Shown piece after piece: positions 1-40,406 of a DNA stretch of 40,406 bases. The stretch covers positions 1 to 40,406 of the forward strand of contig JAFQTK010000017.1 in the NCBI GenBank assembly GCA_017409065.1, given 5' to 3'. A model generated the notes under the pieces. It was not told where the DNA came from, did not search any database, and saw only the letters and a list, made by a program, of their open reading frames with translations. The number at the start of each line of letters is the position of its first letter. The stretch's first letter is position 1. Both the position numbers and the translations under genes were made by a program. The DNA comes from a bacterium. Its GTDB lineage: Bacteria > Cyanobacteriota > Vampirovibrionia > Gastranaerophilales > Gastranaerophilaceae.

Positions 1-29
1 CCATTTGGTTTGTTGTAGTTATGAGAACT
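1..29. other. attL: left prophage-host junction
   Basis: Bases 1-3 are host, 4-5 (TT, read AA on the minus strand) are the inferred crossover dinucleotide, and 18-29 hold the phage arm GTTATGAGAACT. The arm is an imperfect inverted copy (one mismatch) of the arm at 36407-36418. In both junctions 12 bases separate arm and core, and both cores sit in CC-N-AA-N-GG. That symmetry is what large serine integrases need in attP. The host side is too short here to prove the gene downstream. Confidence 0.75.
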
Positions 30-42
30 AATAATAAAGGCA

Positions 43-77
43 CAAAAAAAGAGCCTAGAGCGTTGTTGCTCTAGGCT
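43..77 (-). terminator. Terminator of the late operon
   Basis: On the minus strand AGCCTAGAGC, a six-base loop and GCTCTAGGCT form a perfect 10-bp stem followed by a run of seven or eight T. It lies just past the lysin gene, the last late gene, and closes the whole right-to-left late transcript before attL. Confidence 0.93.
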
Positions 78-81
78 TTTC

Positions 82-846
82 TTATTTAACGTCTACGTGT
101 ACGGCGTTACCCATTGTACTTGATTTTGGATAACTAGTTGAGGATTTAGTTTTTCCGTAGCCATTACAATAACTGTAGTTAGCATTACCGAAAGTATTAA
201 TCCAGTAGTTAACAAGTTGTTTTCTACCCTCAAGAGTATCGGATAAACCAGCAATATATAAATCTACCGCTCCACCGATAGTAGTTAAATGTTTTGAGTT
301 AGTTGAGCCACCAGCTCGTTTATTAAAGCTAGTACATCTTAACCCACTTGTAATAGTAATTGGTTTTCCAAAATGTTTTCTCATAACATTTAAATTATCG
401 ACTAGTGATTTTTTAACTTTACCAGCTCCACAACCACAAGGACATTTAAACTCACTCGCTTTAAAATATTTAGAGTTAGACCAGTCTTTCTCAGTCATAT
501 AAACGTTAGAAGAGTTTAACGCTTTTATGGTATTAGTCCCGATAATACCGTCTACTACTAAGCCATTATCTCTTTGAAAGTTTTTAATGGCGTTAATGGT
601 ATTGGTACCACAATAACCGTCTATAGCAATACGATAACCTTTATTGGTAAGTTGTTGTTGGTAATTCTTCCATACCAAGATAGATTTAGCCTCGGTTAAC
701 GCTCCAAAAGAGCCGTCAACCGTAAGACCATAAGCACGTTGAAATTTTTTAGTAGCCTCTTTACTTTGGTTTCCAAAGCTACCGTCAATTTTTCCAGTGT
801 AATAACCAAGATGTTTTAACTGTAATTGTTTTTGTTTAATAGTCAT
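82..846 (-). CDS. Endolysin: two peptidoglycan-binding domains plus M15 peptidase
   Basis: Cell-wall hydrolase for host lysis. Residues 5-55 and 62-112 are two PG_binding_1 repeats (both with the DG.FG / DG.IG type turns). Residues 120-254 are an M15 (VanY/D-Ala-D-Ala carboxypeptidase-like) domain with SGLRC at 167-171, zinc ligands H186 and D195, and the terminal VHVD with H250. The usual SxHxxGxAxD has two extra residues between H and G. A CPCGCG cluster precedes the domain, as in the M15_3 branch. There is no signal peptide, so export depends on the holin encoded just upstream. Last gene of the late operon, directly before its terminator. Confidence 0.93.
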   Translation of the reverse strand: MTIKQKQLQLKHLGYYTGKIDGSFGNQSKEATKKFQRAYGLTVDGSFGALTEAKSILVWKNYQQQLTNKGYRIAIDGYCGTNTINAIKNFQRDNGLVVDGIIGTNTIKALNSSNVYMTEKDWSNSKYFKASEFKCPCGCGAGKVKKSLVDNLNVMRKHFGKPITITSGLRCTSFNKRAGGSTNSKHLTTIGGAVDLYIAGLSDTLEGRKQLVNYWINTFGNANYSYCNGYGKTKSSTSYPKSSTMGNAVHVDVK

Positions 847-879
847 ATATAAACCTCCTTAAAATAGAAAAGACACTAG

Positions 880-1080
880 TTATTTAGTGTCTTTCTTCTT
901 GTAATTAATATTTGATATACCAGTAACCGCCCCTAAGAAAGTAGCGATTAAAGATATAGTACCGATTATTAGTGTAGTATCAAAGTTGTATAATTCTCCT
1001 AAACCAGTGATTAAAGCGATAGTTGGAGCTACCCCAACTAATAAAGTCCACTTTAAAATATCGTATATTTTATTACTCAT
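880..1080 (-). CDS. Holin (Dp-1-like family)
   Basis: A 66-residue protein with two predicted membrane segments (about residues 11-27 and 34-54) separated by a short turn, and a charged KKKDTK tail. Size, topology and position immediately before the lysin match phage holins of the Dp-1 type, which open the membrane at a set time so that the lysin reaches the wall. AGGAGGT lies just upstream of the ATG. Family assignment rests on topology and pattern, not on an alignment. Confidence 0.82.
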   Translation of the reverse strand: MSNKIYDILKWTLLVGVAPTIALITGLGELYNFDTTLIIGTISLIATFLGAVTGISNINYKKKDTK

Positions 1081-1091
1081 ATCTACACCTC

Positions 1092-1376
1092 CTAGTCTAT
1101 AATTTTAAACTCTTTTATACGGTCTCTAATTTCGTCGATAAAAGAGTTACCTTTTAATTTTTTATACAAATCATAACTGTAATTAAACGCTTGTAATTGA
1201 TACTTGGTAATTGTCCCAGTTTCTTTACATTTATCCCAAATATCTAGCATATCGTTTCTCAACGAGCATTTGATACCTTTTAATATAGATTTGGCAAAAA
1301 TAATGAGTGCCCCCAGCTCTCCAATAAAGAAAGTGATAAGCACCCAATAATCTTTTATAAAATTAATTATTCCCAC
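1092..1376 (-). CDS. Small membrane protein of the lysis cassette
   Basis: 94 residues with one hydrophobic segment (about 9-29) and a charged, helical C-terminal part that includes a conserved-looking stretch around YQLQAFNYSYDLYKKL. It sits between the tail-tip gene and the holin with short gaps and a good AGGAGG site. Similar proteins accompany holins in many Firmicutes siphophages. It may be a second holin, an antiholin or a membrane anchor; the sequence does not decide. Confidence 0.6.
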   Translation of the reverse strand: MGIINFIKDYWVLITFFIGELGALIIFAKSILKGIKCSLRNDMLDIWDKCKETGTITKYQLQAFNYSYDLYKKLKGNSFIDEIRDRIKEFKIID

Positions 1377-1388
1377 TATACCACCTCC

Positions 1389-3596
1389 TTATTTGTAACC
1401 TATAACTTTAAATACTTTCATTTGAGTCGAGTTGTATGTAGTCATACCATTAACGTTAAAATCGACTCTATTGCTTTTACCACCAACAAGAGAATTGTTG
1501 TTGATAGTTAATTCTTCGTAATAAACGAAATACCACCCAGTATCTTCTACATAACTTTGAGATAATAATATTTTTTTACCATTTGTAACCAACGTTTTTG
1601 TTGATATTATGGTATTGTTACCATAGAATATCTCTAAGTACTTGTAGTTTGTAGCGTTATCGTTTAGAGTTATTGTTCCGTTTGCACCCGTTGAATTATC
1701 GTATAAAACTTTGCCCTCTTTGGCTAATAAAGACCACTCTCCCCAAGTACCTCCATTACACTTTCTAATATAAATATCGTCAGTTGAATTTGGCGAAAAT
1801 AATTGAGTTACGTAACCCTCGGCGTCATGTCTAGGTATAGACATGAAATGTCCTAAATTAAATTCGTTACTAGGAGCATTGGTTAAGTTATGTCCGTATC
1901 CAGCCACAAAATCATTTATATAATTATTTAAGTCAGTTCGGTTAACATCTTCCGCTATACCCGTCATGACTTGTTTATTATTAATGTAACATTTCTTTTT
2001 ATTACTACTAATAAAGAATATAGCCTCTCCAACATCAATAGAGCCACTAGCTACGTCACTATCTAATTTGTCGGTTGCCATAACTTCGATATCAAATGGT
2101 TTAGTGTTATCTAAAGATAAAATGATATCGCTACAAGTAAATTTACCACTTGTTAAAGTTGTATTTACCGTTACCCAGTTAGACCAAGTACCCTCTTTCT
2201 CACGATATCTATATTGTACGGATACAATACTATTTTTATCGCTATTATCAATAGTTAACTTAGTATAAGTACCATTTATCTTTAAAGTGGTTTGCGACTC
2301 GAAGTTATTAAGTCTTGCTACATCTACGTTAATTACTGGTTTACTATAATCGTAAACCATAATATCTTTATAAACGCTTGTATCGTTATTACGACTATCA
2401 TAAGCCGTAACCGTTAAACGTTTACTACCACTATTTATTACGGTACCAACATCAAATGTAACGTCATTTTCACTATAATTAGCGTTAACGTTTAGTGTAT
2501 CTATAACGGCAATATATTTATTTGGAGTAGCACTTTTTTGAGCTACCATTTTATTACTAGAGCTAATTGTTACTTGTAAGTTTGATTTACCTTTAACTAA
2601 CACTTGGTTGTTTCCAGTTACATTAGTTACTACGGTATTAATATCTTTATAGGTAAAATTATTAAATATCGGCTTGCATTGTGATAAATCAACGCTATAC
2701 ATATTATTATTGTCTCTAGTTTTAGTTATACCCTCATAAATGACCTCAACTTTGTATTTACCACTACTATTATTAGGTATAGAGGCGTAAGCGTTATTTA
2801 TAAATTTCTCAGTAACAAATCCCTTTATACTTGTACCAGTCATAATATCAGTAGATAAAGTACTACCGTCAGCACCGATTACATTAAGGGTTACACTTCT
2901 ATTTAATGGGTTATATAAAGTTAAAGTAAGCTCTTCTCCAAGAGTAAAATTTGGGCTGTTAGTACAATGTGGATAATCGTAAGTAGTTTGTTTATAAGTA
3001 CTACTATCAGTAGTTAATTGGCTATCGGTACGACGTAACCTTAATTTAAAGTTATAAGTCGTATTAGGAGATAGACCACTTACTATATTGCTACTAGGTA
3101 AGTTGTGCCATGTACTACCGTTATCAGTAGAATACCAAGCCCAGTCACAATTAGCGTCAGCACTCCAGTTAAATAAAACGCTTGTTTCATTTCGTTTACT
3201 TACACTAAAACTAGTAATATTAGCGTATCTAGGTATTTGTGGTAAGTCCCAACTTTGTTCTTGCCAACAGTTTACGGCGGTACTCCAAATACCAGCCTCT
3301 ATATAAGCTGTAAAATTACGATTACCGTTATTATCATGGTAAAGAGTATGTTTACCACTAGCTACTACCGTACCATTATATAAATTGATACGGTCACTAG
3401 AATTATAAAGGTTAGTCCCCGATACCCATACATCAAAGTTACCACTCTTAACGTATCCAGTAGCACTACCACTACCGACTATTTCCCAACCTATTACGGT
3501 ATAGTTACCAGCTATATCTTGTCTATCGAGCCACCAATTAAATGTTAAACTCCTATTATATGATGAGCCCGTAGTCATTGAGCCTTGAGTTGCCAT
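1389..3596 (-). CDS. Tail fibre / receptor-binding protein (DUF859-like)
   Basis: 735 residues. The N-terminal 100 or so residues, rich in aromatic beta strands and with DIAGNY near residue 27, look like the DUF859 siphophage minor structural proteins. A fibronectin type III-like domain follows (about 120-205), then further Ig-like beta domains (about 215-520). The C-terminal part (about 555-630) with GHFMSIPRHD and WGEWS resembles the knob domains of pyocin and phage tail fibres. Located between the tail-tip protein and the lysis genes, it is the most likely adhesin that sets host range. Starts MATQGS after AGGAGG. Confidence 0.82.
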   Translation of the reverse strand: MATQGSMTTGSSYNRSLTFNWWLDRQDIAGNYTVIGWEIVGSGSATGYVKSGNFDVWVSGTNLYNSSDRINLYNGTVVASGKHTLYHDNNGNRNFTAYIEAGIWSTAVNCWQEQSWDLPQIPRYANITSFSVSKRNETSVLFNWSADANCDWAWYSTDNGSTWHNLPSSNIVSGLSPNTTYNFKLRLRRTDSQLTTDSSTYKQTTYDYPHCTNSPNFTLGEELTLTLYNPLNRSVTLNVIGADGSTLSTDIMTGTSIKGFVTEKFINNAYASIPNNSSGKYKVEVIYEGITKTRDNNNMYSVDLSQCKPIFNNFTYKDINTVVTNVTGNNQVLVKGKSNLQVTISSSNKMVAQKSATPNKYIAVIDTLNVNANYSENDVTFDVGTVINSGSKRLTVTAYDSRNNDTSVYKDIMVYDYSKPVINVDVARLNNFESQTTLKINGTYTKLTIDNSDKNSIVSVQYRYREKEGTWSNWVTVNTTLTSGKFTCSDIILSLDNTKPFDIEVMATDKLDSDVASGSIDVGEAIFFISSNKKKCYINNKQVMTGIAEDVNRTDLNNYINDFVAGYGHNLTNAPSNEFNLGHFMSIPRHDAEGYVTQLFSPNSTDDIYIRKCNGGTWGEWSLLAKEGKVLYDNSTGANGTITLNDNATNYKYLEIFYGNNTIISTKTLVTNGKKILLSQSYVEDTGWYFVYYEELTINNNSLVGGKSNRVDFNVNGMTTYNSTQMKVFKVIGYK

Positions 3597-3599
3597 GTA

Positions 3600-6314
3600 T
3601 TACACCTCCTCTATCGACGGAACGAACGCCCAACCTTGTAAATCTCCAGTTGTAATAGGTACTATTTTTATTGGTACCATTCTAAACTCGTCCTTAACTT
3701 CCGCTTTAGTCATATAAGTTACATCTTTGTTTAAAGTAAATACTTTAGTAATTGTTCCATTAATATTAGAATAACCAGCAAACTCTAAAGGAGACATAAC
3801 GGTATAATCTCCTAAATAAACACTTGATTTAACTAATACTCCGTTCAAGTTTACATTAACTTGAGTATTCATTATTTCGCCATTGGCTTGAGTCCATTGG
3901 CTTTTATATTCCCCAAGAGAAAGCATATTATCGGTAAATGTAGCGTCACTATCAGCCGAGCCGTAAAATTCAATAATATAATAGTTATCTTTAGGAGATA
4001 GAGATTTTATCTCATATTCTTTATAAAAAGCCTCCTCGCCCTCTTTTAGTTCGATTATATATTCTTCGTTAGCATTGTATAATCTAACGTAACAACTACC
4101 GTCTAAACCCTTTTTGATTTTGGTACTAAAACTATAATAACTATTAGTATTAACAAGTACTTTTTGACTTGCTTTTTTATTTCGTAGTGTAAAACTATGA
4201 CCGCTCAAGCCCCCAGCACTTAAAGACTCAGTATTTGAGTCTATAATAATGTTACTTTCAAGATAAGGCTCAAATCCAGTAAAGGAGTCGCCTTTTTCTA
4301 ATTGCCAATAATTAGTTATCGTTTTATCTTCGGTTCCCCAAGTAGTATCAAGACCCGTTATAACGCATATAGTATAATCATAATTAACTAAATCAACAGT
4401 AAAATTAGTATTTCTTTGATGATATTTATATGAGCCGTCAGTTTTATTTTGAGCTCTAACTTCTATAAACACTTCAGCGTTATAATTTTTCTCATATAAT
4501 CTATATCTTTGACCATGTTCTAAAATATCATTTATATAATGTCTGTTAACTATTGATACATAACTAGATGTTGGTTTTCCAGTGATAGTTATAGAGCCGT
4601 CGGGATTAATAGTATTAGTAAGTCCTCCATTTGAGGGAAGAAAATGACTAACATAATCCAATAAGTTTTTACCACCATACGATATATCCCAGTCGTTAAC
4701 TTTATCTCCGTCATAAGCAAACATAACCGAGTTTTTAATTAAGTTACCTCCACCACTGTTTTGCACGTTATTAACAATATTGTGTATATCTTGATAAATC
4801 TTAGTGAAATTTTCGTTTATGATACCTTTTTCGCTATAAACGTCACTTACTAAACTTTCAATATATTGTTCTTGTTTATTTACAATAATCTCAGTGTTTT
4901 TAACACGTTTAGCGATAGTCGTAGCGTATTGATATTGAGTTTGGGTTTTAGTTTCAGCTACGGTTTTTAGTATTTCCTTAATACTACCGTCGATAGTTAT
5001 ATTTAAATTAAAAAGAGCCGTATTAAATACGTCTCCCATATCATTTACGATATTTAATTTATCTCCTATTTCATACCAACCTAGACCCTCAGTAGTCGAC
5101 TCAAAAGGATAATAACTTATACCTTTCAAAGCCTCGTATATTGGAGTCATAGCGTTATCACGGTCTTTATCGATAATCTCGTTATTTTCGATTTTGAACT
5201 CAGTTAATCCGTTATCTTTAACACTAGTTTCGTCTCTCATATAGATATTATCTTCTTGAGGAGTACGAGATAACACGATACTATTTATCTCCCCATATTT
5301 TGGCTCCAGTTTCAACTTAAACATATTATCATATGTTAATTGTTCTCCAGTAGCGGTTAATGATTTAAAGTAAACTTTATCGTTACTGATAATACAAGTA
5401 GTACCCGTAGCTTGAGCTATTTGTACGAAAATATCACGATAAGTAATACCCTCGATATTTTCCCATAACTCTTTAGTTATTAACCAGTCTTTCATAGGGT
5501 TATATGGAACATAATCATGTATAGTTACCCCTTTTTCTAATTGAATAGTAACCGTACTAAACCAAGTATCTAGCCTTTCTTGAGTTGCATATAAATGAGT
5601 AAAATAAATGACACCAGTATCGTCAGTTGTAAAAGTAACTGTAATATCTTCGCTTTTAGCTCCCTCTTGTAACTTACCTATTAATTCTTTATTGCTATCA
5701 TACACCGCATATATCCAACCATAATCCCCTTTATACCCGTTATTAGTTACTTTAACAGTATATGTACTATTAGGGGTAAGTTGATATTTGTAACCACGAT
5801 AATATTGTTCGGTCATGGGCTCTTTATAAGTTGACAACTTAGATAATAAAGTATCGTTATATAAATTATAAGTAAATCCCTCATTATCTAGTTCAAGATT
5901 ACACGCATTACAAAGTAATTTTGTATAATCTATTAAACTAATCGGATACTCTATATTTAGTGGTACATAAGGAGTCATGGAATTTATCATTTTATCGTAT
6001 CCAACTATTGTAGTAACACCAGTATCTTTAACGTGAGTCATTTCCGTAACTAGAAAAGAGCCATATTCTAGGTACTCAAAGGCACCGCTAGGTAGTTTAA
6101 CACCAAACCCAGCGTGTACCCATTGACCTAATAAATTATGCTCTCCAGTATATTTCCCCTCTAGTTTTCTCATAGCTGTTTTACATAACCCAGTTTCGCA
6201 ACTGATTTTGAATGATATTAAATCGTCAGCACTTTTAATATCGTTAATATATGCTTGCAACTCTTTTACGGGTTGTTTCATAGCGTTTTTAAAATCATTA
6301 CTAACAGCTATCAT
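3600..6314 (-). CDS. Tail-tip / tail-associated structural protein (Tal-like)
   Basis: 904 residues. The N-terminal 380 residues have the pattern of baseplate hub or tail-associated (prophage endopeptidase tail) proteins that cap the tail tube. Two insertions rich in beta strands, near 170-260 and from about 510 to 690, look like carbohydrate-binding jelly-roll modules (for example TPNSTYTVKV). No catalytic motif is obvious, so an enzymatic role is not claimed. It follows the distal tail gene by 2 bases and precedes the fibre gene by 3, the standard tail-tip order. Confidence 0.83.
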   Translation of the reverse strand: MIAVSNDFKNAMKQPVKELQAYINDIKSADDLISFKISCETGLCKTAMRKLEGKYTGEHNLLGQWVHAGFGVKLPSGAFEYLEYGSFLVTEMTHVKDTGVTTIVGYDKMINSMTPYVPLNIEYPISLIDYTKLLCNACNLELDNEGFTYNLYNDTLLSKLSTYKEPMTEQYYRGYKYQLTPNSTYTVKVTNNGYKGDYGWIYAVYDSNKELIGKLQEGAKSEDITVTFTTDDTGVIYFTHLYATQERLDTWFSTVTIQLEKGVTIHDYVPYNPMKDWLITKELWENIEGITYRDIFVQIAQATGTTCIISNDKVYFKSLTATGEQLTYDNMFKLKLEPKYGEINSIVLSRTPQEDNIYMRDETSVKDNGLTEFKIENNEIIDKDRDNAMTPIYEALKGISYYPFESTTEGLGWYEIGDKLNIVNDMGDVFNTALFNLNITIDGSIKEILKTVAETKTQTQYQYATTIAKRVKNTEIIVNKQEQYIESLVSDVYSEKGIINENFTKIYQDIHNIVNNVQNSGGGNLIKNSVMFAYDGDKVNDWDISYGGKNLLDYVSHFLPSNGGLTNTINPDGSITITGKPTSSYVSIVNRHYINDILEHGQRYRLYEKNYNAEVFIEVRAQNKTDGSYKYHQRNTNFTVDLVNYDYTICVITGLDTTWGTEDKTITNYWQLEKGDSFTGFEPYLESNIIIDSNTESLSAGGLSGHSFTLRNKKASQKVLVNTNSYYSFSTKIKKGLDGSCYVRLYNANEEYIIELKEGEEAFYKEYEIKSLSPKDNYYIIEFYGSADSDATFTDNMLSLGEYKSQWTQANGEIMNTQVNVNLNGVLVKSSVYLGDYTVMSPLEFAGYSNINGTITKVFTLNKDVTYMTKAEVKDEFRMVPIKIVPITTGDLQGWAFVPSIEEV

Positions 6315-6316
6315 AA

Positions 6317-6691
6317 CTAATACCTCCTTTTTGATACTGGTACTAAACTTACCTCAAAAGGTTTGTATCTACCTTTAGTTTTATCGTCTAGTTCTATCTC
6401 GTAGTCACTAGCGTAATATTTAGTTTTAACAGTTTCTTGTATTCTCACATCAAACCATTCAACCTCGAAAAAATCTTTATCTAATAATTGTGTTAGATTA
6501 GCCATTTCCTCTTGAGTAGTATAGTTAACTTGCATAATTATTTTAGGGAATATACCAATAAGCGTAGCTCGTATATCCCCGTTCATATTACGCTCACTAC
6601 TTTTCCATAGCTTAGCTCTACCTATTTTATACGTAACTAAATGAGGTAGGGTTGAGCCGTTAATTTTAACTAAATCTCCAGTATAAATCAT
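6317..6691 (-). CDS. Distal tail-type protein (DUF6711-like)
   Basis: 124 residues, predicted all-beta, with no membrane segment. It lies between tape measure and tail-tip protein, the slot of the distal tail protein (Dit) that joins tube and tip. It is much shorter than classical Dit (about 250 residues), which fits the small DUF6711 type proteins that fill this slot in some siphophages. Its start overlaps the tape-measure stop by four bases (ATGA), so the two are translationally coupled. Confidence 0.68.
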   Translation of the reverse strand: MIYTGDLVKINGSTLPHLVTYKIGRAKLWKSSERNMNGDIRATLIGIFPKIIMQVNYTTQEEMANLTQLLDKDFFEVEWFDVRIQETVKTKYYASDYEIELDDKTKGRYKPFEVSLVPVSKRRY

Positions 6692-9123
6692 AAGCTAAAC
6701 ACCTCCCCGTTAGTTTCGAATGATTTATCTTTTGTATAATCAATAAACTTGTCAAAGATAGTATCTTCTCCTAGTTTTACGATTATTTGTGTAGGTTGAC
6801 CGTTACCTTTAGTGTTTATTTTGTCAGCTAATTTATCTAAGTAACCTAAATTTTTATCTAGTGGTAATACCGCCTCTTTACCAGCCTCTCCTATTTGGGC
6901 TACTGTTGGTTTAGTTACGATACCACCTTGAGCTAGTTTTGGTATTTTAGGTACTTTTAATCCTACGTGTTTGCCCCCTAAAACTGGTACCCAGTCGGGT
7001 ACGTCGAATTGTACTTTATTAATTCCAGCTATCATAGAGTTAATTACGTCGATAATTAAGTTAATAACACCTTTAACAACTCCACTTAGGGCGTTCCAAA
7101 TACCACCAAAGATATCTTTGATACCTCCCCAAGCTCGTTTCCAGTCTCCAGTAAAGACTCCCATTATAAAGTCCATAATTCCACTTAAAACTCTAGCAAT
7201 ACCACCGATTATATCGCAAATAACACCAATTAATGTACCAGCGACTCCGCATATTAATTGCCATGCACTAGTCCAAATTGGAGCTAATACGTCAATAACC
7301 ATGTGAATTAATGGGGCTATAAACTCGTTATATAACTCTAAACAAAAGTTAACAAGTTCGTTTACAAAATCTCCTACGTTTTTAATCATTTTCTTTAAGT
7401 GTTTATCCCATAACCAAGATAACATCTCTAAAAATGGGGTAATTATAGGCTCTATTATGTCGTCCCATATACGTTGAAATAATTTTATTGTAGTAGTAAC
7501 AAATTCTCCGATATTATCGATTAATTTCTTACCGTGTTCGTTCCATAAATCTACTAGTATACCGCTAAAATCAGCCCACACTTTAGTAATTAATTGTACG
7601 GCTGGGTCAACGGCGTCTTTCCATATAGAATTAAAAACACCTTTAACACCGTCAATAATAGGTTGACCCCACTGTTTTATACCAGCGTCAACATCAGTCC
7701 AAAACATAGTCCAAAGTAAAGTCATGTTATCTAGGGCGGTACTAACGTTACCTCTTATATTTTCCCAAGTCATAGATATATTTTCTTGTAAAGTAAGTCC
7801 CATTTGAGACCAGTAGTCCCATATAAATTGACCGTATGTAGTAACAGCACCAGCAAACGCTTGGATAGGCTCACTATTCCAAATGTCTACAAGTATGTTT
7901 TTAAAGTCGCTAAACTTAGTTTTCATACTTTCTACTATCTCGTCTACTTTACTTTTTAAACCGTCTAGCTTAGCGTCATACTCTCCCAGTTCAAATAAAC
8001 CGTCAAGACCAACGCCACCGATAGCTCCACCGCTACCCATACCAATATCTCCAGCTTGACCGCTAGCACTACTAGAGTCCGTAGAGTTATCTTGTAAGAC
8101 GTTCATTTCGTCGAAACTAGCTAAAGTACCTTTTAATTTCTTAGCTTTCTTGTTAGCGTCGTCTAAACCGTCGCCAACTCCTCCTAAGCCTTTATTTACT
8201 TTACCAACGCCGTCGGATACGTCGCCTACACTATCGGCAATACCACCAAATCCACTACTCACATTACTAGTATCTTTAGTGATACCTAAAAATTTACCTA
8301 GAGCATTAAGCCCCATTGTAACTATTTTGAAAAACGCCGTTATGTATGGTAAAACAGCCTTTATTACTGGTAATAGTAAATTACCAAAAGCCATACCGCA
8401 TTGAGCGATTTGATTTTTTAATATACGTAACTGGTTAGCTGGGGAGTCTATAGTTCTAGCTAAGTCGCCTTGAGCGTTTCCAGTTTGCATTAATATAGCA
8501 ACATATCGAGCAAGTACTTTTTGTTGTTGGGTTAATTCAGCTCCAGTTTGAGCTATTCCTTGTTGATATGCTACTTGTTTGATAGTATTTTCGTCTACTA
8601 GAATACCTAGAGCTTTTAATGGCTCAGTTTCTCCAGTAAGACCAGCTCTTAATTTATTAAAAGCCTCGGTACTATCTAAGTTGTAAAAAGACGCCATATC
8701 TTCGGTTAATAACGTTATACCTTTTGACATCTTTAAAGCGTTATCTTCGGCTAGACCCATTGAAGTAGTCATATTGTAGATAACACCAGTATTTTTACGC
8801 ATAGCTACGGCATTAAGACCTAAAGCGTCGCCTACTTCGTCACTCCATGCTCTTACTTCGTCAGCCATGTTATCTAAAGAAGTCTCGAATAAGTTATCAC
8901 TTTCAATAGCGTTCATACCACTCATTATTGAGTCTTTGATAACTTTACCGATACCCAAAGCTACAATACCGTTTCTTAGCGTTCTAAAAGACGACATAAA
9001 CCCAGCGGACGTTTTGTCAGCCGTCTTTTGTAACCCAGCTACAGTAGTATTAGTTTTAGCAATTTCTTTTTGTAATTGCTTGGTATTGGCTGTTATCAAG
9101 ACTTGTAATTCTTCTATTGTCAA
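6688..9123 (-). CDS. Tail tape measure protein
   Basis: 811 residues, the longest tail gene by role: it fixes tail length and is ejected with the DNA. Residues 1-60 are coiled coil; around 240-275 and 620-690 are hydrophobic helices. The tryptophan-rich middle (about 400-620) shows loose repeats of the W-x-x-x-x-x-P-I type. The C-terminal part with AQGGIVTKPTVAQIGEAG is a common tape-measure ending. It directly follows the tail-assembly chaperones with a four-base overlap. No lysozyme or peptidase domain is visible. Confidence 0.95.
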   Translation of the reverse strand: MTIEELQVLITANTKQLQKEIAKTNTTVAGLQKTADKTSAGFMSSFRTLRNGIVALGIGKVIKDSIMSGMNAIESDNLFETSLDNMADEVRAWSDEVGDALGLNAVAMRKNTGVIYNMTTSMGLAEDNALKMSKGITLLTEDMASFYNLDSTEAFNKLRAGLTGETEPLKALGILVDENTIKQVAYQQGIAQTGAELTQQQKVLARYVAILMQTGNAQGDLARTIDSPANQLRILKNQIAQCGMAFGNLLLPVIKAVLPYITAFFKIVTMGLNALGKFLGITKDTSNVSSGFGGIADSVGDVSDGVGKVNKGLGGVGDGLDDANKKAKKLKGTLASFDEMNVLQDNSTDSSSASGQAGDIGMGSGGAIGGVGLDGLFELGEYDAKLDGLKSKVDEIVESMKTKFSDFKNILVDIWNSEPIQAFAGAVTTYGQFIWDYWSQMGLTLQENISMTWENIRGNVSTALDNMTLLWTMFWTDVDAGIKQWGQPIIDGVKGVFNSIWKDAVDPAVQLITKVWADFSGILVDLWNEHGKKLIDNIGEFVTTTIKLFQRIWDDIIEPIITPFLEMLSWLWDKHLKKMIKNVGDFVNELVNFCLELYNEFIAPLIHMVIDVLAPIWTSAWQLICGVAGTLIGVICDIIGGIARVLSGIMDFIMGVFTGDWKRAWGGIKDIFGGIWNALSGVVKGVINLIIDVINSMIAGINKVQFDVPDWVPVLGGKHVGLKVPKIPKLAQGGIVTKPTVAQIGEAGKEAVLPLDKNLGYLDKLADKINTKGNGQPTQIIVKLGEDTIFDKFIDYTKDKSFETNGEVFSL

Positions 9124-9428
9124 TTAATAACACCTCCCATTTTGATAGTATTACGACGGGCTTGTTTTTCCATTTCCTCGTCCGTCATAGGCTCTAATTG
9201 GGTGGTTTTTTCGGTAAAAGGCGATTTAGGGTACTTTTTAGGGTCATTTACCGCATAACCGATATATTTACCTAGTATCCAGTTAAGTGTATCTACCTCT
9301 TTTAACCTTAATTGTTCTTTCTCGTTAAATACTTTGATATGTTTAGCCCATTGTTTAGGGTTAAGAGACCAAAAATAATGGAGGTTAAGACCTATTGTTA
9401 TAGCCTCCTCCTCCAAATCTCGCCACAT
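9120..9428 (-). CDS. Tail assembly chaperone, GT-type frame (probably reached by -1 frameshift)
   Basis: The frame from its first ATG gives 102 residues. However, this frame (-1 relative to the gene upstream) stays open through the upstream stop and back into that gene. The extra codons read V-K-E-Y-K-Y-F-G-D just before the ATG, a pattern seen near the start of GT domains. The ATG itself has only a poor ribosome site (GGGG two bases away). The product is therefore more likely a C-terminal extension of the upstream chaperone, as in lambda G/GT. It overlaps the tape measure start by four bases. Confidence 0.75.
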   Translation of the reverse strand: MWRDLEEEAITIGLNLHYFWSLNPKQWAKHIKVFNEKEQLRLKEVDTLNWILGKYIGYAVNDPKKYPKSPFTEKTTQLEPMTDEEMEKQARRNTIKMGGVIN

Positions 9429-9451
9429 ATCCCCAAAATATTTATACTCTT

Positions 9452-9799
9452 TTACATTGCGTTTTCGATTTGTTCGTTGACTTGAGCTTTGCGTTTCGCT
9501 TTCAGCTCTTTCACTTTCTCCAAGTCCACGTCCCTCGACAAAAAACCGCCGTCCATTAGAGCTTGCATAATATCCATTAATAGCTCGTCTTTATCGTTAT
9601 CTTTCAAATATTCGTCGATAGTTGACATAGCCACCGATTTGCTTACTCCAACGTTTCCGTTATCGTTAACAAGTCCTTTTTGGATAAATAAAGCTAAATT
9701 ACCGATAGTGTTATCGGCAACGCAATTTTCTATTGGTAATTTTTTGCTTTGTTCGATTTCGTCTACGGTTGTAGCCGTATATTTTAAATTTAATTTCAT
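9452..9799 (-). CDS. Tail assembly chaperone, G-type
   Basis: 115 residues, mixed alpha/beta N-terminus and a basic helical end (KELKAKRKAQVNEQ). It sits between major tail protein and tape measure, the position of lambda G-like chaperones that coat the tape measure during tail assembly. The last codons before the stop read ATC GAA AAC GCA ATG TAA. No canonical slippery heptamer is present, although GAAAAC is A-rich enough to be the slip zone. Preceded by AGGAGG. Confidence 0.8.
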   Translation of the reverse strand: MKLNLKYTATTVDEIEQSKKLPIENCVADNTIGNLALFIQKGLVNDNGNVGVSKSVAMSTIDEYLKDNDKDELLMDIMQALMDGGFLSRDVDLEKVKELKAKRKAQVNEQIENAM

Positions 9800-9832
9800 A
9801 CTTTATATCCTCCTATTTCCTTAGTTTTATAC

Positions 9833-9869
9833 AAAAAAAGAGGGAGACCAGTATTTAAACCGACCTCCC
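9833..9869 (-). terminator. Intra-operon terminator after the major tail gene
   Basis: Minus strand GGGAGGTCGGT pairs with ACTGGTCTCCC (11 bp with three G-U pairs), followed by TTTTTTT after a short CTC. It lies directly behind the major tail protein gene and before the chaperone genes. It could lower the amount of downstream message relative to the abundant tube subunit. Confidence 0.8.
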
Positions 9870-9875
9870 GTCAAA

Positions 9876-10313
9876 TTAATTAGCCGATTTAGTATATACT
9901 GGTTTACCGCTAATTCTTAATGTAGCCGTAAATGTAGCTAAACCGTCAGTAGTTTTCTCTCCGTCTTTAAAAGACTTAACAAAAGCACTAAACACCCATT
10001 TAGCCCCACTTGGATAAGTAACTGTAAATTCTTCTATACTTTGGCTTTCAGCTAGAGCTAACATTTTTTCAACATTAGACTCGTCTTTGATATTACCAGC
10101 GATAGAGACTTCTCCAGCGTCTTTAGACCCAGCTATAAACTCTTTATAGTTGTTTGGGCTATCTAAGTCAGTAGCGTCGATTTCTTCGCTTTCTACTCCG
10201 ATTTCTCCAATAGATGTTAAATTAGCTATTTTTAAATCTTCAGTTTCTTGACCGCTCTTAGTTTTAGTAAGAGTAGTACCCATAGTTCTTGTAGCTTGTT
10301 TAATTTCAGCCAT
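9876..10313 (-). CDS. Major tail (tube) protein
   Basis: 145 residues with the beta-rich, N-terminal GTTLTKTK and SIGEIGVESEEIDATDLDS pattern typical of siphophage tube subunits; E and D residues in this stretch are commonly conserved. It lies between the tail-completion protein and the chaperones, as expected. Followed at once by a strong terminator, which fits a very highly expressed structural gene. No C-terminal Ig domain, so it is the short form. Confidence 0.88.
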   Translation of the reverse strand: MAEIKQATRTMGTTLTKTKSGQETEDLKIANLTSIGEIGVESEEIDATDLDSPNNYKEFIAGSKDAGEVSIAGNIKDESNVEKMLALAESQSIEEFTVTYPSGAKWVFSAFVKSFKDGEKTTDGLATFTATLRISGKPVYTKSAN

Positions 10314-10327
10314 ATTTCTACCTCCTT

Positions 10328-10660
10328 TTAAATCGATTTAGTAAATCTACTTACGATATGAAATAGATTACCTATATTTGGTACGTCGTTACTAAACGAC
10401 ATTTCGTATAGATTTGACCTCATAGTTTTTTCAACTTGGGATAACACATTACTAGCCGTTACGCTATCCTCAGCCCAAATATCAATTTGGATATCTAAAT
10501 CTTGACTCAAGATATTATTATCTAAGTCATAATTAAGACTATTGTTACCAACTTTAAAAATAATAGCTGGTAAATCTTCAAATACTGGGGGTTGAGTTTG
10601 CGACACATAGTAATTTAATTCTTTCAAACTGTTATAAACATCACTTTTAGGTAAGTACAC
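10328..10660 (-). CDS. Tail terminator / tail completion protein
   Basis: 110 residues. Starts with a helical segment (DVYNSLKEL), then beta strands with PAIIFKVG and LDIQIDIWAED, matching the size and pattern of DUF3168/gpU-like tail terminators that stop tube growth and join tail to head. It stands between the gp10-like protein and the major tail protein. Its start touches the stop of the previous gene (1 base overlap). Assignment is by pattern and synteny. Confidence 0.75.
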   Translation of the reverse strand: MYLPKSDVYNSLKELNYYVSQTQPPVFEDLPAIIFKVGNNSLNYDLDNNILSQDLDIQIDIWAEDSVTASNVLSQVEKTMRSNLYEMSFSNDVPNIGNLFHIVSRFTKSI

Positions 10661-11142
10661 TATTTACCTCCTTTACAATAATCTCTCAATTTATCTTTAA
10701 CGCCCTCTTTAAATAATTTTCTAATACGTCTCTCATGTGTTTTTAAGGCTGGGTACATATAAGGTTGAGCTATTTGTCCTTTAGTGTAAATAAGTTTGTC
10801 CTCTTTATCACTCCAGTAGCACCAACCTTTATCTTTATAAGTGAGTGTTAATCCCTCAACTTCATAAGGATAAGTACCGTTACCTTTAACACCAGTACCA
10901 AACTCGACGTAAGGAGCGTACTCTAAATTAGTGTATACTCTACCCTCATAACCTTTAGACGTTTTATCAACGTCCATATGGATACTACCAGCTAAGTCTC
11001 CACTATCTACTGGGGCTCTACTTTTAGCCTCCCCATGTACTAGAGTAACCGCCTTAGTCATGGTTTTTTTAACGTCCATTTGAGACATATTATTTAATTT
11101 AGCCGTTAATTTATCAAGATTTTTTATTGTTATTGTCGCCAT
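10660..11142 (-). CDS. HK97 gp10-like head-tail / tail completion protein
   Basis: 160 residues. The sequence HGEAKSRAPVDSGDLAGSIH and the YAPYVEFGTG motif are the hallmark of the HK97 gp10 family, present near residues 35-55 and 75-90. It acts at the head-tail interface during tail assembly. It overlaps the closure protein gene by 13 bases. An aromatic insertion (WCYWSDKEDK, about 108-117) between the family core and the C-terminal helix is also seen in other Firmicutes phages. Confidence 0.88.
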   Translation of the reverse strand: MATITIKNLDKLTAKLNNMSQMDVKKTMTKAVTLVHGEAKSRAPVDSGDLAGSIHMDVDKTSKGYEGRVYTNLEYAPYVEFGTGVKGNGTYPYEVEGLTLTYKDKGWCYWSDKEDKLIYTKGQIAQPYMYPALKTHERRIRKLFKEGVKDKLRDYCKGGK

Positions 11143-11471
11143 TTTGTAGCAACTACGAGTAAATGACTATCACTAGGCAAAATATCAGTAACATTGTATA
11201 TAACGCCTTGATACTTGATTAAATCATTATGTATAAGTAAGTTATAATCCGTTGTTATTGATATATCTATGTTATAGTCTAGCCCGTACTCCTCTTGTAT
11301 TCGTTTACAGTTTGAAATACTAACATTACATTTGAATTTGTCTTTAAAATCATAGCCATTATAAGTTACGCCTCCCTCAGCGTCGGTATTGTATTTAGAT
11401 ACTAATACCTCAACCTCTTTATCGTAAAATACTTTAGCTATTTCTTTCTTCATGTGATTTGGGATAAACAA
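11130..11471 (-). CDS. Head closure / head-tail joining protein
   Basis: 113 residues, beta-barrel-like pattern with a final LLVVATKW strand, as in SPP1 gp16-type closure proteins. The frame begins with TTG, seven bases after AGGAGG; a later ATG (residue 7) has no good ribosome site, so TTG is chosen. It overlaps the connector gene by 38 bases, which suggests coupled translation. Function is inferred from size, fold pattern and position between connector and gp10-like gene. Confidence 0.72.
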   Translation of the reverse strand: MFIPNHMKKEIAKVFYDKEVEVLVSKYNTDAEGGVTYNGYDFKDKFKCNVSISNCKRIQEEYGLDYNIDISITTDYNLLIHNDLIKYQGVIYNVTDILPSDSHLLVVATKWRQ

Positions 11472-11853
11472 CTTTAACCCTCCTATATCTACTAAGTAAC
11501 GAAGTAAACCCAGTAAATAACTCCTCGTCGCTTACTGTAGTAAAGTATCTCGTTACCTCGTTGGCGTATGATATAGACTGTCCGTTATCGCTAATACTTG
11601 TAACAACTCGGTCAACAGCCGTGTTATCTTCGTTAGATAACTCTATATCTTTAAGACATTTCTTTAACCCAGTATTAACTATATCAGCTAAAATACGCTC
11701 TAAATTAGTAGGTATAGTTTCGCTGTTTAAATAAAGTTTTACTCTATCTAACACCACGTTAATATTAAAGTCTAATAAGTCTTTATCCATTGTAGCGGTA
11801 TTTTTATTTATTATTGCTAAGTATTCTTTTATTTTAGCGATTATTTCGTCCAT
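11434..11853 (-). CDS. Head-tail connector (adaptor) protein
   Basis: 139 residues, predicted mostly helical (IIAKIKEYLAIIN, LLDFNINVVLDRVKLYL), like SPP1 gp15 / HK97 gp6 adaptors that dock on the portal after packaging. The C-terminal segment YRRVKVVYP is typical of the end of such adaptors. Follows the small capsid-associated gene and precedes the closure protein. AGGAGGT lies upstream of its ATG. Confidence 0.75.
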   Translation of the reverse strand: MDEIIAKIKEYLAIINKNTATMDKDLLDFNINVVLDRVKLYLNSETIPTNLERILADIVNTGLKKCLKDIELSNEDNTAVDRVVTSISDNGQSISYANEVTRYFTTVSDEELFTGFTSLLSRYRRVKVVYPKSHEERNS

Positions 11854-11887
11854 ACTTACACCTCCTTAATATAGAGACTTTTTGTAA

Positions 11888-12019
11888 CTATTTATCTTCT
11901 TTCTTAGGTTTTTCTTTAACTTCTTCGTAAGTTTCAGTATGTTTTTCGTATTGTTCTAATAATTTTTTGTTAGTAACAACCTCAACAATACCAGTTTTTT
12001 TATTTCTAAATTTTTTCAT
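11888..12019 (-). CDS. Small basic-acidic head-region protein (43 aa)
   Basis: ATG after AGGTGG gives 43 residues: a basic start (MKKFRNKKTG), a beta stretch (IVEVV) and a long charged helical tail ending EKPKKEDK. It fills the gap between capsid and connector, which otherwise would be 208 bases without a gene. Small proteins of this kind are common in that slot in siphophages; the function is unknown. Confidence 0.72.
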   Translation of the reverse strand: MKKFRNKKTGIVEVVTNKKLLEQYEKHTETYEEVKEKPKKEDK

Positions 12020-12062
12020 ATTTCCACCTATAACCTTTCTAATATTTTATGTATAGACTTAA

Positions 12063-12881
12063 TTAGTCAACAAACTTAATTAAGTCAGGCATAACCGCTT
12101 TAGTTCCTCTTGAGAAGAATAACTCTAAAGCAATATCATTTGATAGAGGTATTTTTTCAGCGTCGTAAGAGTCAGTAGTTACTAATTGTCCTACCGCTCC
12201 GTCTATCATACAAATCATAGATTTTGTTTGTCTATGGTTAGGATAGATTAAAACTTCATGGAACATTTTGTCAGTTAAACCAGTAATACTATTTGGTACT
12301 GAGTCAATGTAGTTTCTTAATTCTCCGTAAACCGCTGGAGTAACAGTGATAACTAACATATCTCTATCTACACCGTCAACCCAGTCATTAACAGTAGTTT
12401 CAACTGATTGGATAAGTTCTTCTAATTTTTCTTGAATAGCTGTTTTAGTAGTTTCTACTTTTGTACCCTCTTCTTCAGCTTTAGCGAAGAATACTCTATC
12501 TAAGTAAGCTATCATACGTTTAATATGGTTAGCTTTTCTCTTTTGAGCCATACCGTCTAAACCATATAATTTAACGTCTTTTTTAGCTAATTCTTCTACG
12601 ATTTCTTTATCGTCGTCAACGTTGATAGTAACTTGACCTGTATTTTTAATGCTATCTCCTTTTCCACCAGTTCTAGCTGTTCCTAAATCATTGATTTCAG
12701 CATTTTTAAATCTATCGATTACTACTGTTCCACTTGTAGCGTCTCCACTATAGTTTTTATTTTTGATTTGTTCCGATAAAGCACCTTTTTGTACCGCCTC
12801 GATTACCTCTCCGTATGTTTCCGCTAATTTGTCTTTAACATCATCACTAATATAAATATTTAATGCGTCTTGTCTTGCCAT
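12063..12881 (-). CDS. Major capsid protein
   Basis: 272 residues, right length for an HK97-fold capsid without a delta domain. It follows the scaffold gene and precedes the connectors. The N-terminal SDDVKDKLAETYGEV helix, the central DDDKEIVEELAKKDVKLYGLDGM segment (the spine-helix region) and the strands near LVITVTPAVYG and ALELFFSRGTKAV fit a phage capsid. There is no protease gene, so the scaffold is not cleaved by a phage enzyme. Fold is inferred from gene order and pattern. Confidence 0.9.
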   Translation of the reverse strand: MARQDALNIYISDDVKDKLAETYGEVIEAVQKGALSEQIKNKNYSGDATSGTVVIDRFKNAEINDLGTARTGGKGDSIKNTGQVTINVDDDKEIVEELAKKDVKLYGLDGMAQKRKANHIKRMIAYLDRVFFAKAEEEGTKVETTKTAIQEKLEELIQSVETTVNDWVDGVDRDMLVITVTPAVYGELRNYIDSVPNSITGLTDKMFHEVLIYPNHRQTKSMICMIDGAVGQLVTTDSYDAEKIPLSNDIALELFFSRGTKAVMPDLIKFVD

Positions 12882-12919
12882 TACACATCACTCCTTTAAT
12901 CTAATTTCTTTTTTGGCAA

Positions 12920-13453
12920 TTAAAAAGCCGAGTAGTCTTTTTTAGACTTCCCAGCGTTATTATTACTATTTGAATTAGAAAAGTCCGTTGGTGGAGTGCC
13001 TTTTAATTTATCAGTTACTCCAGTCTCTACCGACTTATTATAAGTTTTTGCTAGTTTTTCGATATTATCTTTAGTTTTAGACTCGTCTAAATCTACAACA
13101 AACTCCACTAAGTCAATAGGGATATTTTTTTGACTAAGTAATTCTTGAGCCGTAATTCTATTTTCACGTAAAGTTAATTCGTTCTCACGTGATTTAAGCT
13201 CAGCCTCACGTTTACTTTTAGCCTCCTTTTCTCTTTCTTCTTCACTTAACTTAGCTTGTCGTCTTTCTTCGGCTATCGCTTGAGCTACCGCATTTTTAAC
13301 AGTCTCCTCATTTTTAGCGTTAACCTCTTTTAGACGTTGGCTAACAATGTTGTTAAGCTCCTCTTGAGTAAAGGTTTTTTCTCCAGCGTTTCCCTCATTA
13401 GTACCAGTATTAGCTGTGTTAACTGGTTGAGTAGTTTGTTTGTTATCGTTCAT
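12920..13453 (-). CDS. Scaffold protein (DUF4355-like)
   Basis: 177 residues: a low-complexity N-terminus rich in N, T and G, the motif FTQEELNNIVSQRL (about 28-41), a long charged coiled coil (about 42-105), a small domain around NIPIDLVEFV, and an N/S-rich tail ending KKDYSAF. This is the classic DUF4355 scaffold architecture; the protein guides capsid assembly and leaves the shell. Immediately upstream of the capsid gene. Its ribosome site (AAGGAGAG) lies just behind the terminator of the upstream RNA region. Confidence 0.9.
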   Translation of the reverse strand: MNDNKQTTQPVNTANTGTNEGNAGEKTFTQEELNNIVSQRLKEVNAKNEETVKNAVAQAIAEERRQAKLSEEEREKEAKSKREAELKSRENELTLRENRITAQELLSQKNIPIDLVEFVVDLDESKTKDNIEKLAKTYNKSVETGVTDKLKGTPPTDFSNSNSNNNAGKSKKDYSAF

Positions 13454-13498
13454 TATGATAACTCTCCTTTCTCCGTTTAACGCCCGTCGGCTAAATAG

Positions 13499-13526
13499 AA
13501 AAATAAGGCTCTATCGTAATAGACCC
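13499..13526 (-). terminator. Terminator-like hairpin at the 3' end of the RNA region
   Basis: Minus strand GGGTCTAT, loop TACG, ATAGAGCC (seven pairs with one G-G mismatch) is followed by TTATTTTT. It ends the gene-free region 45 bases before the scaffold ATG. Late transcription must pass it to reach the capsid genes, or the scaffold message must arise otherwise. Confidence 0.65.
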
Positions 13527-13537
13527 TTTACAAAAGA

Positions 13538-13597
13538 TAACCACTCCTACATGGGTATTTACAGTATTTCTACCACTCCCAAAAAGGTATTTACAGT
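13538..13597 (-). repeat. Tandem 27/28-base repeat inside the structured RNA
   Basis: Two units (13571-13597 and 13538-13565) share ACTGTAAATACC, then a variable loop, then GGGAGTGGTA or AGGAGTGGTTA. In each unit TACC can pair with GGTA/GGTT, so the repeat doubles a small hairpin. The loop bases differ (TTTTT against CATGT) while the stem and the ACTGTAAA leader are kept, which suggests selection on structure. Confidence 0.75.
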
Positions 13598-13969
13598 TTT
13601 CTTTTTCCTAGTATCTTAATTGATACTGTACCAACGATATAATGGAATATTTACCCCGCCCGTTCGTCGCACCTAACCATTTCAGACTACTCAGATGTAG
13701 TGCTTTTTATATATCGTTGCTACACTACCTATTAGAGATAGTGTTCTACATAGAAAAAAGCCAACCAGTCGCAACCGATTAGCTTAGGTATAGTCCAAAG
13801 ACGTCTACCGCAATTCTATAATTTATGGGTTGTAGTTGCTAAACCTCATATCAACTACGTGTCTCGCCCCAAGTTCACAAATCAAAAAAGAAAATAACGA
13901 AAAGCATATGAATTTTTATATAAAATAAAGGGGTTGAGAAAAGACCAAACGGCGAGATTTCCAAAATAA

Positions 13970-14158
13970 TTATGCTTTAACTTCTTCCCATAATTCTTCG
14001 CATTGTTCTATAGTAGTAATAGAGCTAGCCAAATAGATTTTATCAGTTAGATAAGGCTCTTGTCCCTCTTCTAACACTTCGTTTTTATCTTTTAATAAGT
14101 AGCCCTCTTTTGCTATTAACATATTTACATTCATTTTTTCATTTTTTACTATTTCCAT
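13970..14158 (-). CDS. Small protein behind the fibre gene (62 aa)
   Basis: 62 residues, acidic C-terminus (TIEQCEELWEEVKA), no membrane segment. It follows the LRR-type fibre gene by nine bases with AGGAGGT before the ATG. Small proteins of this type often follow tail or head fibre genes and may help them fold or attach; the exact role is unknown. Its stop lies about 10 bases before the start of the structured RNA region. Confidence 0.7.
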   Translation of the reverse strand: MEIVKNEKMNVNMLIAKEGYLLKDKNEVLEEGQEPYLTDKIYLASSITTIEQCEELWEEVKA

Positions 14159-14167
14159 ACTTACCTC

Positions 14168-15655
14168 CTAAGAAACAGTCCAGTTTTTAGCAACCGCTAA
14201 AGCTAGTGCCTCTTGACCCTCCGTTATAGCCTCTAGTTTCTGTTTATTAATATTACCTATTTTTAATGTTTGAGCTGTTCCGCCCGTTAAATCAACAAGA
14301 TTATCAAACAAATCAAGTAAACATTCTATTCTCATTTTTGACGCATAAGAAACATCTAACGTCAACGATACATTACTAAAATATATTTCTCGTACATCAT
14401 AACAATTGTAAAGCATATTTGTTGGAGCAGAGGTCAAATTCGCCATGTTTATACGATTATGAACTTTTCTAAGATGATAACAAGCAGAAAATAAACTGTT
14501 CGCATTGGTAATATTGTCGAAATTAATCCATTTTGGTATTTCTTCTATAGAATAATGTGCCGAAAACATACTATTCCCATTTCCCACGTATAAAGTGGTA
14601 AAATTCGTTTTTGGTAATTTTAAAAAGGGATTTCCGAAAGCGTTGTTACAATTAACATTTCTTTGTTGAAAGTCAAATTGATTTTTACTAAAATCTATTG
14701 GGCAATATCTACCCGAAAAATATGCACCTAAACTAGCGTCCGTTATTGGTATGACATCTTGATAAATTCTAGTCAAACCATAATTACCAGACGTACCTGG
14801 AACACCAGTAAAATCTTTTATTCTTGCCCCATTGATAGGTTTAATAGCTATAAGTCTAGTTGAACTTCCAAAATCTTGTTGTTCGAAACCACTAAACACC
14901 AAATAAATAGAAGAAACATTAGTAGCATAAGGTTTAAAATAGTTACCACCCAAAGAGTTAGAACAACTTAGGATATATCTTGTATAATATCCTTTAGAAC
15001 ACCATTTATCTTTTGATGTATCCCAAGTATGAACTTTACCAGCGTCATTTCTCGTATATGTGTAACCGTCACTTGTCTTTATTAAATCCCCCATAGTATA
15101 ACTACTTACTGTGTATGTAGGCTCCGTATCGTCCATAAGTATAATATATTTATACTTATAATCTTCGGTATCGTCTTTTAAGATTTGTTCTATATCCCAC
15201 CAGTCAGACTCGGGAGTCCACTCACTCTCTATCTTACCGCTACCCTCAACACCAAATATACTTTTTCCCTCTGATATATTTTCAGGTACTAAATTGTTAT
15301 CTCCATTAACAATTACTTTAGATAAAAATTTATCTTCACTAGGAGTTATAATTTGCTCTTCTTTAGTTGGAATAACTGTTTTTTCTTCGGTTGCAACAGC
15401 GTTAACAATTACATCATTTAAACCAGTATACTCATTATCGGCATTAACAACTTGTTTAGTTGTACTAGGGTTAACTTCCTTATCTTGTAGTTTAACTTTA
15501 TCAACAATTACTTTAGATAAACCGTATATACCCTCGTCAGCAATAACCTCTTGTACTTCCTTGGTAGGAGTTACTTGTTTTTCTTGCAATATAGGGTAAA
15601 CTTCTGTTGTTCCTAACTCCAATTCCAAACCATTATTATTTATAACTATTTCCAT
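14168..15655 (-). CDS. Fibre-like protein with Ig-type linker repeats and BspA-like leucine-rich repeats
   Basis: 495 residues. Residues about 24-118 hold three copies of a roughly 33-residue repeat (K-x-V-x-P-T-K-x-x-Q...LSKVIVN), the linker repeat common in phage fibres and surface proteins. Residues about 150-330 are aromatic and beta-rich. Residues about 345-450 show BspA/TpLRR-like repeats (SMFSAHYSIEEIPKW, SLFSACYHLRKVHN, NMLYNCYDVREIYF). Such LRRs usually bind surface ligands. Unusually it is encoded among head genes, between MuF and scaffold. Likely a head fibre or decoration adhesin; a tail role is possible. Confidence 0.75.
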   Translation of the reverse strand: MEIVINNNGLELELGTTEVYPILQEKQVTPTKEVQEVIADEGIYGLSKVIVDKVKLQDKEVNPSTTKQVVNADNEYTGLNDVIVNAVATEEKTVIPTKEEQIITPSEDKFLSKVIVNGDNNLVPENISEGKSIFGVEGSGKIESEWTPESDWWDIEQILKDDTEDYKYKYIILMDDTEPTYTVSSYTMGDLIKTSDGYTYTRNDAGKVHTWDTSKDKWCSKGYYTRYILSCSNSLGGNYFKPYATNVSSIYLVFSGFEQQDFGSSTRLIAIKPINGARIKDFTGVPGTSGNYGLTRIYQDVIPITDASLGAYFSGRYCPIDFSKNQFDFQQRNVNCNNAFGNPFLKLPKTNFTTLYVGNGNSMFSAHYSIEEIPKWINFDNITNANSLFSACYHLRKVHNRINMANLTSAPTNMLYNCYDVREIYFSNVSLTLDVSYASKMRIECLLDLFDNLVDLTGGTAQTLKIGNINKQKLEAITEGQEALALAVAKNWTVS

Positions 15656-15656
15656 A

Positions 15657-15971
15657 TCAGTGCTTGTCCTCTACTTCAAATAGCCCGTTTCTAATAATGT
15701 TACATAAAAAAGTATCCCCTCTATACCAGTCGAGAGAATACACGTAATAATTTGGAGTTAGTAGTTCGCTTTCTTCTTTGGTTAATGCAAATTTAAACGT
15801 ATTGTTTTCTATATTAGTGAAAGTCTTTGTTAATATTTCCTCGTCGTTTTGACTAATTCTTACCTTAATAGTATCGGTAGGCTCGAAAGACTCCCCTTTA
15901 ATTGTTATAGGTAAATTTAAACCGAAGTCTCCCTCGGTCATAATTATATTTGTACCTTTTCCTCTTAACAT
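15657..15971 (-). CDS. BppU/Ig-like small structural protein
   Basis: 104 residues from the ATG preceded by GAGGAGG (a TTG seven codons earlier lies inside that ribosome site and is rejected). All-beta pattern with LNLPITIKGESFEPTDTIKV and a late YVYSLDWYRG strand, like the N-terminal domain of BppU-type baseplate proteins and related Ig folds that anchor fibres. Its stop overlaps the start region of the LRR fibre gene, so the pair probably forms an adaptor-fibre unit. Confidence 0.68.
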   Translation of the reverse strand: MLRGKGTNIIMTEGDFGLNLPITIKGESFEPTDTIKVRISQNDEEILTKTFTNIENNTFKFALTKEESELLTPNYYVYSLDWYRGDTFLCNIIRNGLFEVEDKH

Positions 15972-15990
15972 ATTTAACCTCCTCTCAGTC

Positions 15991-16018
15991 AATAAAAAAG
16001 ACGCCTTAATCAGCGTCT
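15991..16018 (-). terminator. Terminator between head genes and the fibre/RNA block
   Basis: Minus strand AGACGC, eight-base loop, GCGTCT, then TTTTTTA. It begins within the stop codon of the 66-residue gene behind MuF. Together with the terminator at 13499-13526 it brackets the accessory block (three fibre-type genes plus the structured RNA). Confidence 0.75.
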
Positions 16019-16217
16019 AGTCCCACATATCAGTAGGATATTTTTCTAATATGTCATAAAATCTTGGTATTTCACTAATAGATTTACCGTTAGCTAACTC
16101 GGTTAATACCTCGATTTTTAAATCCAATAATCTATTGCTATCAATATCAAAAAATTCAAGCATAGGCTCGTATATTTGAGATAATAACTCTAATATCTTT
16201 ACTTTTTTATCTTCCAT
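16017..16217 (-). CDS. Small protein directly behind MuF; possible immunity protein
   Basis: 66 residues, helical and acidic, with LSQIYEPMLEFFDIDS and SEIPRFYDILEKYP. It starts one base after the MuF stop. Small conserved proteins are known at this place in phages, and in MuF polymorphic toxin loci the immunity gene follows the toxin directly. Nothing in the sequence proves an immunity role; a structural or packaging accessory role is equally possible. Confidence 0.65.
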   Translation of the reverse strand: MEDKKVKILELLSQIYEPMLEFFDIDSNRLLDLKIEVLTELANGKSISEIPRFYDILEKYPTDMWD

Positions 16218-16218
16218 A

Positions 16219-18132
16219 TCAACCTCCGTGTTTATTTAACAAAATTTCAATATATTTGTCAAGTTCTTCCACTAATAACGGTTTATCCGCTTTTAATAAC
16301 TCGATTAAATCGGGTCTACTTATCGACAACGTACCATAATTAGCTACGATTTCTTTAACTCTATTATCAAACTGGCTATAATATTTAGAGCCATGTCCGT
16401 ACGATACAACTTTACTATCTCTAAATTTACCTTTACTTAGAGCGTCGTAAATGTCTTGTAAGTTGTTTACTCCTCCACCCATATTAGAGCGTTGTAAATT
16501 ATCGGTTTCTAATTCCATTTTATTTCGGATTTTAACCCATTCTTTTTTATATGTATCGTATGGTAAACCGTTTCTATACTTCTCTTTTAGGTTATTAAAC
16601 AACGGTATGTATTTCTTTTTAGTTTGATTAGCTATATCTAAACAATTATTGTTAAAATCAGCGAATAAGTTACGCACCTTACCACTCATTTTAGAGTTAG
16701 TAGTCATAACAGCTTTAATTAAGTCGTTATTATTTAAGCTACTATACCAATTATTATAACCACCGCTCATTAAATCGATTAAGTGCATATTTTCATGTAA
16801 AACAGTATTGATATTAGGTATATCGTTTATATCTTTGATATTAGGTATGGTTAATTTCACATTAGAGGGCTCGTATAATCCCTCGTTATAAGATAATGCG
16901 TAATTTTTACCATGTGATATTTTAAAATTAACGTTTTGCATTTTACCCATTAAACCGTAGGCTTTAACAACTTTAGGGTCAGCATTTTTACGACTATTGA
17001 TATAATCAACTAAAATTTGAGTGTTTTTAACCTCTTTACCAGTCTTAAAGGTAGTTGGGAAATTATCAACTGTAAGTACTGGTTTATCAACAGTATTTTT
17101 AGTCGATTTCTTCACATTATTTTTAGGTTTAGTAATTAACCCGTTCTTTTTAGCCCATTCTTTATAAGATATATTGTCGATTAACTCACTCTTACCAGTT
17201 TTGGGGTTTCTAGCTCTACGTTTTAGAGTATTTTCAGTTTCCTCATCAACGTACCCCCTAGTTTTACTACGGCAATTAGGGTGGAGCGGAGGATAATTAA
17301 TACCCTCTTTCTTGTCTTTGTAAGCAAACTTTTTACCGTCCATGTTTTGGCACTTCTCACTTGTACGGCTATCTAAAGTAGCTACAAAAACGTAATAATC
17401 AACGCCCAGCTCCTCGTAAGCCATAGCGTCAGCCATATTATTAAAGTGATTTGTTTCAGTTCTTACTAAACGCTCAGCGTAGTATTTACTAACATCAAAT
17501 CTCTCTCTAACTTGTTTAGATGTTTTCTCTATACTTTGACCGCTTAACATGGCTCCACCTAAAATCTCGCTCAAACTTTGAGCCAAGATATCAGTATTAC
17601 CCCATACACGCTCACTATAATTAAGACCGCTCCAGCGTTCGTTAAGTATAGAGTCCAACATATTTTTATCTATCTTATTGAAAGTAAAATTATACCCCGT
17701 TCCCATTTGAGTATCATAAACAGCCTTATAGTAGCTATCGTTTATAACGCCCTTATAAGCCATTGTATGCTCTAGTTCTTCTTTAGGGTATATTTGCTTA
17801 GCCTTAGCATATATTTGAGCTTGTATTTGCTCCAAACGAGATATACGAGCTTTGTAGTTATTCTTTATGTATTTATCTAAACCTTGGCGTTGCATTTGCT
17901 CCCAAGTTTTAGCCGTTTCACTACGAGTAAGTAGCTCTTTTAATTTATTAACATCTAATCCAGTTTCTTTAGAGTAATTTCTATAGACGCTGGCTATTTC
18001 TCGGTCAATATCTTTATAAGCCTTATCGTATATCTTTTTAATACGTTTAATGTACTCCTCGCTCATTTTCTCGGAGTCACTCAAACGTTTTAAAGCTCTT
18101 TTATCCCAGTAGTTCTCGGTTTGTTTAGCCAT
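16219..18132 (-). CDS. MuF minor head protein with C-terminal metallopeptidase-like domain
   Basis: 637 residues. Residues 1-300 are the MuF minor head protein: helical start, then RTETNHF (about 224-230), TLDSRTSEKC (252-261) and YPPLHPNCR (280-288), the signature of the Mu F / SPP1 gp7 family, which is ejected with the DNA. Residues about 300-355 are a linker. Residues about 356-637 are an added domain with HENMH at 446-450 (HExxH, zinc peptidase-type) and E592 in VKEIVANYG as a possible third ligand. Plain MuF proteins are about 300-350 residues, so the tail is a fusion like the MuF polymorphic toxins. Confidence 0.88.
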   Translation of the reverse strand: MAKQTENYWDKRALKRLSDSEKMSEEYIKRIKKIYDKAYKDIDREIASVYRNYSKETGLDVNKLKELLTRSETAKTWEQMQRQGLDKYIKNNYKARISRLEQIQAQIYAKAKQIYPKEELEHTMAYKGVINDSYYKAVYDTQMGTGYNFTFNKIDKNMLDSILNERWSGLNYSERVWGNTDILAQSLSEILGGAMLSGQSIEKTSKQVRERFDVSKYYAERLVRTETNHFNNMADAMAYEELGVDYYVFVATLDSRTSEKCQNMDGKKFAYKDKKEGINYPPLHPNCRSKTRGYVDEETENTLKRRARNPKTGKSELIDNISYKEWAKKNGLITKPKNNVKKSTKNTVDKPVLTVDNFPTTFKTGKEVKNTQILVDYINSRKNADPKVVKAYGLMGKMQNVNFKISHGKNYALSYNEGLYEPSNVKLTIPNIKDINDIPNINTVLHENMHLIDLMSGGYNNWYSSLNNNDLIKAVMTTNSKMSGKVRNLFADFNNNCLDIANQTKKKYIPLFNNLKEKYRNGLPYDTYKKEWVKIRNKMELETDNLQRSNMGGGVNNLQDIYDALSKGKFRDSKVVSYGHGSKYYSQFDNRVKEIVANYGTLSISRPDLIELLKADKPLLVEELDKYIEILLNKHGG

Positions 18133-18148
18133 AGACTAACACCTCCTA

Positions 18149-19525
18149 CTACTCGTCGTCTTTATTATCTTGGTTTCCGACATTATTGTCGGTAACATTA
18201 GCGTCAGCTATCTCATTGTATTGATAAGCTAAATCATAAGGGCTTTTTGGTTTAGCCTCGTCCTCTTGTTTTTTAGCCTCGATAATATCGCTAGCGTCTT
18301 TTACGAAAGATAATTGAGATATTAAAGTCTCAGTATCCACTACGTCAGTTAAGTTATTAATCATTTGTGATATTTCAAAGTCGTTGCTTGGTAAATTACG
18401 TTTAAATATAGCGTCTACGTCCTCAACTGGTACCTCTTGCATTTTAGCTCTAGTAGTTAGGAAGTTATTATATAATTTAAAACGCTCCATTAAACCTTTT
18501 TCCATATAACGCTCTTTATTTTTAATATTTTGCTCGAACGCAAGCAATTTATATCTAATTGCTACCCCACTTGAATTACCAACAAAGTTAGTATCGCTCA
18601 TATTAGGCACCATAGATATTTTATGTATATCGTTTTCGATATTTTGTCTTAGTATATCAACGTCAGCCTCTTGTAGAGTCTTAATTAAATACTCAGCTCT
18701 AGCGTCAACTGGTACGTCCGCTAACATACGTGACTCTCTTAACATATCGGCTTGTTCCGAGTCAAAGTCCATACCATATAACACTAAAATAGCGTCTACC
18801 AATTGCTCTTTATCATTGATACGGTCACTTTGTAACAAGTTATAAGCGTCAATTAAACTTAATACTGGCTCAAAGTCTCCTAAAAGCTCGGGATTATTCT
18901 TATAACATATAAAAGGTACATCTCCAAAAGCGTGAGGCTCACTTTTTCCTACTTGTTGTAGGCTCCTTGAATATGATTTATATGTTCTTACCTCGTTTTT
19001 ATCAGCGTAAATTATCTCATAATAACTAAATTTATCGCCCTTTTTAACTTCTCTATAATTTAATCCAAATAATTTGTTATGCTCTACAGTATCGTCATAT
19101 ACGATAATTGTATTTTTGTTATCCACTTCACAACTTCTAGGCTCAGCGTTCTCATTAGCATAGACATATTCATATTGCATACCAAAAATAGAGACGTCTT
19201 TAGCTATTTCACTATCTAAGTCATTGATAGTTTGCTTTTTATATTCCGCTAATAAAGGCTCGATATCGTGTTCTCCATTATTAACTTGATAGTCAACTGG
19301 GTTTCCCAATAAGTAACCTACATTAGTATCGGTAATATATTTAGCATGGTTTACAACCACTTTATTATTACTTAATCTATCGTCTTTGGTACGGTCACAA
19401 ATACCATGTTTACCAAAGTAATAGTTTTCTAACATCTTAAATCTACTCTTAACTTTCTCGTTATAGTCTATAACTTCGTTAAGTACTTGATTTGTTATCT
19501 TTGTATCTTTAGGTAAAGTATACAT
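18149..19525 (-). CDS. Portal protein (SPP1 gp6 family)
   Basis: 458 residues, the usual length. The N-terminal Y-N-E-K-V-K-S-R-F and NYYFGKHGI pattern, the conserved NKVVVNHAKYITDTNVGYLLGNP region (about 51-73), and the helical stem and acidic tail (DDE end) match SPP1-type portals. It forms the dodecameric DNA gate at one capsid vertex and works with the terminase. Follows TerL by 12 bases. Confidence 0.95.
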   Translation of the reverse strand: MYTLPKDTKITNQVLNEVIDYNEKVKSRFKMLENYYFGKHGICDRTKDDRLSNNKVVVNHAKYITDTNVGYLLGNPVDYQVNNGEHDIEPLLAEYKKQTINDLDSEIAKDVSIFGMQYEYVYANENAEPRSCEVDNKNTIIVYDDTVEHNKLFGLNYREVKKGDKFSYYEIIYADKNEVRTYKSYSRSLQQVGKSEPHAFGDVPFICYKNNPELLGDFEPVLSLIDAYNLLQSDRINDKEQLVDAILVLYGMDFDSEQADMLRESRMLADVPVDARAEYLIKTLQEADVDILRQNIENDIHKISMVPNMSDTNFVGNSSGVAIRYKLLAFEQNIKNKERYMEKGLMERFKLYNNFLTTRAKMQEVPVEDVDAIFKRNLPSNDFEISQMINNLTDVVDTETLISQLSFVKDASDIIEAKKQEDEAKPKSPYDLAYQYNEIADANVTDNNVGNQDNKDDE

Positions 19526-19537
19526 TTCACACCTCCT

Positions 19538-20764
19538 CTATAGCCCTCTAGGTTTATTAACCACTTTAGGCGTTTTAATTCCTTTAATGTATTTATTTAA
19601 TCCGTATCTTATAGCGTCTATCGTATGGTTAAATGTATCGACTGGCTCATTTATGTACTCTCCAGTCTTTTTATCTTTCTTCCAAGTGTAATTGTCTAAC
19701 TCCTCGATAACTTTAAAACAACGTTCATCAACAATAAGCTCATATTGTTGTATCCATTGTATCCCGTGTATGATAGAGTCTTTACCTTTTACAGTAGGCT
19801 CTATGTTAACACCACTAGACTTAATCTCGTCTATGGATTTAGGCTCGGCACTATCTCCAAACGATTTATCTTTATGTAGTCCCAAGTCCGTCATTGTCTC
19901 AGCTATCTCGTTGTTTTTCATACCTCGTTTAACATACTCGCCATATACGTATATTTTCTTTTTTATAGTATCTATAAAGCCCCAAACAATAGCCGAGGGG
20001 TCATTTATATAACCGAAGTCAAGACCTATCCAACGTTTAAGACCTTGTATGTCTTTCTCGCTTATTATCTTAGTCGTATATGTAGGGAATACTAACTTAT
20101 CTAAAGTAGCAAATTCTCCTAAACAATAAATACGATAATAAGCTGGGTTACGGTCTTTTAATCGTTCTAGTTCTTGTTTGTACTCCTCACTTAAAAACTT
20201 ATTATCTAAGTAAGTAGTTTTAATTACCTTAACGTTTAACGGTAATTCTCTAACAAAGAAATAATCATATACCCAGTTCTTTTTAGAGATAGGGTTAAAC
20301 ATAAGATATATTTGTGGGTAGTCTACCAAAGCTCTTAGACGTAAATTTAATTGTGTAAAATCGTCCTCGTTTAATTCGGTAGCCTCTTCAATAACAATGT
20401 CAGTTATACCGTCAATAGATTTAATCTTTTCGGGGTCGTCTAATCCCTTAAAAACAAAAATAGAGCCATTAGGTAGCTCTATCTCAAAGTCACTTCTATT
20501 AATTCTACAAGCGTTATAAAAACCACTGTTATGTATATGTGTTATTATTAGACTCCAAATACTATCTTTGATAGTACGTTGTATCTTACGTATAACTAAC
20601 ACTTTTCTTTTAGATTTTAAGGCTTTTAAGTATATCTTTTGAGTAGCACCATAAGACTTACCACTACCAGCACCACCGTAATAAACCTCTATTCTATGAG
20701 AATAATCGTTTATGGTATCGTATATCCATTTGTTAAATATCGCTGGGTTTAATACTCTAGGCAT
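19538..20764 (-). CDS. Terminase large subunit
   Basis: 408 residues, DNA-packaging motor and headful or cohesive-end nuclease. Walker A is GGAGSGKS at 30-37, Walker B and catalytic Glu are VIEEATE at 124-130, the coupling motif lies near LMFNP (about 154-158), and the nuclease domain starts at about 245 with the first catalytic Asp at 249 (GLDFG) and further acidic residues near FGDSAEP and TFNHTIDAIRY. Phage_terminase_3 type pattern. Confidence 0.96.
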   Translation of the reverse strand: MPRVLNPAIFNKWIYDTINDYSHRIEVYYGGAGSGKSYGATQKIYLKALKSKRKVLVIRKIQRTIKDSIWSLIITHIHNSGFYNACRINRSDFEIELPNGSIFVFKGLDDPEKIKSIDGITDIVIEEATELNEDDFTQLNLRLRALVDYPQIYLMFNPISKKNWVYDYFFVRELPLNVKVIKTTYLDNKFLSEEYKQELERLKDRNPAYYRIYCLGEFATLDKLVFPTYTTKIISEKDIQGLKRWIGLDFGYINDPSAIVWGFIDTIKKKIYVYGEYVKRGMKNNEIAETMTDLGLHKDKSFGDSAEPKSIDEIKSSGVNIEPTVKGKDSIIHGIQWIQQYELIVDERCFKVIEELDNYTWKKDKKTGEYINEPVDTFNHTIDAIRYGLNKYIKGIKTPKVVNKPRGL

Positions 20765-20769
20765 TTACA

Positions 20770-21174
20770 CTACTCCTTAACAAACCAGTCAGTATCAACA
20801 ATAGTAACCTCTCTTTTTTCGATAAATCCACCTTTAGCTTTAGCTAATAACTCACTAGCTTTAAGTCTATTTTTCATAAACTCCTCTTCGTTATTAAAGG
20901 TATCAGTCCAAAACTTAAATATATCCTCAAGCTCAGCGATACTATCTTCTTTTATTTCGCTACTAAGTTCTAATCTACGTTGCTCTAATAGTTCTTTGAA
21001 TTTAATACTATTTTGATAACCCATAGATTTTAAACTACTATTACTACCAGTGTATCCAGCATTACGAGAGGCGGTAGTATAATCGTTACATTTAATATAC
21101 TCGTCTATCCAACGTTCTTGTTTAGGAGTTAGTGGGTCGCCTATTTTGTACGGTTTTAACCTTGTCATATCCAT
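20770..21174 (-). CDS. Terminase small subunit
   Basis: 134 residues, Terminase_2-type. An N-terminal DNA-binding helix-turn-helix (LTPKQERWIDEYI ... DYTTASRNAGYTGS, about 16-46) recognises the packaging site; a central oligomerisation helix (about 65-115) follows, and the end (WFVKE) probably contacts TerL. Five bases before TerL. Confidence 0.9.
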   Translation of the reverse strand: MDMTRLKPYKIGDPLTPKQERWIDEYIKCNDYTTASRNAGYTGSNSSLKSMGYQNSIKFKELLEQRRLELSSEIKEDSIAELEDIFKFWTDTFNNEEEFMKNRLKASELLAKAKGGFIEKREVTIVDTDWFVKE

Positions 21175-21198
21175 ACCGCACCACCTCCTTTACTAACA

Positions 21199-21417
21199 TT
21201 ATTCTTTGTCAGTTTTTGCGGATTTAGGTTTAGACTCTTTAACTACGATTTGATATCTAGTACCATATAAAGTAATAAAGATTTTACCGTCTTTATTTGG
21301 GGTAACTTCAATAATATTTTTATCCATAATAGCGTCCTCCTTTACGTCTATATTAGCAAGTATAAAAGTTATGCTAGCCCATAATAACATTAAAATAAGT
21401 ATTAAAAACTGTAACAT
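21199..21417 (-). CDS. Small membrane protein with a second internal start
   Basis: From the ATG after AGGAG it has 72 residues: one membrane segment (about 2-22) and a soluble part (KDGKIFITLYGTRYQIVVKE). Inside the frame, at 21327, an ATG with a better site (AGGAGG, seven bases away) would give only the 42-residue soluble domain. The gene may thus make a membrane-bound and a free form, or the short form alone may be the real product. It is the first gene behind the candidate late promoter. Function unknown. Confidence 0.6.
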   Translation of the reverse strand: MLQFLILILMLLWASITFILANIDVKEDAIMDKNIIEVTPNKDGKIFITLYGTRYQIVVKESKPKSAKTDKE

Positions 21418-21440
21418 AACCACGCTCCTAACATAGAAAA

Positions 21441-21472
21441 AAAGGACGCCCGCCGTCTAGGGTCGTCCTTTT
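21441..21472 (-). terminator. Terminator-like hairpin in the late leader
   Basis: Minus strand AAAGGACG ... CGTCCTTTTTTT with a GC-rich loop (ACCCTAGACGGCGGG). It is shaped as a strong rho-independent terminator after the activator gene. It also lies downstream of the candidate late promoter, so late transcription would have to read through it. Confidence 0.85.
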
Positions 21473-21486
21473 ATATGTATTTCTAC

Positions 21487-21527
21487 ATTATACATTTTAA
21501 CATCTTTTTTACTGGAATTTCACTGGA
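21487..21527 (-). promoter_or_regulatory. Candidate activator-dependent late promoter
   Basis: Minus strand TATAAT (21492-21487) has TCCAGT (21516-21511) at 18 bases upstream in the -35 place, a poor match to TTGACA. A second TCCAGT (21527-21522) lies 11 bases, one helical turn, further up, with the flanking AAA also repeated. A weak -35 with a direct repeat is what an activator-dependent promoter looks like. It overlaps the end of the ArpU/RinA-like gene and precedes packaging genes. Confidence 0.6.
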
Positions 21528-22005
21528 GTTTTTCAAAGTTAGATATCTTTTTAATATCTTTCTTGATTTTACTATAGTAATTCTTCCATATCGTACTAGT
21601 ATCTTTACCCGTCTCCTCAGCTATAATATCAACGGCTTTAGTAATATTAGTACCTTTATATACTATTTCGTAGAATAACTTATACTCTATCCCACTCATT
21701 TTAGATAAAGTAACGCTCATTATTTCTAAATATCCCTCTAACTTTTCAATACGAGTTTGTTGATATTCTATCTCTTGTTCTATCGACATACCAGTACCTA
21801 TATCAACGGTATTAATTTCGTCGAGATAATCAGCCATTTTATCAGCATTAACTTTACTTTCATCAACGGATACCTCTTTAGGTTTAGTTGTTATAGGGAA
21901 ATAGTTAGCGTAAATAGTTATTTTCTTATCTATCACTAGATTTAGCCTTGTTTTAGCCATTTCTAGCTCACATTTAGTATCAGTGTAGTTACGTAAGGTA
22001 TACAT
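21520..22005 (-). CDS. Late transcription activator (ArpU/RinA-like)
   Basis: 161 residues. The N-terminal part is coiled coil (IEQEIEYQQTRIEKLEGYLE, about 75-95); the C-terminal part has a sigma-70 region 4-like helix-turn-helix (MSGIEYKLFYEIVYKG ... VDIIAEETGKDTSTIWKNYYS, about 105-150). ArpU/RinA proteins stand at the end of the early operon and switch on the late genes. Its position, followed by a candidate late promoter and then TerS, fits this role. Confidence 0.85.
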   Translation of the reverse strand: MYTLRNYTDTKCELEMAKTRLNLVIDKKITIYANYFPITTKPKEVSVDESKVNADKMADYLDEINTVDIGTGMSIEQEIEYQQTRIEKLEGYLEIMSVTLSKMSGIEYKLFYEIVYKGTNITKAVDIIAEETGKDTSTIWKNYYSKIKKDIKKISNFEKLQ

Positions 22006-22019
22006 ATAGTTAACCCTCC

Positions 22020-22478
22020 TTATTCTTTATTGTTTTGAGCTACATTAGGTATACAGTTGTTATCTCCATAAAAAACTTTAGTTAAGCTCTCGCTAACATT
22101 TTTAATAGCGTTTTCCATAGCCCCAATAAGTCCACCATTATAACTAACAATATTATCAACTTTAACCAACTCTAAATCTAAGCTATCAAGACAGTCAGCA
22201 CATTGATTAAATCTTAATTCTTTAATTCGGTATGTATCGCCATTATAGATAAAGATTTCAGTATCTTTACTTTTGATAGCACTAATCAAAGCGTCATTTT
22301 TTAATTTAGCCTCACTCATAAGACCTTTGTAATATCTCTTTAATTCCTCGTTAACTTCCATTAAAGAGTTATTCCTACTAGTCAGTTTACTTATTTCTAA
22401 TTTATCATTAGTTGAATTCTTTTTTAATCTTAGTATTTCAGCCTCTAACTCAGCTATACGTATATCTTTTCTACTCAC
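22020..22478 (-). CDS. Coiled-coil early protein of unknown function
   Basis: 152 residues; starts with GTG seven bases after AGGAGG. Residues 5-70 are a continuous coiled coil, followed by a beta hairpin (TEIFIYNGDTYRIKELRF) and a CADC pair (about 93-96). The N-terminal coil is reminiscent of spacer or DNA-associated phage proteins. Sits just before the late activator; not recognised. Confidence 0.65.
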   Translation of the reverse strand: MSRKDIRIAELEAEILRLKKNSTNDKLEISKLTSRNNSLMEVNEELKRYYKGLMSEAKLKNDALISAIKSKDTEIFIYNGDTYRIKELRFNQCADCLDSLDLELVKVDNIVSYNGGLIGAMENAIKNVSESLTKVFYGDNNCIPNVAQNNKE

Positions 22479-22638
22479 AAGTAACCTCCTCGGCTATCTC
22501 AATAAGCTCGCCGTTTAATTTTTCAGCTAATTTCTCAGCAACCTCTTTATTGAAACTTCTCATCATTTCCATAGATAAAGTAACTTCTCCATATAAAGCA
22601 TTTCTAACATAATACTCCCCAACTTTTATAACGTACAT
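22471..22638 (-). CDS. Small early protein (55 aa)
   Basis: ATG after GGGAGGT gives 55 residues (starts MYVIKVGEYYVRN, ends EIAEEVTCE). A short beta start is followed by a helical, acidic second half. Its stop overlaps the GTG start of the next gene by eight bases, which supports real, coupled translation. Similar short proteins starting with a YVI.VG.YYV strand are common in Firmicutes phages. Function unknown. Confidence 0.68.
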   Translation of the reverse strand: MYVIKVGEYYVRNALYGEVTLSMEMMRSFNKEVAEKLAEKLNGELIEIAEEVTCE

Positions 22639-22641
22639 ATA

Positions 22642-22797
22642 TTACCTCCCAATAATTCTAATCTCTTTACCACGATATATATTTCGTAGTTCTACCAAAT
22701 CACTAACCAACATTGGTTTATAAGTGAAAATTAAATTCTTATTATAGTTATAAAATAATATGTAATGTTTAAATTTAACTATAGCGTCGTAACTCAC
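22642..22797 (-). CDS. Small early protein (51 aa)
   Basis: Starts with GTG that overlaps the stop of the gene before it (GTGA), and gives 51 residues: a strand-rich half (KHYILFYNYNKNLIFTY) and a helix plus basic end (RNIYRGKEIRIIGR). The tight overlap on one side and a four-base gap with a shared ribosome site on the other make it part of the operon. Not recognised. Confidence 0.6.
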   Translation of the reverse strand: MSYDAIVKFKHYILFYNYNKNLIFTYKPMLVSDLVELRNIYRGKEIRIIGR

Positions 22798-22976
22798 TCG
22801 AATTCCTCCTCGTCAGCCACACGATAACCACTTTGTATAATTTTATTTAATTGAATAGCCTCTTTAACATTTCCAGTTATTTTATAAACTTGATATAAGC
22901 CATATCTTCCATAATCTTTTATCTTTTTTAATTCAACCAAAACCTCTTTCCCTTTAACATTCTTAATTATTTTCAT
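22794..22976 (-). CDS. Small early protein (60 aa)
   Basis: 60 residues, basic N-terminus (MKIIKNVKGKEVLVELKKIK), then KITGNVKEAIQLNKIIQSGYRV and an acidic end. It is the first gene left of the iteron region. The ribosome site is weak (GGGAAAG). No known domain; short phage proteins of this type are often regulators or host-takeover factors, which is only a guess here. Confidence 0.62.
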   Translation of the reverse strand: MKIIKNVKGKEVLVELKKIKDYGRYGLYQVYKITGNVKEAIQLNKIIQSGYRVADEEEFE

Positions 22977-22989
22977 ACTTTCCCTTTCT

Positions 22990-23300
22990 ATCGTCTACAC
23001 TTTGGTTACACTTTGTCTACACTTTTGAAAACAAAGTGTAACCGTGCAAACCCTTATAAATAAAGGGCTCGTGAGGTTTGTCTACACTTTCTACACTTTT
23101 TTTCGTTATTCTTTTTTTTTTTTCTTATTCTTTTTTTCTTTTTTTATATTTATTTTTTATTTATTTTTTAATTTATTAAAGAAAAAAGTGTAGAAGTGTA
23201 GAAAATTAGCTCAAACCCTTATAAATAAAGGGCTCCAGCGTCTACACTTTTAAAATAAAAGTGTAGAAAAGTGTAGAATTTAGCCCTAAAAGTGTAGAAT
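22990..23300. repeat. Iteron-rich intergenic region, candidate replication origin
   Basis: Twelve copies of TCTACACTTT or its complement (three with TTACACTT or shorter variants) at about 22994, 23006, 23016, 23033, 23081, 23090, 23185, 23194, 23241, 23257, 23267 and 23288. The first group includes a perfect 12-bp inverted repeat GGTTACACTTTG/CAAAGTGTAACC. Back-to-back pairs on both sides point toward a central 80-base AT-rich, strand-biased (T-rich on plus) tract at 23100-23180 that could melt. Nothing codes between 22977 and 23377. Iterons plus an AT-rich tract among replication genes is the form of a phage origin. Confidence 0.72.
23047..23235. repeat. Perfect 24-bp direct repeat with internal hairpin in the origin region
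   Basis: The same 24 bases, beginning CAAACCCTTATAAATAAAGG, occur at 23047-23070 and at 23212-23235, 165 bases apart, one on each side of the AT-rich tract. Each contains CCCTT-ATAAATA-AAGGG, which can form a small cruciform. The copies frame the tract symmetrically, which suggests a role in initiation. Confidence 0.85.
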
Positions 23301-23377
23301 TTCGTTACTTTTTTCGCTGTAATTTCTTATAACCATTAATAGTATTTAGTTCATTTTTTAATATTTTTATCTCTTTT

Positions 23378-23599
23378 TTAGTTTCTTTTATTAATTGGCT
23401 CTTGAGATACAGTAAATACTTTATCTCTTTTTCTCGGTCTTTCATTTTCTTTAGGCTGGATATTAACGTCGTCTTTAAGACTTGGTATTCTATCCCATAA
23501 CTCGTATACTATTTGGTTATACTCCATTTCTAAATTATTCATTTCAACCATAATTTGATTTATTCTATCAACTAAATCTTTTATGCTTTTATCTTTCAT
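23378..23599 (-). CDS. Small coiled-coil early protein (73 aa)
   Basis: 73 residues: a coiled-coil half (VDRINQIMVEMNNLEMEYNQ) and a basic, proline-containing C-terminal part (NERPRKRDKV). It starts three bases after the ligase stop with a weak ribosome site, so it is probably coupled to the ligase gene. It is the last gene right of the iteron region. Not recognised. Confidence 0.62.
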   Translation of the reverse strand: MKDKSIKDLVDRINQIMVEMNNLEMEYNQIVYELWDRIPSLKDDVNIQPKENERPRKRDKVFTVSQEPINKRN

Positions 23600-23602
23600 A
23601 AT

Positions 23603-24223
23603 CTACTCGCCTCTATCAAAATGTTCTTGTAGTTTACCGTTTTTCATACGTACATATTTTCTAATAGTATTGTTGACATTTACCACAAAGCCCTCAACAT
23701 CTCTTTTAGTTTTCTCAACATACTTACTGTATAAAATATCTAGTTTATCCTTATCGGGTATATATTCTATTTCATAAGCCATTGGTACAACTCCTAGACA
23801 TTTTGGAATTTCCAAGCTCTCAAATGGATAAATGAATAAATCGTGATTATAGTAGATGTTATATAAGTTAAAATCGTCGTCGATATTGGCTTTAGCAAAC
23901 ATATAAAATCTTTTATCAAACTCGTCAACTGTATATTTTAATCTACCCATACCTAGCCACTCGCCACAAATAACAGCGTCATTTCTAATTTGTTCTAGCT
24001 CATTTTTATTATCCATAAGCCATTGATATAGACCCTTATACAATACGTCTTTATGCTCCTCAATTTCGGCTAAACTTAGTATCGTTTTACGTTGAGCGAT
24101 ATATAAAATATCGTCTTTTTTAAAGATACATAAGTTAGAGCCGTCTAATTTTTCGGTAATTTGTACCGACGCCCCACTACAACTAACTCGTTTAGTCTTT
24201 GGGTAAATTTCTTTCTTTATCAT
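23603..24223 (-). CDS. RNA ligase-like nucleotidyltransferase (Rnl2 type)
   Basis: 206 residues with the ordered motifs of covalent nucleotidyltransferases: motif I EKLDGSN with the adenylated Lys at 25, a following R-x-T segment near 45, GEWLG (about 88-92, motif III-like), RFYMFAKAN (about 105-113, IIIa), DVEGFVV (about 176-182, IV) and IRKYVRMKNGKL (about 187-198, V). Motif IV as EGFV is typical of Rnl2/editing-type RNA ligases. Only the catalytic domain is present. It would seal nicked RNA or DNA; in phages such ligases repair tRNAs cut by host defence. The substrate here is unknown. Confidence 0.85.
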   Translation of the reverse strand: MIKKEIYPKTKRVSCSGASVQITEKLDGSNLCIFKKDDILYIAQRKTILSLAEIEEHKDVLYKGLYQWLMDNKNELEQIRNDAVICGEWLGMGRLKYTVDEFDKRFYMFAKANIDDDFNLYNIYYNHDLFIYPFESLEIPKCLGVVPMAYEIEYIPDKDKLDILYSKYVEKTKRDVEGFVVNVNNTIRKYVRMKNGKLQEHFDRGE

Positions 24224-24239
24224 TTCTCCTCCTTATTTT

Positions 24240-24668
24240 TTAGTTTTCTCCTACTTGAGTTTTAATTTCAATAGGTATAATAGCCTCGGGTCTAAATACA
24301 ATTTCATAATCGTACCTAGATACGTCGCTATATTCTAATTGTTCTACTGTATAGGTAGTTTCATTAGATAATCTTAAAAAATGTTTTTGGTATTTATCGT
24401 CGCCTATTCTACAAATAACTTCTAATTGATTATCAGCGTTATCAGTCTCTATCGAGCAATTCCCAGTTATCGAAAATAAATACGTGTCACTTCTTAAATT
24501 TATAAATACAATTCTTCTTTTAACTTTAAATTCGTCAGCCTCTCTACTGATGTTATAACTAACAGTTTCGGCACTTGTACTACACCCAGTTAGAAATATA
24601 GCACATAGTAATAGTACGATTACCGCCAATACTGTAACAAAATTTTTATTCATTAATAATTTTTTCAT
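24240..24668 (-). CDS. Phage lipoprotein, beta-sandwich type
   Basis: 142 residues. A signal sequence with hydrophobic core (about 10-27) ends in LTGC (Cys 29), a lipobox, so it is anchored on the outside of the host membrane. The rest is beta-rich (VSYNISREADEFKVKRRIVF, NADNQLEVICRIGDDKYQKHF) and resembles a widespread family of small phage lipoproteins found in early operons. Superinfection exclusion is a plausible but unproven role. It overlaps the primase-helicase stop by four bases. Confidence 0.8.
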   Translation of the reverse strand: MKKLLMNKNFVTVLAVIVLLLCAIFLTGCSTSAETVSYNISREADEFKVKRRIVFINLRSDTYLFSITGNCSIETDNADNQLEVICRIGDDKYQKHFLRLSNETTYTVEQLEYSDVSRYDYEIVFRPEAIIPIEIKTQVGEN

Positions 24669-26503
24669 TGTTCCTCCTCTTTAAGTATTACTCTTACACT
24701 TTTACCTAATATTTTACTGATTTTAATATCGTAGCCTAGACTCTTTAAACGTCTACTAAATTTAGTACGACTAATAGCTTTTAAGTTAGCCTCTTCGCAA
24801 TACTCCTCATAAGCCTCATACACGGTTGAAATAGGATTATTATTTATATTTGGATAGTCGTTTATATAAGCCAATACACTATCGTTATCTAAATAATATT
24901 GTTTAGTAGCTAAGTTAATTGTTTCACTAATAGACATATCTAATTTGTTGTCTAGGATACGTTTAATACCTTTTAATGCTAAGTTAAGTAAATAACTTTT
25001 AGCGTTATCGCTACTAAGTAGCTCGTCTAAGTTATATATTCTTTCTTTTACTTTATTCTCAAACGGTATAATAACTAACCTACGCCCAATACCGTCGGAT
25101 TTATCTTTAAAAACTGGTGGCTCATTGGCGGTAAATATTAATGTAGCCGTGTTCTTTAATGTTATCGGCTGGGAGTAAATAGCTCTAGCTCCAACTGTAT
25201 TACCACTAGCCATAGTTTTTAAATTTTTAGATTTCTCTAAGTAGATAGCGTCAACGTCGTCAGCAACGTTAACCACTTTACCTACTAAACTGGTAAGACT
25301 TGTACCGTCGTCAAAATGAGCTATATCTACATGACTGGATAACTCTCCCGTCCATTTAGTTATCATTTCTACAAAAGTAGATTTACCGTTAGCACCGCTC
25401 CCAGTTAAGAAAAATATTTTATGAGGGAATTTGTCAACAAGTAAGATATGCCCTAAAATCTCCTCTAAAACTATTCTCATATCCTTACGTTTACAACATA
25501 TAAAATCTATAAATTTATCTACATTTTCGTCATAAGCGTTAGGATTATAAGTAACATCTAAGAAAAACGGCGTAAATCCACAGTCATAATCTACAACAGT
25601 ATCCTCAGTAATGACACCGTTACGTAATTTAACACTAAATTTTTGTTTCGGGTTAACTAAATCGGCATATATGTATAGTTGAGCCTCTAACTCGGTCATT
25701 TGAGCCCTACGTAGTCTAAGATGTTTGTTAATAGCTTTGTTGAGTTTAATTCTATCTTTAGAATAGTTAAGACCGTCTTTAAAATATAAATTATGATTAT
25801 AAATCTTAATATCTAACTCTTTACAAATAAACTCAGCAAAAGTTATCATGTCGTTAGAGTCGCCATTATATTGACCGTTGCTATTAATTTCTAAGTTGTT
25901 AACACTTTCTATAGTAGTAATTAACTCTTTTTTAGCTAGTTTTTTACCTAGTATTCTCTCGTTTATAAACTCAGCTATACTATTTATATCTAGGTGGCTC
26001 ATTTGCTCTCTAATTAACCTTAAATGATAGAAAATAGCGTTATTTCTACCGTCTCCGTCGTTTAAACCAGTTATATTTTTGGCTTTACGTAACGGATACA
26101 TTTCTATTGGTAGAGGCGGTAAGTCTTTTAATGTTAATTCTCCGTTTCTCTCACGCTCAACACCTTTATGCTTGACGATAGCGTACGATTTGGTACCAGT
26201 TTTATAATCAACTTGGAAACCACCAACGGTTATTTTATCCGCTCCATTTTTAATAGTTACGCCCTCGGGTTTGCGATAATAAAAATGGATACCTCTACTT
26301 GTTTTAACAGTTAGAGTCGGATAGTGAGTGATAAAGTAGTCGACGATTTTGGTTTCGTCAACATTATCGTTATCAAAGTCTACAACCACCACTTTAGTGT
26401 TTAGAAGTAAACCAGCGTTGTCTAACTTATTTAAGTCGGTATAAGTAGTATCGAAAGTAGTTACTGGTTGTTTATCGTCGTTTAATTCTATAAATTTTAA
26501 CAT
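24665..26503 (-). CDS. Primase-helicase (prim-pol plus D5-type SF3 helicase)
   Basis: 612 residues. Residues 1-135 are a primase-polymerase domain: DFDND at 42-46 and SRGIHFYY at 69-76 hold the metal and nucleotide residues. About 210-330 is the D5 N-terminal region. The helicase has Walker A GSGANGKST at 368-376, Walker B around VVNVADDVD (410-418), sensor TLIFTANEPP (454-463) and arginines GRRL (473-476). It primes and unwinds phage DNA. The C-terminal part has a winged-helix pattern. It sits next to the polymerase. Confidence 0.93.
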   Translation of the reverse strand: MLKFIELNDDKQPVTTFDTTYTDLNKLDNAGLLLNTKVVVVDFDNDNVDETKIVDYFITHYPTLTVKTSRGIHFYYRKPEGVTIKNGADKITVGGFQVDYKTGTKSYAIVKHKGVERERNGELTLKDLPPLPIEMYPLRKAKNITGLNDGDGRNNAIFYHLRLIREQMSHLDINSIAEFINERILGKKLAKKELITTIESVNNLEINSNGQYNGDSNDMITFAEFICKELDIKIYNHNLYFKDGLNYSKDRIKLNKAINKHLRLRRAQMTELEAQLYIYADLVNPKQKFSVKLRNGVITEDTVVDYDCGFTPFFLDVTYNPNAYDENVDKFIDFICCKRKDMRIVLEEILGHILLVDKFPHKIFFLTGSGANGKSTFVEMITKWTGELSSHVDIAHFDDGTSLTSLVGKVVNVADDVDAIYLEKSKNLKTMASGNTVGARAIYSQPITLKNTATLIFTANEPPVFKDKSDGIGRRLVIIPFENKVKERIYNLDELLSSDNAKSYLLNLALKGIKRILDNKLDMSISETINLATKQYYLDNDSVLAYINDYPNINNNPISTVYEAYEEYCEEANLKAISRTKFSRRLKSLGYDIKISKILGKSVRVILKEEEQ

Positions 26504-26515
26504 TAATACACCTCC

Positions 26516-28234
26516 TTAATATAAGTTCTTTTCGCATAGGGCTATATAATAGTTTAAATCTAATTTAGATTTGTCGAACGTAGAAATATCCTCGTTATGA
26601 ATGATATTATGTTCGCTAGTGTTAGCTATCTTTTGGTAGCTATCGCCCTTACGTTTATATATACCCCAGTATTTTTTATCATTGGTAGCAAATACACGAT
26701 TTACTTTTTGAGTCTCGATATACTTAGTATCGCCCTCGTCTCCATACTCATAATACATACCGTTATAAGTACTACCCATTTTACAAACGATTTGGAAAGG
26801 GGCTAAATCGTTATCTTTATAAGTCTCAATTACTGTTTGATGTACTGGTTTATCGAAGATGTAATAATTGACTAACGCTCTATCTATGATACTAAGGCTG
26901 TTTTGCATGAAGTTACCCCCTTTAAACTTAGCAAAACGTCCTTTAGCCTCGATTTTTCCGTTTTCAAACATCATGGCGTAATTGTTTACATCTCTTTGAG
27001 CTATTTTTATTATCTTATCTACGTCAAAAGTAAGATTAAATCTCTTTCCAAAGTCCTCAACGATAGCGACTACTTTCTCATAATCAGCCTCTTTATACTT
27101 AACAACTATACCGTCAGTATTAGACTGTATTAATTGCGTATAAGGAGCCAACTCTAAGACTAATTGTGTTAAGATAATTTGACCGTTGATACAAATATTA
27201 TTTGCTTGTTTTGGGTCAAATAAGTTATTAAACTCACTTTTCATAGCTCCAAACGTAGCATTTATAAGTATTTTATAGATTAGTTGTCTAGGGTCTTTCA
27301 TAGCTTTATATTTATATCTTATATTTCTAAGCTCCGTAAATAGTTTAGGGTCGGCACTCGCACGACTCATAAAGCCGTCAACAATAATTAAACTCGGATA
27401 ATAACTCGATACGTCGATATGAAGAAAACTACCACTAGCGTTATATTTTTCGATAGCCCCGTGTATCCCACCAAAAGCATATACATGAGGTACGCCACAT
27501 ACATTGAGTTTTAATTTACGTGACTCTATCTCTTTATAATCTCCACCACATCTATAATCGTACTCGCATAGTTCAAAAAACTCTTTAACTTCTTTCGGTA
27601 TTATGTCCCAGTTAATGTTTGGGTCATAATCGATATGAAGTCTATCGTTTGGGATTTTAACTTTCTCGCATTTAAGTACTTTACTTGATAAGATAGCTCT
27701 AGTTTTTTTGACGTATGGTACTGGTAAGTTAAACTCGTTGACTATTTCAAACTTAGCTTGGAAATAGTCACGTCTCATTTTAAATAACATCTCAGTATCT
27801 TTAACGTCGTTTTTACAGTAACCAATTAGTAAGTCTAGCTCTTTTTTAGTACAAGCTCTATCTAAGTTAAAGTCGATAGGCGTTTCAACTATTGACATAC
27901 CTAAATTAGCTTGACTGGATTTAAGCCCAACTCCTAACGGTAACTCTTGTATTACATCTAAAGTAATTAGATTTAATTTATAATTGACTCTAGTACCACT
28001 GATTAATTTTTTACTTATTTCGTATGGGTCTTTTCCAAGAAGTATCCCAGCTAGTACTATATCGTCGTAATAGTAGTTGTTAAAGCCTACTAGAATAGAT
28101 TTAGTCTCAATAAGTCTATCAACGTAAGACTTTAATTCCTCTCTATTGTTATGTATTACTCGATAATCTTCGCCCTCTTTAAATACCATTATCCAGTCTT
28201 TTTTTAAAACCTCTATATCGTACGTGATTATCAT
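26516..28234 (-). CDS. Family B DNA polymerase with 3'-5' exonuclease, 572 residues
   Basis: The ATG six bases after AGGTG gives 572 residues. Exonuclease motifs: D6-x-E8 (TYDIEV), GFNNYYYDD (50-58), and YCKND (Y139, D143). Polymerase motifs: A, DVSSYYPS from D274; B, K321-x3-N-x2-FG (KILINATFGAMKS); C, SNTDG with D374, where the first Asp of the usual DTD is Asn 372. The length is like that of phi29 polymerase, but a primase-helicase is encoded beside it and no terminal protein gene is recognised. It replicates the phage chromosome. The motif C variant also occurs in other siphophage polymerases as I recall. Confidence 0.9.
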   Translation of the reverse strand: MIITYDIEVLKKDWIMVFKEGEDYRVIHNNREELKSYVDRLIETKSILVGFNNYYYDDIVLAGILLGKDPYEISKKLISGTRVNYKLNLITLDVIQELPLGVGLKSSQANLGMSIVETPIDFNLDRACTKKELDLLIGYCKNDVKDTEMLFKMRRDYFQAKFEIVNEFNLPVPYVKKTRAILSSKVLKCEKVKIPNDRLHIDYDPNINWDIIPKEVKEFFELCEYDYRCGGDYKEIESRKLKLNVCGVPHVYAFGGIHGAIEKYNASGSFLHIDVSSYYPSLIIVDGFMSRASADPKLFTELRNIRYKYKAMKDPRQLIYKILINATFGAMKSEFNNLFDPKQANNICINGQIILTQLVLELAPYTQLIQSNTDGIVVKYKEADYEKVVAIVEDFGKRFNLTFDVDKIIKIAQRDVNNYAMMFENGKIEAKGRFAKFKGGNFMQNSLSIIDRALVNYYIFDKPVHQTVIETYKDNDLAPFQIVCKMGSTYNGMYYEYGDEGDTKYIETQKVNRVFATNDKKYWGIYKRKGDSYQKIANTSEHNIIHNEDISTFDKSKLDLNYYIALCEKNLY

Positions 28235-28246
28235 AGTAAGCACCTA

Positions 28247-28669
28247 CTACTCTATTGGCGTTACAGTATAATTTGTAAAATCATTTTTACTTGTAGTTTG
28301 TTTAACTATTGCTTGATTACCAGCTAATCCGTTTAACGTTTCCGCTAAAGTTTCATAACTAGAGAACGCCTCAAGTGGTAGTTCATAACCAAAATCGTAA
28401 GCTAATTTACTAATAGCTTTGACGCTACGTGCCATAGTTTTTTCAGTGAAATAGAAATTAACAAAAATTAATCTATTAGCGTACTCTCCCTCCATAACAC
28501 TAAATTTAAAACTTACCCAGTTAGTACCTTTTTCGCTTTTTCTAGCTGTTACATCTTCTAACAAACAGTTATACTCCCCGTCTGGTAATTTTTCAAAGTC
28601 GTCTACTGAGTCAGTAGCTGGGTTAAACCCCTCCATAGTTTTACTTGCAATATTTAATAAATCGTCCAT
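28247..28669 (-). CDS. DUF669-like ssDNA-binding protein
   Basis: 140 residues. The pattern LPDGEYNCLLEDVTARKSEKGTNW (about 28-51), followed by FVNFYFTEKT and a helical LAYDFGYELP segment, is typical of DUF669 phage proteins. These have an OB-like fold, stand beside Sak-type ATPases and are thought to bind single-stranded DNA in replication and recombination. Position between recombination genes and the polymerase supports this. Confidence 0.8.
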   Translation of the reverse strand: MDDLLNIASKTMEGFNPATDSVDDFEKLPDGEYNCLLEDVTARKSEKGTNWVSFKFSVMEGEYANRLIFVNFYFTEKTMARSVKAISKLAYDFGYELPLEAFSSYETLAETLNGLAGNQAIVKQTTSKNDFTNYTVTPIE

Positions 28670-28671
28670 TA

Positions 28672-28833
28672 TTAATCTTCCTCTCTTTCTTCTAATAAAC
28701 TATCTAATACTTTTTTTGCGAATTTTTTATATTGTCTTTTCTCGTTAATATTTGAGACTAGCATATAAATAGCGTTTGCTAACAGTACTACCATTACTAA
28801 TATAGCTAGCACCCAATAAATTGTTGATAACAT
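28672..28833 (-). CDS. Small single-span membrane protein (53 aa)
   Basis: 53 residues: membrane helix at about 5-27, then a charged cytoplasmic tail (INEKRQYKKFAKK ... EEREED). Its ATG overlaps the stop of the preceding gene by one base (TAATG) and AGGAGG lies upstream. Two such genes in a row, in the middle of a recombination operon, may form a membrane complex; the function is unknown. Confidence 0.7.
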   Translation of the reverse strand: MLSTIYWVLAILVMVVLLANAIYMLVSNINEKRQYKKFAKKVLDSLLEEREED

Positions 28834-29021
28834 TACTTAACCTCCTTAGCGTTCTTATACTCGTTTTTAACTCTTCTAAGACGAGCTTTTCTTAAATCTT
28901 CTCTTAATTTTTTGTTTTCTTCTAATTCTAGGTAGTTATATTTGATACCCCATATAGCTACCGCTAGGAATAACACCGCAACAACGATTATAATCCCAAA
29001 TATAAATTCTAATATCCCCAT
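28833..29021 (-). CDS. Small single-span membrane protein (62 aa)
   Basis: 62 residues: membrane helix about 5-26 and a basic coiled-coil tail (LELEENKKLREDLRKARLRRVKNEYK). It is joined by one-base overlaps to the ATPase gene before it and to the next membrane protein after it. Not recognised; same topology as its neighbour, so the two may be a functional pair. Confidence 0.68.
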   Translation of the reverse strand: MGILEFIFGIIIVVAVLFLAVAIWGIKYNYLELEENKKLREDLRKARLRRVKNEYKNAKEVK

Positions 29022-29734
29022 TACTCAGTCGCCTCAGCTTTCTTTAATGGCTTAACAGCTTTAACAGTATTAGGCGTTGGGCTTGCTACTGGAAATACTC
29101 CTTTAATACCTTTTAGTATTGCTAATACTTCTTTGTCTTTAACGTCCGACTCAGTGTAATTATCACGTTTAGACTCAACAAGTTGTAAATATGTTTGTCC
29201 TACTTTTCTACATTTGATAGACATATCACATCTACCCATTGTCATGTTATAGAATTTTTGCTCTAAACTTGGGCGTTCTATTGTGTTACCGTCCTCGCTT
29301 ATTTCTTTAATATGAGATATAAAGATAACGTTATATGGTAACTGGTTAAGTCTTACCATTAATTTTTGCCAAGTCATACTAACATCTCTATAACCTTTTC
29401 CGTATCCTATCTCTCCAACGTCGTCAACGTTATTCTTTTTACATACGTAGTTTTCTAACATTGTTCTAATATCGTCGACTAAATCTATAATGATAGTTTT
29501 AAAATCATGATTTCCAGCCTCAATTTCATTTAATACTTTTACGAAAGTTTCAAAGTCGTAAACTTCTACACTTGGGGTAGATACTTTTTTAGCGTTGCCG
29601 TCAGTATTAATAATTACTGGGTTTGGGAATTGACGAGCTAAGTATGTTTTACCGCTCATACTTTGACCCCAAATAAAGAATACTTTAGGGGTAATATCTT
29701 TTTCTTTTGGTTTATTCGTTGGTAATAGTGCCAT
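29021..29734 (-). CDS. Sak4-like RecA-fold ATPase (AAA_24)
   Basis: 237 residues from the ATG that has AAGGAGG at a proper distance (a TTG two codons earlier is too close to it). Walker A is GQSMSGKT at 23-30 and Walker B is TIIIDLVDD near 81-89; FISHIKE near 134 is a sensor-like strand. This is the pattern of the Sak4/AAA_24 phage recombinases, which pair with a single-strand binding protein. Nearby YqaJ exonuclease and DUF669 protein complete a homologous recombination set. Confidence 0.87.
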   Translation of the reverse strand: MALLPTNKPKEKDITPKVFFIWGQSMSGKTYLARQFPNPVIINTDGNAKKVSTPSVEVYDFETFVKVLNEIEAGNHDFKTIIIDLVDDIRTMLENYVCKKNNVDDVGEIGYGKGYRDVSMTWQKLMVRLNQLPYNVIFISHIKEISEDGNTIERPSLEQKFYNMTMGRCDMSIKCRKVGQTYLQLVESKRDNYTESDVKDKEVLAILKGIKGVFPVASPTPNTVKAVKPLKKAEATE

Positions 29735-29972
29735 TGTCAACGTCCTCCTTATCGCTCATTGGCGTAATTGTAGTTTCTACTACGATAGGTATATAAGTAT
29801 TTGTTAAATCCCTACTGTTTACGTATTCACTTACATTTATGGCGTTTTCCATATTTAAAAAGTCAATAGCGTCATTAGTGTTTAAAGTTACACTCATATT
29901 TTTTTCATTGATACCACTTAAATAAATGTATTCTCCATTACTTTGTATGTATCCAAGTAAATACAATTTCAT
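29712..29972 (-). CDS. Small early protein (86 aa)
   Basis: 86 residues: a beta start (MKLYLLGYIQSNGEYIYLSG), a short helix (TNDAIDFLNMENAINVSEYV) and an acidic end. It overlaps the Sak4 gene by 23 bases and follows the exonuclease by two. Looks like the small phage proteins that carry a few strands and a helix; no function can be given. Confidence 0.65.
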   Translation of the reverse strand: MKLYLLGYIQSNGEYIYLSGINEKNMSVTLNTNDAIDFLNMENAINVSEYVNSRDLTNTYIPIVVETTITPMSDKEDVDNGTITNE

Positions 29973-29974
29973 TA

Positions 29975-30931
29975 TTATTTATCCTCCTTTTTAGTTGTAA
30001 TTAAGATGTAACCTTTTCTATTGGTTGTCTTAGTTACTTTATATTTATTGTAAATTTCTTCGTTTTCTTCTTTTAATTTAGCCGAGTCAATAGTTACAGT
30101 TTCATAACTAATTGGGTCAACTTTTGTAATTTTGATATTTTTTGTTTCGAAACCAATTAAACCTTTTTCCTCGAATGTTTTATATAATTGCTCTTTGAGA
30201 ATTTTATATTCTTTCTCGATTTCTTTATATGTATTTAATTGAGTTTCTAACATAGCTACTTTATTACTCATAGCTATTACTTCGTTGCCATAAAACAATT
30301 TATTAAACTCGTCCTCGGTCATATCCTCGCTTTTTCGCAACTCAGCTACACAATTTTTAAACGCTACAATACGTTCCTCGATTTTACCCCATAATTTAGG
30401 GTCTCTTTCGATAACGTGAGTAACGATATTACTTTCATCAAACTCTAAATTAAAGTATGAGTCGTCATTTTCTAAGTCATAATCTACACCAGTGTAAAAG
30501 TCACTCGGTCTTTTATAACCTACTAATAAACATTTATCTTGGTTAAAAGTTTCCATGTAGAATTGACATTGAGCCATATAATACTCTACGTCTAATTCGT
30601 CCCCAAATGTTTTAACTTCTAAAATAGGATACTCAGCGTCTCTATCAATACCGTCAGTATTACCACGATAATTACGTACAGTATCAATAATTGTATCTTC
30701 TAAATAATTAGCTCCGTATACACTATTTATATAATCTCTAATAACAGGCTCCATTTTTTGACCGTATTTAGTAAACTGATTACCGTTAAATTTACTTGGG
30801 ATAATACCAGCTTTTTCTTTAGCGAATTCAAATACACTTTTACCATATTTGGCGTTTAAACCTAAAATGGTTGGTAAATCGCTACCACCAACATATTTGT
30901 GGCGGTCTACTGTTACATTAACGTTAGCCAT
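29975..30931 (-). CDS. YqaJ-type recombination exonuclease
   Basis: 318 residues. RHKYVGGSDLPTILGLN (about 10-27) is the YqaJ start motif. The PD-(D/E)XK active site is visible as GNTDGID (D93) and ILEVKT (E105, K107), followed by YMAQCQFYM (about 118-126). It degrades one strand from double-strand ends, giving single-stranded DNA for the Sak4/DUF669 pair. The C-terminal 120 residues are helical and coiled, as in the longer family members. AAGGAGG lies upstream. Confidence 0.9.
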   Translation of the reverse strand: MANVNVTVDRHKYVGGSDLPTILGLNAKYGKSVFEFAKEKAGIIPSKFNGNQFTKYGQKMEPVIRDYINSVYGANYLEDTIIDTVRNYRGNTDGIDRDAEYPILEVKTFGDELDVEYYMAQCQFYMETFNQDKCLLVGYKRPSDFYTGVDYDLENDDSYFNLEFDESNIVTHVIERDPKLWGKIEERIVAFKNCVAELRKSEDMTEDEFNKLFYGNEVIAMSNKVAMLETQLNTYKEIEKEYKILKEQLYKTFEEKGLIGFETKNIKITKVDPISYETVTIDSAKLKEENEEIYNKYKVTKTTNRKGYILITTKKEDK

Positions 30932-31553
30932 TGTCTACCTCCTTTAATTCTTTTTCTATTTCCTCTATTAATTGTAATATTTGAGGCTCTCTATCACTTT
31001 CCATAGCGTTAGCGACATAATCACGTCTAGGTTGATATGTTACCTTTGTATCATAATCACTAAATTTTTTATCTATAAGCGTATCTATTAAATCTAATTT
31101 ATCCTCGTCGCTAAGTTGGGAAGTTTTTATTTTCTCGACTTTTTCGCTTAACCCAAACTCGTTTATCCAATAGTCGTCACTTTCACTACTTCGATAAACA
31201 TAAGGAAAAAGTTTATAAGCCTCGTTTTCAAAAATGTTTTTTCTATAATTTTTTAAATAACTTATTATAGTTCTTAATAGTAATTTATTTACAAATTTTA
31301 CTGTATAATCCTCTCTATCAGTGTATATATTTAAGTCATTTGAATAATAACCATTTCCCACTTTTTCATTGATTATAATTTTAAATTTAGCGTATCTATC
31401 CTCGAAATAATAAGAGGACATTACGATTAATATTTCGTGGGTTGGAGTAGAATATAAAGTATAAGTTTTACCCCATTCTTTACGCTTTAATACCATTGTT
31501 ATTATTTTTAAAATATCAAATTTTTTATTTGTATAAATTTCTACGTTAGCCAT
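30924..31553 (-). CDS. Early protein of unknown function (209 aa)
   Basis: Start chosen at the ATG after GGAGGT; an upstream in-frame start lies before that site. 209 residues: a beta-rich first half with many aromatic residues (YTLYSTPTHEILIVMSSYYF), then a helical second half with an acidic coiled end. It overlaps the exonuclease start by eight bases, so it belongs to the recombination operon. Not recognised. Confidence 0.68.
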   Translation of the reverse strand: MANVEIYTNKKFDILKIITMVLKRKEWGKTYTLYSTPTHEILIVMSSYYFEDRYAKFKIIINEKVGNGYYSNDLNIYTDREDYTVKFVNKLLLRTIISYLKNYRKNIFENEAYKLFPYVYRSSESDDYWINEFGLSEKVEKIKTSQLSDEDKLDLIDTLIDKKFSDYDTKVTYQPRRDYVANAMESDREPQILQLIEEIEKELKEVDNG

Positions 31554-31846
31554 TAGTTGACCTCCGTACAAATAACTTTTAAATTTTCCAGTTCTCTTTC
31601 TAATAAAAGAATGATAGTATATAAGTCGTTTCTATTTTCCTTTAATTTTTTCATACATATAATACTTGATAACAACTCTATATTAGCCGACACTTTACCG
31701 ATACATTCGGTATAACTTTCTTCTTTATTCATTTGTTCGGTAAATTTGTCAAACTTATTTTTAACATCTTCTATTGTTGCGTTACCAGTGCAATAATCTT
31801 TAGTTATATCCATTACTATGAATTTATGTGCTAATTCGTTCATCAT
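31553..31846 (-). CDS. Small helical early protein (97 aa)
   Basis: 97 residues, nearly all helical, starting at one of two adjacent ATGs after GGAGG. It contains DVKNKFDKFTEQMN and a C-terminal leucine-rich helix (YTIILLLERELENLK). One-base overlaps join it to both neighbours. Possibly a dimeric accessory factor; no known family recognised. Confidence 0.65.
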   Translation of the reverse strand: MMNELAHKFIVMDITKDYCTGNATIEDVKNKFDKFTEQMNKEESYTECIGKVSANIELLSSIICMKKLKENRNDLYTIILLLERELENLKVICTEVN

Positions 31847-32151
31847 TATTTAACCTCCATAGTACCAACTGATTTTTTAATTAATTCCCAAAGTTCTTTT
31901 GGTGGGTTTGTTTTTTCTAAAATTGTTTTTTCTAATCCAGCTAGAGCGATTAAAATACCCATAGTAGTACCCTCAATGTTAGTACTTGCTCTACCGTCCT
32001 CAAATTTCTCGATAGAAATTTTAGCGTGTTCTTTAAACCCTTTTGTTATTCTTTCTTCTATTTTATTTATCATTGAGTCACGATTACCGTTAAGTAAATC
32101 TTTCATTATATCTTTTAATTCTTCTAATATTTCTTTAGTTTCTTTTTCCAT
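31846..32151 (-). CDS. Small helical early protein (101 aa)
   Basis: 101 residues. The first half is a charged helix with ILEELKDIMKDLLNG; the second has SIEKFEDGRASTNIEG, a strand turn, and a helix ILIALAGLEKTILEK. Phage proteins with the ALAGLEK-type helix are common near recombination genes. It overlaps the helicase stop by 17 bases. Function unknown. Confidence 0.65.
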   Translation of the reverse strand: MEKETKEILEELKDIMKDLLNGNRDSMINKIEERITKGFKEHAKISIEKFEDGRASTNIEGTTMGILIALAGLEKTILEKTNPPKELWELIKKSVGTMEVK

Positions 32152-33319
32152 TTTTTAAATTCTCCTTTTCCCATAAATTATAATTAAAATCTTGTTTACT
32201 ATCTAAAGACTTATAAATGTCAGCCTCGATAGTATTGTCAGTAACAAATTTATAAGCTGTTACTTTTTCAGTTTGTCCGTTACGATAACACCTACCGTAA
32301 GACTGGTAGTATTCCGTATACGACTCCGTAGGGCTAAAATAAATTATTATCGAGCCATACGTAAACTCTACCGCCTCGCTACCACTTTTATAGTTTGCTA
32401 GAGTAACGGTATTCTTAACATTTTTCCACTCTTTCTTTTTCGGATAATTTTTTACACTTCCATTACATAGATATGTTTTTTTACTTATATTTTCTTTTAA
32501 GAGTTCTAATTCTTCGTCATAGTTGTAAAAAATTATTATGTTATCGTTTGTGTTTTCGACAAAATCTTTTATGTACTCAATTTTACTTTTTAAATTAGTA
32601 TGTAGTCTTAAACCATGTCTTAATTTCATTTGGTTGTCATATAAAACCTCGTTACAAATTCTATCTTTTTTTATTACTTTATATGTGTTAGAGGGTTTAA
32701 AGTGTACCTCCTCAAAAACTAAAGGTGGTAAATCGGTAGCGTTCTCTTTAGACAACCGACGACTTATTCTATTCCACATATTTTTTAACTTAGTTTCGTT
32801 TTTCCAACCTAATATCTCTAAATAACCATATCTTGTAGTAGTTATGGCGTTATTACTTATAAATGAGGTTTTATTTTGGGTAAGACCAAACATTTTAAAA
32901 TAGTTAATAGAGTCCTCCCAACCGTTAGGTATACAAGTAGCACTTAGTAAAATGAAACCGCTTGCTATTTTACTTAGTTTAAAACCAGCTTTACCCCATA
33001 CACCAGTTGAGTTTTTAAGCCTATGACATTCGTCGAAAATTACAAAATAACCTCTATATTGTTCGTATTTTTTAGGTAACATATTGTAAGTACAAGTTTC
33101 ATACACGATATTTGGATAATGTTCTTTAATAGTACGTTGCCAACCACCCTCGTTTATTTTTGACGCTGGGGCTACTATTAGTAGCTTTTTGTCTTTAAAA
33201 TACATTTGGTGGTGGTGGAGTCCCATTATCGTTTTACCCGTCCCAGTATCCATATCATATATAAAGTTAGGTTTAACGTGTTTAAAGTATTCTTGTTGAT
33301 AGTTATACAATGTTATCAA
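32135..33319 (-). CDS. SNF2-type helicase / ATPase
   Basis: 394 residues with the superfamily 2 motifs in order: I DTGTGKT (24-30), II DECH (96-99), III SAT (126-128), and VI QSYGRCYRNGQ near 350, the QxxGRxxRxGQ form of SNF2 proteins. It starts with TTG inside the nuclease gene (17-base overlap). Phage SNF2 proteins of this size stand beside VRR-NUC nucleases, as here, and probably act in replication fork or recombination processing. Confidence 0.9.
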   Translation of the reverse strand: MITLYNYQQEYFKHVKPNFIYDMDTGTGKTIMGLHHHQMYFKDKKLLIVAPASKINEGGWQRTIKEHYPNIVYETCTYNMLPKKYEQYRGYFVIFDECHRLKNSTGVWGKAGFKLSKIASGFILLSATCIPNGWEDSINYFKMFGLTQNKTSFISNNAITTTRYGYLEILGWKNETKLKNMWNRISRRLSKENATDLPPLVFEEVHFKPSNTYKVIKKDRICNEVLYDNQMKLRHGLRLHTNLKSKIEYIKDFVENTNDNIIIFYNYDEELELLKENISKKTYLCNGSVKNYPKKKEWKNVKNTVTLANYKSGSEAVEFTYGSIIIYFSPTESYTEYYQSYGRCYRNGQTEKVTAYKFVTDNTIEADIYKSLDSKQDFNYNLWEKENLKNGKRN

Positions 33320-33581
33320 TTATCTTACTCACGTCCTCTACTTTCCTAGCTACAATACCAATACCTCCAGCCTCTCTAATCAGTTTCAAATTAACATCTT
33401 GTAAAGGGCTAGTTTTACCAGTCTCGTTTTTAACTTCGATACCAAGAAATTTACCTTTATAACAAGCAATAATATCGGGTACACCAACTTGACTAAACTG
33501 GTTTCCATGATGTTTGAAATAATATGCTCCTTTAGATTTTAGATAGTCTTTTATCCGATTTTCGATAACTTTTTCTCGCAT
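33303..33581 (-). CDS. VRR-NUC nuclease
   Basis: 92 residues, the stand-alone VRR-NUC length. The PD-(D/E)XK core is GVPD (D36), GIEVK (E49, K51) with an N-terminal E7 in the first helix and a Q/N pair near residue 60. Such nucleases cleave branched DNA such as Holliday junctions. It overlaps the SNF2 helicase gene by 17 bases, a common phage pair. Confidence 0.9.
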   Translation of the reverse strand: MREKVIENRIKDYLKSKGAYYFKHHGNQFSQVGVPDIIACYKGKFLGIEVKNETGKTSPLQDVNLKLIREAGGIGIVARKVEDVSKIIDNIV

Positions 33582-33679
33582 TGATTACCCGCTTTCTTTT
33601 TTAATTTAGTCTCGATAACCAAATTGTTTTGTTCGGCTACGATTTCAATTAAAATCTTATAAATTTTTTCGTAGTCCAT
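33551..33679 (-). CDS. Small early protein (42 aa) overlapping the nuclease
   Basis: ATG with AGGAGGT six bases upstream, directly after the Cro-like gene stop (TAAATG). 42 residues, helical first half (YEKIYKILIEIVAEQNNLV) and basic end. It overlaps the nuclease start by 31 bases in another frame. The excellent ribosome site suggests it is translated; it could serve to couple translation into the nuclease gene. Function unknown. Confidence 0.55.
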   Translation of the reverse strand: MDYEKIYKILIEIVAEQNNLVIETKLKKKAGNQCEKKLSKIG

Positions 33680-33940
33680 TTACACACCTCCTAATTCTTT
33701 CGCATTTTCGCGAATGTTAGATACAAGTAAAAAATCAATTCCAAAAAAATCGTGTAATTCTCCTGCGGTTTTAATTTGCAAGATATCACATAGTTTAGCT
33801 ACCTCGTCAATATAAAGTCGCCTTTTGTTATTGAGTTTTAAGTTGAGGGCTGTATAGTCAAGACCTATTTTATCAGCGATAATTTTTTGAGTTAAACCTA
33901 ATTCAATATAACGAGCTTTAACTTTTCGAGTGTTTACCAA
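33680..33940 (-). CDS. Cro-like HTH regulator
   Basis: 86 residues with an XRE-type helix-turn-helix: LTQKIIADKIGLDYTALNLK (about 15-34), then NKRRLYIDEVAKLCDILQI. First regulator of the early operon, divergent from the repressor, the place of Cro. The start is TTG eight bases after AGGAGG. It probably binds the same TTCGCT operators, or a subset, to stop repressor synthesis. The C-terminal FFGIDFLL segment may be a dimer contact. Confidence 0.82.
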   Translation of the reverse strand: MVNTRKVKARYIELGLTQKIIADKIGLDYTALNLKLNNKRRLYIDEVAKLCDILQIKTAGELHDFFGIDFLLVSNIRENAKELGGV

Positions 33941-33969
33941 ATAATTCGCCTCCTCTCTTTATCTACCCC

Positions 33970-33981
33970 TCTACACTTTTT
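33970..33981 (+). repeat. Isolated iteron copy near the Cro-like gene
   Basis: TCTACACTTTTT here matches the origin repeats exactly over eleven bases although it lies 10 kb away. It is in the short non-coding gap between the Cro-like gene and the small membrane protein gene. A replication or regulatory protein that binds the iterons could also act here. Confidence 0.5.
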
Positions 33982-34023
33982 AATGACGGCTTGGGACGTC
34001 CAACGGCGGTATTAGTAGAAAAA

Positions 34024-34227
34024 CTAGTTTTCCCAAATTAAAGAATACAAACAAAATTGTATAAAAAATAGGTAAACCCACTCTAAACAACATATTGATA
34101 ACCAAATATTACTATTTTGGGCTAAACTTCCAACAAACGACGTACTACTATACACCAAAATAGAAGAAATTAATACTAATATTGTTAAAACGGTTTTACC
34201 TAACTTATTTAATCTTCTCTTTTTCAT
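34024..34227 (-). CDS. Small two-span membrane protein, first early gene
   Basis: 67 residues: basic start MKKRRLNKLGK, membrane segments at about 12-32 and 43-63. It is the first gene behind the early promoter, separated from it by a perfect operator. Small membrane proteins at this point may mediate superinfection exclusion or disturb the host membrane; neither can be shown. Ribosome site GAGAGG. Confidence 0.65.
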   Translation of the reverse strand: MKKRRLNKLGKTVLTILVLISSILVYSSTSFVGSLAQNSNIWLSICCLEWVYLFFIQFCLYSLIWEN

Positions 34228-34246
34228 AATTTTTACCTCTCTATCT

Positions 34247-34262
34247 TTCGCTTTTTAGCGAA
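34247..34262. promoter_or_regulatory. Operator: perfect TTCGCT-N4-AGCGAA
   Basis: The only fully symmetric copy: TTCGCT TTTT AGCGAA. Related copies lie at 34356-34371 (across the -35 of the early promoter), 34401-34412 (between -35 and -10 of the repressor promoter) and 34915-34930 (before the integrase). Position in the leader of the early transcript suggests a roadblock or looping site. Confidence 0.75.
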
Positions 34263-34328
34263 TGTAAGTTTTTAAAAAATGGTAGAAAATGTTTATTTTC
34301 AATACCTTTAGTCCTCTATTACATACAC

Positions 34329-34371
34329 ATCATACCAAATAAAAAAGTTCTAGTCAATGCTTTTTAGCGAA
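34329..34371 (-). promoter_or_regulatory. Early lytic promoter with overlapping operator
   Basis: Minus strand TTGACT (34357-34352), 17-base spacer, TATGAT (34334-34329): a strong vegetative promoter pointing into the early operon. The operator AATGCTTTTTAGCGAA at 34356-34371 touches the -35 box, so repressor binding would block polymerase. Confidence 0.85.
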
Positions 34372-34397
34372 AAAATATTTTTTTATGTAAACCTTTA

Positions 34398-34426
34398 TTG
34401 TTTTTTAGCAAATTAAGGCGTATAAT
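34398..34426 (+). promoter_or_regulatory. Repressor promoter with operator in the spacer
   Basis: TTGTTT (34398-34403), 17-base spacer, TATAAT (34421-34426), eight bases before AAGGAGG. An operator-like TTTTTTAGCAAA lies within the spacer, so the repressor or Cro can shut this promoter. Confidence 0.8.
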
Positions 34427-34448
34427 ATTAGATAAGGAGGGGCTATAT

Positions 34449-34862
34449 ATGGATATGCAATTATTTGCGGAACGTTTAAAGACCATACGTATAAAGCGAA
34501 ATATTGGAGCTGGAGAGTTAGCTAGAGCCGTTGGTTTAAACCCAGCTACATTATATCGTTACGAAAACGCCGAGTTTAAGTCGATTAAAGAGTCTACTTT
34601 AGAAACTATCGCTAATTATTTATCAGTCGATAAAGATTATTTAGCTGGTAGAAGTAACGACCAATTTACTTCGAATTCCTTAAAGGTTTTATCCGAAAGA
34701 AAACAAAAGATAGAAATACATAACATAATCTATTTTGCTAAGGAATTAATGAAACAAGATAACGTAACGTTAGACGGTAAACCTATTGATGAGGATAATG
34801 CTAATTATCTTATAGATACAATAGAACTAGCTTTAGAAATGTTAAAGCGTAAAAACAAATAA
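34449..34862 (+). CDS. Lysogeny repressor (CI-like, HTH only plus C-terminal helices)
   Basis: 137 residues from the ATG eight bases after AAGGAGG; an upstream in-frame TTG lies in the promoter and is rejected. The HTH is GAGELARAVGLNPATLYRYE (about 20-39). The C-terminal 70 residues are helical (oligomerisation) and there is no S24/LexA-type peptidase domain, so induction must work without RecA-driven self-cleavage, for instance through a partner protein. Divergent from the Cro-like gene across the operators, it is the lysogeny switch. Confidence 0.87.
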   Translation: MDMQLFAERLKTIRIKRNIGAGELARAVGLNPATLYRYENAEFKSIKESTLETIANYLSVDKDYLAGRSNDQFTSNSLKVLSERKQKIEIHNIIYFAKELMKQDNVTLDGKPIDEDNANYLIDTIELALEMLKRKNK

Positions 34863-34905
34863 GTGTAAAACAGCTATATGATTTTTACATCTATAGCTTT
34901 TACAA
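34863..34905 (+). terminator. Terminator-like hairpin after the repressor
   Basis: TGTAAAA-CA-GCTATA pairs with TATAGC-TTTTACA (13 pairs with a two-base bulge); the inner seven pairs AGCTATA/TATAGCT are perfect. The T run is short, so it may be a weak terminator or a message-end stabiliser separating repressor and integrase transcription. Confidence 0.55.
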
Positions 34906-34914
34906 TATGGCATA

Positions 34915-34930
34915 TTCGCTAAAAAGTAAT
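34915..34930. promoter_or_regulatory. Operator-like site before the integrase
   Basis: TTCGCTAAAAAGTAAT has one perfect half (TTCGCT) of the repressor operator and the A-rich centre, while the second half is degraded. It lies 45 bases before the integrase ATG. It suggests that the integrase is controlled by the same repressor. No convincing -35/-10 pair could be fixed here. Confidence 0.6.
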
Positions 34931-34974
34931 TATAGCCCCTCTAGTATTGCTAATTATCAAAAGGAGGATTTCAA

Positions 34975-36402
34975 ATGAAACGAAATGTAAAAGATAGTAA
35001 TTATACACAATTAGGGCGTAAAGACCCAAAACGAGTAGCAATTTATATACGTGTATCCCATGACGAGCAAGCTAAACACGGGTTATCACTCGAGGCTCAA
35101 CGTAAGACCTTAGAGGAGTACTGTAAAAAGCACGGTCATAGAATAGTTGGGTTTTATGTAGACGAGGGTTTAACGGCTCGTAAAACTCTTAAAAAGCGTC
35201 TTGAGTTTAACCGTATGATAGAAGATGTCAAAAAGGATTTAATAGACCTTGTAGTATTTATCAAACTAGACCGTTGGTTTAGAAATGTTAGAGATTACTA
35301 TAATACTATGGATATACTAGACCAACATAATTGTAAATGGGTAGCAACCGAGGAAGATTACGACCTTAATACATCAAGTGGTATTTTAAATCTAAACTTG
35401 AGACTTTCTATAAGCCAAAACGAAAGTGATGTAACCAGTGACCGTATTAACTTCGTATTTGCCAATAGACGAGCTGAGGGATATGTAACAAGTGGAGCTT
35501 GCCCGTTCGGTTACAAAATAGAAAACAAGCGTTATGTTGCGGACGAGGTAAACAGCGAGAGAGTTAAAGATATATTTGATTACTTTACTAAACATGGCTC
35601 TATAATGGGTACCGTCTCTTACTATAGAGAAAAATATAACTGTAAAATATCTTACAATGCTATCAAAAAATATTTAAAAAATACGGCGTATATTGGAGAA
35701 TATAGAACGGAAAAAGGCGAATTAATCGAAGATTATACCCCAGCTATTATAGACCGTGATACGTTCGAATACGCACAAACATTAATATGTAAAAACGTAA
35801 AACAAACTAGAGGTAAAAGCGACCCAACGGAGTTTATATTTACTGGTTTATTAGTATGTAATAGTTGTGGCTCTAAATACGCTAGAAATTGTAAAATCAA
35901 AAGAAATAATAAAGGTGGAATAGCTCAATACTATTATTATAGATGTTATAGAGTCGCTGGTATGAATTGCCAAAATAAAAAGACGGCTAGACAAGAAAAA
36001 ATAGAAGAAGAATTATTGAGTAAAATAAAAATTGAGGCTAATAAATATATAGTTGAGAATAAATTAAAAGGTACTAAACAAGGTAAAAAACCAGTTGATA
36101 ACACGGCTAAAATTAAGAATAAATTAAAGAATAACCGAGAGTTGTTTATAGACGGCGATATAGATAAATCCGAGTATTTAGAACGTAAACAAGAATTGGA
36201 AAAACAATTAAATGAAAATATCGCTTTACTTAATTCCGAGGAAACACCAAAAGATACAAGACATTTAGAGGAGCTTATTAATAGCGATTTTGAGACTATA
36301 TATCACTCATTAACTAACGAGAATAAACGTCGTTTTTGGGCTAGCTTTATAGATAAAGTCTACATTGAGGATAAGAAAATAGTAAAGATAGATTTTTTAT
36401 AA
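34975..36402 (+). CDS. Large serine integrase
   Basis: 475 residues. The resolvase domain starts with VAIYIRVSHDEQ; the nucleophile is Ser 28. KLDRWFRN (about 101-108) is the conserved active-site helix segment. The recombinase domain (about 170-280, with GACPFGYK) is followed by a zinc ribbon with Cys pairs LLVCNSCG and later RCYRVAGMNC (about 293-333), and a C-terminal coiled coil (about 380-420) that regulates direction. It integrates the phage at attB and needs a directionality factor to excise; none is recognisable. The stop lies four bases before the attR arm. Confidence 0.96.
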   Translation: MKRNVKDSNYTQLGRKDPKRVAIYIRVSHDEQAKHGLSLEAQRKTLEEYCKKHGHRIVGFYVDEGLTARKTLKKRLEFNRMIEDVKKDLIDLVVFIKLDRWFRNVRDYYNTMDILDQHNCKWVATEEDYDLNTSSGILNLNLRLSISQNESDVTSDRINFVFANRRAEGYVTSGACPFGYKIENKRYVADEVNSERVKDIFDYFTKHGSIMGTVSYYREKYNCKISYNAIKKYLKNTAYIGEYRTEKGELIEDYTPAIIDRDTFEYAQTLICKNVKQTRGKSDPTEFIFTGLLVCNSCGSKYARNCKIKRNNKGGIAQYYYYRCYRVAGMNCQNKKTARQEKIEEELLSKIKIEANKYIVENKLKGTKQGKKPVDNTAKIKNKLKNNRELFIDGDIDKSEYLERKQELEKQLNENIALLNSEETPKDTRHLEELINSDFETIYHSLTNENKRRFWASFIDKVYIEDKKIVKIDFL

Positions 36403-36406
36403 TATC

Positions 36407-36432
36407 AGTTCTCACAACTAACCCTCCCCGTT
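36407..36432. other. attR: right prophage-host junction
   Basis: The arm AGTTCTCACAAC (36407-36418) is the inverted partner of the attL arm. Twelve phage bases later the core TT (36431-36432, AA on minus) is reached; host sequence begins at 36433. On the minus strand the junction reads host GGGCCT, core AA, phage CGGGGAGGG. Symmetry with attL gives a 50-bp attP of 12+12+2+12+12. Confidence 0.78.
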
Positions 36433-36543
36433 AGGCCCAATAAATCCAAATATTTCTCCTTTATATAAAGTAAGAGATAAATCTTTTACTCCCAAAACAT
36501 TTCCATAATATTTTGTTAAATTTTTAATTTCTAATATTTCCAA
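36418..36543 (-). pseudogene. ABC transporter ATPase gene cut by the prophage inside Walker A
   Basis: TTG start after GAGGAG, then 41 residues: EILEIKNLTKYYGN, a typical ABC beginning, up to GEIFGFIGPNGEG and a stop. The host part ends in the Asn codon of GPNG; the phage arm supplies the next codons (Gly-Glu-Gly) and TAG. The Walker A Lys and Thr and all later motifs are missing, so the product cannot hydrolyse ATP. The rest of the gene should lie left of position 1. The unbroken gene would regain function upon excision. Confidence 0.88.
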
Positions 36544-36607
36544 GCAAATCAACTCCTCTATTATCATTATATCACGTTTAATTATTTATTTAAATTTTTT
36601 AACACAT

Positions 36608-36635
36608 AAAAAGTGAAACAACATTTGTGTTTCAC
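36608..36635 (-). terminator. Terminator after the membrane HTH gene
   Basis: Minus strand GTGAAACA, seven-base loop, TGTTTCAC followed by TTTTTATG. It ends the transcript of the HTH regulator gene just before the start of the interrupted ABC gene. Confidence 0.88.
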
Positions 36636-36643
36636 AAAATATG

Positions 36644-37354
36644 TTATTTACAATATTTAATTATTGATTCTTCATTATATGTTTTATTAGATTCAATAAC
36701 CCAATATTCATTTTTTAAATTAGTATTACATCTAAATACATCATAAAAAGGTGTATCATAATAAATTGTTGTATCAATTGTAATAGTTTCTTTTGAAAAC
36801 ATAGGTGCTTCATTATTTAATTTAACATTTATAAAATCCAATATAAATAAAAATGTAGAAAATAAAATTAAAAATCCATAATTTAAAAATATTCTTCTTG
36901 AATAATTTATTTTTCTTGTTAATTTTGCAAAACCTATCAAAGAAATAATTGACCCCAATACTGAATATATAGAACTAAAACTACTTTCAGATGGAAAAAT
37001 AACAAGTGATGTTAATGTTACTAAAAATCCAAATATTAATAAAAATATTCCAATTATATTTCTAGATTTTTCTAATTTTTCATTTGAATAATTAATTGTG
37101 TTTAAAATATTTTCTTCAAATTTATCTTGATAATCTTTTTTATTTATTTTTTCACCACTTAACAATTCATTAATGGTAATTCCAAGTTCAGTACATAATG
37201 GTTCAAATAAAGATACATCAGGCATTGTTCTGCCATTTTCCCATCTGCTTATTGATTTACTAGTAACGCCGAGCTTTTCTGCTAATTGTTCCTGAGTTAT
37301 ATTTTTGTCTTTACGGAGTTTTGAAATAAATTTTCCAATTTTATCTTGATTCAT
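36644..37354 (-). CDS. Host XRE regulator with C-terminal membrane region
   Basis: 236 residues from the ATG six bases after AGAGGG. The HTH is ITQEQLAEKLGVTSKSISRWENG (split about 17-39), the strongly conserved XRE form. After a linker come membrane segments at about 95-115, 123-143 and 160-185, and an extracellular-type tail. HTH proteins with membrane spans often sense envelope or antibiotic stress and sit next to ABC transporter genes; the neighbour here is the interrupted ATPase, which it may regulate. Base composition is that of the host. Confidence 0.83.
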   Translation of the reverse strand: MNQDKIGKFISKLRKDKNITQEQLAEKLGVTSKSISRWENGRTMPDVSLFEPLCTELGITINELLSGEKINKKDYQDKFEENILNTINYSNEKLEKSRNIIGIFLLIFGFLVTLTSLVIFPSESSFSSIYSVLGSIISLIGFAKLTRKINYSRRIFLNYGFLILFSTFLFILDFINVKLNNEAPMFSKETITIDTTIYYDTPFYDVFRCNTNLKNEYWVIESNKTYNEESIIKYCK

Positions 37355-37431
37355 AGTAATCCCTCTTTTCAAAAACAATTATATGTTATTTGTTTTAAAT
37401 TTTACAGGACATAGTATGAGAGTTAATCAAT

Positions 37432-37998
37432 TTACTTCTTTTTTTCAAATCCTTTTTCCCAATTTATATAACCATCATCTTCATAATCATTACAGCTAAT
37501 ATATGTTTTCCAATCCCATTTTCCTATTTCAGTACATTCAGTTTTAATATATGCTTTACAATATGATTTTTTATCTATATCTAAAAAACTTTCTTTATCC
37601 ATTCCTGCATTATAAACTAAATCTTTGTGTGTAATTATAGGTGTTCCATTTTCTGGATAACATTTTGGTGTAATAATATATATATACCTTTCCATTTCTT
37701 TATCAATATTTCTTCTTATTTCATCATAACGGTCTAATGAATATGACATGAACCAACTACCATATTTTACACCACGATTGTTTTTGTACGGTTCATTAGG
37801 ACTAACACTTGGATATCTTATTATTTTATAACCTATTCCCCAATATGTAATCTTATTTCCATGATTAGAAATAACTTTTATAGTAAATTTTGGTTCTTTT
37901 GAATTCCTAACTCTAGCACTATCTACATAACTGGTTATTAATCCTAACATAATAACAATAATTATACTAATAAATATTAACCAAATTTTCTTTTTCAT
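37432..37998 (-). CDS. Host membrane-anchored protein of unknown function
   Basis: 188 residues from the ATG eight bases after GGAAGTGG. A single N-terminal membrane anchor (about 4-24) is followed by an outside domain with FTIKVI, then ITYWGIGYKIIRYP, a pattern (YxGxGYKxxxY) that I have seen in many small Clostridia lipoproteins and membrane proteins of unknown function. Three cysteines in the second half may form disulphides. Host gene, co-directional with the HTH regulator. Confidence 0.7.
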   Translation of the reverse strand: MKKKIWLIFISIIIVIMLGLITSYVDSARVRNSKEPKFTIKVISNHGNKITYWGIGYKIIRYPSVSPNEPYKNNRGVKYGSWFMSYSLDRYDEIRRNIDKEMERYIYIITPKCYPENGTPIITHKDLVYNAGMDKESFLDIDKKSYCKAYIKTECTEIGKWDWKTYISCNDYEDDGYINWEKGFEKKK

Positions 37999-38045
37999 AA
38001 ATTTATCCACTTCCAATTTAGTATTTCGCATTGACAAATTATAAT

Positions 38046-38702
38046 TTATTGTTTATTAAAAAGATCTTTAGGTACCCCACATAATGGACATTTTTCTGGT
38101 GGATTATCTCCATAATGAACATATCCGCATACTGAACATATCCATTTTGTTTCATTTCTTTCTAAATTTTCTGAACTCTCAATATTTTTTGAAGATTTAA
38201 ATTCTTCTGAATCAAGTAAATTTTCAATTTCTGTTGCTACTTGTTCTGCTTTATTTAAATCAAGTTCTCCCATATCTTTTATTTCCATTCCCGTTAATTC
38301 ACTAAATTTCTTCAACAATACTCTTTCTTCTGGAAATAATGTATCCATTCGTAATTGACCATTAACAAAAAATTTAGTAAACGTTTTTGATGGATTGTTT
38401 TTATATATTTCATCTGCTACTACAGGAAATTCTTTTTCAGAAAACAATCCTTCTCCAACTAAAATTACATTTTTAGTTTTTATTTGTTCTTTAACTCTAT
38501 TTAAATATAATTTAGTTAATTGTGCGGTATATGGTCCTCTAAAATTAAATACTAATATTATATTATCTATTTCTTTTAAATCTTCTGCTTCAAATGGTGT
38601 ATCTACATTAATGCATTTACAGTTTAGTTTATTAGAAATTATTTGTGCAATTTTCTTTGCACTACCATGAAATGTTTCATAAGTTACTATAGTGTTATTC
38701 AT
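38046..38702 (-). CDS. Flavodoxin-rubredoxin fusion protein
   Basis: 218 residues. Residues 1-150 are a flavodoxin fold: TYETFHGSAKKIAQII is the FMN phosphate loop and FNFRGPYTAQL a second FMN loop. Residues 186-216 are a rubredoxin: WICSVCGYVHYGDNPPEKCPLCG, with two CxxC pairs binding one iron. A linker rich in S and E joins them. Such fusions pass electrons from NAD(P)H-linked reductases to peroxide or oxygen detoxification in anaerobes. AAGGAG lies upstream. Confidence 0.87.
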   Translation of the reverse strand: MNNTIVTYETFHGSAKKIAQIISNKLNCKCINVDTPFEAEDLKEIDNIILVFNFRGPYTAQLTKLYLNRVKEQIKTKNVILVGEGLFSEKEFPVVADEIYKNNPSKTFTKFFVNGQLRMDTLFPEERVLLKKFSELTGMEIKDMGELDLNKAEQVATEIENLLDSEEFKSSKNIESSENLERNETKWICSVCGYVHYGDNPPEKCPLCGVPKDLFNKQ

Positions 38703-38791
38703 ATTTTACTTCTCCTTTTAATATTTTTTTGACATACTAATTATATCATGTTTTTATATATTAATATTATAACATGTATTTTATTTAACAA

Positions 38792-38822
38792 CAAAAAAAG
38801 TGAAACTAAATTTCAGCTTCAC
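38792..38822 (-). terminator. Terminator of the tRNA-His transcript
   Basis: Minus strand GTGAAGCTGAAA pairs with TTTAGTTTCAC through about 11 pairs (two G-U) and runs into TTTTTTT. It lies 13 bases behind the encoded CCA end. Confidence 0.85.
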
Positions 38823-38834
38823 TAATACTCATAA

Positions 38835-38911
38835 TGGGGCGATATAAGGGGATCGAACCCTTGCATACTGGAGCCACAATCCAGCGTGTTAACCACTTCA
38901 CCAATACCGCC
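38835..38911 (-). tRNA. tRNA-His (GTG), CCA encoded
   Basis: Cloverleaf with acceptor GCGGTAT/ATATCGC plus an extra 5' G opposite C73, the hallmark of tRNA-His. The anticodon stem-loop CTGGATTGTGGCTCCAG shows GTG. The T loop is GTTCGATCC. The CCA end is encoded. The prophage is not inserted here. Confidence 0.95.
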
Positions 38912-38978
38912 ATAACAAATTTACGTAATATATTTTACCATTATATTTAATATTTATCAAGTTTTTTTAATAAATTTG

Positions 38979-39008
38979 TTTACATATCAAATAAAAAAGA
39001 TATATAAT
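38979..39008 (+). promoter_or_regulatory. Promoter of the NifU-like gene
   Basis: TTTACA (38979-38984), 18-base spacer, TATAAT (39003-39008). It stands 22 bases before the ATG, with AAGGTGGTG as the ribosome site. Confidence 0.75.
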
Positions 39009-39029
39009 TAATAACAAGGTGGTGAAAAA

Positions 39030-39251
39030 ATGGATACAGAAAGCAAAATTAAAGAAATAATTGAGAAAATTAAACCTATTTTACAAAATGATGGCGGAGA
39101 TATTGAATTTGTAAAATATGAAAATGGAATTGTATACGTTAGTATCACTGGAGTATGTATGCATTGCCATATGCTAGAATACACACTTGAAGGAATTGAA
39201 AACTCAATTAAAGAAGAAATTGATGAAGTAAAAAAAGTAGAATTAGCGTAA
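39030..39251 (+). CDS. NifU C-terminal-domain protein (Fe-S scaffold)
   Basis: 73 residues, a stand-alone NifU C-terminal domain (Nfu). ILQNDGGDIEFV (about 17-28) is the family signature, and GVCMHCHM holds the CxxC pair that binds a 4Fe-4S cluster between two subunits. It hands clusters to target proteins. Own promoter and its own terminator, so it is a single gene unit. Confidence 0.93.
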   Translation: MDTESKIKEIIEKIKPILQNDGGDIEFVKYENGIVYVSITGVCMHCHMLEYTLEGIENSIKEEIDEVKKVELA

Positions 39252-39254
39252 TGA

Positions 39255-39278
39255 AATGATATAAAAAATTATATCATT
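39255..39278. terminator. Bidirectional terminator between convergent genes
   Basis: AATGATATAA AAAA TTATATCATT is a perfect 10-bp hairpin, followed on the plus strand by CTTTT. It serves the NifU-like gene and probably also the converging gene on the other strand, whose stop lies inside it. Confidence 0.82.
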
Positions 39279-40200
39279 CTTTTATTAACCATTCTATTTC
39301 TGGTATATTATATTTTAATTTCAAAAAATTATAAATATCCACAAGAAATTCTTCATATTCTTCTTGTTTTTCTACTATATGTACTAAATCCTTTTCATTA
39401 CTACTACCTTCTAAAATTTCATCATAAATATCAAAAAAATAAGTAGGATATAAAAGTCTTGCATAAAACATTCTAACTCCATATACCGATAAATTATTAT
39501 TTGAAAAATACATATGTATTTCATCCCATAAATTTGATTTATCATAGAAAAATTTAAATTTAATGTATTCTGCTATATCGCGTGTCTTATGATCAATTAC
39601 AAATTCTAAAGGATTAAATAAATTAAATAAAGTTGAATTATTATTTATTCTTTTATGACAGATGACTAAATTATCTAAATAATTGGGATTAATTTCTATA
39701 GAAGTATTTTTAGCATATAATATAGCATTTTCAGCCAAGCCTATATAATAGGCAAAAAAATCTACTACTACCGGATGATTAATACCAAATTGACTTATTT
39801 GATATTCTAAATAATCGTTTTTATTTTCCCATAATGATACCCAATTTGATTTGTTCAAAATAGTATCTTTTTTTATTATATTAGTATTTGATTCCAAAAA
39901 GTTAATATCTTTTAAATATACTTTTCTATCATTTTTCAGATAACATTTCAATAAAATATAATTGATACCATTAAATTGTATTAAAATATTATTTTGCTTA
40001 TTTAAAATTATTTTATGTATTAATATATTTTTTTCAATTAGTTCTTTATTAATATCATAAATAGATCTTAATTCTTCATTACTTCTTAAAAAAGGTAATA
40101 TATAATATTTTTCATTTTTAATTTTAAAATAGTATATATCACCTTTTTGGTGAATATTTTCTGGATGTAAATCGTAATAATACATTAAAATATTTTTCAT
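39274..40200 (-). CDS. YutH/CotS-like protein (kinase-like fold), host
   Basis: 308 residues from the ATG six bases after AGAGGTG (a GTG three codons earlier lies inside that site). The start reads like a kinase-like N-lobe (YFKIKNEKYYILPFLRS), followed by KNILIHKIILNKQNNILIQ. The middle W-V-S-L-W-E-N-K and FFAYYIGLAENAI (about 150) are typical of the YutH/CotS spore-coat branch of choline-kinase-like proteins. No clear HxD catalytic motif is seen, so it may be a pseudokinase. It may mean that the host lineage forms spores or descends from one that does. Confidence 0.6.
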   Translation of the reverse strand: MKNILMYYYDLHPENIHQKGDIYYFKIKNEKYYILPFLRSNEELRSIYDINKELIEKNILIHKIILNKQNNILIQFNGINYILLKCYLKNDRKVYLKDINFLESNTNIIKKDTILNKSNWVSLWENKNDYLEYQISQFGINHPVVVDFFAYYIGLAENAILYAKNTSIEINPNYLDNLVICHKRINNNSTLFNLFNPLEFVIDHKTRDIAEYIKFKFFYDKSNLWDEIHMYFSNNNLSVYGVRMFYARLLYPTYFFDIYDEILEGSSNEKDLVHIVEKQEEYEEFLVDIYNFLKLKYNIPEIEWLIKE

Positions 40201-40251
40201 GATATTCACCTCTAATAAAATCTATGAAAATTTCTAAATTTTATTACAAAG

Positions 40252-40280
40252 AAAAAGTAGAATAAATTAATTATTCTACT
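40252..40280 (-). terminator. Terminator of the truncated right-end gene
   Basis: Minus strand AGTAGAATAA, five-base loop, TTATTCTACT and TTTTTC, a perfect 10-bp stem that starts inside the last codons of the partial gene. Confidence 0.85.
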
Positions 40281-40406
40281 CCAGATATTGTTTCAAAAGT
40301 TTGTTGGAACATAGAAATCTTTTTATTAAATTCTAAGATTCTTCTATTTAATTCAATTTCTCTTTCAGAAAGTTCTTTATCTTTCTTTTTAATTTCTAAT
40401 TCTTTA
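40271..40406 (-). CDS. Partial host gene, coiled-coil C-terminus
   Basis: Only the last 44 residues are in the window; the start lies beyond the right edge. The visible part is a charged coiled coil (KELEIKKKDKELSEREIELN) ending SMFQQTFETISGVE. It is followed by a good terminator. The identity cannot be told from this end. Confidence 0.7.
   Translation of the reverse strand, partial: KELEIKKKDKELSEREIELNRRILEFNKKISMFQQTFETISGVE

Follow-up and report, generated by a model that had tools for sequence, protein, structure and literature searches.

A mosaic of small RNA elements, ending in a pseudoknot at the ribosome-binding site, precedes a phage scaffolding gene

Results

A non-coding gap upstream of the scaffolding gene

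The window analyzed here (the whole stretch of 40,406 nt, positions 1-40406) is a phage contig without a terminal repeat. On its minus strand a non-coding gap of 516 nt (13454-13969) extends from the stop codon of a 62-aa ORF (13970) to the ATG (13453) of a capsid scaffolding protein gene (12920-13453, minus strand), which was assigned by its match to PF14265 DUF4355 / phrog_172. The gene-free gap of about 460 bases described in the initial annotation is thus real and slightly larger than first stated. Only small frames (59 and 46 aa) overlap it on the plus strand, and no conserved reading frame was found across the homologous gaps of related phages, which differ from one another by indels and cassette swaps. 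The scaffold gene is followed by a 272-aa gene (12881-12063) whose product has no match in Pfam or PHROGs; judged by its position after the scaffold gene, we take it to encode the major capsid protein. On the other side, the neighbor previously labeled a fibre gene, which is 495 aa long, has no convincing Pfam or PHROGs match, and the gene that actually adjoins the gap is the 62-aa ORF. Between a terminator (T0) and the first element of the gap (E1) lie the 111-, 495- and 62-aa genes (15992-13970). None of them turned up in the related loci or could be convincingly placed in a protein family, and the three resemble a further passenger (moron) of the island. The contig also carries a phage tRNA-His gene (GTG anticodon; 38835-38910, minus strand) distant from the head operon.

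Relatives were collected by a capsid protein search, which yielded 55 IMG/VR contigs and 14 GTDB genome contigs (individual relatives carry L numbers below). Their gap is bordered by a small gene and by the scaffold gene, and mostly spans about 120-460 nt. BLAST of the window's gap against these relatives returned separate conserved blocks only (q1-33, q95-151, q257-320 and q464-516), the first two being the two sides of E1 and the last being an element that we call E3. BLAST matches to Listeria A511-type phages were discarded, as they proved to be only a Shine-Dalgarno match in the ply511 region. When the whole gap was folded as a single piece the result was not significant (z=-1.6; 6/100 shuffles), and the case for structure therefore rests on comparison and not on energy. 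We also ran cmscan with all 4227 families of Rfam 15, at gathering score on the whole window and at E<=10 on 13400-14020. The gap gave no match at gathering score and chance-level matches only at E<=10, a result that covers the ROOL, GOLLD, HEARO, OLE and raiA models; the proposed membership in GOLLD or ROOL is accordingly not borne out.

E1 is a covarying two-helix element

E1 (covariance model R1) is a structured element of about 140 nt at 13829-13966 on the minus strand. A conserved GGAAA stands 5' of helix P1, whose variable AT-rich loop holds a CCUU motif, and hairpin P2 follows. The 5' strand of P1 (TCTCGCC, 13951-13957) pairs with GGCGAGA (13862-13868), with 100% of cells paired and with variants such as TACCGCC/GGCGGTA, TCTCACC/GGTGAGA, TCTCGCT/AGCGAGA and TCTCGCA/TGCGAGA. 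Hairpin P2 (GUAGUUG/CAACUAC, 13832-13858) encloses a 13-nt loop, AUAUGAGGUUUAG, with the consensus AURUGAGGUUUAG; it is 96% paired with 4 double-change pairs. Besides this loop, the conserved unpaired parts of E1 are the GGAAA before P1 and a GG before the P1 3' strand.

Alignment A1 contains 18 distinct sequences, with 7 pairs in P1 and 6 in P2. Standard pairs fill 98.3% of its cells and 8 of the 13 pairs have changed on both sides, giving a covariation score of 0.393 as compared with 0.142 in shuffles (0/500 as high). Sliding the partner strands abolishes this signal, and RNAalifold recovers P1 and P2 unaided. The long-range TCTCGCC/GGCGAGA helix seen in the initial annotation is therefore real beyond chance, being P1 of a covarying element. 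P2 additionally contains G-U pairs (columns 139-166, GU in 10; columns 146-160, UG in 10) where the opposite strand would have A-C. That these wobbles occur only on the minus strand implies that E1 is transcribed in the same sense as the head genes, which indirectly supports the view that E1 would act as an RNA on the strand co-transcribed with them.

A search with R1 located E1 only at this locus of this phage group (18 distinct related sequences). The window's copy scores 116.8 bits, a value to be read with the window's presence in the training set in mind. E1 was not found in 190 other genomes of the host family, and matches of a 22-nt E1 pattern outside the known members were at chance level by covariance model. 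On the capsid-protein tree E1 is patchy, requiring at least 3 gains or losses, which indicates that it is dispensable. As far as Rfam 15 shows, E1 constitutes a new RNA class.

The P1 loop of the window carries a C-rich, anti-Shine-Dalgarno-like motif, AACCCCUUU (13927-13935, minus strand). A CCUU, CCUC or CUCCU motif is present in 18/18 P1 loops against 11.6 expected from shuffles, which is modest evidence because the sequences are related. A pseudoknot between CCUU of the P1 loop and GAGG of the P2 loop was rejected since it is not kept in L024, as was pairing of an E1 CCGUUU with AAACGG of E3, which is missing in about half of the phages and thus attributable to chance. Past E1, a small hairpin, GGUAgacGUCuuugGACuaUACC (13787-13809, minus strand), is predicted by the MFE fold; it is window-specific, without comparative support.

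Terminators flank and divide the gap

Two terminator-like structures lie inside the gap on the minus strand. T1 (13754-13785), the mid-gap hairpin already noted in the initial annotation, has 12 pairs and a T run (1 found, 0.3 expected). T2 (13498-13528), just before E3, has the form AAGGGUCUAU-UACG-AUAGAGCCUU followed by AUUUUUC and a z of -3.6. Most relatives have a terminator at the T2 position, often AAGACGC..GCGUCUU and often 7-15 nt before E3. It is kept in four relatives that lack E1 (L009, L022, L060 and L035), so E1 is not needed for T2. A third terminator, T0 (AGACGC..GCGTCT, 15999-16018, minus strand), follows the phrog_29156 gene. In several relatives T0 abuts E1; the window has three genes between the two. 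A long-range stem between T0 and T2 was considered and dropped, as the stems mismatch in L062 and L063.

Promoter scans gave promoter-like sites not above shuffles, and in many relatives the T2-E3 spacing (7 nt in L006, for example) leaves no place for a separate promoter. Because the T0-E1 and T2-E3 spacings leave the island little room for promoters of its own, transcription from upstream probably reads through it.

Exchangeable modules occupy the E1-T2 interval

What lies between E1 and T2 varies from phage to phage. The cassettes include tRNA-Ile(UAU) in L006, L025 and L063, an HNH-like 132-aa gene (below the Pfam cut-off) in L010, small ORFs in L012 and L037, and three-hairpin H1-H3 modules in L016, L024 and L026; L007, L017 and L027 have nothing there. 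Behind the tRNA-Ile of L063 (3640-3735) we noted a structured-looking module, AUAGCUAG..CUAGCUACCA, that ends in CCA.

The window's own series runs T1, H1, module C inside a closing stem, H3 and a duplication, all described here on the minus strand. Hairpin H1 (ACACUAUC-UCUAAUA-GGUAGUGU, 13722-13744) has changed-stem equivalents in L114, L016, L024/L015, L026, L021 and L010, and those of hairpin H3 (AGUAUC-AAUUAA-GAUACU, 13610-13627) occur in L114, L016, L024, L026, L021 and L010. Module C (13632-13719) consists of a core, CUACAUCUGAGUAG..CGAACGGGCGGGGUAAA, within the stem CAACGATATA/TATATCGTTG. It recurs in L020, and a different phage, L114, has it together with H1 and H3, there too ahead of a scaffold-like gene. 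The core is near-identical in L114 and similar in L020, whereas the closing stem differs yet pairs in both, so that this long-range helix, too, proved real. The H1 and H3 stems of L114 likewise differ from those of the window yet still pair. As a unit H1-C-H3 folds with z=-5.0 in the window and z=-4.8 in L114; the L020 copy of module C alone was no more stable than shuffles. Module C, known in three copies, is less well supported than E1 or E3. The direct duplication ACTGTAAATACC..GGAGTGGT (13540-13597; copies at 13597-13572 and 13565-13540) had been read as a duplicated hairpin. The duplicated stretch is present, but it was not found in the gaps of relatives, and its fold is no more stable than those of shuffles (z=0.47).

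E3 is a pseudoknot directly 5' of the scaffold Shine-Dalgarno

The last conserved block, just outside the interval 13499-13960 of the initial annotation, is the 20-nt element E3, an H-type pseudoknot of the form GCC[GACG]GGC-GUUAAA-[CG]G (13473-13491, minus strand) directly 5' of the scaffold Shine-Dalgarno. Across 30 sequences its stem varies among GCC/GGC, GUC/GAC, GCU/AGC, CCC/GGG and GAG/CUC. The two final loop bases covary with the downstream dinucleotide (CG/CG, UG/CA, CA/UG, GG/CC and GA/UC), which identifies the fold as a pseudoknot. All five of its pairs have double changes (5/5; 30 sequences), 90% of cells are paired, and 0/500 shuffles did as well. With gaps set in the A-rich linker, 24/28 pseudoknot pairs form, as compared with 0/10000 shuffles; pairing is imperfect in four phages with GA/CC and in L071.

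E3 is present in relatives down to 47% capsid identity, and is common to Bacilli, Clostridia-type and Saccharibacteria-binned phages. In 40 IMG/VR contigs it stands each time 9-21 nt before an ORF, and 9/10 of the divergent downstream proteins tested are head scaffolding proteins. It also precedes the annotated scaffolding gene of Bacillus phage phi18-2 and occurs in Clostridia-type phages. A search for the exact core in 285 other genomes of the order and in a sample of 391 genomes of another phylum found none. The related contigs are binned with Bacilli, Mycoplasma-like, Clostridia, Bacteroidaceae and Saccharibacteria lineages; given this spread, and since E1 and the exact E3 core are absent elsewhere in the family and order samples, bin assignment is no proof of host.

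Neither the window's E3 nor those of 14 related loci match Rfam. Weinberg et al. reportedly described in 2017 the RNA motifs GP20-a and GP20-b beside phage GP20 (scaffold-type) genes. We regard E3 as a probably new ribosome-binding-site pseudoknot, with the caveat that GP20-a and GP20-b, like E3, adjoin scaffold-type phage genes and that E3 may be identical to a published motif outside Rfam.

In nine Clostridia-type phages (L084, L095, L096, L102, L106, L107, L108, L109 and L112) a second conserved element, GUCC-AGAACGUGCNGANGACNUUAAAAGCUGCAU-GGAC, stands directly upstream of E3. By appearance it is a further small structured motif in the scaffold leader; its L112 copy has no Rfam match. A DUF3800-VIII RNA (Rfam RF03075) is found at 7264-7199 (minus strand) of L111, a phage contig that carries E3.

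Discussion

The earlier proposal of structured RNA on the minus strand is strongly supported by E1 covariation, RNAalifold, E3 covariation and the stability of H1-C-H3. Its comparative test on homologues turned up covarying pairs in both E1 and E3. The single large RNA envisaged there gives way to a mosaic of small RNA elements, as the pieces are separate and are exchanged in relatives. The accompanying suggestion of two RNAs fits the presence of T1 and T2 inside the gap, and that of a new class is upheld for E1, within this phage group, and for the adjoining pseudoknot E3.

We favor, at somewhat short of an even chance, a model in which this mosaic RNA island splits the early- or minor-head genes from the scaffold and capsid genes, with E3 controlling scaffold expression. 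The late transcript would run into the island and part of it would stop or be cut there, at T1 and T2, with tRNA processing adding cutting in some relatives. E1 with its passengers would then remain as stable RNAs of short length, and the scaffold/capsid mRNA would acquire a 5' end of its own. Folded against the Shine-Dalgarno, E3 may then cap or gate that mRNA, setting scaffold translation or protecting the 5' end, and scaffold and capsid would be made at a level different from that of the low-copy head genes. The structures, their strand, their position and their modularity come directly from the comparisons; processing, dosing and any ligand are what we infer. The structural unit of the island that stays fixed is most likely E1, and separation plus separate dosing of head-gene and scaffold/capsid expression would be the island's most likely role. 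In favor of this model are the covariation of E1 and its occurrence at this position only, in 18 distinct related sequences, the sense-strand G-U pairs, cassette exchange between E1 and T2 among relatives, a T2 too near E3 for a separate promoter in many of them, and the covariation of E3 and its place before scaffold genes, including that of phi18-2. Against it, T2 also occurs in relatives without E1, which is patchy on the capsid-protein tree and dispensable, promoter scans were not above shuffles, and a phage antiterminator could simply let polymerase read through the terminators.

Alternatively, E1 could be a trans-acting sRNA whose CCUU/CUCC P1 loop pairs with the Shine-Dalgarno of phage or host mRNAs and which would end at T2 as its own terminator. 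Such pairing with Shine-Dalgarno sequences is known from the C-rich loops of sRNAs in Firmicutes. The motif in 18/18 loops is in keeping with this, as are cassette-less relatives that consist of E1 and T2 only, the usual sRNA layout. We nevertheless consider it unlikely, as any C-rich loop fits any Shine-Dalgarno, T0 lies 2-15 nt before E1 in many relatives with no place for a promoter of its own, and we found no consistent mRNA target. A fixed target was discarded when 17 phages gave no common best partner, the scaffold ribosome-binding site being the best in 3/17. A cis-acting antiterminator like the HK022 put sites would fit the layout of two hairpins upstream of one or two terminators that polymerase must pass for scaffold and capsid expression. 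That E1-less relatives (L009, L022, L060 and L035) keep T2 before the scaffold gene, and that H1-C-H3 or tRNA cassettes intervene, makes this quite improbable.

The repeats might instead be signals at the DNA level, for instance palindromes that serve recombination, packaging or a mobile element: the H1-H2-H3 modules can alternatively fold as long palindromes, and phages exchange them. Such a reading is harder to exclude for the H1-C-H3 module alone, but for the repeats generally it is very unlikely given the sense-strand-only wobble pairs of E1 P2 and the fusion of the E3 pseudoknot to a ribosome site. Least plausible is the view that the island belongs or is related to the ornate phage RNAs GOLLD and ROOL and forms multimers or cages. 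It shares with them a phage setting, a terminator and tRNA passengers, but it has no Rfam match, its size and conserved core differ, and only E1 (about 140 nt) is fixed while the remainder is exchanged or absent; we consider the relationship extremely improbable.

Extending the favored island model, E1 and E3 might be two undescribed RNA classes working together, the exchangeable island partitioning the head operon and E3 sensing the scaffold or another assembly protein and thereby setting the ratio of scaffold to capsid; capsid assembly would then have a common RNA checkpoint. We regard this bolder version as rather improbable. Strongly covarying phage RNAs of a new class are uncommon; the present locus yields two candidates with opposite properties: E1 is narrow and mobile, whereas E3 is tiny and common to phages with widely diverged scaffold and capsid proteins. 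To our knowledge, how scaffold and capsid levels are set from one operon has been worked out in few phages. E3 makes such control directly testable in an isolated phage, phi18-2 of Bacillus subtilis. Within this family of gut phages, RNA modules and tRNAs are also traded at one fixed spot of the head operon, much like genes at moron sites.

Comparison with known systems

Many GOLLD members exceed 800 nt and share a conserved 3' region, and GOLLD linkers sometimes carry phage tRNAs (PMC12286853). The island resembles them in being phage-encoded, structured and sometimes host to tRNA passengers. GOLLD RNAs, however, are hundreds of nt long with a universally conserved 3' region, whereas here the fixed part is the 5' E1 of about 140 nt, and the covariance-model searches of the whole window (gathering) and of 13400-14020 (E<=10) gave no GOLLD match. 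ROOL is a large RNA with multiple pseudoknots that forms an octamer (PMC12286853). The likeness is in a phage or prophage and rumen origin and in the nearness of some members to tRNAs; the difference is that ROOL is large and octamer-forming and the gap has no cmscan match to it. HEARO, OLE and raiA gave no Rfam covariance-model match in the gap either.

HK022 put is a two-hairpin, cis-acting antiterminator RNA. E1 is similarly a two-hairpin RNA, putatively acting in cis, in a phage operon upstream of terminators; unlike put, it can be absent from relatives while the terminators persist, and the likeness is one of layout. The scaffolding protein of P22, gp8, autoregulates its synthesis post-transcriptionally, and we know of no pseudoknot operator in that control. 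E3 differs in being a conserved RNA element, and resembles the P22 system in that its putative role would likewise place post-transcriptional control on the scaffold gene.
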